This document shows positions 1 to 64,000 of a stretch of 64,000 nucleotides of DNA, in pieces (within the stretch, counting starts at the first letter, position 1; the number at the start of each line of letters is the position of its first letter). The DNA lies in assembly GCA_030148805.1 (NCBI GenBank), contig JASBSS010000026.1, positions 124,001 to 188,000 of the forward strand, given 5' to 3'. This stretch comes from Thiogranum sp. Lineage in GTDB: Bacteria; Pseudomonadota; Gammaproteobacteria; DSM-19610. The translations under genes and the position numbers were made by a program. A model generated the notes under the pieces. It saw nothing but the letters and a program-made list of their open reading frames with translations. It had not been told where the DNA came from and did not search any database.

Positions 1-27
1 TTCAAACATTTCTAGCGATACAAGACT

Positions 28-1146
28 CTAGCGGAACAAGACGCGTTCCTGGTAGTCCCCGTCGTCGTCGAGCACTTCGCCGATCACCGTGGCCTGCTCG
101 CAGCCGAACTGATGCAGCCGCTGCAGGATATCGTCAGTGGCTTCGGCGGCGACAGTGATCAGCAGGCCGCCATTGGTTTGCGGATCCGTATAGATCAGCT
201 GACGATCGATGTCCCAGTCATCCCCGAAAGACAGGCGGCTGTCGTAGGCTTCCATGTTGCGATAGGCGCCGCCGGGGAAGACCCCTTCGCGCGCCAGCTC
301 CTCAGCGGCGGCGTACATCGGCACCTTGGCGGAGTTGATCAGCATGCGCAGGCGCGCACCTTCGGCCATTTCGACCAGATGGCCACCGAGACCGAAGCCG
401 GTGATATCGGTCAGCGCGTGGACTTCGGGGATATCGCCGAGCCACGCCCCGGCGGTGTTGACCTCGGTCAGCGCGTCGATGAACACCTGGTAATCGGCTG
501 CGCGCAGTTGATCGATACGATAGGCGCTGGCCAGGATGCCGATCCCCAGCGGTTTGGTGAGAATGATCCTGTCACCGGGCCGCGAGGCGGCATTGGTCTT
601 GATTTTCTTGGGGTGAACGGTACCGACCACCGCCAGGCCGAAAATCGGCTGGGGGTTCTCGATGGTGTGGCCGCCGGCCAGCGGCACCCCGGCGCGGGTG
701 CACACCTCGACACCGCCGCGCATGATTTCCTGCAGTTTTTCCGTATCGACTTCGTTGACCGGAAAACCGGCGATGGCCGTCGCCATGATCGGTGTTCCGC
801 CCATCGCGTAGACATCGCTGAGCGCATTGGCCGCCGAGGCGCAGCCGAAAATATAAGGGTCGTCCACCAGCGGTGTCTGGAAATCGTTGGTGAACACCAG
901 GGCCTGTTCGTCGTTCAGCTGGTAGACCGCGGCGTCGTCGCTGTTCTCCACGCCGACGAGCAGACTGGGGTGAGGGGAGAGGGTGGGAACCAGTTCCAGG
1001 ATGCGCTTGAGTTCCGCGGGCTCCACCTTGCAGCCGCAGCCGCCTCCGTGGGCGAAACCGGTCAATCGGCGGGCCTGACGTGGAGGCACGGAGGGCACAA
1101 GATCGCTCTGCAGCGCCGTCTGGAAGGCGCCAAGTTGTGATTCCAT
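28..1146 (-). CDS. selD: Selenide, water dikinase (selenophosphate synthetase)
   Basis: Makes selenophosphate from selenide and ATP, the selenium donor for selenocysteine and for 2-selenouridine in tRNA. The protein is about 372 aa, the usual SelD length. The N-terminal motif GGGCGCKV carries the catalytic Cys followed by Lys, so this is the Cys form rather than a selenoprotein form. Later motifs NDFQTP, GHTIENPQ and TDITGFGLGGHL fit the AIRS/PurM-like ATP-binding fold. A GTG lies two codons upstream at 1152, but the Shine-Dalgarno GGGGAGAA sits 6 nt before the ATG at 1146, so I start there. The natural partners (selA, selB, mnmH) are not in the window; a downstream partner could lie just off the left edge. 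Confidence 0.95.
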   Translation of the reverse strand: MESQLGAFQTALQSDLVPSVPPRQARRLTGFAHGGGCGCKVEPAELKRILELVPTLSPHPSLLVGVENSDDAAVYQLNDEQALVFTNDFQTPLVDDPYIFGCASAANALSDVYAMGGTPIMATAIAGFPVNEVDTEKLQEIMRGGVEVCTRAGVPLAGGHTIENPQPIFGLAVVGTVHPKKIKTNAASRPGDRIILTKPLGIGILASAYRIDQLRAADYQVFIDALTEVNTAGAWLGDIPEVHALTDITGFGLGGHLVEMAEGARLRMLINSAKVPMYAAAEELAREGVFPGGAYRNMEAYDSRLSFGDDWDIDRQLIYTDPQTNGGLLITVAAEATDDILQRLHQFGCEQATVIGEVLDDDGDYQERVLFR

Positions 1147-1229
1147 AAACACTTCTCCCCAAAATTTTAGTTATGAACCGGCCTGCCGCGGATGCCTGGC
1201 AGTAGCGGGAATGGTCCTTGGAAAGTGTT

Positions 1230-1259
1230 TCTATATCACAGAATTAGTTATTTAATCAA
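1230..1259 (-). promoter_or_regulatory. Candidate sigma70 promoter for selD
   Basis: On the minus strand TTGATT (1254-1259) and TATAGA (1230-1235) are separated by 18 bp. They lie in an AT-rich strip about 80 nt before the selD start. Only consensus likeness supports the call. Confidence 0.35.
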
Positions 1260-1302
1260 GAAAAGTGATGAAATGCGGTCATGAAACGGTAACAAAACTG
1301 TA

Positions 1303-4008
1303 TTAATGCACCGTCATATTGCCGGCGCGTTGTGGCAGGCCGGCGCTCGACAAGGAGGCCAGTTTCCACTTGGCCTGATGCACCCATTCCACGAAACGGG
1401 CCGCCGGCAGCGGCCGCGAGATGAAATAGCCCTGGGCGATGTCGCAACCCATCATGCGCAATTCGTTCAGCGAGGCTTCGCTTTCCACGCCTTCGGCGAT
1501 GGCGCCCAGACCGATGCCGTGGGCCAGATCGATGGTCGACTGCACGATGACGTGGTCGTTGGCGTCATTGTCCATTTCCATGACGAAGGACTTGTCGATC
1601 TTCAGACTGCGTACCGGGAATTTCTTCAGATAGGCCAGGGAGGAAAACCCGGTGCCGAAGTCGTCCACCGAAAGGGCGTGCCCCATGCTGGCAAGCTGCG
1701 AGAGCGTGGCGATGGTACGCTCGGGGTCCGACATCATGGCGCTTTCGGTGATCTCGAACTCCAGGTGGCGGGGGGTGCGGTACCAACGCTCCACCTCCTT
1801 GCTGACGTAGGCGGCGAAGTTCGGATCCTGGAGATCCCAGATGCTGAGATTCACCGAGATCGGCAGATCGATTTGCAGGCGCGTGGACCAGTGGTGCGAG
1901 GTCTGCAGCGCCTGGCGAATCACCCAGCGCGTCAGCGGACGGATGAGGCCGGTCTTTTCCGCCAGCTTGACCAACTCTTCGACGTTCACCTGCCCGAACT
2001 CCGGGTCCTGCCAACGCAGCAGCGCCTCGGCACCGACGATACGCTCGCGGCGCAGGTCGATTTTCGGTTGGAAGTACAACTCCAGGGCGTCGCGATCAAT
2101 CGCCAGCCGCAACCGCGTCTCCAGCTCCAGCGAGCGCATGGTGTTGGCGTCCTGCTCGGCGGAATACATGGAGATCCCGCCGGTCTCTTTCTTGGCGTCG
2201 TACATCGCCACGTCGGCGTGCTGAAGCAGCGCCTCGGCGTTGTCCCCGTGCTCCGGGTAGACGGCGATGCCGATACTGCCACTGATGATCAGATGATTCT
2301 CGTTGATGTTGAAATAGCGCTTCATCGCGATGCCGACCTTCTTCGCCACATGGCCGGCCTGGGTCGCGTCGATACAGGGCAGGAGCAGGGCGAATTCATC
2401 CCCGCCGAGACGACAGACCGTATCGGTTTCGCGCAATACGGCGACCAGACGCTTGCCGACCAGTTGAATTAGCTTGTCGCCGGTGCTGTGGCCCAGGGTG
2501 TCGTTGATCTGTTTGAAGCGATCCAGGTCGATCATCAACAAGGCGAAGGATTCGCCGCGGCGCTGACTGCTGATGATGGTCTGCGTCAGCCGGTCGAACA
2601 GCAATGAACGATTGGGCAGATCGGTGAGTGGATCGTGCAGGGCGCGGTAGCGGATTTCCTCCTGTTGCTGGTGAATATGCGACGAGTCGGTCACCGATCC
2701 GGCCATGCGCACGATGCGCCCACCGCTGTCGCGCAGCGCCTTGCCGCGCAGGCGGATCCAACGTTCGCCTTCGTGGGTATGGATACGAAATTCGGTGTCC
2801 AGATAGTTTTCCACGGAATTTTCGCGAAACAGCGCGAACAGGTGCTGAAAGGGCGCGGCGTCGGAGGGCAACATCACGCTTTCGAGCAGCACCACCAGAT
2901 CGTTGGCGTTTTCCGTGGTGCCGAGAAGGTGGCGGGTACGCTGTGCCAGATAGAGCTCACGACCGGCAATGTCCCAGTCCCAGATGCCATCGTTGGTGCC
3001 CGAGACGGCGAGCGTGAAGCGCGCCTGTTGCGCGCGCCGCTCCCGCTCCAGTCGCCGGGTCTTGATGTGCAGGATGCTCAGCAGAGCGAACAGGACCACG
3101 ATCAGTCCGAGGAACAAGCTCAGATAGAACATCCGCTGCTTCTGGCGTTCCACCTCGCGATGTGCCTCGGCGACCTGCAGCCCGGGATCGAGGTGCGCGG
3201 CGGCGGTGAAGATACGCGTTTTATAGGTGTCCAGGCCGAACTCCTCGATATAGTTCTGGGTGTCGCTGCTGATCAGGAAATCGAGAAACTGTTGCGCCAG
3301 GCGGGCATTGACACCCTTCATCCGGGCCGGATTGACAATGATGTAGTTGTAGAAGTTCTGCAGCGCCTTGTGGTCGCGATATAGCGGGCTGATGGTCTCC
3401 GAAATCTTGCTGCGCAGGGAAAAATAGGTGCCCAGGTCGGCGAAGGCATAGGCGCCGAACTGGGCGGCGGCCAGAACCGTGGTGCGCGAACTCGATTGCA
3501 TCGACTGGTAACCCAGCCAACCGGGGGCGACGTTGGCGACCTTGAGCAGTTCCGCCAGGCGCTGATAGGTTCCCGATTGCTTGCCCTGGACGAAGAAGTC
3601 GACCTGATTGTCCGAAAGCGTTTGAAAGACCTTGGCCAGCTCGTCCTCGCCGGAGATCCCCAGGGGATCGTCCTTCGGACCCAGGATGGCGAACTGGTTA
3701 TACATGATCAGTGTGCGCGACAGCCCCAGCCCGTCATCCATGAACAAGCGCTCGCTGGCGGGATGGTGGGTGAGCACCGCGTCGGCCTGGCCTTGGCGGG
3801 CGCGGGTCAGCGCCGAGACGGCGCCCACGGAGGTGACCTCGATCTGATGCTCGGGGTGGCGCTCGTGGAAACGTTTGGCGAGCGCGGTTATCAGACCCTG
3901 TTCGTTCGCCGTGGAGGCGATCGACAACCTGAGCGTATCGGCGTGCAGTTCGCCGCTCAGGAGCATCATCAGGAGTAAGTGGAAAAGTGCTGCTACCAGT
4001 TTGCGCAT
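1303..4008 (-). CDS. TupA-like periplasmic sensor / PAS / GGDEF / EAL protein
   Basis: About 901 aa. A signal peptide is followed by a periplasmic binding domain (about 25-265) resembling the tungstate-binding protein TupA: it has TupA-like segments around MYNQFAILGPKDDP and QSGTY. Then come one transmembrane helix (about 290-312), a PAS domain, GGDEF and EAL. GGDEF is intact (LGGDEF) with an RETD inhibitory site five residues before it. EAL is intact: EALLRW, EITES, DDFGTGFSS, EGVE, QGY. It is therefore probably a bifunctional c-di-GMP enzyme at the inner membrane controlled by a periplasmic anion such as tungstate or molybdate. The TupA ligand loops are altered (GAVSAL where TupA has GTGQAL), so the ligand is uncertain. 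The ATG at 4008 starts a clean signal peptide; a longer frame to 4065 begins less plausibly. Confidence 0.85.
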   Translation of the reverse strand: MRKLVAALFHLLLMMLLSGELHADTLRLSIASTANEQGLITALAKRFHERHPEHQIEVTSVGAVSALTRARQGQADAVLTHHPASERLFMDDGLGLSRTLIMYNQFAILGPKDDPLGISGEDELAKVFQTLSDNQVDFFVQGKQSGTYQRLAELLKVANVAPGWLGYQSMQSSSRTTVLAAAQFGAYAFADLGTYFSLRSKISETISPLYRDHKALQNFYNYIIVNPARMKGVNARLAQQFLDFLISSDTQNYIEEFGLDTYKTRIFTAAAHLDPGLQVAEAHREVERQKQRMFYLSLFLGLIVVLFALLSILHIKTRRLERERRAQQARFTLAVSGTNDGIWDWDIAGRELYLAQRTRHLLGTTENANDLVVLLESVMLPSDAAPFQHLFALFRENSVENYLDTEFRIHTHEGERWIRLRGKALRDSGGRIVRMAGSVTDSSHIHQQQEEIRYRALHDPLTDLPNRSLLFDRLTQTIISSQRRGESFALLMIDLDRFKQINDTLGHSTGDKLIQLVGKRLVAVLRETDTVCRLGGDEFALLLPCIDATQAGHVAKKVGIAMKRYFNINENHLIISGSIGIAVYPEHGDNAEALLQHADVAMYDAKKETGGISMYSAEQDANTMRSLELETRLRLAIDRDALELYFQPKIDLRRERIVGAEALLRWQDPEFGQVNVEELVKLAEKTGLIRPLTRWVIRQALQTSHHWSTRLQIDLPISVNLSIWDLQDPNFAAYVSKEVERWYRTPRHLEFEITESAMMSDPERTIATLSQLASMGHALSVDDFGTGFSSLAYLKKFPVRSLKIDKSFVMEMDNDANDHVIVQSTIDLAHGIGLGAIAEGVESEASLNELRMMGCDIAQGYFISRPLPAARFVEWVHQAKWKLASLSSAGLPQRAGNMTVH

Positions 4009-4329
4009 TGGCGTCCCGCACATTTTTATCGGCCTGAGGGGCGTGCAAACCAGCAGGCATCTCATTGGGTATATGCTTGATGTGGGTCATCGGCCGGCTG
4101 CGGAAAATACTTAGGCAAAAGATATTGAGTGTGTGGGATTTTTATCCTACATATATGCGTATAATGTGTATTATGTTAAATAATGAAACAGATGGAATTC
4201 TCCCGTCCCTAGCAACATTTTTCCCCAATGACAAGAAGCTGCACAACCTTTGTAGAGGAAATCCGAGCAACAGGCGTCAGCTTCAAGAATACTTAATCTG
4301 AGACGGAATACTCTGCGTCGTAGTTCGTT
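4009..4329. other. Intergenic, AT-rich, no gene recognised
   Basis: The stretch is much richer in A+T than its neighbours, especially about 4100-4200. It contains TATAAT-like sequences and a small imperfect hairpin around 4134-4151 (GTGGGAT, TTTT, ATCCTAC). A 78-codon frame on the plus strand has no recognisable features. It probably holds the promoter of the minus-strand sensor gene plus decayed sequence. Confidence 0.4.
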
Positions 4330-4413
4330 ATGAGCATCCGTATCGCTGCACAAATATTCATCTTCGCAGCCACCCCCGCGTTCGCGGCGAACAACCCGGG
4401 TCAGGCCTGGTAG
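4330..4413 (+). pseudogene. Orphan signal-peptide ORF (27 codons)
   Basis: The ATG at 4330 opens a 27-residue peptide that looks like a complete Sec signal peptide: a short basic start, the hydrophobic core AAQIFIFAATPAFA with an AxA cleavage site, then only eight residues (ANNPGQAW) before TAG. It ends inside the last codons of the minus-strand epimerase gene. It may be the 5' remnant of an exported-protein gene, a tiny exported peptide, or chance. No convincing ribosome binding site is visible. Confidence 0.3.
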
Positions 4414-5426
4414 AGACGCGGCCAGGGATAGCCTTCGCCGGCCAGATCTGCCAGGTGTTCGTCGACGGCCTGTTGCCAGGGTTTCTGGGGCACGTATCCC
4501 AGCTTTTCCGTGGCACTGGCGTTGGGACAGACCCAGTCCTCGCATAACCGCACTATCGAGCGCGTGAGAAACGGCGAGCTACCCGGCAGCAGCGGATGGA
4601 GTTTTTCCATCAGCCACCCGAAGGCATAGCCGGCGGAATACGGGACGCTGTACCACGGCTTGGGGACATCGGCCTGGGCGGCGATGTAGCTGACCACTTC
4701 CCGCAGCTGGGGAAAACTCGGGCCGCAGATATTGAAGGATTCATAGTGGCTGAGTCCGTCGGCCAAGGCGGCTCGCTTGAAGGCCGTGCCCAGATCCGTA
4801 TCGGCGATCAACGGCAGATGTCTGCGGCCGCCGCCAAGCCAGGGTACCAGGTAGGTGTTAAGGCGTGGAACGATGGCGGGTACCAGCCCCAGGCGGTTTC
4901 CCCGCCCGACAAAATGCCCCAGTCTCAGGGTGACCATCTGGGTGCCGCGGTGAGCCTGTGCCTGCATCTGGTCGTCGATGGCCATGAGGTAATCCAGGTG
5001 CGGCCAGAAGCCGGTGGGCGTTTTGCGAGAGCGGTCGTCGTGTGGCTGGCCGGTTGGGCCCGGCGTGCCGATGGCGACGGTGCTGGCCATGATGAAGCGT
5101 CGTACGCCCTGGACGATGGCCTGCTCGATAAGATCCCGGCTCGGGAGGTAGAAGCGTTGGTGTTCGAGCTCCCGATGCCCCCACATGGACGCCCAGGTGC
5201 CGGCGTGGCAGACGACGTCGACATCCCGGACCACCGCGCGGCGGTAGGCGCCATCGGTCAAGTCCCCTGCCCGGACCTCGTCGGCCAAGCCGGGCGTCAG
5301 CTTGCGCGGATCGCGGCACGCCGCAATGGTGGTCACGCCGGGTTCGCCGGCCAGCGATTCGAGGATGTTTCTCCCTAAAAAGCCGGTGGCGCCGGTGATG
5401 AGAATTCGGGTAGCGGATGGGACCAT
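4401..5426 (-). CDS. NAD-dependent epimerase/dehydratase family protein (extended SDR)
   Basis: 341 aa. The N-terminal Rossmann motif GATGFLG binds NAD(P), and the fold matches extended short-chain dehydrogenases of the epimerase/3-beta-HSD type. The usual catalytic Tyr-xxx-Lys is not seen: the expected site reads DYLMAIDD, with Tyr kept but Ile at the Lys position. It may be an atypical reductase or a non-catalytic NAD-binding protein. The start at 5426 has a strong AGGAGA Shine-Dalgarno. It is divergent from a TetR regulator, and two operator-like boxes lie between them, so it is probably the regulator's target. The substrate is unknown. Confidence 0.75.
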   Translation of the reverse strand: MVPSATRILITGATGFLGRNILESLAGEPGVTTIAACRDPRKLTPGLADEVRAGDLTDGAYRRAVVRDVDVVCHAGTWASMWGHRELEHQRFYLPSRDLIEQAIVQGVRRFIMASTVAIGTPGPTGQPHDDRSRKTPTGFWPHLDYLMAIDDQMQAQAHRGTQMVTLRLGHFVGRGNRLGLVPAIVPRLNTYLVPWLGGGRRHLPLIADTDLGTAFKRAALADGLSHYESFNICGPSFPQLREVVSYIAAQADVPKPWYSVPYSAGYAFGWLMEKLHPLLPGSSPFLTRSIVRLCEDWVCPNASATEKLGYVPQKPWQQAVDEHLADLAGEGYPWPRLYQA

Positions 5427-5484
5427 GCGAAGTATCTCCTGGACGCTGGGACGGCCTCGTGGGCGGGATCGGGTACAAATAATG

Positions 5485-5514
5485 TACCGATTGGTATTAA
5501 TTTACCGATTGGTA
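5485..5514. promoter_or_regulatory. Tandem TetR-type operator boxes
   Basis: The 12-mer TACCGATTGGTA occurs twice, at 5485-5496 and 5503-5514, 18 bp start to start. Each is an ACC-N4-GGT inverted repeat. The boxes sit in an AT-rich strip between the divergent epimerase and tetR genes and overlap likely promoter elements (TATAAT at 5514-5519). They are the natural binding sites for the adjacent TetR protein. Confidence 0.6.
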
Positions 5515-5555
5515 TAATATCTGTCAACCCATAAGCCACGTATCAGGGGAGACCC

Positions 5556-6164
5556 TTGCCAAGAGGCCGACCGCGCACTTTCGACAAAGCCACCGCGCTG
5601 GACGCGGCCTTGTCCGTCTTCTGGCGCAACGGCTATCAGGGCGCATCGTTGTCGCAACTGACCCGCGCGATGGGGCTGACCAAGCCCAGCCTTTACGCCG
5701 CTTTCGGGAATAAGGAACAGTTGTACCTGGCGGCCTTGCATCGCTATCGGGAGCAACAGCTCAGGCGACACGCCGAGGCCTTGGAGTCCGATCCGGATCT
5801 GGTCAACGCCCTACGTCTCTTCTTGCGCTCGGTAGCCACCATGTTGACGGCCAGGGAGCTGCCCGGGGGATGCATGGTGGTCAATACGGCCACGGGTTGT
5901 GATCTCGGCGCCCTGCCCGCCAGCATCGCCGTGGCCGTCCAGGAGACGGTGAACCAGTCTTCGTTGCAGCTGTTGAAAGGCCGCCTGCAGCGGGAGTGCG
6001 AACAGGGCCGTCTTCCCGCTGACAGCTCGGTCGAGCAGCTGGCCGATTATTTCATGGCGCTCATGTCCGGGATGGCGGTGATGGCGAAGGTCGGCGTGCC
6101 GAAAACCCGCCTCTTCGCCACCATCGAACAGGCCTTGAGAGTATTGCCCGGCGAAACGGCTTGA
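5556..6164 (+). CDS. TetR/AcrR family transcriptional regulator
   Basis: 202 aa. The N-terminal TetR helix-turn-helix is clear: RGRPRTFDKATAL, then LTRAMGLTKPSLYAAFGNKEQLY. The C-terminal part is a ligand-binding bundle of unknown specificity with a GGCMVVN segment that recurs in one TetR subgroup. The start is TTG, preceded by an AGGGGAGA Shine-Dalgarno 4 nt away. It most likely represses itself and the divergent epimerase-like gene through the two boxes at 5485-5514. Confidence 0.85.
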   Translation: MPRGRPRTFDKATALDAALSVFWRNGYQGASLSQLTRAMGLTKPSLYAAFGNKEQLYLAALHRYREQQLRRHAEALESDPDLVNALRLFLRSVATMLTARELPGGCMVVNTATGCDLGALPASIAVAVQETVNQSSLQLLKGRLQRECEQGRLPADSSVEQLADYFMALMSGMAVMAKVGVPKTRLFATIEQALRVLPGETA

Positions 6165-6266
6165 GGCGGCTGGCCAGCATGGCGGTGCTCTGCTTTTGCG
6201 TCTGATGCCTATGCGCCGCCCGGGCGCTGTGACGTCCGCCAACGAGGCCCCGCACCGCTGCAGCCG

Positions 6267-8096
6267 TCACGGAGTGGCGGTCGCTCCCTGCAGCGGTTGC
6301 ACAAACGCGGCCTCCGGCCATTGGGGAAAACCGCTGCTGTCGTTGATACTGCGTCGGGCCTGGTCGACCCGCTGTCCGTCGAGGTACTCGGTGAACAGGT
6401 CGACGGCGGTCAGCGGCTCGCCGGTCGCTGGATTGGTGATCAACTGGATGTTGGTGAAACCGCCATAGCTGCACAGCAGCCCGCGAAGTTGATCGCCCGG
6501 GCGGATACAGCCCGCCGCGGTTAGGGTGTCGCCGTCGGCGATCTCCAGCCCGCTGTCGGCGCTGCGTAGCGATTGCACGCGCGCCCCGTCGGGGGCGGTC
6601 AGGTCCAGGGTGGTTTCCAGTCCGCTGAAGCCCGGCATCCAGCCGCCCGCCTGGCGAAACACGTCGCTGGAGAACACGCTGGTCAGGGTGCCTTCCAGGA
6701 TCTGTCTCAGCGCGGCGCCGCTGAGTTCGCCGGTCGCGACCTTGAATTCCACGGGAAAGAAGCGGTAGACGTCTTCCAGCGTAATCGCGCCGTCGGCAAC
6801 GGTATTGTCCTCGACCGTGGCCCCGGCGGCGGGTATCACGCCGTCGAAACGAAAGCCGGGAGCGATGGCGATGTCGGTGCCGAGGCGGGCGCGCAGAATA
6901 TCGGTATAGGCGTCGTTGAACGTGCTTTCCAGCGCGTTGCGCCGATCCAGCGGCACGTCGCTGTAACCGACCACGGTATCGATGGGCAGTCGCAGGTGTT
7001 GTACCGAAGTCGGCAGCGGTATGCTCAGGTCCGGCGCGGGGACCAGAAACGGCGCCCGGGCCGCCTCGACCAGGGCGAGCATCTGCGGGTCCTCGGCGAT
7101 GCTTTTGTCCACGCTCAGCAGCTGCCAATCGCGCGCGCTCACCTTCCCCCCCTCCAGGGTGATGTCCATGCGGCCGAGATAGCCGTCGTTGCCGGCCTCC
7201 ACCACCAGCGCGCCGCTGGCGGAGGTCAGGGGCTCGAAGGTCGTTTCGTGGGTATGGGCGGAAAAGATCACGTCGACGGCGCCGGTATCGATGACCTGCG
7301 CGAGACGGTAGTCTTTCTGGATGCCCAGCTCGCTCATGACCACCACGATACGGGCGCCCTGCGCGCGCAGCGCCGCGGCCTGTTGATTGATCAGATCGCG
7401 ATAGGCACTTTCGCCGGAGACGAAGCTCAGCCCGAGGGCCAGGCCTTCGTACATCAACGGCACGATATCGGAGGAGATGCCGATCATTCCCACCCGCACC
7501 CCACCCCGCTCCAGCATGAGGGTGGCGGGAAGAAACGGTTGTCCGGCGTTGGGGTCCGGTGGCGCCAGGGTGATGTTGGCGGCCAGATTCGGATAGTCGG
7601 GACGGAGGATTTCGATACCCGGGTCGGCGAAACGGAACGCCGGCAGATTGGGAACCGTACCGGTGAAGCGCAAGCGCGTGACCGAGGGGCCGAAGGCGAA
7701 GTCCCAGTTGCCGGGTACCCCGACATCCACGCCCAGGGCATTGATCGGATCGACCACCGCGTTGCCCAGGGTGAAGGTCGCCTCGACACCGCCGTGGAAG
7801 GTATCGCCGATGTTCATCAGGATGCTGTCGGGATTGTCGGCACGGATCTGTTTGACCAGCGTGGCGATGCGCGCCAGGCCGCCGCGTTCCACGATTTCGC
7901 TGCCCGTGGCGGTAGCGACCCGGTCCAGGTGCGCAGTCAGATGGGCGTGCAGATCGTTGTAATGAATGAAGGTGACCGTCGCCGCGGCGGACGGATTCGG
8001 AGGCTCCTCGGTGCCGCCCGTGGTGCCGCCGCCGCAACCGAGAAGCAACAACGCCGAACTGAATAGGGCGATCTGTATCGCATGACGTATCCGCAT
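6267..8096 (-). CDS. 5'-nucleotidase/SoxB-family metallophosphatase-fold lipoprotein, atypical active site
   Basis: 609 aa. A lipoprotein signal ends in LLLLGC (Cys21), so the protein is probably membrane-anchored outside the cytoplasm. The calcineurin-like domain shows HYNDLHAH (Asp48, His50), GDTFHGG (Asp98), GNWDFAFG (130-136) and SAHTHE. The C-terminal half matches a 5'-nucleotidase C-terminal domain. UshA-type enzymes have GNHEFD, whose His and Asp form the catalytic dyad; here these are Trp131 and Ala134. The SHLG motif, which supplies a metal-binding His, reads SELG. SoxB proteins also have Trp at the GNHE His position, so the protein sits between nucleotidases and SoxB. Function is uncertain. 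An AAAAAC/GTTTTT repeat lies just upstream of the start. Confidence 0.8.
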   Translation of the reverse strand: MRIRHAIQIALFSSALLLLGCGGGTTGGTEEPPNPSAAATVTFIHYNDLHAHLTAHLDRVATATGSEIVERGGLARIATLVKQIRADNPDSILMNIGDTFHGGVEATFTLGNAVVDPINALGVDVGVPGNWDFAFGPSVTRLRFTGTVPNLPAFRFADPGIEILRPDYPNLAANITLAPPDPNAGQPFLPATLMLERGGVRVGMIGISSDIVPLMYEGLALGLSFVSGESAYRDLINQQAAALRAQGARIVVVMSELGIQKDYRLAQVIDTGAVDVIFSAHTHETTFEPLTSASGALVVEAGNDGYLGRMDITLEGGKVSARDWQLLSVDKSIAEDPQMLALVEAARAPFLVPAPDLSIPLPTSVQHLRLPIDTVVGYSDVPLDRRNALESTFNDAYTDILRARLGTDIAIAPGFRFDGVIPAAGATVEDNTVADGAITLEDVYRFFPVEFKVATGELSGAALRQILEGTLTSVFSSDVFRQAGGWMPGFSGLETTLDLTAPDGARVQSLRSADSGLEIADGDTLTAAGCIRPGDQLRGLLCSYGGFTNIQLITNPATGEPLTAVDLFTEYLDGQRVDQARRSINDSSGFPQWPEAAFVQPLQGATATP

Positions 8097-8622
8097 ATCA
8101 AAAACCCCGTTTTTCCTTAGGTCTTAGCCCGCCCCACGCGGCGCGAGCGGCGCAGTTATAACAGGGCCCACCCGCAGTGCCTGTTACAGTGTGTTTCAAG
8201 ACCGGTGGGCAGGTCGGGCCGGCGGCTTGTCGAGCCGACGAATTTCGTGGCGAGGCGCCCACTAACGGCGGCAGTCTGCTGTAACAGATTGTTACCTGGC
8301 GCCGCCCGGGAGGGGGCGATCCGAGTCGTCTCGGGGCACCGATCCAGCGTGGCCCACCGCTGGAAGTAGGGAAAGCGTCGCCTGCGTATTTTCGTTTGAG
8401 CGCCGAAATCGTTACCGCCCCAGTTATGCCTGTTGGGACGACTGCCCGGCTGCCGGTCCGCGGCGCTTGCGGCTGTAGGCGAACGGGAAGCGGCGTGTGG
8501 GAGCTGACGGTAGCTGGGGGATTGGGGGTTAACCCTGCCGCCGGCGACGATTGTCATATGTATTTGTGCGCCCCAGTGCCCGCGGGCTAAATAGCCCTCT
8601 TCACTCGTCGTCGAGGGTATTC
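8097..8622. other. 526-bp divergent intergenic region with several inverted repeats
   Basis: No gene is recognised between the nucleotidase-like gene and opgG. The region holds CTGTTACAG (8181-8189) and its reverse complement CTGTAACAG (8279-8287). The latter overlaps the palindrome GTAACAGATTGTTAC (8281-8295). There are also GGGTTAACCC (8526-8535) and GGGCTA-AA-TAGCCC (8584-8597), the last one 25 bp before the opgG start. These look like protein-binding sites or an untranslated leader. Confidence 0.4.
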
Positions 8623-10215
8623 ATGAAACATTGGGACACGCTGTTGGGCTTGTTTTTTGTCTTTCTGACCGCCGCGCAGCCGGCCTCGGCCGGCGCCACC
8701 AAGACCTTGGGCAAGGCCGAGGCCTTCGACTACGCCGGACTCAAAGGCCTGGCGCGTGAGCTGGCCGCCCAGCCTTATGTGAGTCATGCCGGGGAGCTGC
8801 CCGCCGCGCTGCGCAAGCTCAGCTGGGATGAATACCAAGAAGTGAGCTTCGATCCCGATCAGGCCTTGTGGAAGGACGATAGCGCGTCCTTGTTCAGGGC
8901 GGAGTTCTTTCACCTCGGGCTCAATTTCGACACGCCGGTGACGCTTTACGAGCTGGCCGACGGGCAGGCGCGCGCAATCGCCTATAGTCCGCGCTTGTTC
9001 GAGTATGGGAAATCAGGCGTGAACGGTGGTTCGCTGTCCGAGCGCCTCGGGTTCGCCGGCTTTCGTTTCAAATTTCACACCGACTGGCAGCGGGACGTGG
9101 TGGCCTTTCTGGGCGCCAGTTATTTTCGCGCCGTGGGCGGCGAAATGCAGTACGGCATGTCCGCGCGTGGCCTGGCGATAGATACGGCGTTGGATCGACC
9201 CGAGGAGTTCCCGTTGTTCACCCGCTTCTGGTTGCAAAAGCCGCCACCCGCCGGAGACACCGCCACGGTCTATGCCCTGCTCGATTCGCCCAGCGCCACC
9301 GGAGCCTTCGCTTTTGCCATCACCCCGGGACGGACGCTGAAGATGCATGTCGATGCCGCCATCTATCCGCGCGCGGCGATCGAGCGCCTCGGCATTGCGC
9401 CGTTGACAAGCATGTATATGGTCGGTGAAAACGACCGGCGCGCCAATTGGGATTGGCGACCCGAAATCCACGACTCCGACGGGCTCGCCATGCACACCGG
9501 CACTGGGGAGTGGCTCTGGCGACCGTTGAGCAATCCGCGGGCGCTGCGCTTCAACGCCTACGCCGATGCCCGACCCAAGGGGTTCGGCTTGTTGCAGCGC
9601 GATCGCAACTTCGATCATTATCAGGATGACGGTGTTTTCTACGAGAAACGGCCGAGCGTGTGGGTCGAGCCACTCAACGATTGGGGCAAAGGCAGTGTGC
9701 AACTCGTCGAGATTCCCACCGAGGACGAGACCTTCGACAATGTCGTCGCCTTCTGGAATCCGGCGGAAAAAGTGAAGCCCGGCCAGGAGCTGCTCTACAG
9801 CTACAATCTTTACTGGGGCGGCGAGCCGCCGCACGCCAGCGAGCTGGCCCGTGTGGTCGACACCTTTACCGGCCTCGGTGGCGTGGTCGGTCAGAAGCGC
9901 AAATATTACAGTCGACGCTTCGTGGTCGACTTCAAGGGCGGAAAGTTACCCATGCTGGGGAGTAAAGCGGCGCTCGTACCGGTGATCGAGGCCTCCGCGG
10001 GCAGGGTGGAAACGACATCGGTGCGGCCGCTGGGCGACAGCGGCGGCTATCGGGCGATTTTTGACCTGGTACCGCCGGGCGGCGACCCGGAGCCGATCAA
10101 CCTGAAGCTCTATCTCGAGCAGAACGGCCAACCCTTGAGCGAGACCTGGATCTATCAATGGACGCCGCCGCCGCAAGACGAGCGGCAACTGCACAACCCC
10201 GGACATCTGCAATGA
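8623..10215 (+). CDS. opgG: Glucan biosynthesis protein G (periplasmic glucan assembly)
   Basis: About 530 aa. Exported protein of the MdoG/OpgG/OpgD family, which acts in the periplasm on osmoregulated periplasmic glucans. Recognisable family segments include AEFFHLGLNFDTPVTLYE, YFRAVG, the MYMVGEND stretch and the DWGKGSVQLVEIP region, over the full family length. The signal peptide is of Sec type (cleavage near PASA) without a twin-arginine motif, favouring OpgG over OpgD. I start at the ATG at 8623, which begins the signal peptide after a GAGGG; a longer frame to 8551 lacks support. The membrane glucosyltransferase OpgH is not adjacent. Confidence 0.85.
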   Translation: MKHWDTLLGLFFVFLTAAQPASAGATKTLGKAEAFDYAGLKGLARELAAQPYVSHAGELPAALRKLSWDEYQEVSFDPDQALWKDDSASLFRAEFFHLGLNFDTPVTLYELADGQARAIAYSPRLFEYGKSGVNGGSLSERLGFAGFRFKFHTDWQRDVVAFLGASYFRAVGGEMQYGMSARGLAIDTALDRPEEFPLFTRFWLQKPPPAGDTATVYALLDSPSATGAFAFAITPGRTLKMHVDAAIYPRAAIERLGIAPLTSMYMVGENDRRANWDWRPEIHDSDGLAMHTGTGEWLWRPLSNPRALRFNAYADARPKGFGLLQRDRNFDHYQDDGVFYEKRPSVWVEPLNDWGKGSVQLVEIPTEDETFDNVVAFWNPAEKVKPGQELLYSYNLYWGGEPPHASELARVVDTFTGLGGVVGQKRKYYSRRFVVDFKGGKLPMLGSKAALVPVIEASAGRVETTSVRPLGDSGGYRAIFDLVPPGGDPEPINLKLYLEQNGQPLSETWIYQWTPPPQDERQLHNPGHLQ

Positions 10216-11406
10216 TCAAAAGCGGCCGGGCGCCAGGGTAAAACAGAACTCGGCGCCTTGCCCGCTTGCCGAACGCCCCCAGATCTTGCCGCCGTGGCGA
10301 CTGATGACCCGCTGCACGGTCGCCAAACCGATGCCGGTGCCGGGGTAGTCGCTGGGATGGTGCAGGCGCTGGAACGGGACGAAGAGTTTTTCCGCGTAGC
10401 GTTCGTCGAATCCCGCGCCGTTGTCGGCGATGAAATAGACCTGATCGCCCCGTTCCTCGCGGCAGCCGAAGTGCACCCGGGGATGTGGGGTGTGGGCGGT
10501 GAACTTGTAGGCGTTGCTCAATAAATTCTCTATGACGATGCGCAGCAGCCGCGCGTCCCCCAGGGCGAGCATGTTCGGTTGTATCACCAGTTCGACTGCG
10601 GTATCGCGGTACTCCTGCCCTAGCCGTTCGGCCACCGAGGCGACCAAGGCGCTGAGGTCGACGGCCGCGGTGTTGAAGTGCGAGCGCGTGACCCGTGACA
10701 GTTCCAGCAGGTCCTGGATGAGTTCTTCCATGCGTTGGCCGGAGGCGAGAATACGCTGGATATAGTCCCTGGCATGAGCGCTGAGCCGCTCCTGGGCTTC
10801 GTCCAGGAGCGCGTGACCGAATCCGCGAATGGCGCGCAACGGGGCGCGCAAATCGTGCGAGACCGAGTAGCAGAAAGATTCCAGCTCCTTGTTCACCAGT
10901 TCCAGTTGTTCGGTCCGCTGGGCGACGCGTCGGTCGAGTTCCTGGGCGTGCTGCAACGCCTCCTCGTGCAGATCGGCAATGCGTTGGGTACGCGCCTCGA
11001 CCAGCTGTTCCAGCCCCTGACGCTTGGTGAGCAGGGCAAGGTAGCTGCGCACGTTGGCGCTGACGATCGCCGGACTCAGGGGTTTGCGCAGGTAATCGAC
11101 GCCACCGGCGGCAAAGCCCAGGGTTTCGCTTTCACGGTCCTGGTCGTCGGCGAGGAAGATGATCGGGATCAGGGCCGTGCGCGGGGCGCGCTTCAATTCC
11201 CGGCATACCTCCAGGCCGCTCATGCCGGGCATGCGCCAGTCGAGCAGAATCAGGTCCGGGAAAGGTTCGGATAGCGCCAGCTGCAACGCCTGTTCGCCCG
11301 AGTGGGCGACGCTGATCTGACAGTCTGGGCTGAGCAGTGCGGCCAGTTCGTCGGTATAGCACCTCTCGTCGTCGACAATCAGGATGCTGGCTTCCAGGTT
11401 GTCCAT
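10216..11406 (-). CDS. Receiver-histidine kinase (REC-HisKA-HATPase)
   Basis: 396 aa, soluble. An N-terminal receiver domain has Asp56 as phosphoacceptor (LILLDWRMPG) and Lys in YLRKPL. A coiled-coil linker (about 130-178) leads to a HisKA domain with His184 in SVSHDLRAPLRA and an HATPase_c domain with N, G1 and G2 boxes (NLLSNAYKF, DNGAGF, GTGIGLA). There is no membrane segment or sensor domain, so it probably receives phosphate from another kinase and passes signals on. It converges tail to tail with opgG. No DNA-binding partner regulator is next to it. Confidence 0.9.
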   Translation of the reverse strand: MDNLEASILIVDDERCYTDELAALLSPDCQISVAHSGEQALQLALSEPFPDLILLDWRMPGMSGLEVCRELKRAPRTALIPIIFLADDQDRESETLGFAAGGVDYLRKPLSPAIVSANVRSYLALLTKRQGLEQLVEARTQRIADLHEEALQHAQELDRRVAQRTEQLELVNKELESFCYSVSHDLRAPLRAIRGFGHALLDEAQERLSAHARDYIQRILASGQRMEELIQDLLELSRVTRSHFNTAAVDLSALVASVAERLGQEYRDTAVELVIQPNMLALGDARLLRIVIENLLSNAYKFTAHTPHPRVHFGCREERGDQVYFIADNGAGFDERYAEKLFVPFQRLHHPSDYPGTGIGLATVQRVISRHGGKIWGRSASGQGAEFCFTLAPGRF

Positions 11407-11541
11407 GGATGAGGCGCCTCTTGCGCGCTATGGCCGACAGGTGATGCGTTGAATCCCGGGCTGGGCTGTCAGTGTATGTGATAACGGGTGTCGGCAGAAG
11501 GTCGCTCGCGCTGAAGGCCGGGATTTGCGGCTGGATTTGGT

Positions 11542-11565
11542 GCCGGATCCTCTATATGATCCGGC
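11542..11565 (+). promoter_or_regulatory. Perfect hairpin immediately before a start codon
   Basis: GCCGGATC (11542-11549) and GATCCGGC (11558-11565) form a perfect 8-bp stem with an 8-nt loop, four bases before the ATG at 11570. In mRNA it would cover the ribosome binding site, and no Shine-Dalgarno is visible outside it. Confidence 0.4.
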
Positions 11566-11569
11566 GCCA

Positions 11570-12508
11570 ATGAAGCCGGACATCGTCCAACGACTCGAAC
11601 AACGGCTCGGGCGGCAATACGTGCGCCAGCGTCTGGCCATCGAGGACGACCATCGTTCGCGGCTGGACAGCCGCAGACCGGACTTTTTTCACCTCGAAAG
11701 CTGGTATTCCATTCACGCCCTGATTCGCAACACGCTGAAACTTACGGGTCTGTATTCCCGTGGCCGGAAAAACGCCGCGGCGGTGGAGTTGCGTCGCAAT
11801 GAGGTTGCCCTGCCGGGTCTGCCGGTCGCCTTCGATGGATTCACGCTGTTGCACATCAGCGACATGCACGTGGATATGAGCCAGGCGGCGATGTCGTGTC
11901 TGATCGATAAGGTGCAGGATATCGACTATGACCTGTGCGTGCTGACGGGCGATTATTGCGGTAACGATTTCGGCGCCCAGGAGAGTGTCTTGCGTGAAAT
12001 GGCACGCGTGCGCGGGCATCTACGCGGTGAGGTCTATGGTGTCCTGGGCAATCATGACTCCTTGCGCCTGGTGCCCGGTCTGGAGGATCTGGGTATCCGG
12101 ATGTTGCTCAACGAATCCGTGAGCATCGTGCGCCAGGGCGAAGCGATTCACCTGGCGGGGATCGACGACGCGCACTACTTTCGGGTGCATAATCTCGCCA
12201 GTGCGTGCGCGAATGTGCCCGCCGAGGGCTGCGCCCTGTTGCTCTCGCATACACCGGAGATCTATAGGCTGGCGGCCTGCGCCGGCTTCAAGCTGTTGTT
12301 GTGCGGGCACACGCATGGCGGGCAAGTGTGCCTGCCGGGGCGTTTGCCGATCACACTCGATGCGCAGGTGCCCCGCCACATGGGCGCGGGCCCGTGGCGT
12401 TTCGCCGATCTGGTCGGTTACACCTCGGTCGGCGCCGGCGCCTCGGTGGTGCCGGTACGCTTCAACTGCCCGCCGGAGATCACTCTGCACCGGCTTTGCG
12501 TGGCATAG
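11570..12508 (+). CDS. YaeI-like metallophosphoesterase
   Basis: 312 aa from the ATG at 11570. Calcineurin-type phosphoesterase with the full metal-binding series: ISDMHVD, LTGDYCGNDF, GNHDS, LLSHTPE and CGHTHGGQ. The GNHD and GHTHGGQ motifs and the placement resemble YaeI/YkuE phosphodiesterases that act on membrane lipids or lipid-linked phosphates. No signal peptide is visible; the first 85 residues are a basic extension. The frame extends to a TTG at 11525, but the ATG is more natural. It converges with a CarS-like gene whose stop codon lies 1 bp away. Confidence 0.8.
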   Translation: MKPDIVQRLEQRLGRQYVRQRLAIEDDHRSRLDSRRPDFFHLESWYSIHALIRNTLKLTGLYSRGRKNAAAVELRRNEVALPGLPVAFDGFTLLHISDMHVDMSQAAMSCLIDKVQDIDYDLCVLTGDYCGNDFGAQESVLREMARVRGHLRGEVYGVLGNHDSLRLVPGLEDLGIRMLLNESVSIVRQGEAIHLAGIDDAHYFRVHNLASACANVPAEGCALLLSHTPEIYRLAACAGFKLLLCGHTHGGQVCLPGRLPITLDAQVPRHMGAGPWRFADLVGYTSVGAGASVVPVRFNCPPEITLHRLCVA

Positions 12509-12509
12509 C

Positions 12510-12989
12510 TCAATAGGGTCGTTTGCGAATACTGAGTCGATAGAACAGCGGCGAAAGCAGCCGTTCGCTGACAAAGAACGCCGCGACGATCAGTGCCAGG
12601 TCGAGCAGATCGAATCCGAGCAGGGGTTGGCAGGCGAGCGCGGGGAACAGCGACTCGGGTATCTGATCGAGCCCGGTCGCCTTGGCGCTCGAAGGCAGGC
12701 GCAGACGCCGCTTGATGAAACTGGAAAAAAGGTCGCCGCTCATGGCGAACAGACCGGTGAGCGCGCCCACCGGCCAGTCGAAGCCAAGCAGCGGCGACAG
12801 GAGGGTGGTGACCAGTACCGCGAGGACCAGCCCCCGCAGCGTTTTCGACCGCCCGAACAGCGGCTGACCATCGAAAAAACACAAGCCCCCGTCCAGCGGA
12901 CGGGAAAAACGCCGTCCGAGAAGTGCTTGGGCCAGCACCGGGGTGGCGTTGGCGATGCCCACCAGCAGCAGATACTCGACAATCAACAT
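12510..12989 (-). CDS. CarS-family (DUF46) CDP-alcohol synthase-like membrane protein
   Basis: 159 aa with about four hydrophobic segments. The motif GDLFSSFIKRRL followed by SAKATGLDQIPES matches the CDP-archaeol synthase (CarS/DUF46) family, which moves CTP-derived CMP onto a lipid-like alcohol. In bacteria the substrate of these homologues is not established. The start may be GTG 12992 or ATG 12989; an AGG lies about 8 nt before the ATG. It follows the HAD phosphatase gene by about 48 bp in the same direction, so the two may be co-transcribed. Confidence 0.7.
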   Translation of the reverse strand: MLIVEYLLLVGIANATPVLAQALLGRRFSRPLDGGLCFFDGQPLFGRSKTLRGLVLAVLVTTLLSPLLGFDWPVGALTGLFAMSGDLFSSFIKRRLRLPSSAKATGLDQIPESLFPALACQPLLGFDLLDLALIVAAFFVSERLLSPLFYRLSIRKRPY

Positions 12990-13037
12990 CACTGGCCTGT
13001 CGGTCGCATGCCTGCCTGGATTGGCTTCCTAGTCCGC

Positions 13038-13835
13038 TCAAGGCGACACATGCGCGCGCCACCAGGCAGGTAGGTCGGCGAGGGAATCGACGACGGCATC
13101 CGGCTCGATACCGCGTTGCAGGTCGTCGGTGCGGAACTTGCCGGTGCGTACCTGCATGGTTTTCAAGCCCGCGCGCTGGGCACCCTCGATATCCCCCTGG
13201 ATGTCGTCGCCGATCATCAGGATTTGCTCGGGTGGCAGGCCCAGGGATTCGGCACCACTGAGGAAAAAGGTGCGTTCCGGTTTGCCGGTCACCACGGGTT
13301 GTCTGCCGGTGGCATATTGCAGCGCGGCCACGAAGGGGCCGGTGTCCAGCCGCAGACCGTCGGCCGCGCGCCAGTAACGGGTCATGCCCAGGGCCAGCAG
13401 CGGCGGTGAACCGGCCTGCATGAGCAGCTCGAAGGCCAGGTTGAGGCGCGCGAAATTCCACGCCTCGCCAAGATCGCCCAGCACCACGCTGGCGACCGGT
13501 TGATCCCGGTCGCCAGACCACACCGGCAGGTCGGCGAACTCGCTCTGGGTGGCGGCGGGGACAAACAGGGCGTGCGCCCCGGTAGCGGCATGCGCGCGCA
13601 ACCACCGCGCCGCCACCACGGGTGGGCTGAGAATTTGCGCCACTGGGGTCTCGATGCCGAAGGTTGAAAGTTTGTCGCCCAGACGTTGGCGTGGGCGCGA
13701 ACTGGTGTTGGTCACGAAACGATGCGGAATTCCCGAGGCGCGCAGCCAGCTCAAGGCCTCGGGGGCGCCGGGCACCGCTTGTTCCCCGACGTACACCACG
13801 CCATCCAAGTCCAACAGAACGCCACCCAGATTCAT
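13038..13835 (-). CDS. HAD-superfamily IIA hydrolase (LHPP/NagD-like)
   Basis: 265 aa from the ATG at 13835, which has a GAGGAG Shine-Dalgarno. HAD motif I is LLDLDGVVYVGE, motif II is VTNTSS, the cap is of type C2, the Lys lies in VVTGKPE, and motif IV is MIGDDIQGDIEGA. The family includes phospholysine/phosphohistidine inorganic pyrophosphate phosphatases and sugar phosphatases; the substrate cannot be told from sequence. A longer frame to 13925 has no better ribosome site. Confidence 0.85.
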   Translation of the reverse strand: MNLGGVLLDLDGVVYVGEQAVPGAPEALSWLRASGIPHRFVTNTSSRPRQRLGDKLSTFGIETPVAQILSPPVVAARWLRAHAATGAHALFVPAATQSEFADLPVWSGDRDQPVASVVLGDLGEAWNFARLNLAFELLMQAGSPPLLALGMTRYWRAADGLRLDTGPFVAALQYATGRQPVVTGKPERTFFLSGAESLGLPPEQILMIGDDIQGDIEGAQRAGLKTMQVRTGKFRTDDLQRGIEPDAVVDSLADLPAWWRAHVSP

Positions 13836-14190
13836 TCCGCTCCTCGTGCGCAGGCGCGTATTCCCTCTTTCAAGCCTAAAGAGGCTCTCCCGGGTTTGAC
13901 AAGCCGGACGGGCAAAAAAATGCACCCGCTCAGCGACGAATAAAATCCCCCGATGGTTCGTCTAAATTGGAGTGGAAAAGCGAAACAAAAACAAAGACAA
14001 AAGATTAATAAAACTATTTATCTTTTTGAATATACTAGTGTTTATTGTTGTGTTTTCGGTCATCGCAGCGGCCCAGAAAACGCAAGGGTCGCGGCCGTCC
14101 CATAGCGGCCTGGAGCGGATTCACGGACCTTTTTAGTCGCGCTCGAAGCGAGTCCGGGTCGAGAGGCCCGCCGATGTTTCAGCGCCAGCT
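13836..14190. other. Intergenic with a sharply AT-rich island
   Basis: No gene recognised. About 13975-14060 is very rich in A+T (including TATACT at 14031-14036), whereas both sides are GC-rich. The right part (about 14117-14150) contains short overlapping inverted repeats around CTCGAAGCGAG, which may be a weak terminator for the minus-strand gene starting at 15372. Confidence 0.35.
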
Positions 14191-15372
14191 TCAATCTGAC
14201 TGGGAAAAATAGCGGATCCGGCTGCCCTCGCCCTGTTTGATCTCGATCCAGGCGACGTGCAGGGTGCCGTCGGGACTGTAGGCGATCACCGGGCTGTGGA
14301 CCTCCTCGCTGTCGTCGGTCAAATTGGTGTTGGCACCCCATGTCATCCCGCTGAGTTTCGCCGACCAGATGCAATTGCGGTCTTCGCGCGCGTCCATCCA
14401 CACCGCCGTCACCCGCTCGTGACCGTCGGCGGCGACAGCGGGGGTCCATTGCGGAACCACCGCCCCCCATTCGTCGATGATGTCATAGTTGTCGCCCCAG
14501 CTGATGCCGCCGTCGTTGCTGAAGGCGGAATAGACTTTGTAGCCGGCTCGACTGGCGCGCTTGTCCAGCCACACCGCCACCAGCCGCTCGTTCTCGCCCA
14601 CCGCCAGGGTGTTGCGCACCGCCGAGGAACCGCTTCCCCATTCGTAGGATTTTTTGATCAGCTCGTTGATCTGGGTCTGTTGATCCAGCTGTTGCAGACT
14701 TTTACCGGAGGTGGCGTACAACAGGTTGGTGCCCGTACTGCGGTCATGCCAGGTGATGACGACGCGGCCTTTGGCGTAAGCCGCGCCGGGATTGGTCTGA
14801 AAGCGATAGGTTTCGGTGGACGCCACCGCTACGGGTGTCTGGTGCTCCAGCTGAGCCTTGCCGGCGTGAACCGCGGTGGCGCTGACCGCGTAGCCGTTGC
14901 CGTGGCGGGCGCTCCAGGCCAGCAACGCGCTGTCGGCCTGGCAACCGATGGTCAACTCGTTGAGTGATCCCTCGGCTACCGAGGTGACGGGAAGTTCCTG
15001 GCCATCGGTGAACGCCGTGGCCCGCACGCTGTCCTGTTCAATCCAGGCGACATAGAAGTGGCGCCCACAGCGGGCGATGACCGGATTGAAGGCGTCCTGT
15101 TCGCCCAGCACTATCGGCGCGCCGAAAGGCTGATCGTCAGCCAACGGTCGGAACGCCAGGTGGCTGGCCGTGTGACCACCCCGGGTTTCCTCCCACACCA
15201 ACCCCACCCGCTGATCGTCCGCGGCCATGTTCTTGCGACCCGAGGACTCGATCTGGAAGAAATCGGCGGTATTGTCGGTGACGGCGACCGTGAGTACGTT
15301 CGGATCGGCCGCGGCACTGGTCCCCGCTGCCGTGAACGCACAGCCAAGCAGCAGCAGAAATCCGGACCTCAT
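14191..15372 (-). CDS. Exported Asp-box (BNR/sialidase-like) beta-propeller protein
   Basis: 393 aa with an N-terminal signal peptide (cleavage near TSAAA). Repeated blade-like segments are visible, for example VGLVWEET, FYVAWIEQDS, LVAVWLDKR, VTAVWMDAR and LHVAWIEIK. One clear Asp-box is SNDGGISWGD. This indicates a sialidase-type beta-propeller outside the cytoplasm. No sialidase catalytic Arg triad can be assigned, so I do not call it an enzyme. Its start overlaps the stop of the upstream thioredoxin-fold gene (ATGA), so the pair is one operon. Confidence 0.65.
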   Translation of the reverse strand: MRSGFLLLLGCAFTAAGTSAAADPNVLTVAVTDNTADFFQIESSGRKNMAADDQRVGLVWEETRGGHTASHLAFRPLADDQPFGAPIVLGEQDAFNPVIARCGRHFYVAWIEQDSVRATAFTDGQELPVTSVAEGSLNELTIGCQADSALLAWSARHGNGYAVSATAVHAGKAQLEHQTPVAVASTETYRFQTNPGAAYAKGRVVITWHDRSTGTNLLYATSGKSLQQLDQQTQINELIKKSYEWGSGSSAVRNTLAVGENERLVAVWLDKRASRAGYKVYSAFSNDGGISWGDNYDIIDEWGAVVPQWTPAVAADGHERVTAVWMDAREDRNCIWSAKLSGMTWGANTNLTDDSEEVHSPVIAYSPDGTLHVAWIEIKQGEGSRIRYFSQSD

Positions 15373-15872
15373 TGCGCGCCAGGCGAGGCGCTGTCCGCGC
15401 GGGCGTATTGGCCTTCTTGAATATAGTGGTCCATTTCCAGCAATTTGGCGGGATCCTGATAGCCGTAGGCCTTGAGGATCTGCTTGCCGCTCGGTTGCAG
15501 GAAGAAAAATACCGGCGTGCCCAGGGTGTTCATGCGCTCGCCGAGTTGCATCTCCGTGATCCGCTCGCCGCTGGGCAGGGTCAACCGGTCCATGCTTTCG
15601 GAATTGACGTACACCAGCACGTAATGCTTCGAATAGGCCGCCTTAACTTGGGGATCCGCGAAGCCAACCTTATTGGTTTTGTCGCAATAACCGCAGCCAT
15701 AACGGCCGAAGTAGACGAAGATCTGTCGGTGCTCGCGCTGGGCCACGCGCAAGCCTTCGTCGTAACGTACGAAGTCGTAACCGGGCGGCGGTTCCGCCTG
15801 GCTCACGCCGAACGGCAGGCCCAGGGTACAGGCCACGGCAAGGCAGAATCTGCGCAAAACAGCATTGTCCAT
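15369..15872 (-). CDS. Exported thioredoxin-fold protein (SoxW/thioredoxin_7-like), CGYC
   Basis: 167 aa with a signal peptide ending near SQA. The thioredoxin-like motif is FGRYGCGYCDKT, with Cys60 and Cys63, and the cis-Pro region is TLGTPVFFF. Such proteins act as periplasmic thiol reductants, as SoxW does in sulfur oxidation, or as cytochrome/disulfide maintenance factors. It is the first gene of a two-gene operon with the Asp-box protein, whose start codon overlaps its stop codon. The partner substrate is unknown. Confidence 0.75.
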   Translation of the reverse strand: MDNAVLRRFCLAVACTLGLPFGVSQAEPPPGYDFVRYDEGLRVAQREHRQIFVYFGRYGCGYCDKTNKVGFADPQVKAAYSKHYVLVYVNSESMDRLTLPSGERITEMQLGERMNTLGTPVFFFLQPSGKQILKAYGYQDPAKLLEMDHYIQEGQYARADSASPGAQ

Positions 15873-16061
15873 TCCATCCTCCGGAAGGCATTTCTAACTT
15901 TTCAGCTACTTTAGCAACCTGTAAGTGTTTTTTAAATAGTTAATTAAGGCGGATTCATCATCCCCTGGGCGGTTATTTCCACCCTCCCGTCCTTCTCCCG
16001 GCGCAGGTGCCGGGGTATAGTCGCACGCGAACGACCCGAGACCAGATCATGGATCCTAGGA

Positions 16062-16499
16062 ATGAGCGATAACTTTTCCGCCCACAATGAGTTGGAGAGC
16101 AAACTGGTGGCCGCGCAGGATGGGGAACTGGACAGTGAACAGTTCATGCGTGAGTTGCTGCAGGCGCAGGTGTTCATGCCGGTGGAGGACGAACCGTCTG
16201 GCATCCAGGGGTTCCAGCGCAGCGCGCGGGCCAATCCGCTGACGCTGCAAAGCGAGGACGGCCAGCATGTCCTGGTCCTGTTCACCAGTCCGGAGCGGGC
16301 CAAGCCGTTTCTGGCGGATTTTCCCGCTTATCAGGGCGGGCTGCTGACCGAATTCAGTTGGATTCTGGAGCGCATCGGCAGCGGCGTGGCGATATCCCTC
16401 AACCCCGGGGTCGCGGTGGGGATCGATTTCGACGCCAGTACGGTCGAACAGCTCATCCATGCCAGTCGGCAGCAGCCGGTCTCCCCGTCCGCTTCCTGA
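16062..16499 (+). CDS. SseB N-terminal domain protein
   Basis: 145 aa, no signal peptide. The layout NELESKLVAAQDGELDSEQFMRELLQAQVFMPV, an internal VLVLFTSPERA segment and a C-terminal AISLNPG segment match the SseB N-terminal domain family. These are small cytoplasmic proteins of unclear role, named after but not implying a type III secretion function. The start ATG at 16062 follows a CTAGGA. It converges with amrS, with 6 bp between the stops. Confidence 0.7.
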   Translation: MSDNFSAHNELESKLVAAQDGELDSEQFMRELLQAQVFMPVEDEPSGIQGFQRSARANPLTLQSEDGQHVLVLFTSPERAKPFLADFPAYQGGLLTEFSWILERIGSGVAISLNPGVAVGIDFDASTVEQLIHASRQQPVSPSAS

Positions 16500-16505
16500 T
16501 CCGCT

Positions 16506-17600
16506 TCAGGCGGCGAACTCCTCGATCCTGACCGGCAGGCGGCGCGAACCCCATGCGCCCGGCGCGCGCTCATAGACGCCGGGACAGGGTGCGCCGCAGT
16601 GGCGACAGCGGCCGTTGGCGTCCAGCGACCAGTCACTCAGGACGTACCAGTCGCGACCGATCAGTTTTTTACCGCATTGGTGACACCAGGTGCTGGAGCC
16701 CAGCGGATCGTGCACGTTACCCGTGTAGACGTAGCGGATGCCGCCAGCCCGGGCGATGGTGCGTGCCCGCGCGAGCGTCGCGGCCGGGGTGGGAGGCAGG
16801 TCGCGCATTTTCCAGTCGGGATGAAAGGCGCTGAAATGCAGCGGCACGTCGGGACCCAGGTGCGCGACGATCCAGCGGCTCAGGGCCTCGATTTCCGGCG
16901 TCGAGTCGTTTCTGCCCGGTATCAGCAACGTGGTTATCTCCAGCCAGACAGCGGTGTCATGTCTGAGGTATTCCAAGGTCTCCAGCACCGGCGCCAGTTG
17001 GCCGCCGGTGACCTTGCGATAGAAGTCCGCGCTGAAGGCCTTGAGATCAATATTGGCGGCGTCCATGTGCCGGTAGAACTCGCGCCGCGGGCGGGCGCAG
17101 ACATACCCGGCGCTCACCGCCACGGACTTCAGGCCCTGTTGGCGACAGGCGGCGGCGACGTCGATAGCGTATTCGTGGAAGATGACCGGGTCGTTGTAGG
17201 TGAAGGCAACGCTACGGCAGCCCAGCGCGCGTGCCGCCCGGGCGATCTGCTCGGGAGCGGCCGCGTTGGCCAGCGTGGCGAGTTCCCGCGACTTGCTGAT
17301 GTCCCAATTCTGGCAGAATTTACACGCCAGGTTGCAACCGGCCGTGCCGAAAGACAGAACCGGCGTTCCCGGCAGGAAATGATTCAACGGTTTTTTTTCG
17401 ATGGGGTCGACGCAAAATCCGCTGGAGCGGCCATAGGTGGTGAGTACCAGGCGCCCGTCCAGGTGCTGGCGCACGAAACACAAGCCGCGCTGACCTTCGT
17501 GGAGCTTGCAAAAGCGCGGACACAGGTCGCATTGCAGACGGCCGTCGTCCAGGCGGTGCCAATGGCGTCCATCCACGAGGCTCGCGTCGTCGGCCGGCAT
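16506..17600 (-). CDS. amrS: AmmeMemoRadiSam-system radical SAM protein
   Basis: 364 aa. The radical-SAM cluster motif is CNLACKFC (Cys89, Cys93, Cys96). Extra Cys pairs sit at the N-terminus (CDLCPRFCK, CFV) and at the C-terminus (CHQCGKK and CRHCGAPC), probably binding zinc or another cluster. This arrangement, with PIEKKPLNHFLPGT before the cluster, is diagnostic for AmrS. AmrS genes usually travel with MEMO and AMMECR1 domain genes; none is visible here. The reaction is unknown. It is followed upstream by a short coiled-coil gene in the same orientation. Confidence 0.85.
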   Translation of the reverse strand: MPADDASLVDGRHWHRLDDGRLQCDLCPRFCKLHEGQRGLCFVRQHLDGRLVLTTYGRSSGFCVDPIEKKPLNHFLPGTPVLSFGTAGCNLACKFCQNWDISKSRELATLANAAAPEQIARAARALGCRSVAFTYNDPVIFHEYAIDVAAACRQQGLKSVAVSAGYVCARPRREFYRHMDAANIDLKAFSADFYRKVTGGQLAPVLETLEYLRHDTAVWLEITTLLIPGRNDSTPEIEALSRWIVAHLGPDVPLHFSAFHPDWKMRDLPPTPAATLARARTIARAGGIRYVYTGNVHDPLGSSTWCHQCGKKLIGRDWYVLSDWSLDANGRCRHCGAPCPGVYERAPGAWGSRRLPVRIEEFAA

Positions 17601-17624
17601 GCGGCGTAACCCTCACCGGCCCGC

Positions 17625-18023
17625 TCAGGCCCGATTTTCGCCGGCCGATTGGATGTCGGTGACCTCGGCGGTCTTGCCCGGGGCGACGGTCTGCGTCTGG
17701 TTGCGGTTCCAGCCGCCGAGCAACAGCTGGTCGACTTCCATCTCCGCTTCCAGCCAATCCTGTTGCGGATCGCCGCCGACAAAGCCCCGCCGCTCAGCGC
17801 GCAGATAGGCACACTGTTCGACCAGCCGGCGCCGGGCGTCGATGTCGGTGATCGGACCGAGCTGGCGGGCTTCAGCGCTGTCGATTCTGGAGCGCAGTTT
17901 CTCGCTGGCCTTCTCCAGCGCGCTTTCCAGGCGTCGCTCGAAGCGGGTTTCCAGCTTGGTCAACTGCTTGCGCAGACCTTCGAGTTCTTCCGCCAGGACT
18001 TTGAGTGAAAGTTTTTCCGCCAT
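17625..18023 (-). CDS. Coiled-coil protein with DUF2934-like segment
   Basis: 132 aa, cytoplasmic. Residues about 5-50 form a charged coiled coil rich in Glu, Lys, Arg and Leu. Residues about 70-95 (CAYLRAERRGFVGGDPQQDWLEAEMEV) resemble the DUF2934 motif, in which a Gly-rich turn precedes DWLxAE. The C-terminus is polar and probably disordered. It lies 24 bp upstream of amrS in the same direction and may share its transcript. No function is known. Confidence 0.55.
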   Translation of the reverse strand: MAEKLSLKVLAEELEGLRKQLTKLETRFERRLESALEKASEKLRSRIDSAEARQLGPITDIDARRRLVEQCAYLRAERRGFVGGDPQQDWLEAEMEVDQLLLGGWNRNQTQTVAPGKTAEVTDIQSAGENRA

Positions 18024-18139
18024 GAGTTTTATCCTCCCCGGATAGTCACAGTGGCAGCCGTGGCCGTACCCCGGCCGATCGCTCCGGTCGTCAATATGTC
18101 GCCGTCGAGCAGACTCGCCAACAGCGACCCCGTCTCCTA

Positions 18140-18239
18140 TTGACTATAGTATCAACCGCGGCTTGCTGCACACGTCACAGGGCGCCTCCAGGTCGGCGCC
18201 GCGGCTGTTCCCTTCTGGGGCCAAGTATAGTATTGATAG
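18140..18239. promoter_or_regulatory. Two related TATAGTAT elements before an outer-membrane gene
   Basis: TTGACTATAGTATCAA (18140-18155) is an inverted-repeat-like element. A second element, TATAGTATTGATAG, lies at 18226-18239. Both contain TATAGTAT, the second flanked by TTGATAG. They sit in a GC-rich region 70-165 bp before the TTG at 18306. They may be tandem -10 boxes or regulator sites. Confidence 0.35.
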
Positions 18240-18305
18240 TCCGGGATAGGAGTACTCCCTGCCGCGGTCGCCCCCTGGCTCCGCAGGCCATGACCGGACT
18301 GGCTT

Positions 18306-19310
18306 TTGAGAACAGCGTTTACACTGTTATTGTCGACTGCGTGTGTTTTAGGAGTGGGAACCGCCATCTTGCCGGCCGCCGCCGCGGACGCGCAAGCGCT
18401 GACGGCGGATCGGGTGCAGCGCAGACTCTCGGTAAACCTCAACAACGCCGCCCAATGGATAGACTCCTTCTTCGACGACGAGCGTTTCACCGCAGAGGAC
18501 GCCAGCAGCAAGCTGCGTCTGGGTCAGGCCGTGTTTCTGGAAGCGGGTGACAACCCGCAGCTCAAGACCAACGCGAATCTGTCCCTGAACGTGCCACGCA
18601 CGGAGAAAAAACTGCGGGTGTTCATCGGCGGGGAGGACGATACCAACAAGGCCTCCGGCGTTCTCCCCGACAGTGTCATAGAGACCGACAATGGCGGTTC
18701 CGCCGCCGGTATTCAATTTTTCGCCAAGGCCACGGAGCACCAGAATCTGAGTTTTTCCACCGGGGTGAAGGTCTCCAGTGCGGAGCTGTTCGCCGGCCCG
18801 CGTTACCGTCACACCTTCCGCTATCAGAACTGGCAGACGCGCTTCACCCAGGAGGTGCGCTGGTTCACCCGGCGCGGGTGGGAATCGCGCACCCGGCTCG
18901 ATTACGAGCGCCTGGCTGGCGACGATCTGTTTTTTCGCCAAGCGCTCGACGGCCGCTGGAGGGAAGAGGATCCGGGGTATCAGTACGAATTTCGCACCAG
19001 CCTGATCCAGGCCTTGCGCCGGCGCAAGGCGATCGAGTACCAGTGGGCGAATCTGTTTCGCACCCATCCACACAACCGCCTGGAGAGTACGGTGGTGCGG
19101 GTGCGCTACCGGCAGAATTTTTGGCGCAAATGGCTTTTTTACGAAATGAACCCCCAGATAGCGATGCGCAACGACCAGGATTTCAAGCCCAAGCCCGGTA
19201 TCGTGCTGCGCATCGAGGTGGTACTGGGCGGGCGACAGTATCTGGCGTCACATCACAGCCGGGCCGAAAGTGCGCTGGCCGACACCGGGACCTTGCCGGT
19301 TCTCCCCTAG
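18306..19310 (+). CDS. Predicted outer-membrane beta-barrel protein, unknown family
   Basis: 334 aa. The N-terminus is a Sec signal peptide (hydrophobic core, then ILPAAAADA). The rest has alternating-residue beta strands with aromatic girdles (YRHTFRYQNWQTRFTQEVRWFTRRGW, YEFRTSLIQAL, VVRVRYRQNFWRKWLFYEMNP), typical of an outer-membrane barrel. The best start is TTG at 18306, as no ATG in this frame precedes the signal peptide, and the ribosome site is weak. Its stop shares the tetranucleotide CTAG with the convergent gene's stop. I do not recognise the family. Confidence 0.6.
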   Translation: MRTAFTLLLSTACVLGVGTAILPAAAADAQALTADRVQRRLSVNLNNAAQWIDSFFDDERFTAEDASSKLRLGQAVFLEAGDNPQLKTNANLSLNVPRTEKKLRVFIGGEDDTNKASGVLPDSVIETDNGGSAAGIQFFAKATEHQNLSFSTGVKVSSAELFAGPRYRHTFRYQNWQTRFTQEVRWFTRRGWESRTRLDYERLAGDDLFFRQALDGRWREEDPGYQYEFRTSLIQALRRRKAIEYQWANLFRTHPHNRLESTVVRVRYRQNFWRKWLFYEMNPQIAMRNDQDFKPKPGIVLRIEVVLGGRQYLASHHSRAESALADTGTLPVLP

Positions 19311-19687
19311 CCGCGGTTGAGGGCGCTGACGGCGGCGAATAGTTCCTCTTCCGGTATCGGGAAAGCGAAGGTGCGGTAGAAGCTGCGGGTCGCCAGCAGT
19401 CGCTGCAGCTGATGTTGGTATTCCTTTTCGTAGAAGACCACCACCTGGGTGTCGGCAAGGCGCTCCACCACTGACATCATGGATTCCAATGAGCTGGTGC
19501 GGTCGCGGAAATCCGACTGAAAATTGAACTCGGCGACGATGACCCGCGGTCGCTGGCGTTTGATGGTGGCCATGGCCTTGCGCATGCGCGTCTCCACCAA
19601 CACCTCGAAGCCGGCCTTTTCGTACAAAGGCCGGAAGTTGGGATAGCCGCCGATTTCCACGATAGACAACAAGCTGGGTTTGCGCAT
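19307..19687 (-). CDS. Conserved hypothetical, receiver-like fold
   Basis: 126 aa. The alternation of hydrophobic strands and helices (LLSIVEIGGYPNF, FEVLVETRMRKAMATIKRQRPRVIVAEF, TQVVVFYEKEY, FAFPIPEEELFAAV) resembles a CheY-like receiver. The place of the phosphoacceptor reads VIVAEFNFQ, with no Asp at the strand end, so it would be a pseudo-receiver. It overlaps the convergent outer-membrane gene by four bases at the stops. Function unknown. Confidence 0.5.
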   Translation of the reverse strand: MRKPSLLSIVEIGGYPNFRPLYEKAGFEVLVETRMRKAMATIKRQRPRVIVAEFNFQSDFRDRTSSLESMMSVVERLADTQVVVFYEKEYQHQLQRLLATRSFYRTFAFPIPEEELFAAVSALNRG

Positions 19688-19768
19688 CGCGGTATTCTAA
19701 CCGATTCTCAAGTATTTGGCCGAGTTACCACTATAAGAGGGAGATACCTACCGGCAGACGGAGGGGCG

Positions 19769-20551
19769 ATGTTCGCGGGCGGTTTTTTCAGGCAGATACG
19801 CATACTCTTGTTGCTACTGACGCTGTTCGCGGTCGCCCTGAATGCCTGGTTGACCCACTGGCGCAGCACCTCCTGGGAGCGCAGTCTGTGGATGGCGGTC
19901 TACCCTATTAACGGCGACGGCAGTCAGGCCACGCAACGCTACATCGACAGCCTCACGACGGGGGACTTCGGCGATATCGAAACGTTTCTCGCCGCCGAGG
20001 CCCACCGCTACGGGGTGACGATCGCCGAGCCGGTGACCGTCCGCCTGGCGATCCAGGTGCGCGATTTGCCGCCGCCCCCACCGGCCGACGGGGCCACCCT
20101 GGCGATCATGCTGTGGAGCCTGAAGCTGCGTTACTGGGCTTACCGGCACGACGCCTATGCCGGGCCAAGCCCCGATATCCGGATGTTTGTGGTCTATCAC
20201 GACCCCCGGCTCAACGATCGTTTGCGCCATTCGTTGGGTCTGCAGAAAGGGATGATCGGCGTGGTCAACGCCTTCGCCAGCCGCCCCTTGGCGGCGCGCA
20301 ATAATGTGGTGATCACCCACGAGTTGCTGCACACCGTGGGTGCTACCGACAAGTACGACCCGGCCAACAACCAGCCCTTGTTTCCCCAGGGCTATGCCGA
20401 GCCGCGACGACAGCCCCTGTATCCGCAGCGGTTGGCCGAAATCATGGGCGGCCGGATACCCTTGTCCCCCCGGCGCGCCGTCATGCCAAAATCGCTGCAA
20501 GCGGCGGCGATCGGTCGCCAGAGCGCACGGGAAATCCGCTGGATCGATTGA
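19769..20551 (+). CDS. Membrane-anchored metzincin-like zinc metalloprotease homologue
   Basis: 260 aa. An N-terminal hydrophobic helix (about 10-28) anchors the protein with the rest outside. The key motif is HELLHTVGATD (184-194), i.e. HExxHxxGxxD, the zinc-binding pattern of metzincin proteases in which Asp replaces the third His, as in snapalysins. A Met follows at 226 in LAEIMGG, where a Met-turn is expected. This is consistent with an active periplasmic metalloprotease. The substrate is unknown and the rest of the protein matches no family I know. Confidence 0.55.
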   Translation: MFAGGFFRQIRILLLLLTLFAVALNAWLTHWRSTSWERSLWMAVYPINGDGSQATQRYIDSLTTGDFGDIETFLAAEAHRYGVTIAEPVTVRLAIQVRDLPPPPPADGATLAIMLWSLKLRYWAYRHDAYAGPSPDIRMFVVYHDPRLNDRLRHSLGLQKGMIGVVNAFASRPLAARNNVVITHELLHTVGATDKYDPANNQPLFPQGYAEPRRQPLYPQRLAEIMGGRIPLSPRRAVMPKSLQAAAIGRQSAREIRWID

Positions 20552-20654
20552 TTCGGGTGCCGCCGCAGGCGGCAAGCTCAACAATCCTCGGTGTTTAAAC
20601 GGCCGCTTTTCCAGTAACGTATACCCGTTTGAAAACCGAGTTTCCGAGGGAAGG

Positions 20655-21335
20655 ATGACAGATTATCGGCCCGGGGTGCGCGAGGCCCATCTGCTGCGAA
20701 AAAAAGACAACCCCTTGTTTCCTCCGGCCTCACGCGACGTCAGCAACGAGGCGCTGGCCGGCGCGCGGCTGGACGATGGACAGGACCTGGACCGGTTCAT
20801 GCAGTCCTTCCAGACCCTGGTGCAACGCGCCGTGGCGTTGCCGCCGAACGCGCCCAGCGAAACAGTGCTGGAAATCAAGGAACAGCTCGACCACAGCTAC
20901 CAGATGGCCTGTGCCCTGCCCGGCGATCAATCGCATATCAAGCAGGCCATAGGCAAATTGCTGGTGGTGATCATGAACGCGGTGCGCGCCGGTATCGGCG
21001 AGGACGCCTACGCAGCGCGCCAGCTCGAGGAGGAAGTGCTGGCGCGCGAAGCGCACTTCGCGCTCCAGGAACTGCCGCTGGTGGCCGCGTTGACTCACGC
21101 GGATTCGCCCATCGCCGAAGACGAGTTGGTGCCTTCGTTGCTCAGCGAAGAGGATGCCCGCCTTGAGCGGACCCTGGCCTTGTTTGACGCCGAGCAGCTC
21201 GACCTGCTGTGCCGGGATGCGCGGCAATGGTTGCAGCGCGCGGATCCCGAACGCGAGCTGGATGATGCCTGGCGACGCCTGGCCTTGATCCAGGCCCATT
21301 ACCAGCGGGTGCGGATACAATCCGATGTCAACTGA
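20655..21335 (+). CDS. Conserved hypothetical protein
   Basis: 226 aa from the ATG at 20655, which follows GAGGGAAGG. The protein is helical, charged and without membrane segments; its C-terminus (LDDAWRRLALIQAHYQRVRIQSDVN) is amphipathic. It ends 13 bp before the fpr start, so the two are likely co-transcribed. No domain is recognised. Confidence 0.6.
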   Translation: MTDYRPGVREAHLLRKKDNPLFPPASRDVSNEALAGARLDDGQDLDRFMQSFQTLVQRAVALPPNAPSETVLEIKEQLDHSYQMACALPGDQSHIKQAIGKLLVVIMNAVRAGIGEDAYAARQLEEEVLAREAHFALQELPLVAALTHADSPIAEDELVPSLLSEEDARLERTLALFDAEQLDLLCRDARQWLQRADPERELDDAWRRLALIQAHYQRVRIQSDVN

Positions 21336-21348
21336 GAAAGGAACAGCC

Positions 21349-22113
21349 ATGACCCAAGGGGCGATCGATCGCAAGCGTTGGTGCCAGGGCCAGGTGCGTG
21401 AACTCCATGCCTGGACTGACAAACTGTTTTCCGTGCGGGTGGACGCCGCGGTGCAGCCGTTCAAGGCCGGACAGTTCACCAAGATCGGGTTGTTCATTGA
21501 CGGCCAACTGGTCTCGCGTCCTTACTCCTATGTCAACGCGCCGACGCAAACGCCGTTGGAATTCTATTTTGTCACCGTTCCCGACGGTCCGCTGACCAGC
21601 CGCCTGGTGCGGCTGGTGCCAGGCGATCCCATCGAGGTCATGAGCAAGGCATCCGGTTTTCTAACCCTGGACGAAGTGCCGCAGGCCTCGCAGTTGCTGC
21701 TCTTGTCCACCGGCACCGCGATCGGGCCTTTCCTGTCGATCTTGAAAACCGACCAGCCTTGGCAGCGGTTCGAGCGTGTCGTGTTGGTTCATGCGGTTCG
21801 CCTGGCCGAGGAGCTGAGTTTTGCCGAAACTATCTCCAGCCTGCGCGCGGACCATCCGGCCCAGTTCGATTTTGTACCGGTGGTCAGTCGGGAGGATACC
21901 GACTTCGCCTTTCGCGCCCGCATTCCGGCTCTGATCGCGGACGGCCGGCTGGAAGCGCGCCTGGGGCTGAGTATCGACGCGCACACCACCCAGGTGATGA
22001 TTTGCGGCAATCCGGAGATGGTGAAAGCCACCACTGCCACCCTGGAGGCGCGCGGGCTGAAGCGCAATCGCCGCCGTGAGCCAGGACAGATTTCCGTGGA
22101 GAACTATTGGTAG
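21349..22113 (+). CDS. fpr: Ferredoxin/flavodoxin-NADP+ reductase
   Basis: 254 aa, close to E. coli Fpr. FAD binding is shown by SRPYSYVNAP, NADP binding by STGTAIGPFLSIL, and the C-terminal aromatic end VENYW is characteristic. It transfers electrons between NADPH and ferredoxin or flavodoxin for Fe-S and radical-SAM enzymes. The ATG at 21349 has AAGGA 8 nt upstream; an in-frame earlier ATG at 21325 overlaps the preceding gene and is less likely. Confidence 0.92.
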   Translation: MTQGAIDRKRWCQGQVRELHAWTDKLFSVRVDAAVQPFKAGQFTKIGLFIDGQLVSRPYSYVNAPTQTPLEFYFVTVPDGPLTSRLVRLVPGDPIEVMSKASGFLTLDEVPQASQLLLLSTGTAIGPFLSILKTDQPWQRFERVVLVHAVRLAEELSFAETISSLRADHPAQFDFVPVVSREDTDFAFRARIPALIADGRLEARLGLSIDAHTTQVMICGNPEMVKATTATLEARGLKRNRRREPGQISVENYW

Positions 22114-22229
22114 GCCGTTTTGTCTCCCCCGCGCTAGACCGTATACTATAGCGGCCGACGGTGCCGCGGCAGCGCGCGGTCGATCCAAAAAAATTGTTTT
22201 TATTCAATGGATAATGAATTTTTTCTAAA

Positions 22230-23363
22230 ATGCGACATAAAAACAATTCGGGGGATCGCCGCACCTATACCGAGCGTCGCCGGCGTGCCGACCGGCGGGC
22301 TCCGCCCGCGCCTTCCGCCCCGGGTTTCCGTTATCCCAGCTGGCAAGAGCAACGCGTACAGTATCTGACGCGCTATATTTTTCTCCTGCTGGGCGTCTTG
22401 TTTTTCAATTTCGTCGTGGGTATCGAACCGGCACATTGGTCGCCGGCTGCGCTCAACACGGCCTTTGCCATCTATTTGCTGTTCAATACCCTGTCGTTTC
22501 TGCACGCCCGTCGGTATCCTATCCACCATCGGCGGTTCTATCTCGCCATGTGGGTGGATATCGTCATCACCACCATCAGTGTGTTGAACGATCCCTACGC
22601 GATCCCTCCCTCATTGTTGGTATTCATCATGGTCGTGCTGGGAAACGGCATGCGTTATGGCATGCGGCTGTTCGCCATCGCGCTGGTGGGGAGTTTCATA
22701 GCCACCATGCTGGTGTTGTCGACGCGTTACGCCTTGAGCGGCGCTGAAGTGTCGCCGGGCCTGTTGTTTCTCAATGTGTTCGGCGGCATTATTCTGGTAT
22801 ACGCCTATATCCTGATGGGGCGCATCGAGCGCAGCCGGCAAGAGCTCGAGCGTCATAGTAACCTCGACACCCTGACCGGACTGCTCAACCGTCGCGCTCT
22901 CTATGAGATTGCCGCGACGCTGTTTCAGCGCCAGCGGCGCACCCGCTCCACTTTCACCATGCTGTTTGCCGATCTCGATAAATTCAAGGCGGTCAACGAT
23001 CAGCACGGCCATTCCGCCGGCGACCGGGTATTGAAGGCTTTCGCCGATATACTGCGCCAGACCATCCGCAGCACCGACGTGGCGGCCCGCTTCGGTGGGG
23101 ATGAGTTCGTCGTGCTGCTTGAAGACACCAGTTTGCAGGAGGCCGAGGTGGCCGCGCGGCGTATCCAGGAAATGGTCGGGGTGTGGACCCGGGAACAGGG
23201 GGTCGACTTCAGCGTCAGTTTCGGTCTTGGCGAGGCGCCTACCCACGGTGAAAATTTCGCCGCGCTGCTCGAACGCGTGGATCAGGCCATGTATGATTCG
23301 AAAATCCGGCACGCCGGAGGGGGGCTGGCCTATGCCCTGCCGACTTCTGCGTCATCCGGCTGA
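22230..23363 (+). CDS. Membrane-bound diguanylate cyclase (GGDEF)
   Basis: 377 aa. A strongly basic N-terminus (TERRRRADRR) precedes about six hydrophobic helices (residues about 45-190, MASE-like). A short coiled coil and a GGDEF domain follow. The active site RFGGDEF is intact, and RSTD lies five residues before it, so feedback inhibition by c-di-GMP is likely. Metal-binding FADLDKFK is also present. It makes c-di-GMP from two GTP at the inner membrane. Confidence 0.9.
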   Translation: MRHKNNSGDRRTYTERRRRADRRAPPAPSAPGFRYPSWQEQRVQYLTRYIFLLLGVLFFNFVVGIEPAHWSPAALNTAFAIYLLFNTLSFLHARRYPIHHRRFYLAMWVDIVITTISVLNDPYAIPPSLLVFIMVVLGNGMRYGMRLFAIALVGSFIATMLVLSTRYALSGAEVSPGLLFLNVFGGIILVYAYILMGRIERSRQELERHSNLDTLTGLLNRRALYEIAATLFQRQRRTRSTFTMLFADLDKFKAVNDQHGHSAGDRVLKAFADILRQTIRSTDVAARFGGDEFVVLLEDTSLQEAEVAARRIQEMVGVWTREQGVDFSVSFGLGEAPTHGENFAALLERVDQAMYDSKIRHAGGGLAYALPTSASSG

Positions 23364-23393
23364 CAATCCCGTTCCCAACCAAGTAACGATTCG

Positions 23394-24800
23394 ATGATGG
23401 AAGAACAAGTTGATGTCGCCGTGATCGGCGCCGGTAGCGCCGACCTGTACGCTTATGCCCAGGTCAAGCGGAAAACGGACAGTTGCGTGCTGATCGATGG
23501 TGGCGAACTCGGCACCACTTGCGCGCGCGTCGGCTGCATGCCTTCCAAGGCCCTCATCCAGGTGGCGGAGGATCTGCATCGCCGCGCCCTGTTCGCGCGT
23601 GAAGGCATCGACGGCGGCGACCAACTGAAGGTCAATGGCGCCGACGTCATGGAGCACGTACAGGATTTGCGGGATATCTTCGTCGACAAAGTGCTCTCGA
23701 CCAGCACCGACGAAATGGGCGACGAGTTCATCGCCGCGCACGCGCGTTTTCTCGAGCCCGGCCTGCTGCTGGCGGGCGAGCGGCGGATTCGGGCGCGTCG
23801 CATCGTGATCGCCGTGGGAACCTCGCCCCTGGTGCCGCCGGCGTGGAAGCCATTCGGCGAGCGGGTGCTGACCACCGATGAACTCTTCGAGCTCGAAGAG
23901 TTGCCGCAAAGCATTGCGGTGGTCGGGCTCGGCGTGATCGGGCTGGAGCTGGGCCAGGCGTTGAATCGCCTTGGGGTCCGGGTCACGGGCATCGACCAGC
24001 GCGAGACGATCGGCAATCTCGACGACCCCGAGCTGGCCCAACAGGCCGTGCAGCTGATCGGCAAGGAGATGCCCCTGTGGCTGGGGCAACCGGCCATGGT
24101 CGAAGAAGGCGAGGAAGGACGCCTGCGGGTCACGGCGGGTGACAACCGTGTCGAGGTGGAAAAGGTTCTGGTGGCCATCGGCAGGCGTCCCAATCTCGCG
24201 GCGCTCGATCCGCACAAAGCCGGGATCGAACTCAACCAGGATGGGGTACCGCAGTTCGATCCGAATACCCTGCAGATCGGGGACCTGCCCATATTTCTGG
24301 CCGGTGACGCCAATCTCTATCGCCAGGTGCTGCATGAAGCGGCCGACGAAGGGCGTATCGCCGGGATCAACGCGCTCGCCGACAAGCCCGTGGCCTTTCG
24401 CCGCAAGACGCCGCTGACGATCACCTTCAGCGATCCCAACATCGTCATGCTCGGGCGGCACTACAGCGAACTGGATCTGGCAAACACGGTGATCGGCTCG
24501 GTCTCTTTCGGCCTGCTCGGCCGCGCCCTGATCATGGGGCGGAATCGGGGGCTGCTGCGTCTTTATGCCGACAAGCTCAGTGGCCGGTTGTTGGGTGCGG
24601 GCCTGCTCGCCCCGCACGGCGAGCACCTCGGTCACCTGCTCGCCTGGTGTGTCGAGCAGCGACTGACCCTGCTGCAGATGCTGCGCATGCCCTTCTACCA
24701 CCCCGTGCTCGAGGAGGCGATTCAACCCGTATTGCGCGAGCTGATCGCCGCCTCGGACTGGCACGACGGCCCCTACCCGCCGGACCTCGAAGCGCTCTAG
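23394..24800 (+). CDS. Dihydrolipoamide dehydrogenase-like FAD/NAD disulfide oxidoreductase
   Basis: 468 aa. Class I pyridine nucleotide-disulfide oxidoreductase: FAD site VIGAGSADLYA, redox pair TTCARVGCMPSK (CxxxxC), NAD site VVGLGVIGLELG, second FAD motif FLAGDAN, and C-terminal HPVLEE, the His-Glu dyad that works with the disulfide. It reduces or oxidises a lipoyl or other disulfide. It is not beside any E1/E2 genes, so the partner is unknown. The second Gly of the first FAD motif is Ala-Asp instead of Ala-Gly. The gshA GTG begins 2 bp after its stop, suggesting coupling to glutathione synthesis. Confidence 0.85.
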   Translation: MMEEQVDVAVIGAGSADLYAYAQVKRKTDSCVLIDGGELGTTCARVGCMPSKALIQVAEDLHRRALFAREGIDGGDQLKVNGADVMEHVQDLRDIFVDKVLSTSTDEMGDEFIAAHARFLEPGLLLAGERRIRARRIVIAVGTSPLVPPAWKPFGERVLTTDELFELEELPQSIAVVGLGVIGLELGQALNRLGVRVTGIDQRETIGNLDDPELAQQAVQLIGKEMPLWLGQPAMVEEGEEGRLRVTAGDNRVEVEKVLVAIGRRPNLAALDPHKAGIELNQDGVPQFDPNTLQIGDLPIFLAGDANLYRQVLHEAADEGRIAGINALADKPVAFRRKTPLTITFSDPNIVMLGRHYSELDLANTVIGSVSFGLLGRALIMGRNRGLLRLYADKLSGRLLGAGLLAPHGEHLGHLLAWCVEQRLTLLQMLRMPFYHPVLEEAIQPVLRELIAASDWHDGPYPPDLEAL

Positions 24801-24802
24801 CG

Positions 24803-26377
24803 GTGTATACGCAGCTCAGAAAGCGGCTGAGCCGTTTGCTCGGCCTGGGTCATACCCACCTGATGCGCAACAGCGCCATCGGGGTGGAAAAGGAAAGCCT
24901 GCGGGTGAACCGCGAGGGGGGGATCGCCCAGAGCCCGCATCCGGCGGTGCTGGGCGCGGCGCTCACGCACCCCTACATCACCACCGATTATTCCGAAGCG
25001 CTGACGGAGTTCATCACGCCGCCCTTTCACAATATTCGCGAGGTGTTGGATTTTCTGCGCGACGCCCAGCAGTTCGTCTATCAGCACTTGAACGACGAGT
25101 ACTTGTGGGCCACCAGCATGCCTTGCGTGGTGGCCGGCGAGACCAGTATTCCGGTGGCCGAATACGGCATCTCCAACGCCGGGCGGATGAAGCACGTCTA
25201 TCGCCTGGGCCTGGGATACCGTTACGGACGGGTGATGCAGGTGATCGCCGGGGTGCATTTCAACTATTCTTTCCCCCCCGAATTCTGGACCGTCTACAGC
25301 GAGTTGGAGGGCAATCGCCTGCCCATGCAGGATTTTATTTCGGAATCCTACATGGCGCTGATCCGCAATCTGCAGCGCTTCGGCTGGCTGATCCCCTATC
25401 TCTTCGGAGCCTCTCCGGCGATCTGCAAATCCTTTCTCGGGGATGCCTCCACCACGCTCAAGGAGTTCAATGAGAACACCTACTACGAACCCTACGCGAC
25501 ATCGCTGCGCATGGGTGATATCGGCTATCAGAACAACAAGGAAAACGAGCACGGGGTCAAGGCCAATTACGATTCCTTGTCTGCCTATATAGACAGCCTG
25601 AGCTGTGCGATCAACACCCCCTGCGCGGCCTGCGAAGCCATCGGCGTGGTGGTCGATGGCGAGTATCGCCAATTGAACGCCAACATTCTGCAGATAGAGA
25701 ACGAGTACTACAGCACCATCCGGCCCAAGCAGCTGCTCAAGGGCAATGAAAAGCCGACCTTGGCGCTCAAGCGCCGGGGTATCGCCTATGTCGAGCTGCG
25801 CTCGCTGGACGTCAACGCCTATGATCCGCTCGGCATCAATGAACGCCAGCTCCATTTTCTGGAGTGCTTCCTGTTGTTCTGCCTGCTGCATCAGAGTCCG
25901 ACGATCAGTGCCGACGAGCGCCTGGCGATCGACGACAACGAGCTGCGCGCCGCGCACCGGGGTCGGGATCCGCAGCTCAAGCTGATCCGCGGCAAGGGAG
26001 CGATCGCCCTGCGGGAATGGGCGGCGGAATTGCTGCAGGAGATGCAGCCGGTCTGCGAGCTGCTCGATCAGGGCAGCCCGGGCGCGCCCTACTGCGCGGC
26101 GCTGACCGAACAACAGCGCAAGGTGGCCGATCCGGGCCTCACCCCCTCGGCACGCATGCTCGACGATATGCGCGCCCGGGGCGAGGGTTTTTATCACTTC
26201 GCCCGTCGCATGTCGGAAATCCACCAGCATTTTTTCACCAACCTGCCCTTGAGCGAGCAACGCGAGCGCTATTTTCGCGAGTTGGCGCAGAAGTCGATTG
26301 AAGATCAAAAGGCGCTCGAAGCCGCCGACGAGATCAGCTTCCCCGAATACCTGCAGCGCTATTTTTCCCAGTCATGA
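24803..26377 (+). CDS. gshA: Glutamate-cysteine ligase
   Basis: 524 aa from GTG 24803, close to E. coli GshA (518 aa). It joins glutamate and cysteine with ATP in the first step of glutathione synthesis. Signature segments are GVEKESLRV, ITTDYSEALTEFITPP, FNENTYYEPYATSLRMGDIGYQ and YVELRSLDVN. The open frame runs upstream inside the preceding gene, but the GTG two bases after its stop codon gives the normal family length. It overlaps maf by four bases (ATGA). Confidence 0.95.
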   Translation: MYTQLRKRLSRLLGLGHTHLMRNSAIGVEKESLRVNREGGIAQSPHPAVLGAALTHPYITTDYSEALTEFITPPFHNIREVLDFLRDAQQFVYQHLNDEYLWATSMPCVVAGETSIPVAEYGISNAGRMKHVYRLGLGYRYGRVMQVIAGVHFNYSFPPEFWTVYSELEGNRLPMQDFISESYMALIRNLQRFGWLIPYLFGASPAICKSFLGDASTTLKEFNENTYYEPYATSLRMGDIGYQNNKENEHGVKANYDSLSAYIDSLSCAINTPCAACEAIGVVVDGEYRQLNANILQIENEYYSTIRPKQLLKGNEKPTLALKRRGIAYVELRSLDVNAYDPLGINERQLHFLECFLLFCLLHQSPTISADERLAIDDNELRAAHRGRDPQLKLIRGKGAIALREWAAELLQEMQPVCELLDQGSPGAPYCAALTEQQRKVADPGLTPSARMLDDMRARGEGFYHFARRMSEIHQHFFTNLPLSEQRERYFRELAQKSIEDQKALEAADEISFPEYLQRYFSQS

Positions 26378-26973
26378 CCGGCAGTGACAGCAAATCCAGG
26401 CAATTGGTGCTCGCCTCGACCTCGCCCTACCGCCGGCAGTTGCTGGCGCGCCTGGGGGTCGAATTCGAGGTGTTTGCGCCGGCGGTGGACGAGACCCGGC
26501 TGGCGAACGAGGCGCCGGAGCGGATGGTGCAGCGTCTGGCCGAGGCCAAGGCGCGTGCCGGCTCGGTGCGCTATCCCCGGGCGCTGATCATCGGTTCCGA
26601 TCAGGTCGCGGTCTGCGACGGCGACGTGCTGGGCAAACCGGGTGATCACGCGAGCGCCTGCGCTCAACTCGCCCGCCTGTCGGGAAAGCCGGTGAGTTTT
26701 CAAACCGGTTTGTGTCTGTATGACGCCGGGGCGGATCGGGTGCGCGCGACGGTGGTTGAGTTTGTCGTTGCCTTTCGCGAACTGGAACCCGAGAGTATCG
26801 AGCGCTATCTGCGCCGCGAACAACCTTACGACTGCGCCGGCAGTTTCAAGTCCGAGGGACTGGGTATCAGCCTGTTCGAACGCCTCAGCGGCGAGGATCC
26901 GAACGCGCTGATGGGCTTGCCGTTGATTCGGCTAGTCACCTGGTTGAACGAGGCCGGTATCCCCATTCCCTGA
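26374..26973 (+). CDS. yceF: Maf-family nucleotide pyrophosphatase, YceF type (m7GTP)
   Basis: 199 aa. Starts with LVLASTSPYRRQLLARLG, the Maf signature. GSDQVAVCDG and CAGSFKSEGLGISLFERLSGEDPNALMGLPL are characteristic of the YceF subgroup, which hydrolyses 7-methyl-GTP, rather than YhdE. It overlaps gshA by ATGA and converges with sppA. Maf genes of this subgroup commonly neighbour sppA, rluC and rne, as here. Confidence 0.92.
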   Translation: MTGSDSKSRQLVLASTSPYRRQLLARLGVEFEVFAPAVDETRLANEAPERMVQRLAEAKARAGSVRYPRALIIGSDQVAVCDGDVLGKPGDHASACAQLARLSGKPVSFQTGLCLYDAGADRVRATVVEFVVAFRELEPESIERYLRREQPYDCAGSFKSEGLGISLFERLSGEDPNALMGLPLIRLVTWLNEAGIPIP

Positions 26974-26989
26974 AACCGGGGGCGGCGAC

Positions 26990-27958
26990 TCAGCGCAGGC
27001 GGTACTCCCCGCCCAGAACCTGAGCCAGGCCGAGTCCGATCGCCGTGCCCAGTTTCTTGCTGAAGCGCTCGTACCAATCCTCCTGGCGGGTGTAGTCGAC
27101 GAGGGTCTCGGCGCCGACGACGTCGCGCGCGACCTGCCCGGCGCTTCCCAGGGCATCGACCAGACCGATGTCCAGGGATTGCTCGCCGGTCCAGACGTAC
27201 CCGCTGAACAGATCGGGGGTATCGATCTTGAGTCGATCGCCGCGGCCGGCTTTCACCGTGGCGATGAATTGCTGGTGGATGTCCTCGAGCATGGATTTCA
27301 CCTGGGCCACATCTTCGGGCTTGACCGGTTGGAAGGGGTCGAGAAAGCCTTTGTGCTCACCGGCGGTGAGCAGGCGGCGTTCTATGCCGAGCTTGTGCAT
27401 GGCGTCGACGAAACCGAAGCCGTCCATGCGCACGCCGATGGAGCCGACGATGCTGGCCTTGTCGGCGTAGATCTTGTCGGCGGCCGAGGCTACGTAATAG
27501 GCGCCGGAAGCACAGATATCGCTGATGACCGCGTACAGCGGTTTGTTGGGGTACTGTTGCCGCAACCGGTGGATTTCATCGTTGATATAGCCTGACTGGA
27601 CCGGGCTGCCGCCCGGACTGTTGATGCGCAGGATGACCGCGCTGCTGTGGCCGGCCTCGAAGGCATCGCGCAGGCCTTTGATGACGTTGTCGGCGCTCGC
27701 TTCCTTGTCCGGAGCGATGACGCCCTTGAGTTCCACCAGGGCGGTGTGCTTGGCCGCCGCACCCGGGACGGTTTCCAGCGAGGGAAAGTACAGGTACAAC
27801 AACAGCGCCAGATAAGCGAACATCAGCGCCTTGAAAAAGATGCTCCAGCGGCGCGCCTTGCGCTGCTCCTTGAGCGAAGCGAAAGCCAGCTCGCGGATCA
27901 TCGCCTGCTGCCACTGGGTGGAGGATGGGTCGGATTCGTTGGGATTGTTTTCACTCAT
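26990..27958 (-). CDS. sppA: Signal peptide peptidase, S49 family
   Basis: 322 aa. One N-terminal membrane helix (about 40-60) precedes the protease domain. The nucleophile region is SDICASGAYYVAS, with the catalytic Ser in ASG; the general-base Lys lies in AGEHKGFLDPF. The motif RINSPGGSPVQSGYI is also present. This is the short, single-domain SppA that cleaves leftover signal peptides in the membrane. It lies 10 bp downstream of the HAD gene in an rluC-HAD-sppA operon. Confidence 0.9.
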   Translation of the reverse strand: MSENNPNESDPSSTQWQQAMIRELAFASLKEQRKARRWSIFFKALMFAYLALLLYLYFPSLETVPGAAAKHTALVELKGVIAPDKEASADNVIKGLRDAFEAGHSSAVILRINSPGGSPVQSGYINDEIHRLRQQYPNKPLYAVISDICASGAYYVASAADKIYADKASIVGSIGVRMDGFGFVDAMHKLGIERRLLTAGEHKGFLDPFQPVKPEDVAQVKSMLEDIHQQFIATVKAGRGDRLKIDTPDLFSGYVWTGEQSLDIGLVDALGSAGQVARDVVGAETLVDYTRQEDWYERFSKKLGTAIGLGLAQVLGGEYRLR

Positions 27959-27968
27959 GCCTTGTTCC

Positions 27969-28697
27969 TCAGTCGGCCGCCGCCAGCGGCGGCTGTGGCA
28001 ACAGCTCCGGGTTCAGCAGGCTATGCTCGGCCAGCCAGTCGATCAACTCGCTGATATTGTCGAGACAGACCAGCGGATCGTGTTGTGCCAGTCGTTGCCG
28101 TTCGTGCACGCCGTAGCTGACGGCCACCGGGTGCACGCCCGCCTGACGCGCCATGCGCATGTCATATTCGGTATCGCCCACCATCAACGCCTGCGCCGGA
28201 TCGATCTGCAATTCGTACAGAATCTCCTCGAGCATCTGCGGGTGCGGTTTGGAGCGGCTTTCATCGGCGCAGCGGGTGGCCGAGAACAGGTGTTGCGTAC
28301 GCGTGTGGTCGAGCACCTTGTCCAGCCCCACTCGTCCCTTGCCGGTGGCCACCGCCAGGGTGAAGCCGGCTTCATTGAGCACTTGCAGGGTTTCCCGTGC
28401 GCCGGGAAACAGGTCGGACTCCCCGGCCATGGCAAACCAGTGGCGGCGGTAGCGTTCGACAAAACGTGCGGCGAAGCTCTCGTCCTCGCCCGGGTACAGC
28501 GCCTCGATCGCTTCGCGTAGTCCGAGGCCGATAATGTCACGGCATTGATCAGCATTGCGTGAAGCCAACCCCAGATCGGCGATGGCGTTCAACAACGAGT
28601 GTACGATCTGCGTTTCCGAGTCCATCAACGTGCCGTCCCAGTCAAAGACGATCAACTTCACGGTTTGCGGCATCGTTTCCCTGTCTACTTTCGTCAT
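27969..28697 (-). CDS. HAD-family hydrolase (phosphoglycolate phosphatase-like)
   Basis: 242 aa. HAD motifs FDWDGTLMDSE, AVATGK and MVGDTEYDMRMA with the Lys in SKPHPQ, and a helical cap, place it in the Gph/PGMB subgroup. The substrate is not known. The start overlaps the rluC stop by ATGA, so it is translationally coupled; an RluC-HAD-SppA order recurs in many gammaproteobacteria. Confidence 0.88.
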   Translation of the reverse strand: MTKVDRETMPQTVKLIVFDWDGTLMDSETQIVHSLLNAIADLGLASRNADQCRDIIGLGLREAIEALYPGEDESFAARFVERYRRHWFAMAGESDLFPGARETLQVLNEAGFTLAVATGKGRVGLDKVLDHTRTQHLFSATRCADESRSKPHPQMLEEILYELQIDPAQALMVGDTEYDMRMARQAGVHPVAVSYGVHERQRLAQHDPLVCLDNISELIDWLAEHSLLNPELLPQPPLAAAD

Positions 28698-29677
28698 AAG
28701 GCCTGTCCATTGTCCGCCCCTGTATCGGGCGCTGTTTCCAGTTTTTGAATCACATTCCTGAGATCGTCTCCCAGCGGGGCGCTGACCTCGACGCTGCGCG
28801 CGCCCGCCAGATCGGTAAACGCCAGATGATGGGCATGTAAAAACAACCGTTTGAGCCCCAGGGCGCGGGTCTTGCGGTTAAACGCCGCGAGGCCGTATTT
28901 CTCGTCGCCGGCCAGCGGATGGCCGGCGTGGGCGGCATGGACCCGGATCTGATGGGTGCGCCCGGTGGCCAGCTCGGCTTCCATCAGGCAGGCCTCCTCA
29001 TAGGCCTGGAGACAGCGAAAGCGCGTCAACGCCGCCTTGCCGGTCGCATCCACGCGCACCACGCGTTCACCCCCGCTGAGCTGGTTCTTGCGCAGCGGCG
29101 CGTCGATCTGCCAGGGGCCGTGACGCCAATCCCCGGCCGCCAGCAGCAAATAGCGCTTGAGGACCGCCCCACGGCGCAGCAATTCGTGCAGCTCACGCAA
29201 TTCGCTGCGTTTTTTCGCCACCATCAGACAGCCCGAGGTGTCCCGATCGAGGCGATGCACCAGCTCCAGAAAGGGTGCCTGCGGTCGCAGGGCGCGCAAA
29301 CCTTCGATGACGCCATAACTGAGGCCGCTGCCGCCGTGCACCGCCATGCCGGAGGGCTTGTCCAGGACCAGCAGGCGTTCGTCTTCATAGATGACGGCAG
29401 CCGCCAGACGGGCCAGCGCGGCCTCGCCGGGCGCAGCGGGCGTCGGTTCGCTGCCAAGGCGCAGCGGCGGAATCCGTACCTGATCACCGCTGGCGAGACG
29501 GTATTGGGGCCCGATCCGGCCCTTGTTCACGCGCACCTCGCCTTTGCGCAACAGGCGGTAGATCCGGCTTTTCGGCACCCCCTTGAGCTCCCGCAGGAGG
29601 AAATTGTCGATCCGCTGACCGGCTTCTTCCGGCAGGATATCCCGCCACTGCACGGTCGCTTTCGGGGTACTTTCCAT
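28694..29677 (-). CDS. rluC: 23S rRNA pseudouridine synthase (955/2504/2580)
   Basis: 327 aa. An N-terminal S4 RNA-binding domain (RIDNFLLRELKGVPKSRIYRLLRKGEVRVNKGR) is followed by the RluA-type catalytic domain with VHRLDRDTSGCL, whose Asp is the nucleophile. GRTHQIRVH and HPLAGDEKYG are further family motifs. The length and the position divergent from rne, as in E. coli, support rluC rather than rluD. Confidence 0.95.
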   Translation of the reverse strand: MESTPKATVQWRDILPEEAGQRIDNFLLRELKGVPKSRIYRLLRKGEVRVNKGRIGPQYRLASGDQVRIPPLRLGSEPTPAAPGEAALARLAAAVIYEDERLLVLDKPSGMAVHGGSGLSYGVIEGLRALRPQAPFLELVHRLDRDTSGCLMVAKKRSELRELHELLRRGAVLKRYLLLAAGDWRHGPWQIDAPLRKNQLSGGERVVRVDATGKAALTRFRCLQAYEEACLMEAELATGRTHQIRVHAAHAGHPLAGDEKYGLAAFNRKTRALGLKRLFLHAHHLAFTDLAGARSVEVSAPLGDDLRNVIQKLETAPDTGADNGQAL

Positions 29678-29781
29678 GGGCGCGGATTCTAGCAGTCCAG
29701 CGCCGTCACTGCGCGCAAATTCGTTTCATTTCCGCGTTAACACCGCGGGTTTGAAGGCGCCCAAAAAGTCGCGATAAGCAT

Positions 29782-29810
29782 TTGATATAACGGCAATGTC
29801 TTGATATAGT
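29782..29810 (+). promoter_or_regulatory. Predicted sigma70 promoter of rne
   Basis: TTGATA (29782-29787) and TATAGT (29805-29810) are spaced by exactly 17 bp, each matching consensus in five of six bases. Transcription would start near 29817, giving a leader of about 325 nt. The element also forms a direct repeat of TTGATATA. Confidence 0.6.
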
Positions 29811-29816
29811 CGGGAA

Positions 29817-30142
29817 GTCGGGCCCAGCCACTGGAAAAGCTGCTTGGCAGCCGGTTGGCCGACTGAACACCCGTTTTCGTTTCCACCGTGTCAGGTGCCG
29901 GGATGGCCGGACACGGGGATCGAGCAGAGGTCTGTTGGCCTCTACCTGTGGATACATCAACATAGTGGACGCTCCTGTGTCTTTGACGCTCGCCTTGATG
30001 ATTGGATTGATCTACGGTCTGAAAGCCCGCGCTTTGCCCGGGCGGTTCGGCGCGCCGTTGGTACTGCGCCGTTCCCCGCCGTTGCCCGTTCCGGTCGCCA
30101 GCCGAGTGCCCGACATGGTCGAGCGCGTGAGAGATAAATACA
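29817..30142 (+). promoter_or_regulatory. Long rne 5' untranslated leader with stem-loops
   Basis: About 325 nt separate the predicted start site from the rne ATG, and no convincing gene lies inside. E. coli rne has a 361-nt leader through which RNase E controls its own mRNA. A clear hairpin sits at 29886-29916: CCGTGTC pairs with GACACGG, extended by two G-C pairs past one mismatch. The length and structure suggest conserved autoregulation by inference; sequence identity to the E. coli hp2 element is not evident. Confidence 0.5.
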
Positions 30143-32710
30143 ATGAAACGTATGCTAATCAACGCCACGCAGCCCGAAGAGCTGCGGGTTGCCCTGGTCG
30201 ACGGCCAGAAACTCTACGACCTCGATATTGAGGTCCCGTCCCGCGGTCAAAAAAAATCGAATGTTTACAAAGGTAAAATCACTCGCGTAGAGCCCAGTCT
30301 CGAAGCTGCCTTTGTCGATTACGGTAGCGAGCGGCACGGTTTTCTGCCCCTCAAGGAAGTGGCGCGCAAGTACTTCCGCGACGGCGGCGGGGACGGCGGC
30401 GGCCGTGTCAGCATCAAGGAAGCCCTGCGCGAAGGTCAGGAAGTCATCGTCCAGGTGGAAAAGGAAGAGCGCGGCAACAAGGGCGCCGCCCTCACCACTT
30501 TCATCAGCCTTGCCGGCCGCTACCTGGTGCTGATGCCGAGCAATCCCCGTGCCGGGGGCGTCTCGCGCCGGATCGAAGGCGATGATCGCAACGTCGTGCG
30601 CGACGCCATGGCACAGCTGGAGTATCCGGCGGACATGGGTTTGATCGTGCGTACCGCCGGGGTCGGCCGCCAGGCCGAGGAACTGCAGTGGGACCTCGAT
30701 TATCTGTTGCAGTTGTGGGAATCCATCGATCGGGCTTCCGCCGAACGCCCGGCGCCGTTTCTGATCTATCAGGAAAGCAACGTCATCATCCGCGCCCTGC
30801 GCGATCACCTGCGCAGCGATATCGGAGAAATCCTGGTCGACGACGCCGAGGTCTTCCAGCACGCGCAGGATTTCATGACCCAGGTCATGCCGCACAATCT
30901 GAAGAAACTCAAACGCTACAATGACCCGGTGCCGTTGTTTTCACGCTACCAGATCGAAAGCCAGATCGAATCGGCGTTCCAGCGCGAAGTCACCCTCCCC
31001 TCCGGCGGCGCCATTGTGATCGACCATACCGAAGCCTTGCTGTCGATCGACATCAATTCCGCCCGCGCCACCAAGGGCAGCGATATCGAGGAAACCGCGC
31101 TCAACACCAATCTCGAGGCGGCCGACGAGATCGCCCGCCAGTTGCGGCTGCGTGATCTGGGTGGGCTGGTGGTCATCGACTTCATCGACATGCAACCGAC
31201 CAAGCACCAACGCGAGGTGGAAAACCGCTTGCGCGAGGCGCTGAAAATGGACCGTGCCCGCGTGCAGCTCGGACGTATCTCCCGCTTCGGCCTGCTGGAA
31301 ATGTCGCGCCAACGCCTGCGGCCGTCGCTGGGGGAATCCAGTCAGATCGTCTGTCCGCGGTGTAAGGGCCAGGGTACGGTACGCGGGGTGGAATCGTTGG
31401 CATTGTCGATACTGCGCATTATCGAAGAAGATGCGATGAAGGAGAAAACCGGGCGCGTGATCGCGCGGGTACCGGTCGACGTCGGCACCTATCTGCTGAA
31501 TGAAAAACGGGAGATCCTTTTCAATCTGGAACAGCGTCACAAGCTGGATGTCATCCTGATCCCGACCCCGAGCCTGGAGACGCCGCACTACGACATCAAG
31601 CGGGTGCGTAGCGACGAGTTGGAGGGCGAGGACGGCGCTGTCAGCCATCAGCTGCCGGGCGCGCCAGAGAGCGAGCCGGAGCTGGACCTGGGCGCGGCGC
31701 GGCCGGTCGAAGCGGAGAAACCGGCCGTGCAACTGGTCGCCCCCGCTGCTCCGGCGCCGTTGATCGTGCGCGAGCCGGCGCCCGCGCCAGACGCCGGCGC
31801 GGCGCCAGGGTTGCTGCGACGCATGTGGAGCAGTATTTTCGGCAAAATGGTGGAAGTCGAAACGCTCGAGGAAAAGACCGACCCGGCGCCAAGGCGCGGC
31901 CGCGAGCCGGCCGCCGGTGGTCGCGGCCGCTCCAACGGCCGCCGGCGTGGCCAGAGTTCCCGCCGTAACGAAGGGGGGCAACAGCGTAGTCCCGGTGCGC
32001 CGAAGCGGCGTGGCGCCAGTGCGAACAACAACGCGGCCGAGGGCGCCGACAAGAAGGACGCCCCCGTCGTCGAGGCCAATGTGGGCGACGCCAAAGCGGC
32101 GGCCAAAGAGAGCAAGTCCAGCGAGAGCAAGAACGGCCAGAGCCGGAGCAATCGTCGCGGACGTCGCGGCGGTCGCCGTCGCTCCGGGCGCCGCGACGGC
32201 GAAGCGGTTGCCAAAACCGAGGGCAACGCCGGTGGCGCGGGCGCGCAAAAGCAGCAGGCCGCGACATCGACCGACGCGTCCGCAGGAAAGAGCGCCGAGG
32301 TCAAGGCCAACGAGCCGGGTCGAGTGACACCGATCCAGGAGGCGAAAACAATGTCCGCGCCAACCCCGGCGACGCCCCCGACCGATGCCAGTGCCCCGCC
32401 CGTTGACAAGCCGCCACGGACGTCCCCGGGCGCAAGCCCACCGGCTGCCGATAAGCCGGCGGCGAGTGTTCAGGCCGACCAGCCGGTGCCCGCAAGTGCG
32501 CCCAAGCCGGTACCCGCCGAGGCGGCATCCAGGCCGATGGCAGAAAAAAGTGCCCGCGAGACTTCGACCCCGAAACCGCCGGCGGCGCCAGGTGCCGATC
32601 AGGCGCCGAGAAAACCGGCTGACGGTGGCTCGTCGATGGCGGCGAAATCCGCCCCCGAGGACACCAAAATGCCCGCGGACAAGAAGTCCGCGGCGATCGG
32701 AGACGACTGA
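30143..32710 (+). CDS. rne: Ribonuclease E
   Basis: 855 aa. Catalytic half: S1 domain (about 36-118), 5' sensor, DNase I-like domain with Asp303 ([12 protein letters not shown]) and Asp346 (VVIDFIDM), and Zn-link CPRCKGQG with Cys404 and Cys407; all four residues have the same numbers as in E. coli. The C-terminal half (about 495-855) is disordered, rich in Pro, Ala and basic residues. An amphipathic stretch [17 protein letters not shown] (about 555-571) is probably the membrane-targeting helix, and Arg-rich blocks (about 590-700) are likely RNA-binding. It is the core endonuclease of mRNA decay and rRNA/tRNA processing. A zinc-acquisition cassette starts 17 bp after its stop. Confidence 0.95.
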
Positions 32711-32726
32711 AACAGGAATCCGCGCT

Positions 32727-33017
32727 TTGCGCTTACGCCTAAGACACTGCCTGCCGGCTCTGTTACTGGTACTGTGCCAGACTCTTGTGTTGGTGCACCA
32801 GGCGCACGTCGACGCGCACGCCCACGGCGCAGGTCACTGTGAGATCTGCCTGCAGGCACATGGACTCGACAGCGTGCTGCCGGCGGCGATGGTGGTCGCC
32901 AGGCACAAGCCCACCGTCGTCGTTCCTCCTGTTCTCATAGTGGCGGGCCATTCCCGGCCCGCCGACGGTTATTACCTCACTCGCGCCCCTCCCCGACACC
33001 CGCATTCTTTCAGCTAA
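32727..33017 (+). CDS. Small exported His/Cys-rich protein (putative metal binding)
   Basis: 96 aa from TTG 32727, which has AGGA 9 nt upstream. After a basic start comes a hydrophobic core (CLPALLLVLCQTLVLVH) and then a metal-ligand cluster: His24, His27, His31, His33, His37, Cys38, Cys41 and His45 (HAHGAGHCEICLQAH). The rest is short and His/Pro-containing. It is probably exported or membrane-anchored and binds zinc. It lies between rne and a porin-znuA-znuB cassette, so it may act as a zinc chaperone or sensor. The frame is open further upstream inside rne, but that part is out of frame with rne and unlike a protein start. Confidence 0.55.
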   Translation: MRLRLRHCLPALLLVLCQTLVLVHQAHVDAHAHGAGHCEICLQAHGLDSVLPAAMVVARHKPTVVVPPVLIVAGHSRPADGYYLTRAPPRHPHSFS

Positions 33018-33077
33018 CTGGTTTTTCGTTATTTGACGCGCGGGCCTGCGGTCCCGTGCCTGAATGTGGAGTGCTCC

Positions 33078-34478
33078 ATGATGAAACGGATACTGTCGGC
33101 CGCGGCCTGCGCGTGCCTGTGCGCACCCGGGACGACGCTCGCCGCCGGCGACGATCTCAATGCCTTGCGTACCCAGATCGAGGCGCTCAAGCGCACCTAT
33201 GAAACCCAGATCAAGGCCTTGGAAAGCCGCCTGGAGAAGGCCGAATCCCAGGCCGAGGAAAATCGCGCCGCCCTGAGGGAAGCGGCCACCGAAACCAGCC
33301 CTCCACCCGCCGTCCAGGCACGTCGCAACGCTTTCAACCCGGCGCTTTCGCTGATCCTGCAAGGATCGGCAAACAGCTATTCCCAGGATCCCGACGCCTA
33401 TGCCCTGGGCGGTTTCCAGCTCGGCGACGAGGCCGGCCTGGCGCCGCGGGGGATGACATTGGACGAAAGCGAAATGACCCTGTCGGCGAACGTCGATCAG
33501 GTGTTCTACGCGCAAAGTACGTTTGCCCTGCACGACGATGCGGCGGGCAGCGAAATCGCTGTCGAGGAAGCGTACGTCGATCCGCTCGCCCTGCCGGCCG
33601 GGGTGGGGGCCCGCTTCGGACGCTTTTATTCCGCCGTGGGCTATCTCAATCAGATGCATTCCCACGCCTGGGACTTTCATGACGAGCCGCTGGCCTACCG
33701 CGCTTTTCTCGGGCGCCAGTACGGCGACGATGGCGTGCGCGTCACCTGGACCGCCCCCACCGATCTGTATCTCATGCTGGGTGGCGAAACGCTGGCCGGG
33801 AAAAGCTTTCCGGCGGGAGAAGCGCAAAGCGTCAAGGGGGATGTGCAAACGCTATTCGTCAAACTGGGGGGGGACATCGGCCTTAGCGGCGCCTGGCAGG
33901 GAGGGCTGTCGCTGCTCAGCGCCGCGGTGCACGATCGCCAGGCCGCGCCGAGCCCGAATGGTAGCGTGTCGCTCTTTTCCGGTGACTCGGATCTGTACAT
34001 CGCCGATTTCGTCTACAAATGGGCGCCCGGCGGCAATCCCGATCAGCGCAATCTGAAGCTGCAGACGGAATTGTTCTACCGCCGGGAGAACGGCGCTGTC
34101 GAGGTCGCGCAGGCGGCAGCGCCGGCGATGATGGATTACAAGGGTGCGCAGGCCGGCGGCTACGCGCAGGCGATTTATCAGTTTGTCCCGCACTGGAGAG
34201 TCGGTTTGCGCTATGACCGACTGTGGGCCGACAACCGTCTGCGAGTCAGCGACACCGGGGGTTTTGCCACGGCGGCGGACGTGCTCGCTCAATCCGGTCT
34301 CGACGACCAGGGACATCAACCGCATCGCTGGAGTCTGATGTTCGACTGGAGTCCCAGCGAATTCAGCCGGCTGCGGGCGCAGTACAACCGCGATGCCTCC
34401 CGCCCCGGCCCCAGCGACAATCAATGGATGCTGCAATACATCATGACCGTCGGCAGTCACGGCGCGCATCTGTTCTGA
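33078..34478 (+). CDS. Porin-like outer-membrane protein of a zinc-uptake cassette
   Basis: About 466 aa. A signal peptide (cleavage near TTLAA) is followed by a coiled coil (about 27-70, LNALRTQIEALKRTYETQIKALESRLEKAE), a Pro-rich linker, and a beta-barrel with periodic aromatic strands ending in HLF. It contains HSHAWDFHDE, a His-rich patch. It resembles trimeric-porin-like proteins found beside metal-uptake genes, probably letting zinc across the outer membrane. The start may be 33078 or 33081; GGAG lies 6-9 nt upstream. It is followed 14 bp later by znuA. Confidence 0.6.
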   Translation: MMKRILSAAACACLCAPGTTLAAGDDLNALRTQIEALKRTYETQIKALESRLEKAESQAEENRAALREAATETSPPPAVQARRNAFNPALSLILQGSANSYSQDPDAYALGGFQLGDEAGLAPRGMTLDESEMTLSANVDQVFYAQSTFALHDDAAGSEIAVEEAYVDPLALPAGVGARFGRFYSAVGYLNQMHSHAWDFHDEPLAYRAFLGRQYGDDGVRVTWTAPTDLYLMLGGETLAGKSFPAGEAQSVKGDVQTLFVKLGGDIGLSGAWQGGLSLLSAAVHDRQAAPSPNGSVSLFSGDSDLYIADFVYKWAPGGNPDQRNLKLQTELFYRRENGAVEVAQAAAPAMMDYKGAQAGGYAQAIYQFVPHWRVGLRYDRLWADNRLRVSDTGGFATAADVLAQSGLDDQGHQPHRWSLMFDWSPSEFSRLRAQYNRDASRPGPSDNQWMLQYIMTVGSHGAHLF

Positions 34479-34492
34479 AAGAGGTCAATATC

Positions 34493-35401
34493 ATGGATCA
34501 AAAAAGATTACTCGTTCTGACGAGCCTGTTGTGTCTGGGGGTGGTGACGAACGCCCAGGCGGCGCTGCGTGTTTTTGCCTGCGAGCCGGAATGGGGTGCG
34601 CTGGCCACCGAGCTGACTGGCGGCAAGGCGGTGGTGTACACCGCCACCACGGCGCAGCAGGATGTCCATCACATCCAGGCCCGGCCGAGTCTGATCGCGC
34701 AGGCGCGGCGCGCCGACCTGGTGGTCTGTACCGGTGCCGAGCTTGAAGTCGGCTGGTTGCCGCTGGTGCTGCGGCGCGCCGGGAATCCGCGCATCCAGGT
34801 CGGCACGCGCGGTTTTCTGGCGGCGACCGACTACGTGACGCTGCTGGAGAAACCCCAGCGGATCGACCGCGCCGACGGCGATGTGCACGCCGCGGGCAAT
34901 CCCCACATTCAACTCGATCCGCGCAACATCCAGCGAGTGGCCGCAGCCCTGGGTCAGCGCCTGGGGGAGATCGACGCCGGCAACGGCGAGTTCTACCGCC
35001 AGCGGCTTGAGGATTTCACCCGCCGTTGGCAGGCCGCCATCCAACGCTGGCAGCGCCAGGCCGCCCCGCTGCGCGGCATGCCCGTGGTGGTCTACCACCG
35101 TGGCTGGACCTATCTGAACCACTGGCTGGGGCTGAAGCAGCTGGCCGAGTTGGAACCGCTACCGGGCGTTGCCCCGACCAGCAGTCACCTGGCGGGCATC
35201 CTGGAGACGCTCAAGACCCGGCCGGCCAAGGCGATCATCCGCGCGCCCTATCAGGACCCCCGGCCGGTGCAGTGGTTGCACGGACACACCGGGATCGCCG
35301 CGCTCGAATTGCCCTTCACCGTCGGTGGCAACGCTCAGGCGGACGACCTGTTCGGGCTGTTCGACAGCACGCTGCAATTGCTGCTCGGGGTGGCGCGATG
35401 A
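34493..35401 (+). CDS. znuA: Periplasmic zinc/manganese-binding protein of an ABC importer (ZnuA-like)
   Basis: 302 aa from ATG 34493 (AGAGG upstream). Signal peptide ends at NAQA. It belongs to the cluster A-1 metal-binding family: EPEWGALATEL near the start, ligand-bearing QDVHHIQARPS, NPHIQLDPRN and VYHRGWTYLNHW, and a C-terminal domain with LPGVAPTSSHL. The His-rich loop typical of many ZnuA proteins is short here, so zinc versus manganese is not certain. The stop overlaps the znuB start (ATGA). The open frame extends upstream inside the preceding gene, but only this ATG yields a signal peptide. Confidence 0.85.
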   Translation: MDQKRLLVLTSLLCLGVVTNAQAALRVFACEPEWGALATELTGGKAVVYTATTAQQDVHHIQARPSLIAQARRADLVVCTGAELEVGWLPLVLRRAGNPRIQVGTRGFLAATDYVTLLEKPQRIDRADGDVHAAGNPHIQLDPRNIQRVAAALGQRLGEIDAGNGEFYRQRLEDFTRRWQAAIQRWQRQAAPLRGMPVVVYHRGWTYLNHWLGLKQLAELEPLPGVAPTSSHLAGILETLKTRPAKAIIRAPYQDPRPVQWLHGHTGIAALELPFTVGGNAQADDLFGLFDSTLQLLLGVAR

Positions 35402-36177
35402 ATCTCGACGGCCTCGATGCCACCATTCTCGCGCCGGCGCTGGCCGCCGGCGCGCTGGTCGTCGCCACCCATGTGCCGCTCGGATTGCAGGTGCTCAAGC
35501 GCGGCATCATTTTCATCGATCTGGCGATCGCACAGATCGCCGGGTTGGGGGTGTTGCTGGCTACGGTCGCGGGTTTCGACGCCGGCGGCTGGGGGATTCA
35601 GCTGATCGCCTTTTCCGCCGCCCTGCTCGGCGCCCTGCTGCTCTATGGCTGCGAGCGCCGCTGGCCGGAGAGCCTGGAGGCGGTGATCGGCAGCGTCTTC
35701 GTCCTGGCAGCCAGTGCCGGGATCCTGCTGCTGGCCCACAATCCTCACGGCGGAGAACATCTCAAGGATCTGCTCGTCGGGCAGATCCTGTGGGTTGGAT
35801 TCGACCAGTTGCCGCCCGTCGCGGTCCTCTATGCCGCGATACTGGTAGCCTGGTTCGCATGGCAAGCCGAACGCCGCCCGGTGCTCTTCTATGTGTTGTT
35901 CGCGGTGAGCGTGACCGCTTCGGTGCAATTGGTGGGCGTGTATCTGGTGTTTGCCAGCCTGATCCTGCCGGCCCTGGCGGCGCGCCGACGGGCGACCCGC
36001 TCAGGGGCGCTGCTCGCCGGATATAGCACCGGGGCGTTGGGCTATGGCGCGGGTCTGCTGGTCGCGGCGCTGGGTGATTTTCCGGCCGGAGCGGTGATCG
36101 TCTGGGCCCTGCTCGCCAGTGGCCTGCTGATCGCCCGGCTGGGCGGCCGGTCGGCGCGCGCCGCCCGCGCGGGCTAG
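35398..36177 (+). CDS. znuB: ABC-3 metal transporter permease (ZnuB-like)
   Basis: 259 aa with about eight membrane helices. ABC-3 family features include the stretch LKRGIIFIDLAIAQIAGLGVLLA, where the ATPase couples, and VQLVGVYLVFASLILPALAARR near the end. Together with ZnuA it would move zinc into the cytoplasm. No ZnuC ATPase is encoded in the cassette or elsewhere in the window. Its TAG stop shares the bases CTAG (36174-36177) with the stop of the convergent phosphatase gene. Confidence 0.88.
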   Translation: MNLDGLDATILAPALAAGALVVATHVPLGLQVLKRGIIFIDLAIAQIAGLGVLLATVAGFDAGGWGIQLIAFSAALLGALLLYGCERRWPESLEAVIGSVFVLAASAGILLLAHNPHGGEHLKDLLVGQILWVGFDQLPPVAVLYAAILVAWFAWQAERRPVLFYVLFAVSVTASVQLVGVYLVFASLILPALAARRRATRSGALLAGYSTGALGYGAGLLVAALGDFPAGAVIVWALLASGLLIARLGGRSARAARAG

Positions 36178-36665
36178 GCGGAATCCCGCTCCAACCGGCG
36201 ACGGATGTCGGCGAGCAGTCCGCGTGTGCCCTGTTCTACCAGATCGAGCACGCGGACAAAGCCCTGCGCGCCGCCGTAATAAGGATCGGGCACGTCGCGC
36301 ACCGTGTCGGTGGCGGCGAATTCCAGCAGCAGGCGGACCTTGTGACGCTGCGGCTGGGGACAGATGCGCAACAGGTCCTCGTAGTTGCTGCTGTCCATCG
36401 CCAACACATAGTCGAAGCGGGCGAAATCGTCCGTCTCGATACGTCGCGCCCGCTGACGACTCAAATCGATACCGCGCTGGGCCGCCGCCGCGGTGGCCCG
36501 TTGATCGGGGGGGTCGCCGACATGGTAGGCGTGGGTGCCGGCCGAATCGATCCGCACCCGGGTTTCGAGGCCGGCCTCCGCCACCAGCGACTCGAATACG
36601 CCCTGAGCCGTCGGCGAGCGACAGATATTGCCCATACAGACAAATAAAACGCTTACTTTATACAT
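36174..36665 (-). CDS. Low-molecular-weight protein-tyrosine phosphatase
   Basis: 163 aa. The P-loop CMGNICRSPTA has catalytic Cys10 and Arg16; the general-acid region is VPDPYYGG. It dephosphorylates protein phosphotyrosine. In Pseudomonas and relatives an orthologue lies next to kdsB, as here; there it is followed by murB, which is absent from this window. A small plus-strand gene separates it from kdsB. Confidence 0.9.
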   Translation of the reverse strand: MYKVSVLFVCMGNICRSPTAQGVFESLVAEAGLETRVRIDSAGTHAYHVGDPPDQRATAAAAQRGIDLSRQRARRIETDDFARFDYVLAMDSSNYEDLLRICPQPQRHKVRLLLEFAATDTVRDVPDPYYGGAQGFVRVLDLVEQGTRGLLADIRRRLERDSA

Positions 36666-36722
36666 AGTTATAAATAGTTCTTAAACTTGATTGTTTTCCG
36701 GATTCCGTTCACAGTAGCGACC

Positions 36723-36977
36723 ATGGAGCGAGAACTTCTGCAACAATTGCGCGCGCTGATCGGCAGAACCCTGACCTACAGCGGTCACAACTGCCGCATT
36801 ATCGAAATCCTCGATCACGAGGACGCCCTGGTGCTGCGCTGCGAGGACAACGAACGGGTGATTCAGGGCAATCAGTTCGGTGAAGCCACCCGGCGGGTCA
36901 AGCGCACCCATACGCTGCCCTTGTTCGATAACCATCAGAGCCTGAATCCCGTGATCCGCGCCTGGCTGGAGTCCTAG
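36723..36977 (+). CDS. Small conserved hypothetical protein
   Basis: 84 aa from ATG 36723. Compact beta-rich pattern: LIGRTLTYSGHNCRIIEILDHEDALVLRCEDNERVIQGNQFGEATRRV. It resembles small conserved gammaproteobacterial proteins of unknown role; no metal or catalytic motif. It is transcribed against its neighbours, divergent from the phosphatase and convergent with kdsB. A longer frame starts at 36687 but lacks better support. Confidence 0.6.
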   Translation: MERELLQQLRALIGRTLTYSGHNCRIIEILDHEDALVLRCEDNERVIQGNQFGEATRRVKRTHTLPLFDNHQSLNPVIRAWLES

Positions 36978-36988
36978 GGTCCTTCCCC

Positions 36989-37765
36989 TCAAGCGTTCGC
37001 GCGGGCCTTCAGCAGCTGCTCGGCGATGTGCAAATCGTCCTCGGTGTCCACGCCAGGCCCCGGGCGTTGACACGCCTGGGCCACGTGGATGCGCTCACCG
37101 TACCAGAGCGCGCGCAATTGTTCGAGCTGCTCGGCCTGCTCCAGGGGACAGGGACGCATCTGGGCGTAACGGCGCAGGTAGGCGACGCGGTAGGCGTAGA
37201 TACCGATATGCCGCAGCGGTACCACCCCGACCGGCAGCGCCTTGATGCCCTCGTGCAGCAGATCCCGATCCCAGGGGATCGACGCCCGGCTGAAATACAA
37301 GGCGAAGCCGTCCCTGTCCGTGACCACCTTGACCACGTTGGGGTCGAAAAACTCGCCCGCCGCCACCAGCGGGGTGGCGATAGTGGCCAGCGCCGCGGCC
37401 TCGTGGGCGGCCAGATCGCCGGCCACCTGGTCGATCAACGCCGGCGGCATCAAGGGTTCATCCCCCTGCAGGTTGACCACGATGGCCTCGTCCGGCCAGT
37501 CGAGCCGGTCGACCACTTCGGCCAGGCGGTCGGTACCGCTGGCGTGTTCCGGCGAGGTCATGCAGACCTGGGCGCCGAACCCGAGCGCTGCCTGCTCGAT
37601 ACGGGTATCGTCGGTGGCGACGACGACGTGTTCGGCACCGCTGGCGCAGCCGCTGGCGAAAACATATTCCAGCATCGGCTTGCCGAGCAGTTCGCGCAAC
37701 GGTTTGCCGGGCAGGCGGGTGGAGGCGTAGCGGGCGGGTATGACGACTTTGTAGTCGTTTGCCAT
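36989..37765 (-). CDS. kdsB: 3-deoxy-manno-octulosonate cytidylyltransferase
   Basis: 258 aa. Activates Kdo with CTP to CMP-Kdo for lipopolysaccharide inner-core synthesis. PARYASTRLPGKPLRELLGKPML at the N-terminus, ATDDTRI, NLQGDEPLMPP and HIGIYAYR are family signatures. It is the last gene of the comEC-exbB-exbD-msbA-lpxK-ycaR-kdsB run, 19 bp after the ycaR stop. Confidence 0.95.
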   Translation of the reverse strand: MANDYKVVIPARYASTRLPGKPLRELLGKPMLEYVFASGCASGAEHVVVATDDTRIEQAALGFGAQVCMTSPEHASGTDRLAEVVDRLDWPDEAIVVNLQGDEPLMPPALIDQVAGDLAAHEAAALATIATPLVAAGEFFDPNVVKVVTDRDGFALYFSRASIPWDRDLLHEGIKALPVGVVPLRHIGIYAYRVAYLRRYAQMRPCPLEQAEQLEQLRALWYGERIHVAQACQRPGPGVDTEDDLHIAEQLLKARANA

Positions 37766-37784
37766 GGGCTTGGTTATCCTGGGG

Positions 37785-37964
37785 TCAGACTTCTTCTTCG
37801 GCCGGCAGTGGCCGGGCTTCTTCCTCGAGCATGACAGGAATATCGTCGCGTATCGGATAGGCGAGCCTGTCAGCCTTGCAGATCAGTTCCTGGGTTTTCT
37901 GGTTGTAGCTCAACGGCCCTTTACAGACCGGACAGGCCAGGATGTCGAGTAGCTTCTTGTCCAT
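37785..37964 (-). CDS. ycaR: Trm112/YcaR-family small zinc-ribbon-like protein
   Basis: 59 aa. Reads [20 protein letters not shown] at the start, then [21 protein letters not shown], nearly the E. coli YcaR pattern including Cys11, Cys14 and Cys29. CAGGAG lies 7-8 nt before its ATG at 37964, which directly abuts the lpxK stop. In E. coli the gene also lies between lpxK and kdsB. Trm112-like proteins elsewhere activate methyltransferases; the bacterial role is not established. Confidence 0.9.
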
Positions 37965-38963
37965 TCAGTGCTCCTGTTTGATCGTGGTCGTCAGCCAGTC
38001 GGTGAAATGCGGGTCCAGGCGGGCCTCGACCGGTACCACCCAGGCGTGCGGCAGGGGGAAATCACGGCATTTTACCGCGTCTTTGGCGGTCATCAAAACC
38101 GGGTCCGGGGTGGGAAAGCGCAGATCAGCGGCGACATAGTCGTGGTGATCGTCGAAGGCGCGGCAGTTCAATTCCAATCCGGCCGCACGCAACTGGGAAA
38201 AAAATCGCTCCGGCCGGGCGATTCCGGCCACTGCGTGGACCCGTTGTCCGACGAAGGCGCTGAGCGGGAGGCGATGACCGGGGTCGAGCAGATTCACCGC
38301 CTCGGTGAGTCGATACTCCATCACCGTGTCGGCTTGCGCACACCGGCGCCCCAGCGCCACCACGGCGTCGGCGTGGCGCAGCCGCGACCAGGGTTCGCGC
38401 AGGGGTCCGGCGGGCAGGCAGGCCCCGTTGCCACGGGGGTATTCCCCGTCGAGGACGACGATCTCAAGATCGCGGCGCAGACGGTAGTGTTGCAAGCCGT
38501 CGTCGCATAACAGCAGCTCGCAGGCGCTCTCGCGCAGCAACTGGCGTCCGGCGGCCACCCGGTCGGGCCCCGCCATGACCGGCAGGCCGGTCGCCTGCGC
38601 CAGGAGTACCGCCTCGTCGCCGACGCGGCGGGGATCGCTGTCGGCGTACACCCGCTGCGGCCAGTGGCGTGCCCGGGCACGATAGCCGCTGCATAAAATG
38701 CCGATCCGCAACCGAGTCGCGCGCAAGGCGTGCGCCAGCGCGATGACCAACGGGGTCTTGCCGCCGCCGCCGACCACCAGGTTGCCGACTACAATGACCT
38801 GGCAGGCCAACGGGTGGCTGCGCGCAAGACCGATACGGTAGGCTGCGCGACGCAAGCCGACCAGCGCGCCATAGACCCACGCCAACGGCAACAGTGCCCG
38901 ATAGGCGGTCGAGTCGCCGTACCAGAGTTCCCGCAGGCGGCGTTCCAGTTCAGCCCTGCGCAC
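37965..38963 (-). CDS. lpxK: Tetraacyldisaccharide 4'-kinase
   Basis: 332 aa. Phosphorylates the lipid A disaccharide at the 4' position, the sixth step of lipid A synthesis, at the inner membrane. An N-terminal membrane-associating region is followed by the P-loop VVGNLVVGGGGKTPLV. Also visible are DDGLQHYRLRRDLEIVVLD and VMTAKDAVKC. It overlaps the msbA end by 14 bp. Confidence 0.95.
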   Translation of the reverse strand: MRRAELERRLRELWYGDSTAYRALLPLAWVYGALVGLRRAAYRIGLARSHPLACQVIVVGNLVVGGGGKTPLVIALAHALRATRLRIGILCSGYRARARHWPQRVYADSDPRRVGDEAVLLAQATGLPVMAGPDRVAAGRQLLRESACELLLCDDGLQHYRLRRDLEIVVLDGEYPRGNGACLPAGPLREPWSRLRHADAVVALGRRCAQADTVMEYRLTEAVNLLDPGHRLPLSAFVGQRVHAVAGIARPERFFSQLRAAGLELNCRAFDDHHDYVAADLRFPTPDPVLMTAKDAVKCRDFPLPHAWVVPVEARLDPHFTDWLTTTIKQEH

Positions 38964-40716
38964 GCGTCTCGGCCGCCTGGTCGCGAAACTGCAAACGGTA
39001 AAGCTCGGCGTAGAGGCCGTTTTTTGCCAACAACTCGGCGTGGGTGCCGGACTCCGCCAGACGTCCCTGCTCCAGCACCAGGATACGGTCGGCGCGCTCG
39101 ACGGTGGACAACCGGTGGGCGATGATCAGCGCCGTGCGGTTCGCGCTCAGGCGCGCGATGGCCGCCTGCAGCAGATGCTCAGATTCGCTGTCGAGCGAGG
39201 AAGTGGCTTCGTCGAGGATCAGGATGGGGGCGTCTTTCAACAACGCCCGGGCGATGGCGATGCGCTGGCGCTGTCCGCCCGAGAGCAGTACCCCGCGTTC
39301 GCCGACCCGCGTCTGCAGCCCCTGCGGCAGCGCACGGATGAAATCCAAGGCGTTGGCGTTGGCGGCCGCGGCTTCGATCTCGCGCTGGTCGGCCTGCAGG
39401 TTGCCATAGCCGATGTTGTGCGCCAGGGTGTCGTTGAACAAAACGACGTCCTGACCCACCACGGCGATCTGACGGCGCAGATCGCCGAGGCGGAATTCGC
39501 GCAGGTCGTGTCCGTCCAGCACGATCGCGCCGCGCTGGGGTTCGTAGAAGCGCAGCAGCAGGTTCACCAGGGTGCTCTTGCCGCAGCCCGAGCGCCCTAC
39601 CAGCGCCACGGTCTGGCCCGGCTCGATGCTGAACGACAGGTCGCTGATCACGTCGCCCTTGCTCTCATCGTAGGCGAAATCGACCTGGCGGAATTCGATC
39701 CTGCCCTCGGCGTGGGCGAGCGGCAGGCGCCCCTCGTCGCGCTCCTCGGGCTGGTCCAACAGCTCAAAGATGCTGCGCGCGGCGGCCAGCCCGCGCTGGA
39801 TCAGCGCGTTGACGTTGGTCAGCCGCTTGATCGGTTGCAACAGCAGCATCATCGCCGCGATGAACGAGACGAAACTGCCGACGCTGATCTGTCGCGTCAC
39901 CGAATCCAGGGTGGCGAGGTAGATCACCAGCGCCAGTACGCAGGCGGCGATCAGCTGCACCACCGGCGTGCTGGCGCCGACCACGGCCGCCATCTTCATC
40001 TGCAAACTGCGGTTGCGCTCGTTGACGGCTGCAAACTGTTGTTCCTGCCAGCGTTCACCGTTGAACGACTTGACCAGACGCTGCCCGTGAATGACCTCTT
40101 CGCTGTATTGGGTCAGTTCGCCCATCGAATCCTGGATGCGCCGGCTGAGCAGCCGGAAACGGCGGCTGACCACGCGCAACAGTGCGATCAACACCGGCCC
40201 GGTGACGAGAAACAACAACGTCAGCCAGCCGCTGATCCAGAACATATAGAGAAGCAGAAACAGCGCGGTCAGCGAATCGCGCACCAGCACGGTTACCGCG
40301 TTGGTGGCCGCTTCGGCCACCTGCTCCACGTCGAAGGTCAGGCGCGAGAGCATGCGCCCGGCCGGGTGCAGGTCGAAGTAGCGCGCCGGCAACCGCAGCT
40401 GCCGGTGGAACACCTCGCGGCGCAGTTCCTGGACGATGCGTCGGCCGATCCAGGTCATGAGATAGCGACTGGAGAAACCGGTCGCGCCGCGCAGCAGGAA
40501 CAGGCCCACCAGCGCCAGGGGCACGAAACGGATGGTGTGCGGGTCGCGCTGGATGAAATTGCCGTCCAGCATTGGCTTCATCAGCGCCGCCAGGCCGGTA
40601 TCGGTGGCCGCGAACAGAACCATGGTGAGCACCGCGAGTGCGAACAGCCGCCAGTAGGGAACGGCGTAGCCCAGCAGGCGTTGATAGACCGCGGTGGCCG
40701 AGAGCGGCGCGGTCAC
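38950..40716 (-). CDS. msbA: Lipid A export ATP-binding/permease protein
   Basis: 588 aa. An N-terminal six-helix ABC exporter domain (about 15-325) is fused to a nucleotide-binding domain: Walker A GRSGCGKSTLVN, signature LLSGGQRQRIA, Walker B ILILDEATSSLD. It flips the lipid A core across the inner membrane. It sits directly upstream of lpxK with overlap, as in many gammaproteobacteria, and its start overlaps the exbD stop by four bases. Confidence 0.95.
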   Translation of the reverse strand: MTAPLSATAVYQRLLGYAVPYWRLFALAVLTMVLFAATDTGLAALMKPMLDGNFIQRDPHTIRFVPLALVGLFLLRGATGFSSRYLMTWIGRRIVQELRREVFHRQLRLPARYFDLHPAGRMLSRLTFDVEQVAEAATNAVTVLVRDSLTALFLLLYMFWISGWLTLLFLVTGPVLIALLRVVSRRFRLLSRRIQDSMGELTQYSEEVIHGQRLVKSFNGERWQEQQFAAVNERNRSLQMKMAAVVGASTPVVQLIAACVLALVIYLATLDSVTRQISVGSFVSFIAAMMLLLQPIKRLTNVNALIQRGLAAARSIFELLDQPEERDEGRLPLAHAEGRIEFRQVDFAYDESKGDVISDLSFSIEPGQTVALVGRSGCGKSTLVNLLLRFYEPQRGAIVLDGHDLREFRLGDLRRQIAVVGQDVVLFNDTLAHNIGYGNLQADQREIEAAAANANALDFIRALPQGLQTRVGERGVLLSGGQRQRIAIARALLKDAPILILDEATSSLDSESEHLLQAAIARLSANRTALIIAHRLSTVERADRILVLEQGRLAESGTHAELLAKNGLYAELYRLQFRDQAAETRAQG

Positions 40717-41138
40717 TCTCCCCCGCTTTCCGGCTGGCTGGTCGCCAGGGACATTTTCGCCAGCCCGAGTTGAGCGCTGGCGTCCATGGCGCGGACCACT
40801 GATTCGTAGGGGGTGCGTTTATCGGCGCGGATGACCACCGGCACGTCCGTCTGATCGCCCAGATACTTGACGATGGCGCGCTTGAGCGTATCCAGTTGGG
40901 TGTTGACGACTTGTTGCTGGTCGATGAAATAGCGGCCGTCGGCGTCGATGACGATTTCCAGCAATTCCTTGCGCTCCTCGGCCGGCTGCCCGCTGGCCTG
41001 TGGCAACTCGATCTTGATCTGCGATTCCTTCTGGAAGGTGGTCGAGACCATGAAAAAGATCAGCAGGATGAAGACCACGTCGATCAGCGGGGTGAGGTTG
41101 ACCTCGGGTTCGTCGCTGCGCGACTGGCGCAGATTCAC
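40713..41138 (-). CDS. exbD: Biopolymer transport protein ExbD/TolR family
   Basis: 141 aa from a GTG at 41138 with GAGGAC upstream. Short N-terminus, one membrane helix bearing the functional Asp (EVNLTPLIDVVFILLIFFMVST), then a periplasmic domain. It forms with ExbB the proton-driven motor that energises TonB-dependent or Tol systems. No tonB or tolA is nearby. The GTG overlaps the exbB stop (GTGA). Comparable exbB-exbD pairs lie beside comEC and lpxK in Pseudomonas and Xanthomonas. Confidence 0.9.
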   Translation of the reverse strand: MNLRQSRSDEPEVNLTPLIDVVFILLIFFMVSTTFQKESQIKIELPQASGQPAEERKELLEIVIDADGRYFIDQQQVVNTQLDTLKRAIVKYLGDQTDVPVVIRADKRTPYESVVRAMDASAQLGLAKMSLATSQPESGGE

Positions 41139-41770
41139 AGCGCGTCCTCGATGACGTTCTCGCGCGAGCGCTGGCCGTGGAGCACTTCGACCATGCGTAG
41201 CGCCTGCTGTTCCATGCGAATGACCAGCATGTTGACCTTGCCGCGAAAATAGCGATAGGCCATCAACGAGGGAATGGCGACCACCATGCCGGCGGCAGTG
41301 GTGATCAGCGCCTGGGAGATGCCGCTGGCGAGCGCGCCGGGGTTGCCGACGCCCTGAGTGGTGATGGTGGAGAACACCTGTATCATGCCGATGACGGTGC
41401 CGAGCAGGCCCAACAAGGGGGAAATCGCCGCAATGGTGCCAAGTGTATTGATGTAGCGCTCCAGTTCGTGCACCACGTGACGGCCGGTGTCCTCGATGGC
41501 CTCTTTCATGATTTCCCGGCTGGCGTTGCGGTTGATCAAGCCCGCGGCCAGAATGCGGCCCAGTGGCGAGCCGGCGCGCAACTCCTGCAAGCGCTCGACG
41601 TCGAGTTTTTTGCTCTTGGCCTGGTCCCAGACCTGGGCCACCAACTGGCGGGGAATGACGCGTTTGACCCGCAGGGTCCACAAGCGTTCGGCGATGATGG
41701 CGAAGGCGATAATGGAGCAGGCGATGATCGGGAGCATGAGCCAGCCGCCGGCGGTAACCAGTTCAAACAC
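41135..41770 (-). CDS. exbB: MotA/TolQ/ExbB proton channel family protein
   Basis: 211 aa from a GTG at 41770, preceded by AAGGA. Three membrane helices with the family pattern LGTIAAISPLLGLLGTVIGMIQVF and GISQALITTAAGMVVAIPSLMAYRYF. It is the proton-channel partner of ExbD. Both genes use GTG starts and overlap, which suggests fixed stoichiometry. A longer in-frame reading upstream runs into comEC and is not credible. Confidence 0.9.
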   Translation of the reverse strand: MFELVTAGGWLMLPIIACSIIAFAIIAERLWTLRVKRVIPRQLVAQVWDQAKSKKLDVERLQELRAGSPLGRILAAGLINRNASREIMKEAIEDTGRHVVHELERYINTLGTIAAISPLLGLLGTVIGMIQVFSTITTQGVGNPGALASGISQALITTAAGMVVAIPSLMAYRYFRGKVNMLVIRMEQQALRMVEVLHGQRSRENVIEDAL

Positions 41771-41856
41771 TTGTCTTTGTCCTTGCGCGTGGTGGTTGCG
41801 GAACGCCCGCCATGATACGCGATTTCCGTGGCGAGACGAAAGCGCCGGTGCCGCGG

Positions 41857-44157
41857 TCAACCCGGGTCGCGCCATAGACGCGGCCGGGCGCGGCGCCAGC
41901 CCTGGACGTGCAGTGGCCCTCCGGCCTCGATACGCACGCTGATCGCACCCCGGGTGGCGGAGTTGATACCGCGGGAACCGGCGCGCGCGTAGCGCGCGAG
42001 AACTTCGGCGTGGGGAAAGCCGAAGCGATTGCGATAGCCGGTGGCAAACAGGACCCAGGCGGGCTCCACCGCGGCGACGAACGGCTCGGTGGAGGAACGC
42101 TTGCTGCCGTGGTGAGGCGCGATCAGGATATCGGCGGCCAGCCCTCCTCGGCAGCACCCCACCAGCGCCAGCTCGGTGGCCAGGCCGATGTCGCCGGGCA
42201 GCAATGCCGCGCGCCCGTCGGCGGCGGAGACCTTCAATACGCAGGAAAAGGCATTGTCGTCGCTGGAAACGGGCGCGGCGCGCAGATACTCGAAGCTCAC
42301 CCCGTCCCACTTCCAGCCGGGCTGCCGGTGGCAGTCTTGCGCCGCCGCCCAGTCGATTTTGCCCGGTTGTCCGGCGTGAATGCCGGCGCCGGGGAATTTT
42401 CCGATCAGTGCGCGCGCCCCGCCACTGTGGTCGTTGTCGCTGTGGCTGATCACCAGGAGATCCAGTTGTCGCCGGCCGCGATGGCGCAGAAACGGCGCCA
42501 CGATCTCACGGCCACTGTCGAAACCGCCGGCAAACGCCGGACCGGCGTCATAGACGAGAACGTGCGCGTGGGTTTCCATCACCACGGCCAGCCCCTGCCC
42601 CACGTCCAGCAGGGTCAGCCACAGATCGCCGGGCGCGGGACGCGGCGCGGCGGGCGCGCTGAGCAAGGGCAGGATGAGCAGCGGTGAAAGCGCGCGCAGA
42701 CCCGTCGCGACCGCCGCGGTGGCCAGTCCCGTCGCCAGCACCAGCAGCCCCAGCGTCCCGGGGGCGACGGCGGGCGCCGGCCACATCAGATCGCCGCTCG
42801 CGGCGAGCGTTTCCAGCACGGCCCAAAGACCCTGCAGCGACCAGGCCGCCAGCGACAGCGGGAGCTGGGCCAAGGCCGGGGCCAGCGGCAATACCAACAG
42901 GCCCAACAGCAGCGGTGGCACCAGGAGAAACCCGACCCAGGGAACGGCGATGAGGTTAGCCACCGGCGCGAGCAAAGACACCTGACCGAACCACACCCAC
43001 ACCAGGGGGGTCAGCGCAACGAGCAGCCCCAGTTGCAGACGCAGCGCCTGGCGCCAGCGTGAGCGCCGGCCACGCCATCCCAGCGACAGAAACAGGAGGA
43101 CAGCCACGGCGGTGAACGACAGCCAGAAGCCCGCGCTGAGCACCGCCAAGGGCCGCGTCAGCAACACCGTCCACAGCGCGAGGGCGAACACTCGCCAGGG
43201 TTGCGCGACACCGCTGATGACGATCGCGAGCATCCACAGCGCGCTCATCAAGGCCGCCCGTTGTGCCGGTACCTGAAATCCTGAAAGCAAGGCATAGGCC
43301 AGGGCGGCCGTGAGCGCGCTCACGGCCGCCGCGCGCGGCGCGGCGATCCAGCGTGCCCCGCCCAGCCAGCGCCACAGCCGTTGCATGAGCACGAACACCA
43401 GGCCGGCCACCCAGCCGATGTGCAACCCCGAGATCGCCAGCAGATGACTGGTTCCGGTAGCCTGCAGCACTCGCCATTGGTGGGTCGACATCGCCGAACG
43501 ATCGCCCAACGCCAGCGCCCGCAGCAGGGCCAGGGGGCCGGAAGCGACCGCCAGCCGCCCCAAGGCGTCCGCGGCAAGCCCGCGCAGCGACCGCCAGGGC
43601 GGCGCCCGGGCGGCACGCAGACGCCGGTTGGACGCCGCCGGGCGGACGTAACCCGTGGCGCGGATTCCTTGAGCGAACAACCAGCGTTCGTAATCGAAGC
43701 CGACCGGGTTGGCCAGGCCATGGGGTCTTTTCAGGCGCACCCACAGTTGCCAGCGCTCGCCGGCGCGCATTGGCGGCGCGTCGCGATACCATACCAGCCG
43801 CAGCGACAGTGAAACCGGCTCCCAACGTCCTTGCCGGCGCCATGACTCCAGCCGGAAACGCAGGCGCAAGCGATCGTGCGCGAGCCGCTCGGGCAGCGCC
43901 TGGATGCTGCCGCGCACCTCCAGTGTCTGTCCTTCCATCTCAGCCGGCAATGAAGCGGCGACGGTGACCAGCGCACGCCATCCCGCCCAACAGAATCCGG
44001 CCAGCAGCAACAGCGGCCACCGGCTCAGGCGTCGACGCCAATACCAGGCCGGCAGTAGCAACAAGGAAACCACGCCCAGCGTGCCCGCCCCCGGCAGGCG
44101 CTGGAGGCCAAGCAGCAGACAGATTCCGGCGAGGAAAGTCAGTGCGCAAGCGAGCAT
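41857..44157 (-). CDS. comEC: ComEC/Rec2 DNA-uptake channel protein
   Basis: 766 aa. Layout: N-terminal membrane helices and an OB-like periplasmic region (about 60-200), the multi-helix Competence domain (about 215-500, HLLAISGLHIGWVAGLVF), and a C-terminal metallo-beta-lactamase-like domain with SHSDNDHSGGARAL and APHHGSKRSSTEPF. In competent bacteria it carries single-stranded DNA through the inner membrane. All three parts and the catalytic-type His/Asp motif are intact. A CRP-like site and a palindrome lie upstream of the start, at 44179-44213. Confidence 0.92.
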   Translation of the reverse strand: MLACALTFLAGICLLLGLQRLPGAGTLGVVSLLLLPAWYWRRRLSRWPLLLLAGFCWAGWRALVTVAASLPAEMEGQTLEVRGSIQALPERLAHDRLRLRFRLESWRRQGRWEPVSLSLRLVWYRDAPPMRAGERWQLWVRLKRPHGLANPVGFDYERWLFAQGIRATGYVRPAASNRRLRAARAPPWRSLRGLAADALGRLAVASGPLALLRALALGDRSAMSTHQWRVLQATGTSHLLAISGLHIGWVAGLVFVLMQRLWRWLGGARWIAAPRAAAVSALTAALAYALLSGFQVPAQRAALMSALWMLAIVISGVAQPWRVFALALWTVLLTRPLAVLSAGFWLSFTAVAVLLFLSLGWRGRRSRWRQALRLQLGLLVALTPLVWVWFGQVSLLAPVANLIAVPWVGFLLVPPLLLGLLVLPLAPALAQLPLSLAAWSLQGLWAVLETLAASGDLMWPAPAVAPGTLGLLVLATGLATAAVATGLRALSPLLILPLLSAPAAPRPAPGDLWLTLLDVGQGLAVVMETHAHVLVYDAGPAFAGGFDSGREIVAPFLRHRGRRQLDLLVISHSDNDHSGGARALIGKFPGAGIHAGQPGKIDWAAAQDCHRQPGWKWDGVSFEYLRAAPVSSDDNAFSCVLKVSAADGRAALLPGDIGLATELALVGCCRGGLAADILIAPHHGSKRSSTEPFVAAVEPAWVLFATGYRNRFGFPHAEVLARYARAGSRGINSATRGAISVRIEAGGPLHVQGWRRARPRLWRDPG

Positions 44158-44178
44158 CCGATCCCTGGGCTCTGTGTG

Positions 44179-44195
44179 AATGACATCCTGTCATT
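44179..44195. promoter_or_regulatory. 17-bp palindrome near comEC
   Basis: AATGACA-TCC-TGTCATT has perfect 7-bp arms. It lies 22 bp upstream of the comEC start and directly beside the CRP-like site. It may be the operator of an unknown dimeric regulator. Confidence 0.4.
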
Positions 44196-44197
44196 GT

Positions 44198-44213
44198 TGT
44201 GAAGCCGATCACA
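44198..44213. promoter_or_regulatory. CRP/Vfr-type binding site
   Basis: TGTGAAGCCGATCACA matches the CRP consensus TGTGA-N6-TCACA exactly. Its centre is about 40 bp before a start site inferred from TAGGCT (44234-44239), which is class II spacing for the downstream outer-membrane gene at 44273. It also lies 41 bp upstream of the comEC start. Confidence 0.55.
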
Positions 44214-44272
44214 CGTCGGTGACGCCTCTATGGTAGGCTAGGCCGCTATCTGTCACAAGGAGAGTTTTTTCC

Positions 44273-45028
44273 ATGCGCTATTTGTTGTTTCCCCTGCTTT
44301 GCCTGGGCGTTGTCGTCTCCTCCGCCCGGGCGGACGTCATCGGTATCTGGGCGGGCGCGAACTACTGGAACTACGATATCAGCGGCACCGCCCGCTATCG
44401 CAGCAATAACCGCAGTGACGACGTCGACGTCAACGACGACCTGGGCTACAACGACGGATCCTCGCCGGTGATATACGCCGCGCTGGAGCATCCGCTGCCG
44501 CTGCTGCCCAACCTACGACTGATGTACACGGATATCGATGAAAGCGCTTCCGGTGTGCTCAGCCGGACGGTGACTTTCGGCAACACCACCTTCACCGCCA
44601 GCGAGCCGGTGACCAGCAGCGTGTCGTTGAAGCAAACGGATATCACGCTTTACTACAGCCCCTTGGACAACATCGCCAATCTGGATCTGGGTCTGACACT
44701 GAGATACATCGATAGTCAGACACGCATTACCGGCCAGAGCTCGGGCAGCGAACAGGCCAAGCTCTCGGCCTGGGTGCCGATGGCCTACGCCGGTGTCGGC
44801 ATCGACCTGCCACTCAGTGGGCTGGCGCTGGGCGCCGAGGGCTCGGCCGTGGCCTACAGCGGCAGCCACCTCTACGATTTCACCGTGCGCGCAACGTATC
44901 TCACTCCCTGGCGCATCGGCATCGATCTGGGTTATCGCCAATTGCGCCTGAAGCTCGACGACATCGACAATTCGTCGGCCGATCTCGAGTTTGCCGGCCC
45001 CTATGCCGGCGCCTACCTGCACTTCTAG
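44273..45028 (+). CDS. Outer-membrane beta-barrel protein, TIGR04219 family
   Basis: 251 aa. A signal peptide (cleavage near ARAD) is followed by a barrel pattern: GIWAGANYWNYDISGTARY, RLMYTDIDES, LKQTDITLYYSP, LGLTLRYIDSQTRI and a C-terminal GAYLHF ending in Phe, typical of barrels recognised by Bam. The layout matches TIGR04219. AAGGAGAG before the ATG is strong. Its likely promoter carries the CRP-like site. The role is unknown. Confidence 0.75.
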   Translation: MRYLLFPLLCLGVVVSSARADVIGIWAGANYWNYDISGTARYRSNNRSDDVDVNDDLGYNDGSSPVIYAALEHPLPLLPNLRLMYTDIDESASGVLSRTVTFGNTTFTASEPVTSSVSLKQTDITLYYSPLDNIANLDLGLTLRYIDSQTRITGQSSGSEQAKLSAWVPMAYAGVGIDLPLSGLALGAEGSAVAYSGSHLYDFTVRATYLTPWRIGIDLGYRQLRLKLDDIDNSSADLEFAGPYAGAYLHF

Positions 45029-45053
45029 GCGAGGACTGGTAAGCTAGGCCGCA

Positions 45054-45978
45054 ATGGCCGGCTCGTCGAAAAAAGTCATCTATGCCGCTCTGATCGGAAA
45101 CGCGCTGGTCGCGGCGACCAAATTCGCCGCGGCCGCCTTCACCGGCAGCTCGGCGATGCTCTCCGAGGGGATTCACTCGCTGGTGGACACCGGCAATCAG
45201 GGGCTGTTGCTGTTCGGTTTGCGCCAGGCGCGCAAACCGCCTGACGCGCACTTCCCGTTCGGCCACGGCAAGGAAATCTATTTCTGGAGTTTCGTCGTCG
45301 CCATCCTGGTCTTCGCCCTCGGCGCCGGGGTTTTCGATCTATGAGGGGTTTCAGCACCTGCGCCATCCGGTGGCAATCACCAATCCGCTGGTCAACTACG
45401 TGGTGTTGGGGCTGGCAATGGTGTTTGAAGGTGCCGCCTGGTACTTCGCCATGAAGGAGTTTGCCCGCAGCAAGGGCAGGCTCGGCTATGTCGAGGCCGT
45501 GCAGCGCGGCAAGGACCCCACCACCTTTGTCGTGTTGTTCGAGGACTCGGCCGCCATGCTCGGCCTGATGGTGGCTTTCGCCGGGGTGGCGTTGAGTCAG
45601 GCGACCGGCCTGGCCTGGTTCGACGGCCTGGCGTCGATTCTCATCGGCCTGATTCTGGCCGGCACCGCGATCTGGCTGGCGGTGGAAACCAAGGGCCTGT
45701 TGATCGGGGAAAGCGCCAATCGCTGGATTGTCGACGGCGTGCGCGAACTGGTAACCGGATATGAGTCCGTCCGGCACGTCAACGACGTGCTCACCATGCA
45801 CATGGGACCGGAGTTCATTCTGGTGACCATCAGCGTGGACTTGCGCGACGATCTGCCGACACGCGCCGTGGAGCGCATCGTGGCCGATCTCGATTGTCAG
45901 ATCAAGGCGAACTACAGCAATGTGAAACGGGTTTTCGTCGAAGCCCGCGCGCGCGATGAAGCTACGCAGACGGATTGA
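45054..45978 (+). pseudogene. Cation diffusion facilitator transporter, interrupted by a +1 frameshift
   Basis: Two frames together encode one CDF protein of about 307 aa. The first runs from 45054 with EGIHSLVDTGNQ (helix 2, metal-site Asp) and would stop at 45344 just after GAGVFDL. The second frame carries the expected continuation SIYEGFQHLRHP and then helix 5 FEDSAAMLGLM and the C-terminal domain to 45978. Removing one T from the run TTTT at 45331-45334 restores GAGVSIYEGFQH. Otherwise the gene looks intact, so this is a recent mutation, a sequencing error in a G4T4 run, or programmed frameshifting. CDF proteins export Zn, Fe or Mn. Confidence 0.8.
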
Positions 45979-46588
45979 GCCGGCTATCGTCATCGTGTTC
46001 GTGTGTTTCGCCCTCGCCGGCCTGCTGGTGTCGTGCTCGCACGCGCCGCCGCGAAATATCGTCGACAGCTGTCGTATCTTTGAGGAGAAAAGCAGCTGGT
46101 ACGAGGCGGCTCGCGACAGTTACCAGAAATGGGGCGTGCCGATCCATGTGCAACTGGCGATCATCTATCAGGAGTCGCGCTTCGTTCACGACGCCAAGCC
46201 GCCACGCACGCGCCTGTTGTGGGTCATCCCCTGGCGGCGCCTCTCCTCGGCCTACGGTTATGGGCAGATCAAGGATTCCACCTGGAAATGGTATCTCAAG
46301 TCCACCGGCCGGCGCTGGGCCGACCGCGATGATTTCGACGACGTCGTCGATTTCATCGGCTGGTATGGCAGCATGTCCCACCGTCTGCTGGGAATCTCCA
46401 AGTGGGACGCCTACAGCCAGTATCTGGCCTACCATGAAGGTCAAGGGGGCTACCGGCGCAAGAGCTATTTGAAAAAACCCTGGTTGCAGAAGGTCGCCAG
46501 GAAAGTCGATTTGCGCGCAAAAAACTACTACGCGCAACTGAAGCGCTGCGAGGCCGACCTGGGCAAAAAGGGCTGGTGGTTTTTTTAA
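45956..46588 (+). CDS. SLT-type lytic transglycosylase lipoprotein
   Basis: 210 aa. A lipoprotein-type signal (GLLVSC, Cys27) targets it to a membrane facing the periplasm. The catalytic Glu lies in IIYQESRFVHDA, followed by AYGYGQIKDSTW and AYHEGQGGY, the SLT family-1 motifs. It cleaves peptidoglycan glycan strands with formation of 1,6-anhydro ends. The start overlaps the end of the CDF gene by 23 bp, suggesting coupled translation. Confidence 0.82.
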   Translation: MKLRRRIEPAIVIVFVCFALAGLLVSCSHAPPRNIVDSCRIFEEKSSWYEAARDSYQKWGVPIHVQLAIIYQESRFVHDAKPPRTRLLWVIPWRRLSSAYGYGQIKDSTWKWYLKSTGRRWADRDDFDDVVDFIGWYGSMSHRLLGISKWDAYSQYLAYHEGQGGYRRKSYLKKPWLQKVARKVDLRAKNYYAQLKRCEADLGKKGWWFF

Positions 46589-46613
46589 GCCCGGGCGGCG
46601 TTTCGCCCTGGTT

Positions 46614-47297
46614 TCAGGATTGCGCGAGTCTCCCGTCTTCCAGGTGCAGTACCCGGTCCATGCGGGCCGCCAGCTCGTTGTCGTGGGTGACGATGACAAA
46701 ACTGGTGTTCAGGTCCTTGTTGAGGGTCAGCATCAGCTGATACACCTGTTCGGCATTGCGCCGGTCGAGGTTGCCGGTGGGTTCGTCGGCGAGCACGCAA
46801 TCGGGTTGCGTGACCAGCGCCCGCGCCACCGCCGCGCGCTGGCGCTCGCCGCCGGAGAGTTCCCCCGGCTTGTGTCCGATGCGGGCCTCCAAGCCCACCC
46901 GCTGCAGCATCTCCAAAGCGCTCTGACGCGCCCGGGTGATTTTCGCCCCGCCGATAATCAGCGGCATGGCGACATTTTCCAGCGCGGTGAACTCGGGCAG
47001 CAGGTGATGGAACTGGTAGACAAAACCGAGGTGGCGGTTGCGCAAGCGGCTGCGCGCCGCTTCACTGAGGGTGCTGAAGGTCTGTCCCGCCAGCTGCACT
47101 TCTCCGGCAGATGGCTTGTCGAGGCCGCCCAGCAGATGGAGCAGCGTACTCTTGCCGCTACCGGAGTTTCCCACGATGGCCACTTGCTCGCCGGCGCCGA
47201 CGCTGAGATCGACCCCGCGCAACACGCTGACATCGAGACCGCCCTCGTTGAACTGGCGGGTCAGCCCGCGACAGCTCAGCACCGCGCCGCTATTCAT
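46614..47297 (-). CDS. lolD: Lipoprotein-releasing system ATP-binding protein
   Basis: 227 aa from ATG 47297. Walker [21 protein letters not shown], signature [15 protein letters not shown], Walker [13 protein letters not shown]. It powers LolC/E to release outer-membrane lipoproteins to LolA. The start overlaps the lolC end by eight bases. A longer frame to 47399 would reach into lolC and is rejected. Confidence 0.95.
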
Positions 47298-48537
47298 AGC
47301 GCAGCGCCTCGGCCGGCTGGGTGCGCGAGGCACGCCAGGCCGGATAAAGGGTGGCGAGGAAGCTGAGCAGGAAAGCCACGCCGCCGATATGCCAGACATC
47401 GGGCCAATCGAGCTGTGACGGCAACTCGCTGATGTAATAAATGTCGGGTGGCATGAAATGCACGCCGAAGGTGTTTTCTATCGCCGGCACGATGGTTTCC
47501 ACGTTCAGCGCCAGGGCCACGCCGCCGGTTACCCCCAGCGCGGTCCCCAACAAGCCGATCAGCGCCCCTTGGACCATGAACACCCGCAGGATGGTCCCGG
47601 GCGTGGCCCCGAGGGTGCGCAGGATGGCGATGTCGGCGCGTTTGTCGGTCACCACCATCACCAGGGTGGAGACGATGTTGAAGGCCGCGACTGCCACGAT
47701 CAGCGTCAGGATGACGAACATGACGCGTTTCTCGGTCTGCACCGCGCGGAAGAAATTCGCGTGCTGGCGGGTCCAGTCCTCCACCTGCAGATTCCCGCCG
47801 AGCTGGCCGGCCAATTCGCGCGCGATCCGCGGCGCCTGGAACATGTCGGCCAGCTTGAGGCGCACCCCTGTCACCCCTTCCCCCAGCTTGAACAGTTTCT
47901 GCGCGTCGCGCAGATTGATCAGCGCCACCCCGCGGTCATATTCATACATGCCGATCTCGAAAATACCGACGACGCGAAAACGGCGCAGCCGCGGCAGAAC
48001 GCCGGCGGGGCTGAAGTTGGCCTGGGGCGTCACCATGGTGATCTGGTCGCCCACCCGGGCGCCCAGGTTGAACGCCAGTTCGCTCCCGAGAACGATGGCG
48101 TATTCGCCGGCGCGCAGCTGCGAGAGCTCGCCGGCGCGCATATGCTGTCCGACCGTGGAGACCGCCGGCTCCAGGTCCGGCAAAATACCCTTGACCAGGG
48201 CTCCGCTCACCTTGTTGCCTTTTGTGAGCATGATCTCATTTTGGACAAAAGGCGCCACGCCGACGACTTCCGGGTGCTCGCTGGCGATCGTCGCCGCGCG
48301 TTGCCAATGCTGCAGGGGTTCGCGATAGCCGCTGATGCTGGCGTGGGAGGCCATGCCGAGGATGCGGCTGCGCAGCTCCTGTTCGAAGCCGTTCATGACC
48401 GATAGCACCGTGATCAGCGCCGCCACGCCCAAAGCGATCCCGGCGATGGAAATCGACGAAATGAAGGAAATGAAATGGTTGCGGCGCTTGGCGCCGGTAT
48501 AGCGCAGGCCGATCGAAAGAGCCAGGGGTCGGAACAT
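47290..48537 (-). CDS. lolC: Lipoprotein-releasing system membrane protein LolC/LolE
   Basis: 415 aa. One N-terminal helix, a large periplasmic domain (about 45-265) and three C-terminal helices form the FtsX-like permease. Motifs: [43 protein letters not shown] near the start and [27 protein letters not shown] near residue 285. Only one LolC/E gene is present, so it may act as the homodimeric LolF type. It passes lipoproteins to LolA. Confidence 0.92.
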
Positions 48538-48618
48538 GGCGCAGCATTAAATCACAAGCGCGGGCTGCCGAAAACCAATATCGACTGACTGTACTAGCGA
48601 GCGATAAGGATGGACTGC

Positions 48619-48897
48619 ATGCGACGCATCGGCATTTTGGCAATTCTGGCCCTGGGCCTGTCCGCGGGCGCGGCCAGCGGGGATACCCTGCGCCTGGGCA
48701 CGTCGGCGGCCGCCAGCGACCTGCCCCGCCCCGCCCGGGGCATGACCATGGAAAGCGTGCTGCAGCGCTTCGGCGAACCGCTCGGCCGTCGCGGCCCGGT
48801 GGGCGAACCGCCGATCACCACCTGGACGTATCCGGATTTCGTCGTCTATTTTGAGCGCGACTGGGTCATTCACGCGGTAGTCCCCCCGCACCCGTAG
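48619..48897 (+). CDS. Small exported protein with BamE/OmlA-like tail
   Basis: 92 aa from ATG 48619 (AAGGA 8 nt upstream; another ATG at 48610 has it too close). Signal peptide ends at AASGD. The mature part contains MTMESVLQRFGEPLGRRGPVGEPPITTWTYPDFVVYFERDWVIHAV, resembling small SmpA/OmlA-like folds. Function unknown. Confidence 0.55.
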   Translation: MRRIGILAILALGLSAGAASGDTLRLGTSAAASDLPRPARGMTMESVLQRFGEPLGRRGPVGEPPITTWTYPDFVVYFERDWVIHAVVPPHP

Positions 48898-48954
48898 CGC
48901 CCGGCGCCCCGCGCCGATGGCAAATCCGCGGCGCGCGTCATAGAATGCGCCGCC

Positions 48955-50019
48955 ATGTCCCACGCCACCGATTCGCCACGTCTACCCGCAGAATGGGAAC
49001 CCCAGAGCGGGGTCATGTTGACCTGGCCGCATCCTCTGGGTGCCTGGTCGGACGACCTGGAGGCGGTCGAGGCGGTCTTTCTGCGGCTGGCCGCCGCCGT
49101 CGCGCAGCGGCAGAATCTGTTGATCAACTGTCACGAGCCAGGCCTGGCCAAACGCTTGCGCGGCGCCCTGCAGGCGGCCGGCGCGCACCCGTCGCGGTTG
49201 TTTTTCCATCTGCTCGCCTCGGACGACACCTGGGCGCGCGATCACGGTCCGCTGACGGTGGTGACCGGCAGCCGGCCCCGATTGATCGACTTTCGCTTCA
49301 ATGGTTGGGGCAACAAATATCCCGCGGCGAAAGATGACGCCATCAACGCCGCGCTGGACGCCGTCGGTGCTTTCGGCGAGACACCGATGAGCGCCAGCGA
49401 CCTGGTGCTCGAGGGCGGCAGCCTCGACAGTGACGGGCGCGGCAGCTTGCTGACCACCACCTCGTGCCTGTTGCACCCGCAACGCAATCCCACGCTCACA
49501 CGTCACGACATCGAGCACCGCCTGAGGGATTGCTTGGGTGCCCGGCGGGTCTTGTGGCTGGAACACGGCTGTATCGAGGGCGACGACACCGACGGTCATA
49601 TCGACATGCTCGCGCGCTTTGTCGACCCGCATACCATCGTCTATCAGGCTTGCGACGAGCCCGACTATCGCTGTTACCGCTCGCTCCGGGCGATGCAGGC
49701 GGAACTGGAAGACCTGCGCGACCCGGACGGCCGCCCCTATCGTCTGCGGCCACTGCCCTGGCCGCGGCCCAAACACGACCGGCATGGTGCGCGCATGCCC
49801 GCCAGCTACGCCAATTTTCTGCTCATCAACGGGGCGGTGTTGCTGCCCAGTTACGCGGATGCGGCCGATGAGCAGGCCGCCGAGGTGCTCCAGGCCTGTT
49901 TTCCGGAGCGGGAGGTGGTGAGCATCGATTGTCTCCCCTTGATCGCTCAGCACGGCAGTCTGCACTGTCTGACCATGCAGTTTCCCGCGGCGGTGGGTTT
50001 TCAGACCGGCCCGCTGTAG
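48955..50019 (+). CDS. aguA: Agmatine deiminase
   Basis: 354 aa. Peptidyl-arginine-deiminase-fold enzyme that converts agmatine to N-carbamoylputrescine. Diagnostic stretches are PAEWEPQSGVMLTWPH, SDDTWARDHGPLTVV, FRFNGWGNKYPA, LEHGCIEGDDTDGHIDMLARFV and the C-terminal nucleophile Cys in HGSLHCLTMQFP. It is followed 74 bp later by aguB, so the pair gives putrescine from agmatine without arginase. Confidence 0.93.
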   Translation: MSHATDSPRLPAEWEPQSGVMLTWPHPLGAWSDDLEAVEAVFLRLAAAVAQRQNLLINCHEPGLAKRLRGALQAAGAHPSRLFFHLLASDDTWARDHGPLTVVTGSRPRLIDFRFNGWGNKYPAAKDDAINAALDAVGAFGETPMSASDLVLEGGSLDSDGRGSLLTTTSCLLHPQRNPTLTRHDIEHRLRDCLGARRVLWLEHGCIEGDDTDGHIDMLARFVDPHTIVYQACDEPDYRCYRSLRAMQAELEDLRDPDGRPYRLRPLPWPRPKHDRHGARMPASYANFLLINGAVLLPSYADAADEQAAEVLQACFPEREVVSIDCLPLIAQHGSLHCLTMQFPAAVGFQTGPL

Positions 50020-50093
50020 GCTCGCCGGCGTTTTCGTGATCGCGGGAATCTTCTAGAATCGCGGTAGCGTAGCCGCAATGGGGATGACTGGTA

Positions 50094-50990
50094 ATGAAGG
50101 CAGCAACCAACGAGCTGAAAGTCGCACTGGTCCAGATGTCCTGTCAGGCCGACAGGCGCGCGAACCTGCAGCATATCCGCGAGCGCCTGGTGGAGGCCGC
50201 CGAACAGGGTGCACGGCTGGTGCTGTTGCAGGAGCTGCACAACAGTCTGTATTTTTGTCAGTCCGAGGATCCCGCCCAGTTCGATCTGGCCGAGCCGATC
50301 CCTGGGCCGAGCAGCGACGAACTGGGCGCCCTGGCCGCCCAACTGCAGCTGGTGATCGTGGCCTCATTGTTCGAGCGCCGGGCGCCGGGGCTGTATCACA
50401 ACACCGCGGTGGTGCTGGACGATGATGGCGCTCTGGTCGGCAGATACCGCAAGATGCACATTCCCGACGATCCCGGCTATTACGAAAAATTCTATTTCAC
50501 GCCCGGTGACCTTGGTTTTGAGCCGGTGCAGACCGCGGTGGGCAAGCTCGGTGTGCTGGTATGCTGGGACCAGTGGTATCCGGAGGCCGCCCGGTTGATG
50601 GCGCTCGCCGGCGCGGATTTGCTGCTCTATCCCACGGCGATCGGGTGGGAGCCCAACGACAGCGCCGAGGAACAGCAACGGCAATTCGACGCCTGGCAGA
50701 CGGTGCAGCGCGCGCACGCGGTGGCCAACGGCCTTCCGGTGCTGGTGTGCAACCGTACCGGGCGCGAAGCGTCTCCGGCCGGGGATGGTGAAATCGAGTT
50801 CTGGGGCAGCAGCTTCGTCGCCGGTCCGCAGGGCGAGATCCTGGCGCAGGCGTCGTCCGGGCAGGCGCAGTTGTTGCTCGCGCAAGTCGATCTGGCGCGC
50901 GGCGAGCGCGTGCGCCGCCTGTGGCCTTTTCTGCGCGATCGGCGCATAGACGCCTACGCCGATTTGACCCTGCGCTACCGCGACCGCTAG
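50094..50990 (+). CDS. aguB: N-carbamoylputrescine amidohydrolase
   Basis: 298 aa. Nitrilase superfamily: catalytic Glu in LVLLQELHNS, Lys in GRYRKMHIPDDPGYYEKFYF, Cys in VLVCWDQWYPEAARLMAL. The latter two motifs are diagnostic for AguB. It hydrolyses N-carbamoylputrescine to putrescine, CO2 and ammonia, completing the aguA pathway. Confidence 0.95.
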   Translation: MKAATNELKVALVQMSCQADRRANLQHIRERLVEAAEQGARLVLLQELHNSLYFCQSEDPAQFDLAEPIPGPSSDELGALAAQLQLVIVASLFERRAPGLYHNTAVVLDDDGALVGRYRKMHIPDDPGYYEKFYFTPGDLGFEPVQTAVGKLGVLVCWDQWYPEAARLMALAGADLLLYPTAIGWEPNDSAEEQQRQFDAWQTVQRAHAVANGLPVLVCNRTGREASPAGDGEIEFWGSSFVAGPQGEILAQASSGQAQLLLAQVDLARGERVRRLWPFLRDRRIDAYADLTLRYRDR

Positions 50991-51017
50991 ATTAGGCCGA
51001 AAAACAAAGGAACCGGC

Positions 51018-52148
51018 ATGATTTTGATTCTTGCTCCCAACACCCGCACCGACAGCGAAGATTTCAGGCGTCTGGAGGATTTTCTCCGGCAGATGCCGAA
51101 CATTCGCCACCGCGTGCACCAGGAGGTCGGTGAGCAGCAACTGCTGACCGAGGTCTACCTGATCGGGGATACGGCGTCGCTGGCGATCGACGAGATCGCC
51201 ACCCTGCCGACGGTCGAGCGGGTGGTGCGCATTTCGGAGGAATACCGGGTGCTGGGGCGGCATCAGGACGATCAACGTTCCACCAGCTTCGAATACAACG
51301 GGGTGCGCTTCGGCCAGGACACCCTGCAGGTGTTCGCGGGGCTTTGCGCGGTCAATACGCGCGAACATGTCGAACGCATGATGCAGGCCCTGCAGGCGCA
51401 CGCTCAGGTCTGCACCCGAATGGGCGCCTACAAGCCACGAACCAACCCCTACTCGTTCCAGGGGCATGGTAAGGACTGCCTGCCCTATGTTTTCGAGCTT
51501 GCCGGAAAATACGGCATCAAGGTCATTGCCATGGAAATCACCCACGAGGCGCACGTCGACGAAATTCGCGCGGCCTTGCAGCAGACCGGAGACCCGACCG
51601 GGGTGATGTTGCAGATAGGGACCCGCAATACCCAGAATTTCGAGCTGCTCAAGTACGTCGGTCGGCAGCACGAGTTCCCGGTCCTGCTCAAACGTGGCTT
51701 CGGTATCACCCTGGAGGAATCGCTCAACGCGGCGGAGTACCTGGCCAGCGAAGGCAATCGCAAGGTCGTCTTCGGCTTGCGCGGCATGAAGACCAACATG
51801 GGTGACCCGCACCGCAATTTCGTCGATTTCGCCCATGTCCCGGTGGTGAAACGCCTCACCCGCATGCCGGTGTGTATCGACCCCTCGCATTCGGTGGGCG
51901 CCCGGGACAAGGCGCCCGACGGCCTGTTGGATCTGATGCACGCGACCGCCCAGGGGGTGATCGCCGGCGCCAACATGGTGCTGGTGGACTTTCACCCCGA
52001 CCCGTCCAAGGCTCTGGTGGACGGCCCCCAGGCGCTGACGTTGGAGGAACTGCCCTATTTCCTCGACGATGTCCGGATTGCCCGCGAAGCCTACGAACAG
52101 CGGGCGAAGCTCGCCGCGACCTTCCCTCCCAATACCTTCCTGGCCTGA
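51018..52148 (+). CDS. 3-deoxy-7-phosphoheptulonate (DAHP) synthase, type I-beta-like
   Basis: 376 aa. The first step of aromatic amino acid synthesis (PEP plus erythrose-4-phosphate). An N-terminal ACT-like segment (about 1-90) precedes the TIM-barrel: MGAYKPRTNPYSFQGHG, LQIGTRNTQNFELLKYVG, PVLLKRGFGITLEE and CIDPSHSVGARD. This is the KDO8P-synthase-like subtype, not the AroG type of E. coli. It starts at an ATG with AAAGGA and follows aguB by 27 bp. Confidence 0.88.
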   Translation: MILILAPNTRTDSEDFRRLEDFLRQMPNIRHRVHQEVGEQQLLTEVYLIGDTASLAIDEIATLPTVERVVRISEEYRVLGRHQDDQRSTSFEYNGVRFGQDTLQVFAGLCAVNTREHVERMMQALQAHAQVCTRMGAYKPRTNPYSFQGHGKDCLPYVFELAGKYGIKVIAMEITHEAHVDEIRAALQQTGDPTGVMLQIGTRNTQNFELLKYVGRQHEFPVLLKRGFGITLEESLNAAEYLASEGNRKVVFGLRGMKTNMGDPHRNFVDFAHVPVVKRLTRMPVCIDPSHSVGARDKAPDGLLDLMHATAQGVIAGANMVLVDFHPDPSKALVDGPQALTLEELPYFLDDVRIAREAYEQRAKLAATFPPNTFLA

Positions 52149-52294
52149 CCCCGGGTTCGGGCCGTGACCGGCCTTCGCCCCTGCGGGCCTCCCGTACGGG
52201 AAATCCACAATTACGGGTAAACTGTTGAGAAATCCGGTCGATAGCTCTTAGCGGGCGGTATTTCCGTGGATACGCAGGACGGCAGTGGCAGCTG

Positions 52295-53578
52295 ATGAGT
52301 CACACTGAAATGAAAATCTATGTGGAGGATCTGAAGATCGGGATGTACGTTTCCCGGCTCGATCGCCCGTGGGTGGAGACCCGCTTCCTGTTCCAGGGTT
52401 TTCGTATCAGTACCCAGGAGGATATCGACGAACTGCGCAATTTTTGCGAGTACGTCTACATCGATCATGAAGAGCGCGACAGTGCCCCCCCTGCTGCGGA
52501 CGTGGTCGCGGCCGCGCGGGCCGGAGCCCGGCCCAAGCCCGCTGCCACGGTCATCGTGCACCAAGGCAAGGCCGATAAGCTGGGGGAGATCTTCCGCTCG
52601 CCGCCGGAGCGGGAGGTGTATCCGGTAACCACACCGATCGACGAGGAAATGGCGCCGGCGCGGGCCAGTCGCGAGGCGACCGTGGAGCTGGTGAGCGAAT
52701 TGGTGACCGACCTCAAGGCCGGCCGAAAAATCGCGCTGCCCGCGGTGCGCAACGGGGTGGGCGCGATGATCGACAGCATCATTCGCAACCCGGCGGCGTT
52801 CATGTGGCTGACGCGGCTGAAGAACAAGGATTCTTACGCCTATACCCACTCGGTGGACGCCTGTGGACTGGCGGTGGCCTTCGGCCGTCACCTTGGCCTG
52901 GCGAAAAAGGAGCTGGAACAGCTGGCGTTGGGAACCCTGCTGTTCGATATCGGGAAATTACAGCTCCCGGACAGCTTGCTGACCAAGCCGGGACGCCTTA
53001 CCGACAAGGAATACAAGCTCATCCTCCGCCACGTCGAATTCGGGGTCAAGATCGCCGCCGAGACCGACGGCATCGACGAGGAAGTGATATCGGTGATCGC
53101 GCATCATCACGAGCGCCACAACGGCACGGGTTATCCGCGTGGCCTCCCCGGCCACCAGATCCCCGTCAATGGCCGCATCGCCGCCTTGGTGGATTGTTAC
53201 GATGCGATCACCAGTGACCGGCCCTACAGCCCGGCCATGTCGACCTACGATGCGATTCAGTCGTTGTACGAATGGCGCGACAAGGATTTTCAGGCGGAAA
53301 TGGTCGAACAGTTCATCCAGTGTATCGGCCTGTACCCGACCGGTACCCTGGTGGAACTCACCACCGGCGAGGTCGGCGTGGTGTTGGCCCAGAACCGGGT
53401 GCGTCGCTTGCGGCCACAGGTCCTGGTCCTGTTGGATCGGAACAAATACGCCTACGACATTAAGCCAACGCTCGATCTCATTGACGAGCCGGTGGACGAG
53501 CGCGGCCAGCCCATCGAAATACGCCGTCCGCTCCCGGTCGGCGCCTACGGCATCAACGTCGGTGATTATTACCTGTGA
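52295..53578 (+). CDS. HD-GYP domain protein with DUF3391, HD dyad altered to FD
   Basis: 427 aa. An N-terminal DUF3391-type domain (about 1-105) precedes an HD-GYP domain (about 165-360). HHHERHNGTGYPRGL (270-284) is complete, and ALVDCYDAITSDRPY is normal. The metal-binding HD dyad, normally in LHDIGK, reads LLFDIGK (Phe217, Asp218). HD-GYP enzymes hydrolyse c-di-GMP to pGpG or GMP at a bi- or trinuclear metal centre; loss of the His may change or abolish activity. The stop overlaps the GTG start of the next gene. Confidence 0.85.
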   Translation: MSHTEMKIYVEDLKIGMYVSRLDRPWVETRFLFQGFRISTQEDIDELRNFCEYVYIDHEERDSAPPAADVVAAARAGARPKPAATVIVHQGKADKLGEIFRSPPEREVYPVTTPIDEEMAPARASREATVELVSELVTDLKAGRKIALPAVRNGVGAMIDSIIRNPAAFMWLTRLKNKDSYAYTHSVDACGLAVAFGRHLGLAKKELEQLALGTLLFDIGKLQLPDSLLTKPGRLTDKEYKLILRHVEFGVKIAAETDGIDEEVISVIAHHHERHNGTGYPRGLPGHQIPVNGRIAALVDCYDAITSDRPYSPAMSTYDAIQSLYEWRDKDFQAEMVEQFIQCIGLYPTGTLVELTTGEVGVVLAQNRVRRLRPQVLVLLDRNKYAYDIKPTLDLIDEPVDERGQPIEIRRPLPVGAYGINVGDYYL

Positions 53579-54921
53579 CCTCCCCCGTCCCCCCTTTCGA
53601 GCCCGGCGGACTGTTTGTCAACGACCGACAGCGGGGCCCTCTGTTGGAGAGACTGTCGCAGGAACTGTCCTTGGCGCGGCAACGTAAGGAGTCATTGGCG
53701 CTGCTGAAGTTTAACCTGGTGAGATTTCGCCAGATCAACGCCGATTTCGGTCACGCGGTGGGCGACCGGGTATTGGCGGAGGTCTATCAGCGTATCGCCA
53801 AGGCTTTGCGGGAAACAGATGTTCTCTATCATTTGGGTAACGACGAGTATGCGGTCATCCTGACCCGACTGCGTATTCCCCAGGCGCCCGAACTGGCGAT
53901 CAGAAAAATACTGCACGGCATCGGCGAGAACATAGAGATCGATCAACAGGTGCTGTCGGTGAGCGCCACCGCCGGCGCGGCGGTGTTTCCCGAGCACGCC
54001 TCGGATCGCGACAGCCTGCTCAAGGCCGTCGATGCCGCCCTGCTCATCGCCCGCGAGCGACAGACCAGCTATACCCTTTACGACGCCGGCACGCGCAGTG
54101 AGGACATACGCCAGGCGGAGCTCAAGGGTAGCCTGCGGTCTGCGTTGGATGGGGGGGAGTTGATGCTTCACTATCAGCCGCAACTGAATCTGCAACAAGG
54201 CGTGTTGTGTGGCTGCGAGGCGTTGGCCCGCTGGAAGCACGCGGAGATGGGCTGGGTCTCGCCCGAGTTGTTCGTCGGCGTGGCGGAAAGAGCCGGTATG
54301 ATCGATTCGTTGACCTATTGGTCGATCAACGTCGCCCTGCGGGAATGGTTCCAGTTCTGCATCGCCAGTGAATCGGCTTCCGTGTCGGTCAACCTCTCGG
54401 CGCAGCTGCTGCATTCCCCCGAACTGGTGCCGATGGTCGAGCACGCGGTGAACATATGGGGCGCAAAACCCGGATCTCTGGTGTTGGAAGTCACCGAAAG
54501 CGCCATGATGATCAATCCTCAGACCGCGCTACGTACGCTCCATCAGCTGCACGAGATGGGGATTACGCTTTCGATCGACGATTTCGGCACCGGGTACTCC
54601 TCTCTCACTTATTTGAAGAAGCTCCCCGTCTCGGAACTCAAGATCGACAAAAGCTTCATTTTCCACATGGCCGAACAACAGCAGGATCGGCGCATTGTCC
54701 AATCGGTGATCGATCTGGCCCATACCCTCGATATGGTGGTGGTGGCCGAGGGCATAGAGAACGAGCAGATATTGAACATGCTGGTGGCCATGGGGTGCGA
54801 CTACGGTCAGGGTTTTTATATCGCGCGGCCGATGCCCGCGGCCGACCTGCGGCCCTGGGCGCAGTCCAGCCCCTGGCGTATGCCCAAAGAGGTCATGTCC
54901 GGCCTGCTCAGCAACGCCTGA
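53575..54921 (+). CDS. Degenerate-GGDEF/EAL protein, probable c-di-GMP phosphodiesterase
   Basis: 448 aa, soluble, GTG start at 53575 overlapping the HD-GYP stop (GTGA). The GGDEF motif is GNDEY (88-92) and the first metal Asp is Asn47, so cyclase activity is unlikely, yet the RETD inhibitory site (79-82) is kept. The EAL domain is complete: CEALARW, VNLSAQLL, EVTESAMM, DDFGTGYSS, KIDKSF, EGIEN, GQGFYIARP. It probably hydrolyses c-di-GMP, with the GGDEF half perhaps sensing GTP or c-di-GMP. Confidence 0.88.
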   Translation: MTSPVPPFEPGGLFVNDRQRGPLLERLSQELSLARQRKESLALLKFNLVRFRQINADFGHAVGDRVLAEVYQRIAKALRETDVLYHLGNDEYAVILTRLRIPQAPELAIRKILHGIGENIEIDQQVLSVSATAGAAVFPEHASDRDSLLKAVDAALLIARERQTSYTLYDAGTRSEDIRQAELKGSLRSALDGGELMLHYQPQLNLQQGVLCGCEALARWKHAEMGWVSPELFVGVAERAGMIDSLTYWSINVALREWFQFCIASESASVSVNLSAQLLHSPELVPMVEHAVNIWGAKPGSLVLEVTESAMMINPQTALRTLHQLHEMGITLSIDDFGTGYSSLTYLKKLPVSELKIDKSFIFHMAEQQQDRRIVQSVIDLAHTLDMVVVAEGIENEQILNMLVAMGCDYGQGFYIARPMPAADLRPWAQSSPWRMPKEVMSGLLSNA

Positions 54922-55000
54922 GGAGACCACGGGCTTCCTCCAGGCCTGTCCGGCCCGCGGATTGGCTATACTGAGAGGGAGGGAGCTCGGAGGGTTTACC

Positions 55001-55510
55001 ATGACCCCAAAAGGCCTGCTGCTACTGTTTCTGGTGTTCGCCCCGTCCGGCTTGGCCGAGGCCCAGGCGGAGTTCGAACAAACCGCCTATGAAGAGCCGC
55101 GCGTGGTGTTCGATTTCTATTTCGACGAACCGGAAAAAATCAACGCCGCGCTGTTCTGGATCCGCTCGCTGACCGGGCCGTTGCTCGAATCGCCCTATGA
55201 CATGGCGCCGGAAATGATGGATATCAAAGTCATCATTCACGGAACCGAGATCGTCACCGTGGCCAAGCGCAACCTGGCCAGGTATCGCGACGCGGTCGAG
55301 CGCATGCGCTACTACGCGGCATTGGGCGTCGAGTTTCGTGTTTGCGCCCTGGCCGCTCAGGACTACGATTACTCGGCCCAGGACTTCCACGACTTCATCA
55401 CCATCGTCCCCTCGGCCATTACCGACCTGGCACACTGGCAGCAACGCGGGTACGCGGTGATCACGCCCAACATCATGATCAAGAAACACGCCATCGAAGA
55501 GATTCGCTGA
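55001..55510 (+). CDS. Exported DsrE/DsrF-like protein
   Basis: 169 aa from ATG 55001 (CGGAGGG upstream). Signal peptide ends near AEAQA. The mature domain fits the DsrE fold: VVFDFYFDEPEKINAALFWIRS, IKVIIHGTEIVTVAKRNL, and FRVCALAAQDYDY with a conserved-position Cys, then an AVITPNIMIKKHAIEEI tail. Periplasmic DsrE-like proteins may carry sulfur on the Cys, but this is not proven. It converges with the LolA-like gene. Confidence 0.7.
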   Translation: MTPKGLLLLFLVFAPSGLAEAQAEFEQTAYEEPRVVFDFYFDEPEKINAALFWIRSLTGPLLESPYDMAPEMMDIKVIIHGTEIVTVAKRNLARYRDAVERMRYYAALGVEFRVCALAAQDYDYSAQDFHDFITIVPSAITDLAHWQQRGYAVITPNIMIKKHAIEEIR

Positions 55511-55534
55511 ACGGCGTACCTTCGATGCGGCCGT

Positions 55535-56311
55535 TTAACGGGTTCGGGAAAGACTGTTGCGGTCGAAGTCCCGCTCCTGTAGACCGGTTTTGAAGCGGTA
55601 ATCACTCCAGATCAGGCGGGTGCTTTTCCCGGTCTGGTGGTTTTCCATGAACATCTCGTCGGCGCGCCAGAATTTATCCAGATATTGCCGATAACCGCTG
55701 TAGGTGAGAGTCTTCAACAAGCTGTTCTTGCGGTCGTAGAACACTATCTTTTGCGGACGGTACTCTTGTTTGTCGAGCCATACGACCTGGCGGGTGTAAC
55801 CTGAATCCTTGTCCACCGGGTAGCGTTCCAGGACAAAGCACTCCAGGCCGTTACAACTTTCGTCACGCAGGTATTTGTAGGTGTACTTCTCGACTTCCTG
55901 GGAGGACAGGTCCTCGTAGGCGAACTCGCTGCCCATGAAAGGGCCTGACTTGTTGCGCGAAGAGATCCGCTTGACCCGTTTCAGCGCGGGCAGATACAGC
56001 CACTGGTCGTCAGGCCCGGTCTTGTGGGTGAAACTGAGGAAATTCGTGCCTTTGACGTCCGCGGGTTGCTCGAAGGTGGTCAGGCTCTTGTCGCCATCGT
56101 CGAGCTGCTCCAGGGTGCGGACATGGATTTTGCGCCGACTCTCCTCGCCCTGGCTGTTGCGTAGAATCATTTCCAGGTCGGCCGTCTGGTCGTGGAAGCC
56201 GGTGTCGCGGCGATCCGCTTCGCGGGCTATCTGCAAGCCCTTTTCCTGCGCCGGCTGCGCCAGGAGATTAAACGGGAGACTTAACAGGATCAGTAAGCTT
56301 AGCGCTTTCAT
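55535..56311 (-). CDS. LolA-like outer-membrane lipoprotein-sorting family protein
   Basis: 258 aa. Signal peptide ends at LLAQ. The mature fold (EADRRDTGFHDQTADLEMILRNSQGEESRRKIHVRTLEQ, WLYLPALKRVKRISSRNKSGPFMGSEFAYEDLS, YRQVVWLDKQEYRPQKIVFYD-like elements) is that of LolA/LolB-like proteins that accompany MMPL/RND exporters. It probably receives a hydrophobic cargo from the RND protein in the periplasm. Its start lies inside the RND gene, a 44-bp overlap. Confidence 0.8.
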   Translation of the reverse strand: MKALSLLILLSLPFNLLAQPAQEKGLQIAREADRRDTGFHDQTADLEMILRNSQGEESRRKIHVRTLEQLDDGDKSLTTFEQPADVKGTNFLSFTHKTGPDDQWLYLPALKRVKRISSRNKSGPFMGSEFAYEDLSSQEVEKYTYKYLRDESCNGLECFVLERYPVDKDSGYTRQVVWLDKQEYRPQKIVFYDRKNSLLKTLTYSGYRQYLDKFWRADEMFMENHQTGKSTRLIWSDYRFKTGLQERDFDRNSLSRTR

Positions 56312-58598
56312 AGGCGTCCTTTTGGTCCAGGGTCATCAATAGAGTCGGCAGCAACAGAAAATCGGCGATCAGGGCCAGGCCTATGGTGATGGCGGTCAGC
56401 AGACCCATGCCGGCGTTGAGCTCGAAGGGCGAGTAGGTCAACACCAGGAAGCCGGCCATCAGCACCACCGAGGTGGTCCACAGCGCCGTGCCCACGGTGT
56501 GAAAGGCATAGCGCACGGCATCGGCCGGCGACAAACCTTCTTCGCGGCGCGCGCGCAAATACTTGCTCAGGAAGTGCACGGTATCGTCGACCACGATACC
56601 CAGTGTCATGCCGGCCACCACGGAAAGCGCCAGACCGATGTTGCCCACCAGCAGACCCCACAAGCCGAAAGCCATGCCGGCCGGCACCAGGTTGGGGATC
56701 AGGCTGATCAGCCCGATGCGCAAGGAGCGCAGCGCGAACACCAGAATCAGCGAAATCAACAACAGCGCCACGGTGGTGCCTATCAGCATACTGCGAATGT
56801 TTCTCGAACCTATATGCGAAAACATCACCGACGGACTCGCGCCGTGGGTCTGCATCGAAGCCGGCGCGTTGTCGACCAGCCACTGGCGGGCACGCTCCTC
56901 CAACTCGATGGTCTTGTTGCTGGAGATGCTTTTTATCGACACGTCCAGCTTGGTGGCCGACTTGTCGACGTTGATCTGATTGTTCAGATCCAGACCGTAA
57001 GGCAGCGACATCTCGTACAAGAGCAGATACTGTGCCGCCAACTCGCGCGTATCGGGAATCCGGTACCAGGCCGGATCGTCGCCGTGCAGGTTCTTGTTCA
57101 GCCGCTTCATGGTGTCCGACAGCGAGCTGACATGGATGACCTCCGGTTGTTGCCGAAACCACTGGGCGAATTCCTCGAGTTTGCGCAAATAGGCCGGCTC
57201 GCTGATACCTCCGGAACCGTCGCTTTTCAGCGAATAGGCGATGTTGTAAAGCCCGGTAAGATTCTCGGTGGTGAAATCCGTATCCACCCTGAAGGGTACC
57301 CGCTGGTCGAAGTACTTGACGAATTCGTCATTGAGCTCGTTATTGGGAATGAATACGATTAACCCGATCACCAGGGCAGCCATGCCGATCAGCACCGGGC
57401 GGCGACGGGCCACGACGAAATCGGCGAAGCGGTCCATAAAGGTGACCGAGCGGTTGCGCACCGCCGGCACCCGTACCGGGAGGGCGATCATCAGCGCGGG
57501 TAGGAGCATCACGCAATAGAAAAACGCCGCCGCCACGCCGATGGCGACGATATTTCCCAAGTCGCGAAACGGCGGTGCGTCGCTGAAATTCATCGACAGG
57601 AAGCCGATGGCGGTGGTCACACTGGTGAGAAATATCGGCTGCAGGTTGATGCGCAATGCCTCCACCATCGCCGTGCGTCGTTGCGGTGTATGCCGCAAGC
57701 GCTGGAGAAAGCTCACCAGCAGGTGCACGCAATCGGCGACCGCCAACGTCATGATCATGGTCGGCGCGCTGGCCGAGGGCGGCGTCAGACGAATACCCAG
57801 CCACCCGGCGATACCGATCGCGCTGACGATCGATGCGACGATGACCGCCATGGTGGCCAGCGTGCTCCACAACGAACGCAACAACACCACCAGGAACAGC
57901 ATGATCACAGCGAACATGATGGGTACCAGGGTGCTCATATCCTTCATCGAGTTCTCGGAGAAGGCGTTGTTCAGCAGCACGATGCCGGTCAGATGGACCT
58001 TGATGGCGGGAAAGCGCGCTTCCAGGTCCGTTGCCAGGCCGCGCGCGAAGGCCACGACCTGCGGGCCTTCCGCAGCCGGGTCCAGACCCGGGAGCTGAAT
58101 GGTGACGTTGACCCCCGTCACTCGCCCGTCGGGCGCGACCAGGCGATGGACCAGCAGCGGTTCGTGCAGCGCGACGCGCTTGATTTCCTGCAACTGTGCA
58201 GCGCTCAGCTCGTTCGCGCCCCTGACCAGATCCTCGACAATCAGATCGTCGCCCTGGGCACGGGTGTGCTGGAAATTGGTGACCGAATCGACCCGTATGG
58301 AATAGGGAATCTGCCAGGCCTGCCGCGTCAGCCATTCGACGGCAGCCAGGGTCTGGGGGGTGAACACCCTGCCGTCCGACGGCTCCAATACGAACAGGAC
58401 GTTGTCCGATTTGGTGTAGGTATTCTGCAGCTCTTCGAAAGCCAGCAGTTGCGGATTTTCCTTGCTGAAAAAGACCCGGTAGTCATTGGAAAAACCGATA
58501 TAGCGGCCTCCGGCGGCGCTCAAGCCGAGTGCCAGCAGCGCCAGGGAAAACAACCACCAGCGCCAACGTACCAGGCCTTCGGCCAGAGAACGGGTCAT
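56268..58598 (-). CDS. RND superfamily (MMPL-type) exporter
   Basis: 776 aa. Two copies of helix-periplasmic loop-five helices: TM1 near 12-30, loop about 35-220, helices about 225-380; second half TM7 near 410, loop about 430-610, helices about 615-760. LLNNAFSENSMKDMSTLVPIMFAVIMLFLVVLL, and VAGMTLGIVVDDTVHFLSKY with the likely proton-path Asp pair, mark the MMPL/HpnN-like group. These proteins export lipids or hydrophobic molecules. Operon: tetR, this gene, LolA-like gene. Confidence 0.88.
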   Translation of the reverse strand: MTRSLAEGLVRWRWWLFSLALLALGLSAAGGRYIGFSNDYRVFFSKENPQLLAFEELQNTYTKSDNVLFVLEPSDGRVFTPQTLAAVEWLTRQAWQIPYSIRVDSVTNFQHTRAQGDDLIVEDLVRGANELSAAQLQEIKRVALHEPLLVHRLVAPDGRVTGVNVTIQLPGLDPAAEGPQVVAFARGLATDLEARFPAIKVHLTGIVLLNNAFSENSMKDMSTLVPIMFAVIMLFLVVLLRSLWSTLATMAVIVASIVSAIGIAGWLGIRLTPPSASAPTMIMTLAVADCVHLLVSFLQRLRHTPQRRTAMVEALRINLQPIFLTSVTTAIGFLSMNFSDAPPFRDLGNIVAIGVAAAFFYCVMLLPALMIALPVRVPAVRNRSVTFMDRFADFVVARRRPVLIGMAALVIGLIVFIPNNELNDEFVKYFDQRVPFRVDTDFTTENLTGLYNIAYSLKSDGSGGISEPAYLRKLEEFAQWFRQQPEVIHVSSLSDTMKRLNKNLHGDDPAWYRIPDTRELAAQYLLLYEMSLPYGLDLNNQINVDKSATKLDVSIKSISSNKTIELEERARQWLVDNAPASMQTHGASPSVMFSHIGSRNIRSMLIGTTVALLLISLILVFALRSLRIGLISLIPNLVPAGMAFGLWGLLVGNIGLALSVVAGMTLGIVVDDTVHFLSKYLRARREEGLSPADAVRYAFHTVGTALWTTSVVLMAGFLVLTYSPFELNAGMGLLTAITIGLALIADFLLLPTLLMTLDQKDAYESAKLTDPVKSPV

Positions 58599-58612
58599 GT
58601 CGTCCGCCTTAT

Positions 58613-59236
58613 TCAGGTTTCCAGCGAGTGCAAATAGTCGATCAGGCCACGATTGCAGGCTACCAGACGCGCCTCGCTCTGGGCGTTTTTCGCCATGCCG
58701 ATGCAGCCTTCCAGGGCGGCGAGAATAAAGGTGGCGGTCTCATTGCAGTCGATATCCTCCCGGATACGGCCCTGCTGACGGGCACGCTCGAGGGCTTGTT
58801 CGGTAACGTCGTGCCAGACGCAAAAGATGTAATCGAGTCGCTGGCGAAACCCCTCGTCCAGCGGTGACATCTCCTGTGCCAGATTGTTGAGCGGGCAACC
58901 GTAACGAATCATTTCCGGCGGTTTCATTTCCGGTAGCTGCTCGATCACGGTTTTCAGCCCCTGCAGCGGGTCGGCGGCGTTTTTCAGCGGTTGCAGCCAC
59001 ATCCCCTCGACGGTCGGCAGGATGATCTCGTCGACCACGGCATAACCGAGGGCGCGCTTGTTGGGAAAATGGTGATAGAGCGCCCCTTTGGTGAGGCCGG
59101 TGGCCGTCAGCACCTCGTCCAAACGCATACCCTGAAAGCCGTTGCGGTAGATCTCCAGAAAGGCGGCTTCCAGAATACGCTGCCGGGTCATATCCGGGTT
59201 ACGCTCGATGCGGCTAATATTATCCAAGGAATCCAT
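58613..59236 (-). CDS. TetR family regulator of the RND operon
   Basis: 207 aa from ATG 59236. HTH: LDEVLTATGLTKGALYHHFPNKRALGYAVVDE. The C-terminal domain contains YGCPLNNLAQEMSP, found in an AcuR/NemR-like subgroup in which Cys may sense electrophiles. It lies 14 bp before the RND gene and is divergent from the dsrE2 cluster, with operator-like boxes in between, so it probably controls both units. Confidence 0.88.
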   Translation of the reverse strand: MDSLDNISRIERNPDMTRQRILEAAFLEIYRNGFQGMRLDEVLTATGLTKGALYHHFPNKRALGYAVVDEIILPTVEGMWLQPLKNAADPLQGLKTVIEQLPEMKPPEMIRYGCPLNNLAQEMSPLDEGFRQRLDYIFCVWHDVTEQALERARQQGRIREDIDCNETATFILAALEGCIGMAKNAQSEARLVACNRGLIDYLHSLET

Positions 59237-59284
59237 CAAGTTACCTAATGTTGTTTGGCCTGATTCGAAAAACGGCACCGAAGC

Positions 59285-59332
59285 TTGACAAACCGGATGG
59301 TCTGTCCGTATTCTACAGACTAACCGGTCGGT
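59285..59332 (+). promoter_or_regulatory. Promoter of the dsrE2 unit with TetR operator boxes
   Basis: TTGACA (59285-59290) and TATTCT (59309-59314) are 18 bp apart. ACC-N4-GGT boxes occur at 59292-59301 (ACCGGATGGT, in the spacer) and 59323-59332 (ACCGGTCGGT, at the predicted start). They share the core seen at the other TetR locus (5486-5513). Confidence 0.55.
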
Positions 59333-59378
59333 TGGCAATCATCCTGCCCGACCGGTGCCAGTCACCGGGGAAGCCGCG

Positions 59379-59837
59379 ATGTCACAAGAGCAACTGTTGC
59401 ACCTGCGTATCGGAGATCATATCCCAGAGCGCCGGCTTGGCGCCAAAGCCTACTCCGGTACGGTTCACCTGGAGGGCAAGCCGGTGCATGTCGAGGTCAG
59501 CGCCGCGGCCGTCAAAGCGCTCGCGCAACGCGATCAGGCCCTGCTGGTCGAATTGGAACTCTACTTCAGTTGTCTGGTGCGCAAGCAGTTGCGCTTTCGC
59601 CTACTCGAGGCCGACGAGGCATCTCAGAACCCCCCGGTACAGGTGCTGCCCGGTCTCTACACGCGTTTTCGCGCTGTCACAACACGGCATTGCGCCATTG
59701 TCGATGCGGGCGGCAAGCCGCCGGTCGATACCATGCCGATACGACATCCCGAGCGCTTTGTGCCGGATTGGATCAAGCTCGATTTTCGTGCCCGTCAGTG
59801 GCTCGGCGAATACGGCTTCGCCGGTAACGCCGCGTAG
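59379..59837 (+). CDS. Conserved hypothetical protein upstream of dsrE2
   Basis: 152 aa from ATG 59379 (GGGGAAG upstream). No signal peptide or membrane helix. It contains VELELYFSCLVRKQLRFR and DWIKLDFRARQWLGEYGFAG. I recognise no domain. It is transcribed from the TetR-box promoter and followed 37 bp later by dsrE2, so it is probably part of the same sulfur- or stress-related unit. Confidence 0.6.
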   Translation: MSQEQLLHLRIGDHIPERRLGAKAYSGTVHLEGKPVHVEVSAAAVKALAQRDQALLVELELYFSCLVRKQLRFRLLEADEASQNPPVQVLPGLYTRFRAVTTRHCAIVDAGGKPPVDTMPIRHPERFVPDWIKLDFRARQWLGEYGFAGNAA

Positions 59838-59873
59838 CTCACTATTCCCGCAATACGGACAGGAGGTAACAGT

Positions 59874-60476
59874 ATGAACGCACAGTTAGACAACCCGAAC
59901 ATGGATCAGTGGTTGAACCAGAAACTGGATGAACTCTTGCCGCAGAAGCTGGCGCAAATTGAAAGCGAAAAAACGCCTTCGATGGCGATCATCGCCACCA
60001 AAGGAACGCTCGACTGGGCCTATCCGCCCTTCATTCTCGCCTCCACGGCCGCCGCCCTGGGCTGGGATACCGCCATCTTTTTCACCTTCTATGGCCTGCT
60101 GCTGCTGAAGAAGGAAATTCCCTCCGAGGTCTCGCCGTTGGGTAATCCGGCGATGCCGATGAAGATGCCTTTCGGTCCCAAATGGTTCCAGGATTTCAGC
60201 TGGCCGATGCCCAACCTGTTGATGGCCGGCGTGCCCGGGTTCGAGAAAGTCGCTACCGGGTTGATGAAGAAGACATTCAAGAACAAGGGCGTGGCCAGCG
60301 TCGAGGAGTTGCGCAGCCTGTGTCTCGAGGCCGACGTGAAAATGGTCGCCTGCCAGATGACGGTCGACGTCTTCGGGTTTGAGCAAAGTGAATTCATTCC
60401 GGAAGTCACCGATTATGTCGGTGCCACCTATTTTCTGCCGGTGGCGCAGAAATCCGACGTCTGTCTGTTCATCTGA
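59874..60476 (+). CDS. dsrE2: DsrE2-family sulfur-carrier-like protein
   Basis: 200 aa. DsrE/DsrF-superfamily, DsrE2 type: MAIIATKGTLDWAYPPFILASTAAALGWDTAIFFTFYGL, an extended middle loop (about 85-130), and the conserved Cys in VKMVACQMTVDVFGF, then YVGATYFLPVA. In sulfur oxidisers dsrE2 often stands with rhodanese and tusA genes and takes part in sulfur transfer; those partners are absent here. The hydrophobic first half suggests membrane association. A strong terminator follows. Confidence 0.85.
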   Translation: MNAQLDNPNMDQWLNQKLDELLPQKLAQIESEKTPSMAIIATKGTLDWAYPPFILASTAAALGWDTAIFFTFYGLLLLKKEIPSEVSPLGNPAMPMKMPFGPKWFQDFSWPMPNLLMAGVPGFEKVATGLMKKTFKNKGVASVEELRSLCLEADVKMVACQMTVDVFGFEQSEFIPEVTDYVGATYFLPVAQKSDVCLFI

Positions 60477-60500
60477 CATACCCGCTACCTCCACCCTGTT

Positions 60501-60527
60501 ACCGGCGCCAGTCGCCGGTTTTTTTTT
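60501..60527 (+). terminator. Rho-independent terminator of the dsrE2 unit
   Basis: ACCGGCG and CGCCGGT form a perfect 7-bp GC-rich stem with a 5-nt loop (CCAGT), followed by a run of T from 60520 to 60527. It separates dsrE2 from mfd. Confidence 0.9.
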
Positions 60528-60572
60528 GCCGACGTTGTGCGACAATGACGCGTTTTCAGCCTACAGCCGGTT

Positions 60573-63500
60573 ATGTCCACTCTTTCGCCAGCCGCCGACA
60601 GCGCCGCCGTCGGTGATGACAATCCTTTGCGACCACCCCTCCCGGAGTCGGGCCAGAGCCTGGTCTGGTCGCGACTCTATGGCGACAGCTTGCCGCTGGT
60701 GCTCGCGTGTGCGGCCGAGAGCCGTGACGGCCCGTTGCTGGTGGTCACCGCCGACAGCCAGGACGCCGAGCGTCTGCAGCAACAGCTGTTATTCTTCCGC
60801 AGCGACATGGCCCGGGATGTGCTGTGCTTTCCGGACTGGGAAACCCTGCCCTACGATCGGTTCTCGCCGCATCAGGACATCGTCTCCCAGCGACTGCAGA
60901 CGCTCCACCGACTGCCGGGTCTGCAACGCGGGATTTTGCTGGTGCCGGTGGCGACGCTGCTGCAACGGCTGCCGCCGCCGGATTTTCTCGACCGCTATAC
61001 CCTGATCCTCGACAGCGGGCAAAAACTCGACCTCGACGGCATGCGTTCGCGTCTGGAAAAGGCCGGTTACCGGTGTGTATCCCAGGTGATGGAACACGGT
61101 GAATTCGCCGTGCGCGGCTCGATTCTGGATCTGTTTCCCATGGGCTCCCAGGCGCCTTACCGCATCGACCTGTTCGACGACGAGATCGAGAGTATCCGTA
61201 CCTTCGATCCCGACACCCAGCGTTCGCAGCAACCGGTCGCTAAGATTCGCCTGTTGCCGGCGCGCGAATTTCCCGTCGACAGCGAGGCGATCACCCGTTT
61301 TCGTCAGGCCTGGCGCGAGGGGTTTGAAGGCGACCCGCAGCGCGCGCTGATGTACCGCGACGTCAGCAACGGCCTGCTGCCCAATGGAGTGGAGTATTAT
61401 CTGCCGCTCTTTCTGGAGCGCACCGCGAGCTTGTTCGATTATCTGCCGGGCGCCACCTGCCTGGTGACGACGCAGGCGGCCGAGACCGCCATCGCGGGGT
61501 TTCGCCAGGCGGTGGCGGAGCGTTACGAGTCCTTGCGCCACGACATCGAGCATCCGTTGCTGCCGCCCGCACGCCTGTATCTGGAGGAGACGGAGCTTGC
61601 CCGGGCCGTAGCTGGCTACGCCCGGGTTGAAGTGCAGCGCGCCGAGGCACTCGAGGAGAACGCCGGGGTGCGGAAATTCGCCACCCGTGCCCTGCCGACG
61701 CTGCGGGTGCAGGCGCGCGCCGAACGGCCGGCGGCGGCGTTGCAGGATTTTCTCTCGGATCTGCACGCCCGGGTGCTGATTTGCGCCGAATCCGCGGGCC
61801 GGCGGGAAACGCTGCTCGGCCAGTTGCGTGAATTCGGTCTCAAACCCAAGCCGCTGGAGGGCTGGCGGGCGTTCTGCGCCGGCGAAGCCGAGCTGGCCAT
61901 CACCGTGGCACCGCTGGAACAAGGGATGTGGTTGCGCATCACGCCGCCGGTGGTCGTCATCACCGAGCCCCAGCTGTTCGGGGAGCGCGCGCTGCAGCAG
62001 CGTCGGCGGCGGCCGCGGCGGGATGCTGACGTCATTGTCCGTAATCTCACCGACCTTAACGTCGGCGCGCCGGTGGTGCACGAGGACCACGGTGTCGGGC
62101 GCTATCTCGGGTTGCAGACGTTGGCCGTCGGCGGGTTTGAAACCGAATTTCTCGCCCTGGAGTACGCCGGTGGCGACAAATTGTACGTGCCGGTCGCGTC
62201 GTTGCATCTGATCAGCCGCTACACCGGCGCGGCGCCGGAAAGCGCGCCGCTGCACAAGCTGGGTAACGACCAGTGGGAGAAAGCCCGCAAAAGGGCCGCG
62301 GAACGCGTGCGTGACGTGGCCGCTGAACTGCTCGACATCTACGCCCGGCGTGCCGCCCGTCAGGGCCATGCCGCCACCGTGGACAATGACGAGTACCAGG
62401 CCTTCGCCGCGGCCTTTCCGTTCGAGGAGACCCCGGACCAGGCGCAGGCGATCGAAGCGGTGCTCGACGATATGCGCTCGCCGCGCCCCATGGACCGGGT
62501 AGTCTGCGGCGACGTCGGTTTCGGCAAAACCGAAGTGGCCATGCGCGCGGCTTTCATCGCCGCGCAGTCCGCTCGCCAGGTGGCGGTGCTGGTGCCCACC
62601 ACCCTGCTCGCCCAGCAGCACTATCAGAATTTCAGCGACCGATTCGCCGACTGGCCGGTGCGCATCGATGTGCTCTCGCGCTTTCGCAATAAAAAACAAC
62701 AGGAGCGTATCGTCGAGCAGTTCCGCGCGGGGACGCTCGATATTCTGATCGGCACCCACAAGATCCTCCAGGACGATATTCAACCCAAGAACCTCGGTTT
62801 GGTGATCATCGACGAGGAACATCGTTTCGGGGTTCGTCAGAAGGAGAAGTTCAAGGCGCTGCGCAGCGAGGTCGATCTGCTCACGCTCACCGCCACGCCG
62901 ATTCCGCGTACGTTGAACATGTCGCTTTCCGGATTGCGCGATCTTTCGATCATCGCCACGCCGCCGGTGCAACGTCTGGCGATCAAGACCTTCATCAGTG
63001 AATGGGACAAAGGCACCATCCGCGAAGCCTGCCTGCGTGAAATAAAACGCGGAGGACAGGTTTATTTTCTCCACAACGAGGTCGAAACCATCGACAGGCT
63101 GGGACGTGAACTGCGGGAACTGTTGCCGGAAGCCAGCCTGGAGATCGGTCATGGACAGATGCGCGAGCGCGATCTCGAACGGGTGATGCTGGATTTCTAT
63201 CACCGTCGCTTCAACATCCTGTTATGCACCACCATCATTGAAAGCGGCATCGACGTGCCGACCGCCAACACCATCATCATCGACCGCGCCGATCGTCTGG
63301 GTCTGGCGCAGTTGCATCAGCTGCGCGGGCGGGTCGGACGCTCCCATCACCGCGCCTACGCCTATTTGTTGGTCCCGCCCCGAGCGGCGATGACCGCCGA
63401 TGCCATCAAGCGCATCGAGGCGATAGAGTCGCTGGAGGATCTCGGCGCGGGATTCACCTTGGCCACCCATGATCTTGAGATACGCGGGGCCGGCGAATTG

Positions 63501-64000
63501 CTCGGCGACGAGCAGAGCGGACAGATCCACGAAATCGGCTTCAGCCTCTACAGCGAATTGCTCGAGCGTGCGGTCGCCGCCTTGAAGGCCGGCCGTCAGC
63601 CCGAACTCGATCGCCCGCTCAACCACGGCCCCGAAGTCGATTTGCATCTGCCGGCATTGATCCCGGATGATTATCTTGCGGACGTGCACGGACGTCTGGT
63701 GCTATACAAGCGTATCGCCAGTGCGGTGGACACCGAGGAGCTGCGCGAATTGCAGGTGGAGATGATCGATCGATTCGGTCTGCTGCCGGATGCCGTCAAG
63801 CAACTGTTCGCGGTGACGGAACTCAAGCTCAAGGCGGTGCCCCTGGGCATCGCCAAGATCGATGTCGGCGCCGCCAGCGGCCGGTTGATTTTTGGTGCCC
63901 AACCCGACGCCGACCCGGCGACCATCGTACGCCTGATCCAGTCCGAACCGCAGCACTACAGCCTGGAGGGCGCTGACAAGATCCGTTTCCAGTTCGATAT
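60573..64000 (+). CDS. mfd: Transcription-repair coupling factor (3' end cut by the window)
   Basis: 1142 codons lie in the window; E. coli Mfd has 1148, so only a few residues are missing. N-terminal UvrB-like module (CFPDWETLPYDRFSPHQDIVSQRL), RNA polymerase interaction domain (HEDHGVGRYLGL, about 505-560), helicase with Walker A CGDVGFGKTE (about 646), IIDEEHRFGVRQKE and TATPIPRTLNMSLSG, then RGRVGRSHHRAYAYLL and GAGELLGDEQSGQ. It displaces stalled RNA polymerase and recruits UvrA. It starts at ATG 60573. Confidence 0.96.
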   Translation, partial: MSTLSPAADSAAVGDDNPLRPPLPESGQSLVWSRLYGDSLPLVLACAAESRDGPLLVVTADSQDAERLQQQLLFFRSDMARDVLCFPDWETLPYDRFSPHQDIVSQRLQTLHRLPGLQRGILLVPVATLLQRLPPPDFLDRYTLILDSGQKLDLDGMRSRLEKAGYRCVSQVMEHGEFAVRGSILDLFPMGSQAPYRIDLFDDEIESIRTFDPDTQRSQQPVAKIRLLPAREFPVDSEAITRFRQAWREGFEGDPQRALMYRDVSNGLLPNGVEYYLPLFLERTASLFDYLPGATCLVTTQAAETAIAGFRQAVAERYESLRHDIEHPLLPPARLYLEETELARAVAGYARVEVQRAEALEENAGVRKFATRALPTLRVQARAERPAAALQDFLSDLHARVLICAESAGRRETLLGQLREFGLKPKPLEGWRAFCAGEAELAITVAPLEQGMWLRITPPVVVITEPQLFGERALQQRRRRPRRDADVIVRNLTDLNVGAPVVHEDHGVGRYLGLQTLAVGGFETEFLALEYAGGDKLYVPVASLHLISRYTGAAPESAPLHKLGNDQWEKARKRAAERVRDVAAELLDIYARRAARQGHAATVDNDEYQAFAAAFPFEETPDQAQAIEAVLDDMRSPRPMDRVVCGDVGFGKTEVAMRAAFIAAQSARQVAVLVPTTLLAQQHYQNFSDRFADWPVRIDVLSRFRNKKQQERIVEQFRAGTLDILIGTHKILQDDIQPKNLGLVIIDEEHRFGVRQKEKFKALRSEVDLLTLTATPIPRTLNMSLSGLRDLSIIATPPVQRLAIKTFISEWDKGTIREACLREIKRGGQVYFLHNEVETIDRLGRELRELLPEASLEIGHGQMRERDLERVMLDFYHRRFNILLCTTIIESGIDVPTANTIIIDRADRLGLAQLHQLRGRVGRSHHRAYAYLLVPPRAAMTADAIKRIEAIESLEDLGAGFTLATHDLEIRGAGELLGDEQSGQIHEIGFSLYSELLERAVAALKAGRQPELDRPLNHGPEVDLHLPALIPDDYLADVHGRLVLYKRIASAVDTEELRELQVEMIDRFGLLPDAVKQLFAVTELKLKAVPLGIAKIDVGAASGRLIFGAQPDADPATIVRLIQSEPQHYSLEGADKIRFQFD

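Follow-up and report, generated by a model that had tools for sequence, protein, structure and literature searches.

The HD-GYP protein and the EAL protein encoded side by side in the window, a stretch of 64,000 nucleotides from Thiogranum sp., probably constitute a split, regulated c-di-GMP phosphodiesterase. They would form an old, co-inherited module in which an HD-GYP pseudo-phosphodiesterase controls a sensorless EAL protein in trans. Degeneration of the HD-GYP protein, its pattern of conservation, its linkage to the EAL gene, the common descent of the EAL partners and their missing sensor are all apparent from sequence comparisons.

The two c-di-GMP-related genes adjoin on the same strand, and their coordinates were confirmed (Table 1). 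An earlier note on this DNA had described a DUF3391-HD-GYP protein with phenylalanine in place of the catalytic histidine and an intact GYP motif, followed by a GGDEF-EAL gene with a GTGA overlap. Open reading frames, Pfam searches and alignment to PmGH bear this out, and the degenerate GNDEY, complete EAL and intact RxxD (RETD) ascribed to the EAL protein are likewise present. A promoter scan gave no signal above chance. About 80 nt 3' of the EAL gene begins a frame (55001-55510, +) for a DsrE-like protein whose N terminus is hydrophobic and resembles a signal peptide. A second GGDEF-EAL protein, a paralogue outside the pair with a long N-terminal part, lies at 1336-2610 (-) in an open frame of 927 aa.

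Table 1. Features of the gene pair. Coordinates are those of the window, and residue numbers refer to the respective protein.
Feature	Coordinates	Strand	Basis
DUF3391-HD-GYP protein, 427 aa, degenerate HD motif (FDIGK)	52295..53578	+	ORF, Pfam, alignment
DUF3391 domain, aa 6-148; residues 63-103 predicted disordered	52310..52738	+	Pfam PF11871 8.3e-26; pLDDT < 50 at 63-103
HD-GYP domain, about aa 176-349	52820..53341	+	Pfam HD_5; VIA-align
Phe217 codon (TTC), position of PmGH His221, first residue of HD	52943..52945	+	alignment
His271-His272, metal-ligand pair, equivalent to PmGH H276/H277; in 100/100 linked members	53105..53110	+	
GYP motif, residues 279-281, intact	53129..53137	+	
GTGA overlap of HD-GYP stop and EAL start codon	53575..53578	+	
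Sensorless GGDEF-EAL protein, 448 aa, GTG start	53575..54921	+	ORF, Pfam
Degenerate GGDEF domain, aa 22-163	53638..54063	+	Pfam
RxxD I-site RETD, aa 79-82	53809-53820	+	
A-site GNDEY	53836-53850	+	
EAL domain, aa 186-419, catalytic set complete	54130..54831	+	Pfam EAL 2.8e-70

The N terminus of the HD-GYP protein matches PF11871 (DUF3391) with 91.6 bits against a curated cut-off of 27.8, and HD_5 matches residues 176-329 (8.5e-31). F217 aligns with H221 of the HD motif of PmGH (4mcw), so that the HD diad is absent as a metal ligand (F217-D218). Retained relative to PmGH are D179, H185, D218, K221, H246, H271, H272, the GYP motif, D300 and D303. The residues required in PmGH that are missing besides His221 are E185 (Tyr181 here) and K317 (Ser312); with tyrosine at the E185 position the window protein resembles the Y/F subfamily, a common one among HD-GYP domains (PMC4159591). 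The AlphaFold2 model has a mean pLDDT of 85 overall and above 90 in most of the HD-GYP domain. In comparisons with solved structures by VIA-align, the Z scores are 24.9 for Bd1817, 20.3 for DvhD, 20.0 for PmGH and 18.9 for PA4781; together with the HD_5 match, the similarity to PmGH places the HD-GYP fold, with its GYP motif, in the window protein. DvhD contacts c-di-GMP at its canonical site through eight side chains; the window protein has five of these unchanged, one conservatively replaced and two that differ. Y181, L235, Y280, R309 and Y311 match DvhD nucleotide contacts, and DvhD K582 and E668 correspond to Y240 and R328.

The EAL protein of the window possesses the full set of EAL, N, ExTE, DD, K, E and Q residues, and across 100 distinct linked pairs each catalytic or metal-binding EAL position is 98-100% conserved. 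The GGDEF domain of the partners is degenerate: GG[D/E]EF is intact in just two of the 100, the GNDEY of the window departing from it, and the RxxD I-site is retained in 77. An N-terminal sensor domain is usually absent from the partners, whose open frames have a median length of 451 aa; a Pfam search of the window's EAL protein found no domain besides GGDEF and EAL. The other GGDEF-EAL proteins listed for the window's genome are located elsewhere, in frames of 566-1076 aa, and four further genomes likewise have the partner among their shortest proteins with both domains.

Searching the PF11871 family over 369 Gammaproteobacteria genomes gave matches in 115; 140 loci were fetched with up to 6 kb per side, and the 80 closest relatives from named genomes were added. 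Once loci at contig edges are excluded from the class sample, a same-strand EAL gene lies directly downstream of 33 of the 47 DUF3391-HD-GYP genes whose products lack the histidine (replaced by F, L, M, C, I, Q or S), versus 2 of the 92 whose products keep it. For the tree set the association has a Fisher p of 4e-24, with kinship ignored. One of the two His-type exceptions (L252) adjoins an EAL gene of another clade whose product has a 447-residue N-terminal part; in the other (L271) the EAL neighbour is doubtful, its ORF sharing 2 kb with the HD-GYP frame. The open reading frames fetched include no natural HD-GYP/EAL fusion, and this arrangement was rejected. Two genomes from the same family have the HD-GYP and EAL genes in convergent (tail-to-tail) orientation (L013, 1498-4067; L018, 751-2409; L273 is the L013 locus). 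Further losses of the histidine are seen in L335 and L338, which have KDVGK, with lysine in place of the HD histidine, and no adjacent EAL gene.

Close relatives show the same pattern. The window's genome is close to Thiogranum, with 88% protein identity to a Thiogranum MAG. In 20 genomes of its order there are eight same-genus orthologues, the window's included; F217 is present in seven and cysteine in one, and the EAL gene is directly downstream in seven, the eighth being cut by a contig end. Phe217 and the pairing in the window are therefore not due to chance. In the same family, a second set carries Leu or Met at 217 ('LLLDVGK') and also has an adjoining EAL gene. The seven other DUF3391-HD-GYP proteins of these genomes all have histidine, and none (0/7) has an adjacent EAL gene. 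In a phylum sample, the members from other classes among 30 loci with a readable motif keep HDIGK and have no adjacent EAL gene; spread beyond the class was accordingly rejected, and the pair seems restricted to the Gammaproteobacteria as GTDB defines them. Chitinilyticum (L077) counts as a betaproteobacterium under NCBI names, and a match in a Desulforhopalus MAG may be misbinned.

A FastTree phylogeny of the DUF3391-HD-GYP proteins, built without column 217, contains one clade in which 57 of 58 rows are non-His and which includes nearly all EAL-linked proteins. It requires four changes between His and non-His and 21 changes of residue identity at 217. A 58-row subset analysed with IQ-TREE also requires four; its root is unsure, as is the long-branched pair L178, which falls among the non-His rows, and a strictly single loss of the histidine is thus unproven. 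Linkage changes about nine times on the trees. Only three close contrasts between histidine loss and linkage are independent, so that their association rests on roughly one old event and long maintenance.

A branch with support 90 separates all 100 EAL partners from 41 GGDEF-EAL paralogues of five genomes, and support for the partner clade is 99 after the addition of 36 rows. The EAL proteins of two rearranged pairs, one convergent (L013) and one spaced (L248), fall inside this clade; the EAL protein beside the His-type L252 falls outside it. Among 27 GGDEF-EAL proteins of five genomes with an unpaired HD-GYP protein, none belongs to the partner clade, aside from the already-linked partner of the one genome (G177) that also holds a linked pair. 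Distances between HD-GYP proteins and between EAL proteins are correlated (r 0.72), as shared species history would also predict. Taken together, the partner clade, its absence elsewhere and the correlation indicate, from sequence, that the pair is inherited, and mostly lost, as one unit.

Histidine occurs at position 217 in none of the 100 linked pairs, where F is found in 44, L in 34, M in 10, C in 7, I in 2 and others in the rest; Q, S and Y also occur in the family. The idea that FDIGK might be a fixed motif was therefore rejected; what is fixed is the absence of histidine. The EAL gene does follow in most members, although the changes in linkage on the trees mean that it does not do so always. 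The GTGA overlap is real in the window, but a 4-nt overlap is found in only 13 of the 100 pairs and was rejected as a conserved feature; adjacency is the conserved part, and in 97 the EAL start lies between -31 and +60 nt from the stop of the HD-GYP gene.

The remainder of the pocket is nearly constant in the linked pairs. Out of 100 members, H246, H271, H272, Y280 and D300 are present in all, D218 in 99, I289 in 98, R309 in 97, K221 (or R) in 95 and H185 in 90. Where no EAL gene follows directly, as in 19 non-His members, eight have K221 (or R) and 14 have D218; these differences have p values of 2e-7 for K221 and 3e-4 for D218 with kinship ignored. When independent pairs are compared, two to three of seven are concordant for K221 retention and linkage and almost none discordant, which is not significant. 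Ten members of the non-His clade without an EAL neighbour (L056, L067, L073, L105, L239, L240, L253, L265, L272 and L281) have often lost K221, and some EAL-less members of this clade lose D218, with motifs such as MDIGM, CEVGM, LDVGN and SEIGM. It is as if they were decaying or being re-purposed further.

In the proposed mechanism, the EAL protein would be the enzyme that converts c-di-GMP to pGpG. Loss of the HD histidine has very probably left the HD-GYP protein catalytically dead: the metal centre would be disabled for hydrolysis, while the GYP loop, most nucleotide contacts and the remaining metal ligands stay. Hydrolysis is abolished in PmGH H221A, and PmGH with iron at the G site alone binds c-di-GMP unhydrolysed (PMC4159591). 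DvhD, an HD-GYP protein in which SQ replaces HD, acts as a c-di-GMP receptor that changes its dimer and does not hydrolyse the nucleotide (PMC13090378). PA4108, an HD-GYP protein of P. aeruginosa with an uncharacterised N-terminal domain, and similar proteins work slowly and also take pGpG as a substrate; a role in sensing, not degradation, was suggested for them (PMC3774798). We infer that the HD-GYP pocket of the window protein most likely binds a ligand, with c-di-GMP the first choice and pGpG the second, and that the protein, through direct contact, would change how active its EAL partner is or where it is located. Linkage by itself is no proof of such contact. The HD-GYP protein would then do in trans what a sensor domain does in cis for other EAL proteins. 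Specifically, the former HD-GYP enzyme may have become an allosteric receptor for c-di-GMP or pGpG, giving substrate activation or product feedback, a proposal that we make tentatively. Residue 217 varies often and yet stays non-His, and the other pocket ligands are nearly fixed, which supports the receptor. The replacements at the positions of DvhD K582 and E668 and of PmGH K317, and the repeated changes of linkage on the trees, speak against it.

The earlier note had left a choice between a sensor or scaffold and another metal set with two-step degradation. The comparative data favour the former, since loss of the histidine coincides with one co-inherited family of sensorless EAL proteins. 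As a rival to the receptor, the HD-GYP protein could be a dead scaffold or localiser that senses no nucleotide, its DUF3391 domain binding another signal or target and its degenerate fold docking the EAL protein. The loss of the histidine fits this, as does the higher conservation of R24, E118, R164, E338, Q342 and R371, the last three C-terminal, in linked than in His-type members; contact-based local signalling is also discussed for E. coli GGDEF/EAL proteins (PMC5635695). Conservation of D218, H246, H271, H272, Y280, I289, D300 and R309 at 97-100% nonetheless goes beyond what pure docking needs, and we consider the scaffold unlikely.

Slightly less likely still is that the HD-GYP protein remains an enzyme, its centre reduced to one or two metals, and acts for instance as a pGpG hydrolase completing the reaction of the EAL protein. 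All ligands but one are retained, including K221 and D179; PA4108 and PA4781 hydrolyse pGpG (PMC3774798), and VCA0681 is active despite missing one of the residues required in PmGH (PMC4212101). On the other hand, the DUF3391 protein VC2497, also missing one such residue, was inactive in all assays (PMC4212101), and a common catalytic role does not explain why residue 217 is free among F, L, M, C, I and Y. Most substitutes at 217 (F, L, M, I) are non-coordinating residues, and PmGH H221A is inactive; another metal set and two-step degradation are therefore disfavoured. It is very improbable that the pair is an ordinary operon, co-transcribed for dosage, in which decay of the HD-GYP protein is tolerated since the EAL protein supplies the activity. 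Adjacency and overlap of the genes would be expected of such an operon, but decay should hit the other ligands too. These are near invariant despite a mean pairwise HD-GYP identity of 0.42 across the pairs, and K221 is kept far more often with the EAL gene (95/100) than without it (8/19).

The split phosphodiesterase proposed here resembles several known systems in part. PmGH and other HD-GYP phosphodiesterases share with the window protein the fold, the GYP motif and all metal ligands but one; the window protein differs by its Phe for the HD histidine and by the pairing with an EAL gene. Its best structural match, Bd1817 (3TM8), is an inactive HD-GYP protein with an N-terminal domain named DUF3391 (PMC12943098), but its HD diad is retained and its GYP motif has lost the Tyr (PMC4159591), the reverse of the window protein. 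DvhD of D. vulgaris (PDB 9rbz) is similar in its degenerate HD motif and in its Y, L, Y, R and Y contacts. It is, however, a metal-free PAS/HD-GYP protein with a periplasmic output, SQ for HD and MN for HH, whereas the window protein loses one ligand alone and has an EAL enzyme as its neighbour. Pairs of H-NOX proteins with diguanylate cyclases or phosphodiesterases (SwH-NOX/SwDGC) likewise have a separate sensor that controls a GGDEF-EAL protein in trans, but there the sensor is a haem protein and not a degenerate phosphodiesterase (PMC8846402).

No description of the HD-GYP/EAL pair was found in the open-access literature searched. All of the domains are known; the novel part would be a conserved HD-GYP protein disabled at one residue together with an EAL partner of its own. 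The enzymes of c-di-GMP metabolism mostly have their sensor within the same chain, and degenerate HD-GYP proteins have seldom been studied. About 100 distinct pairs keep a disabled HD-GYP protein beside an intact EAL protein, which makes the role of the pseudoenzyme directly testable, and cultured genera that hold the pair include Lysobacter, Rhodanobacter, Haliea and Hahella. The pair also bears on the role of DUF3391 and on the sensing of pGpG.
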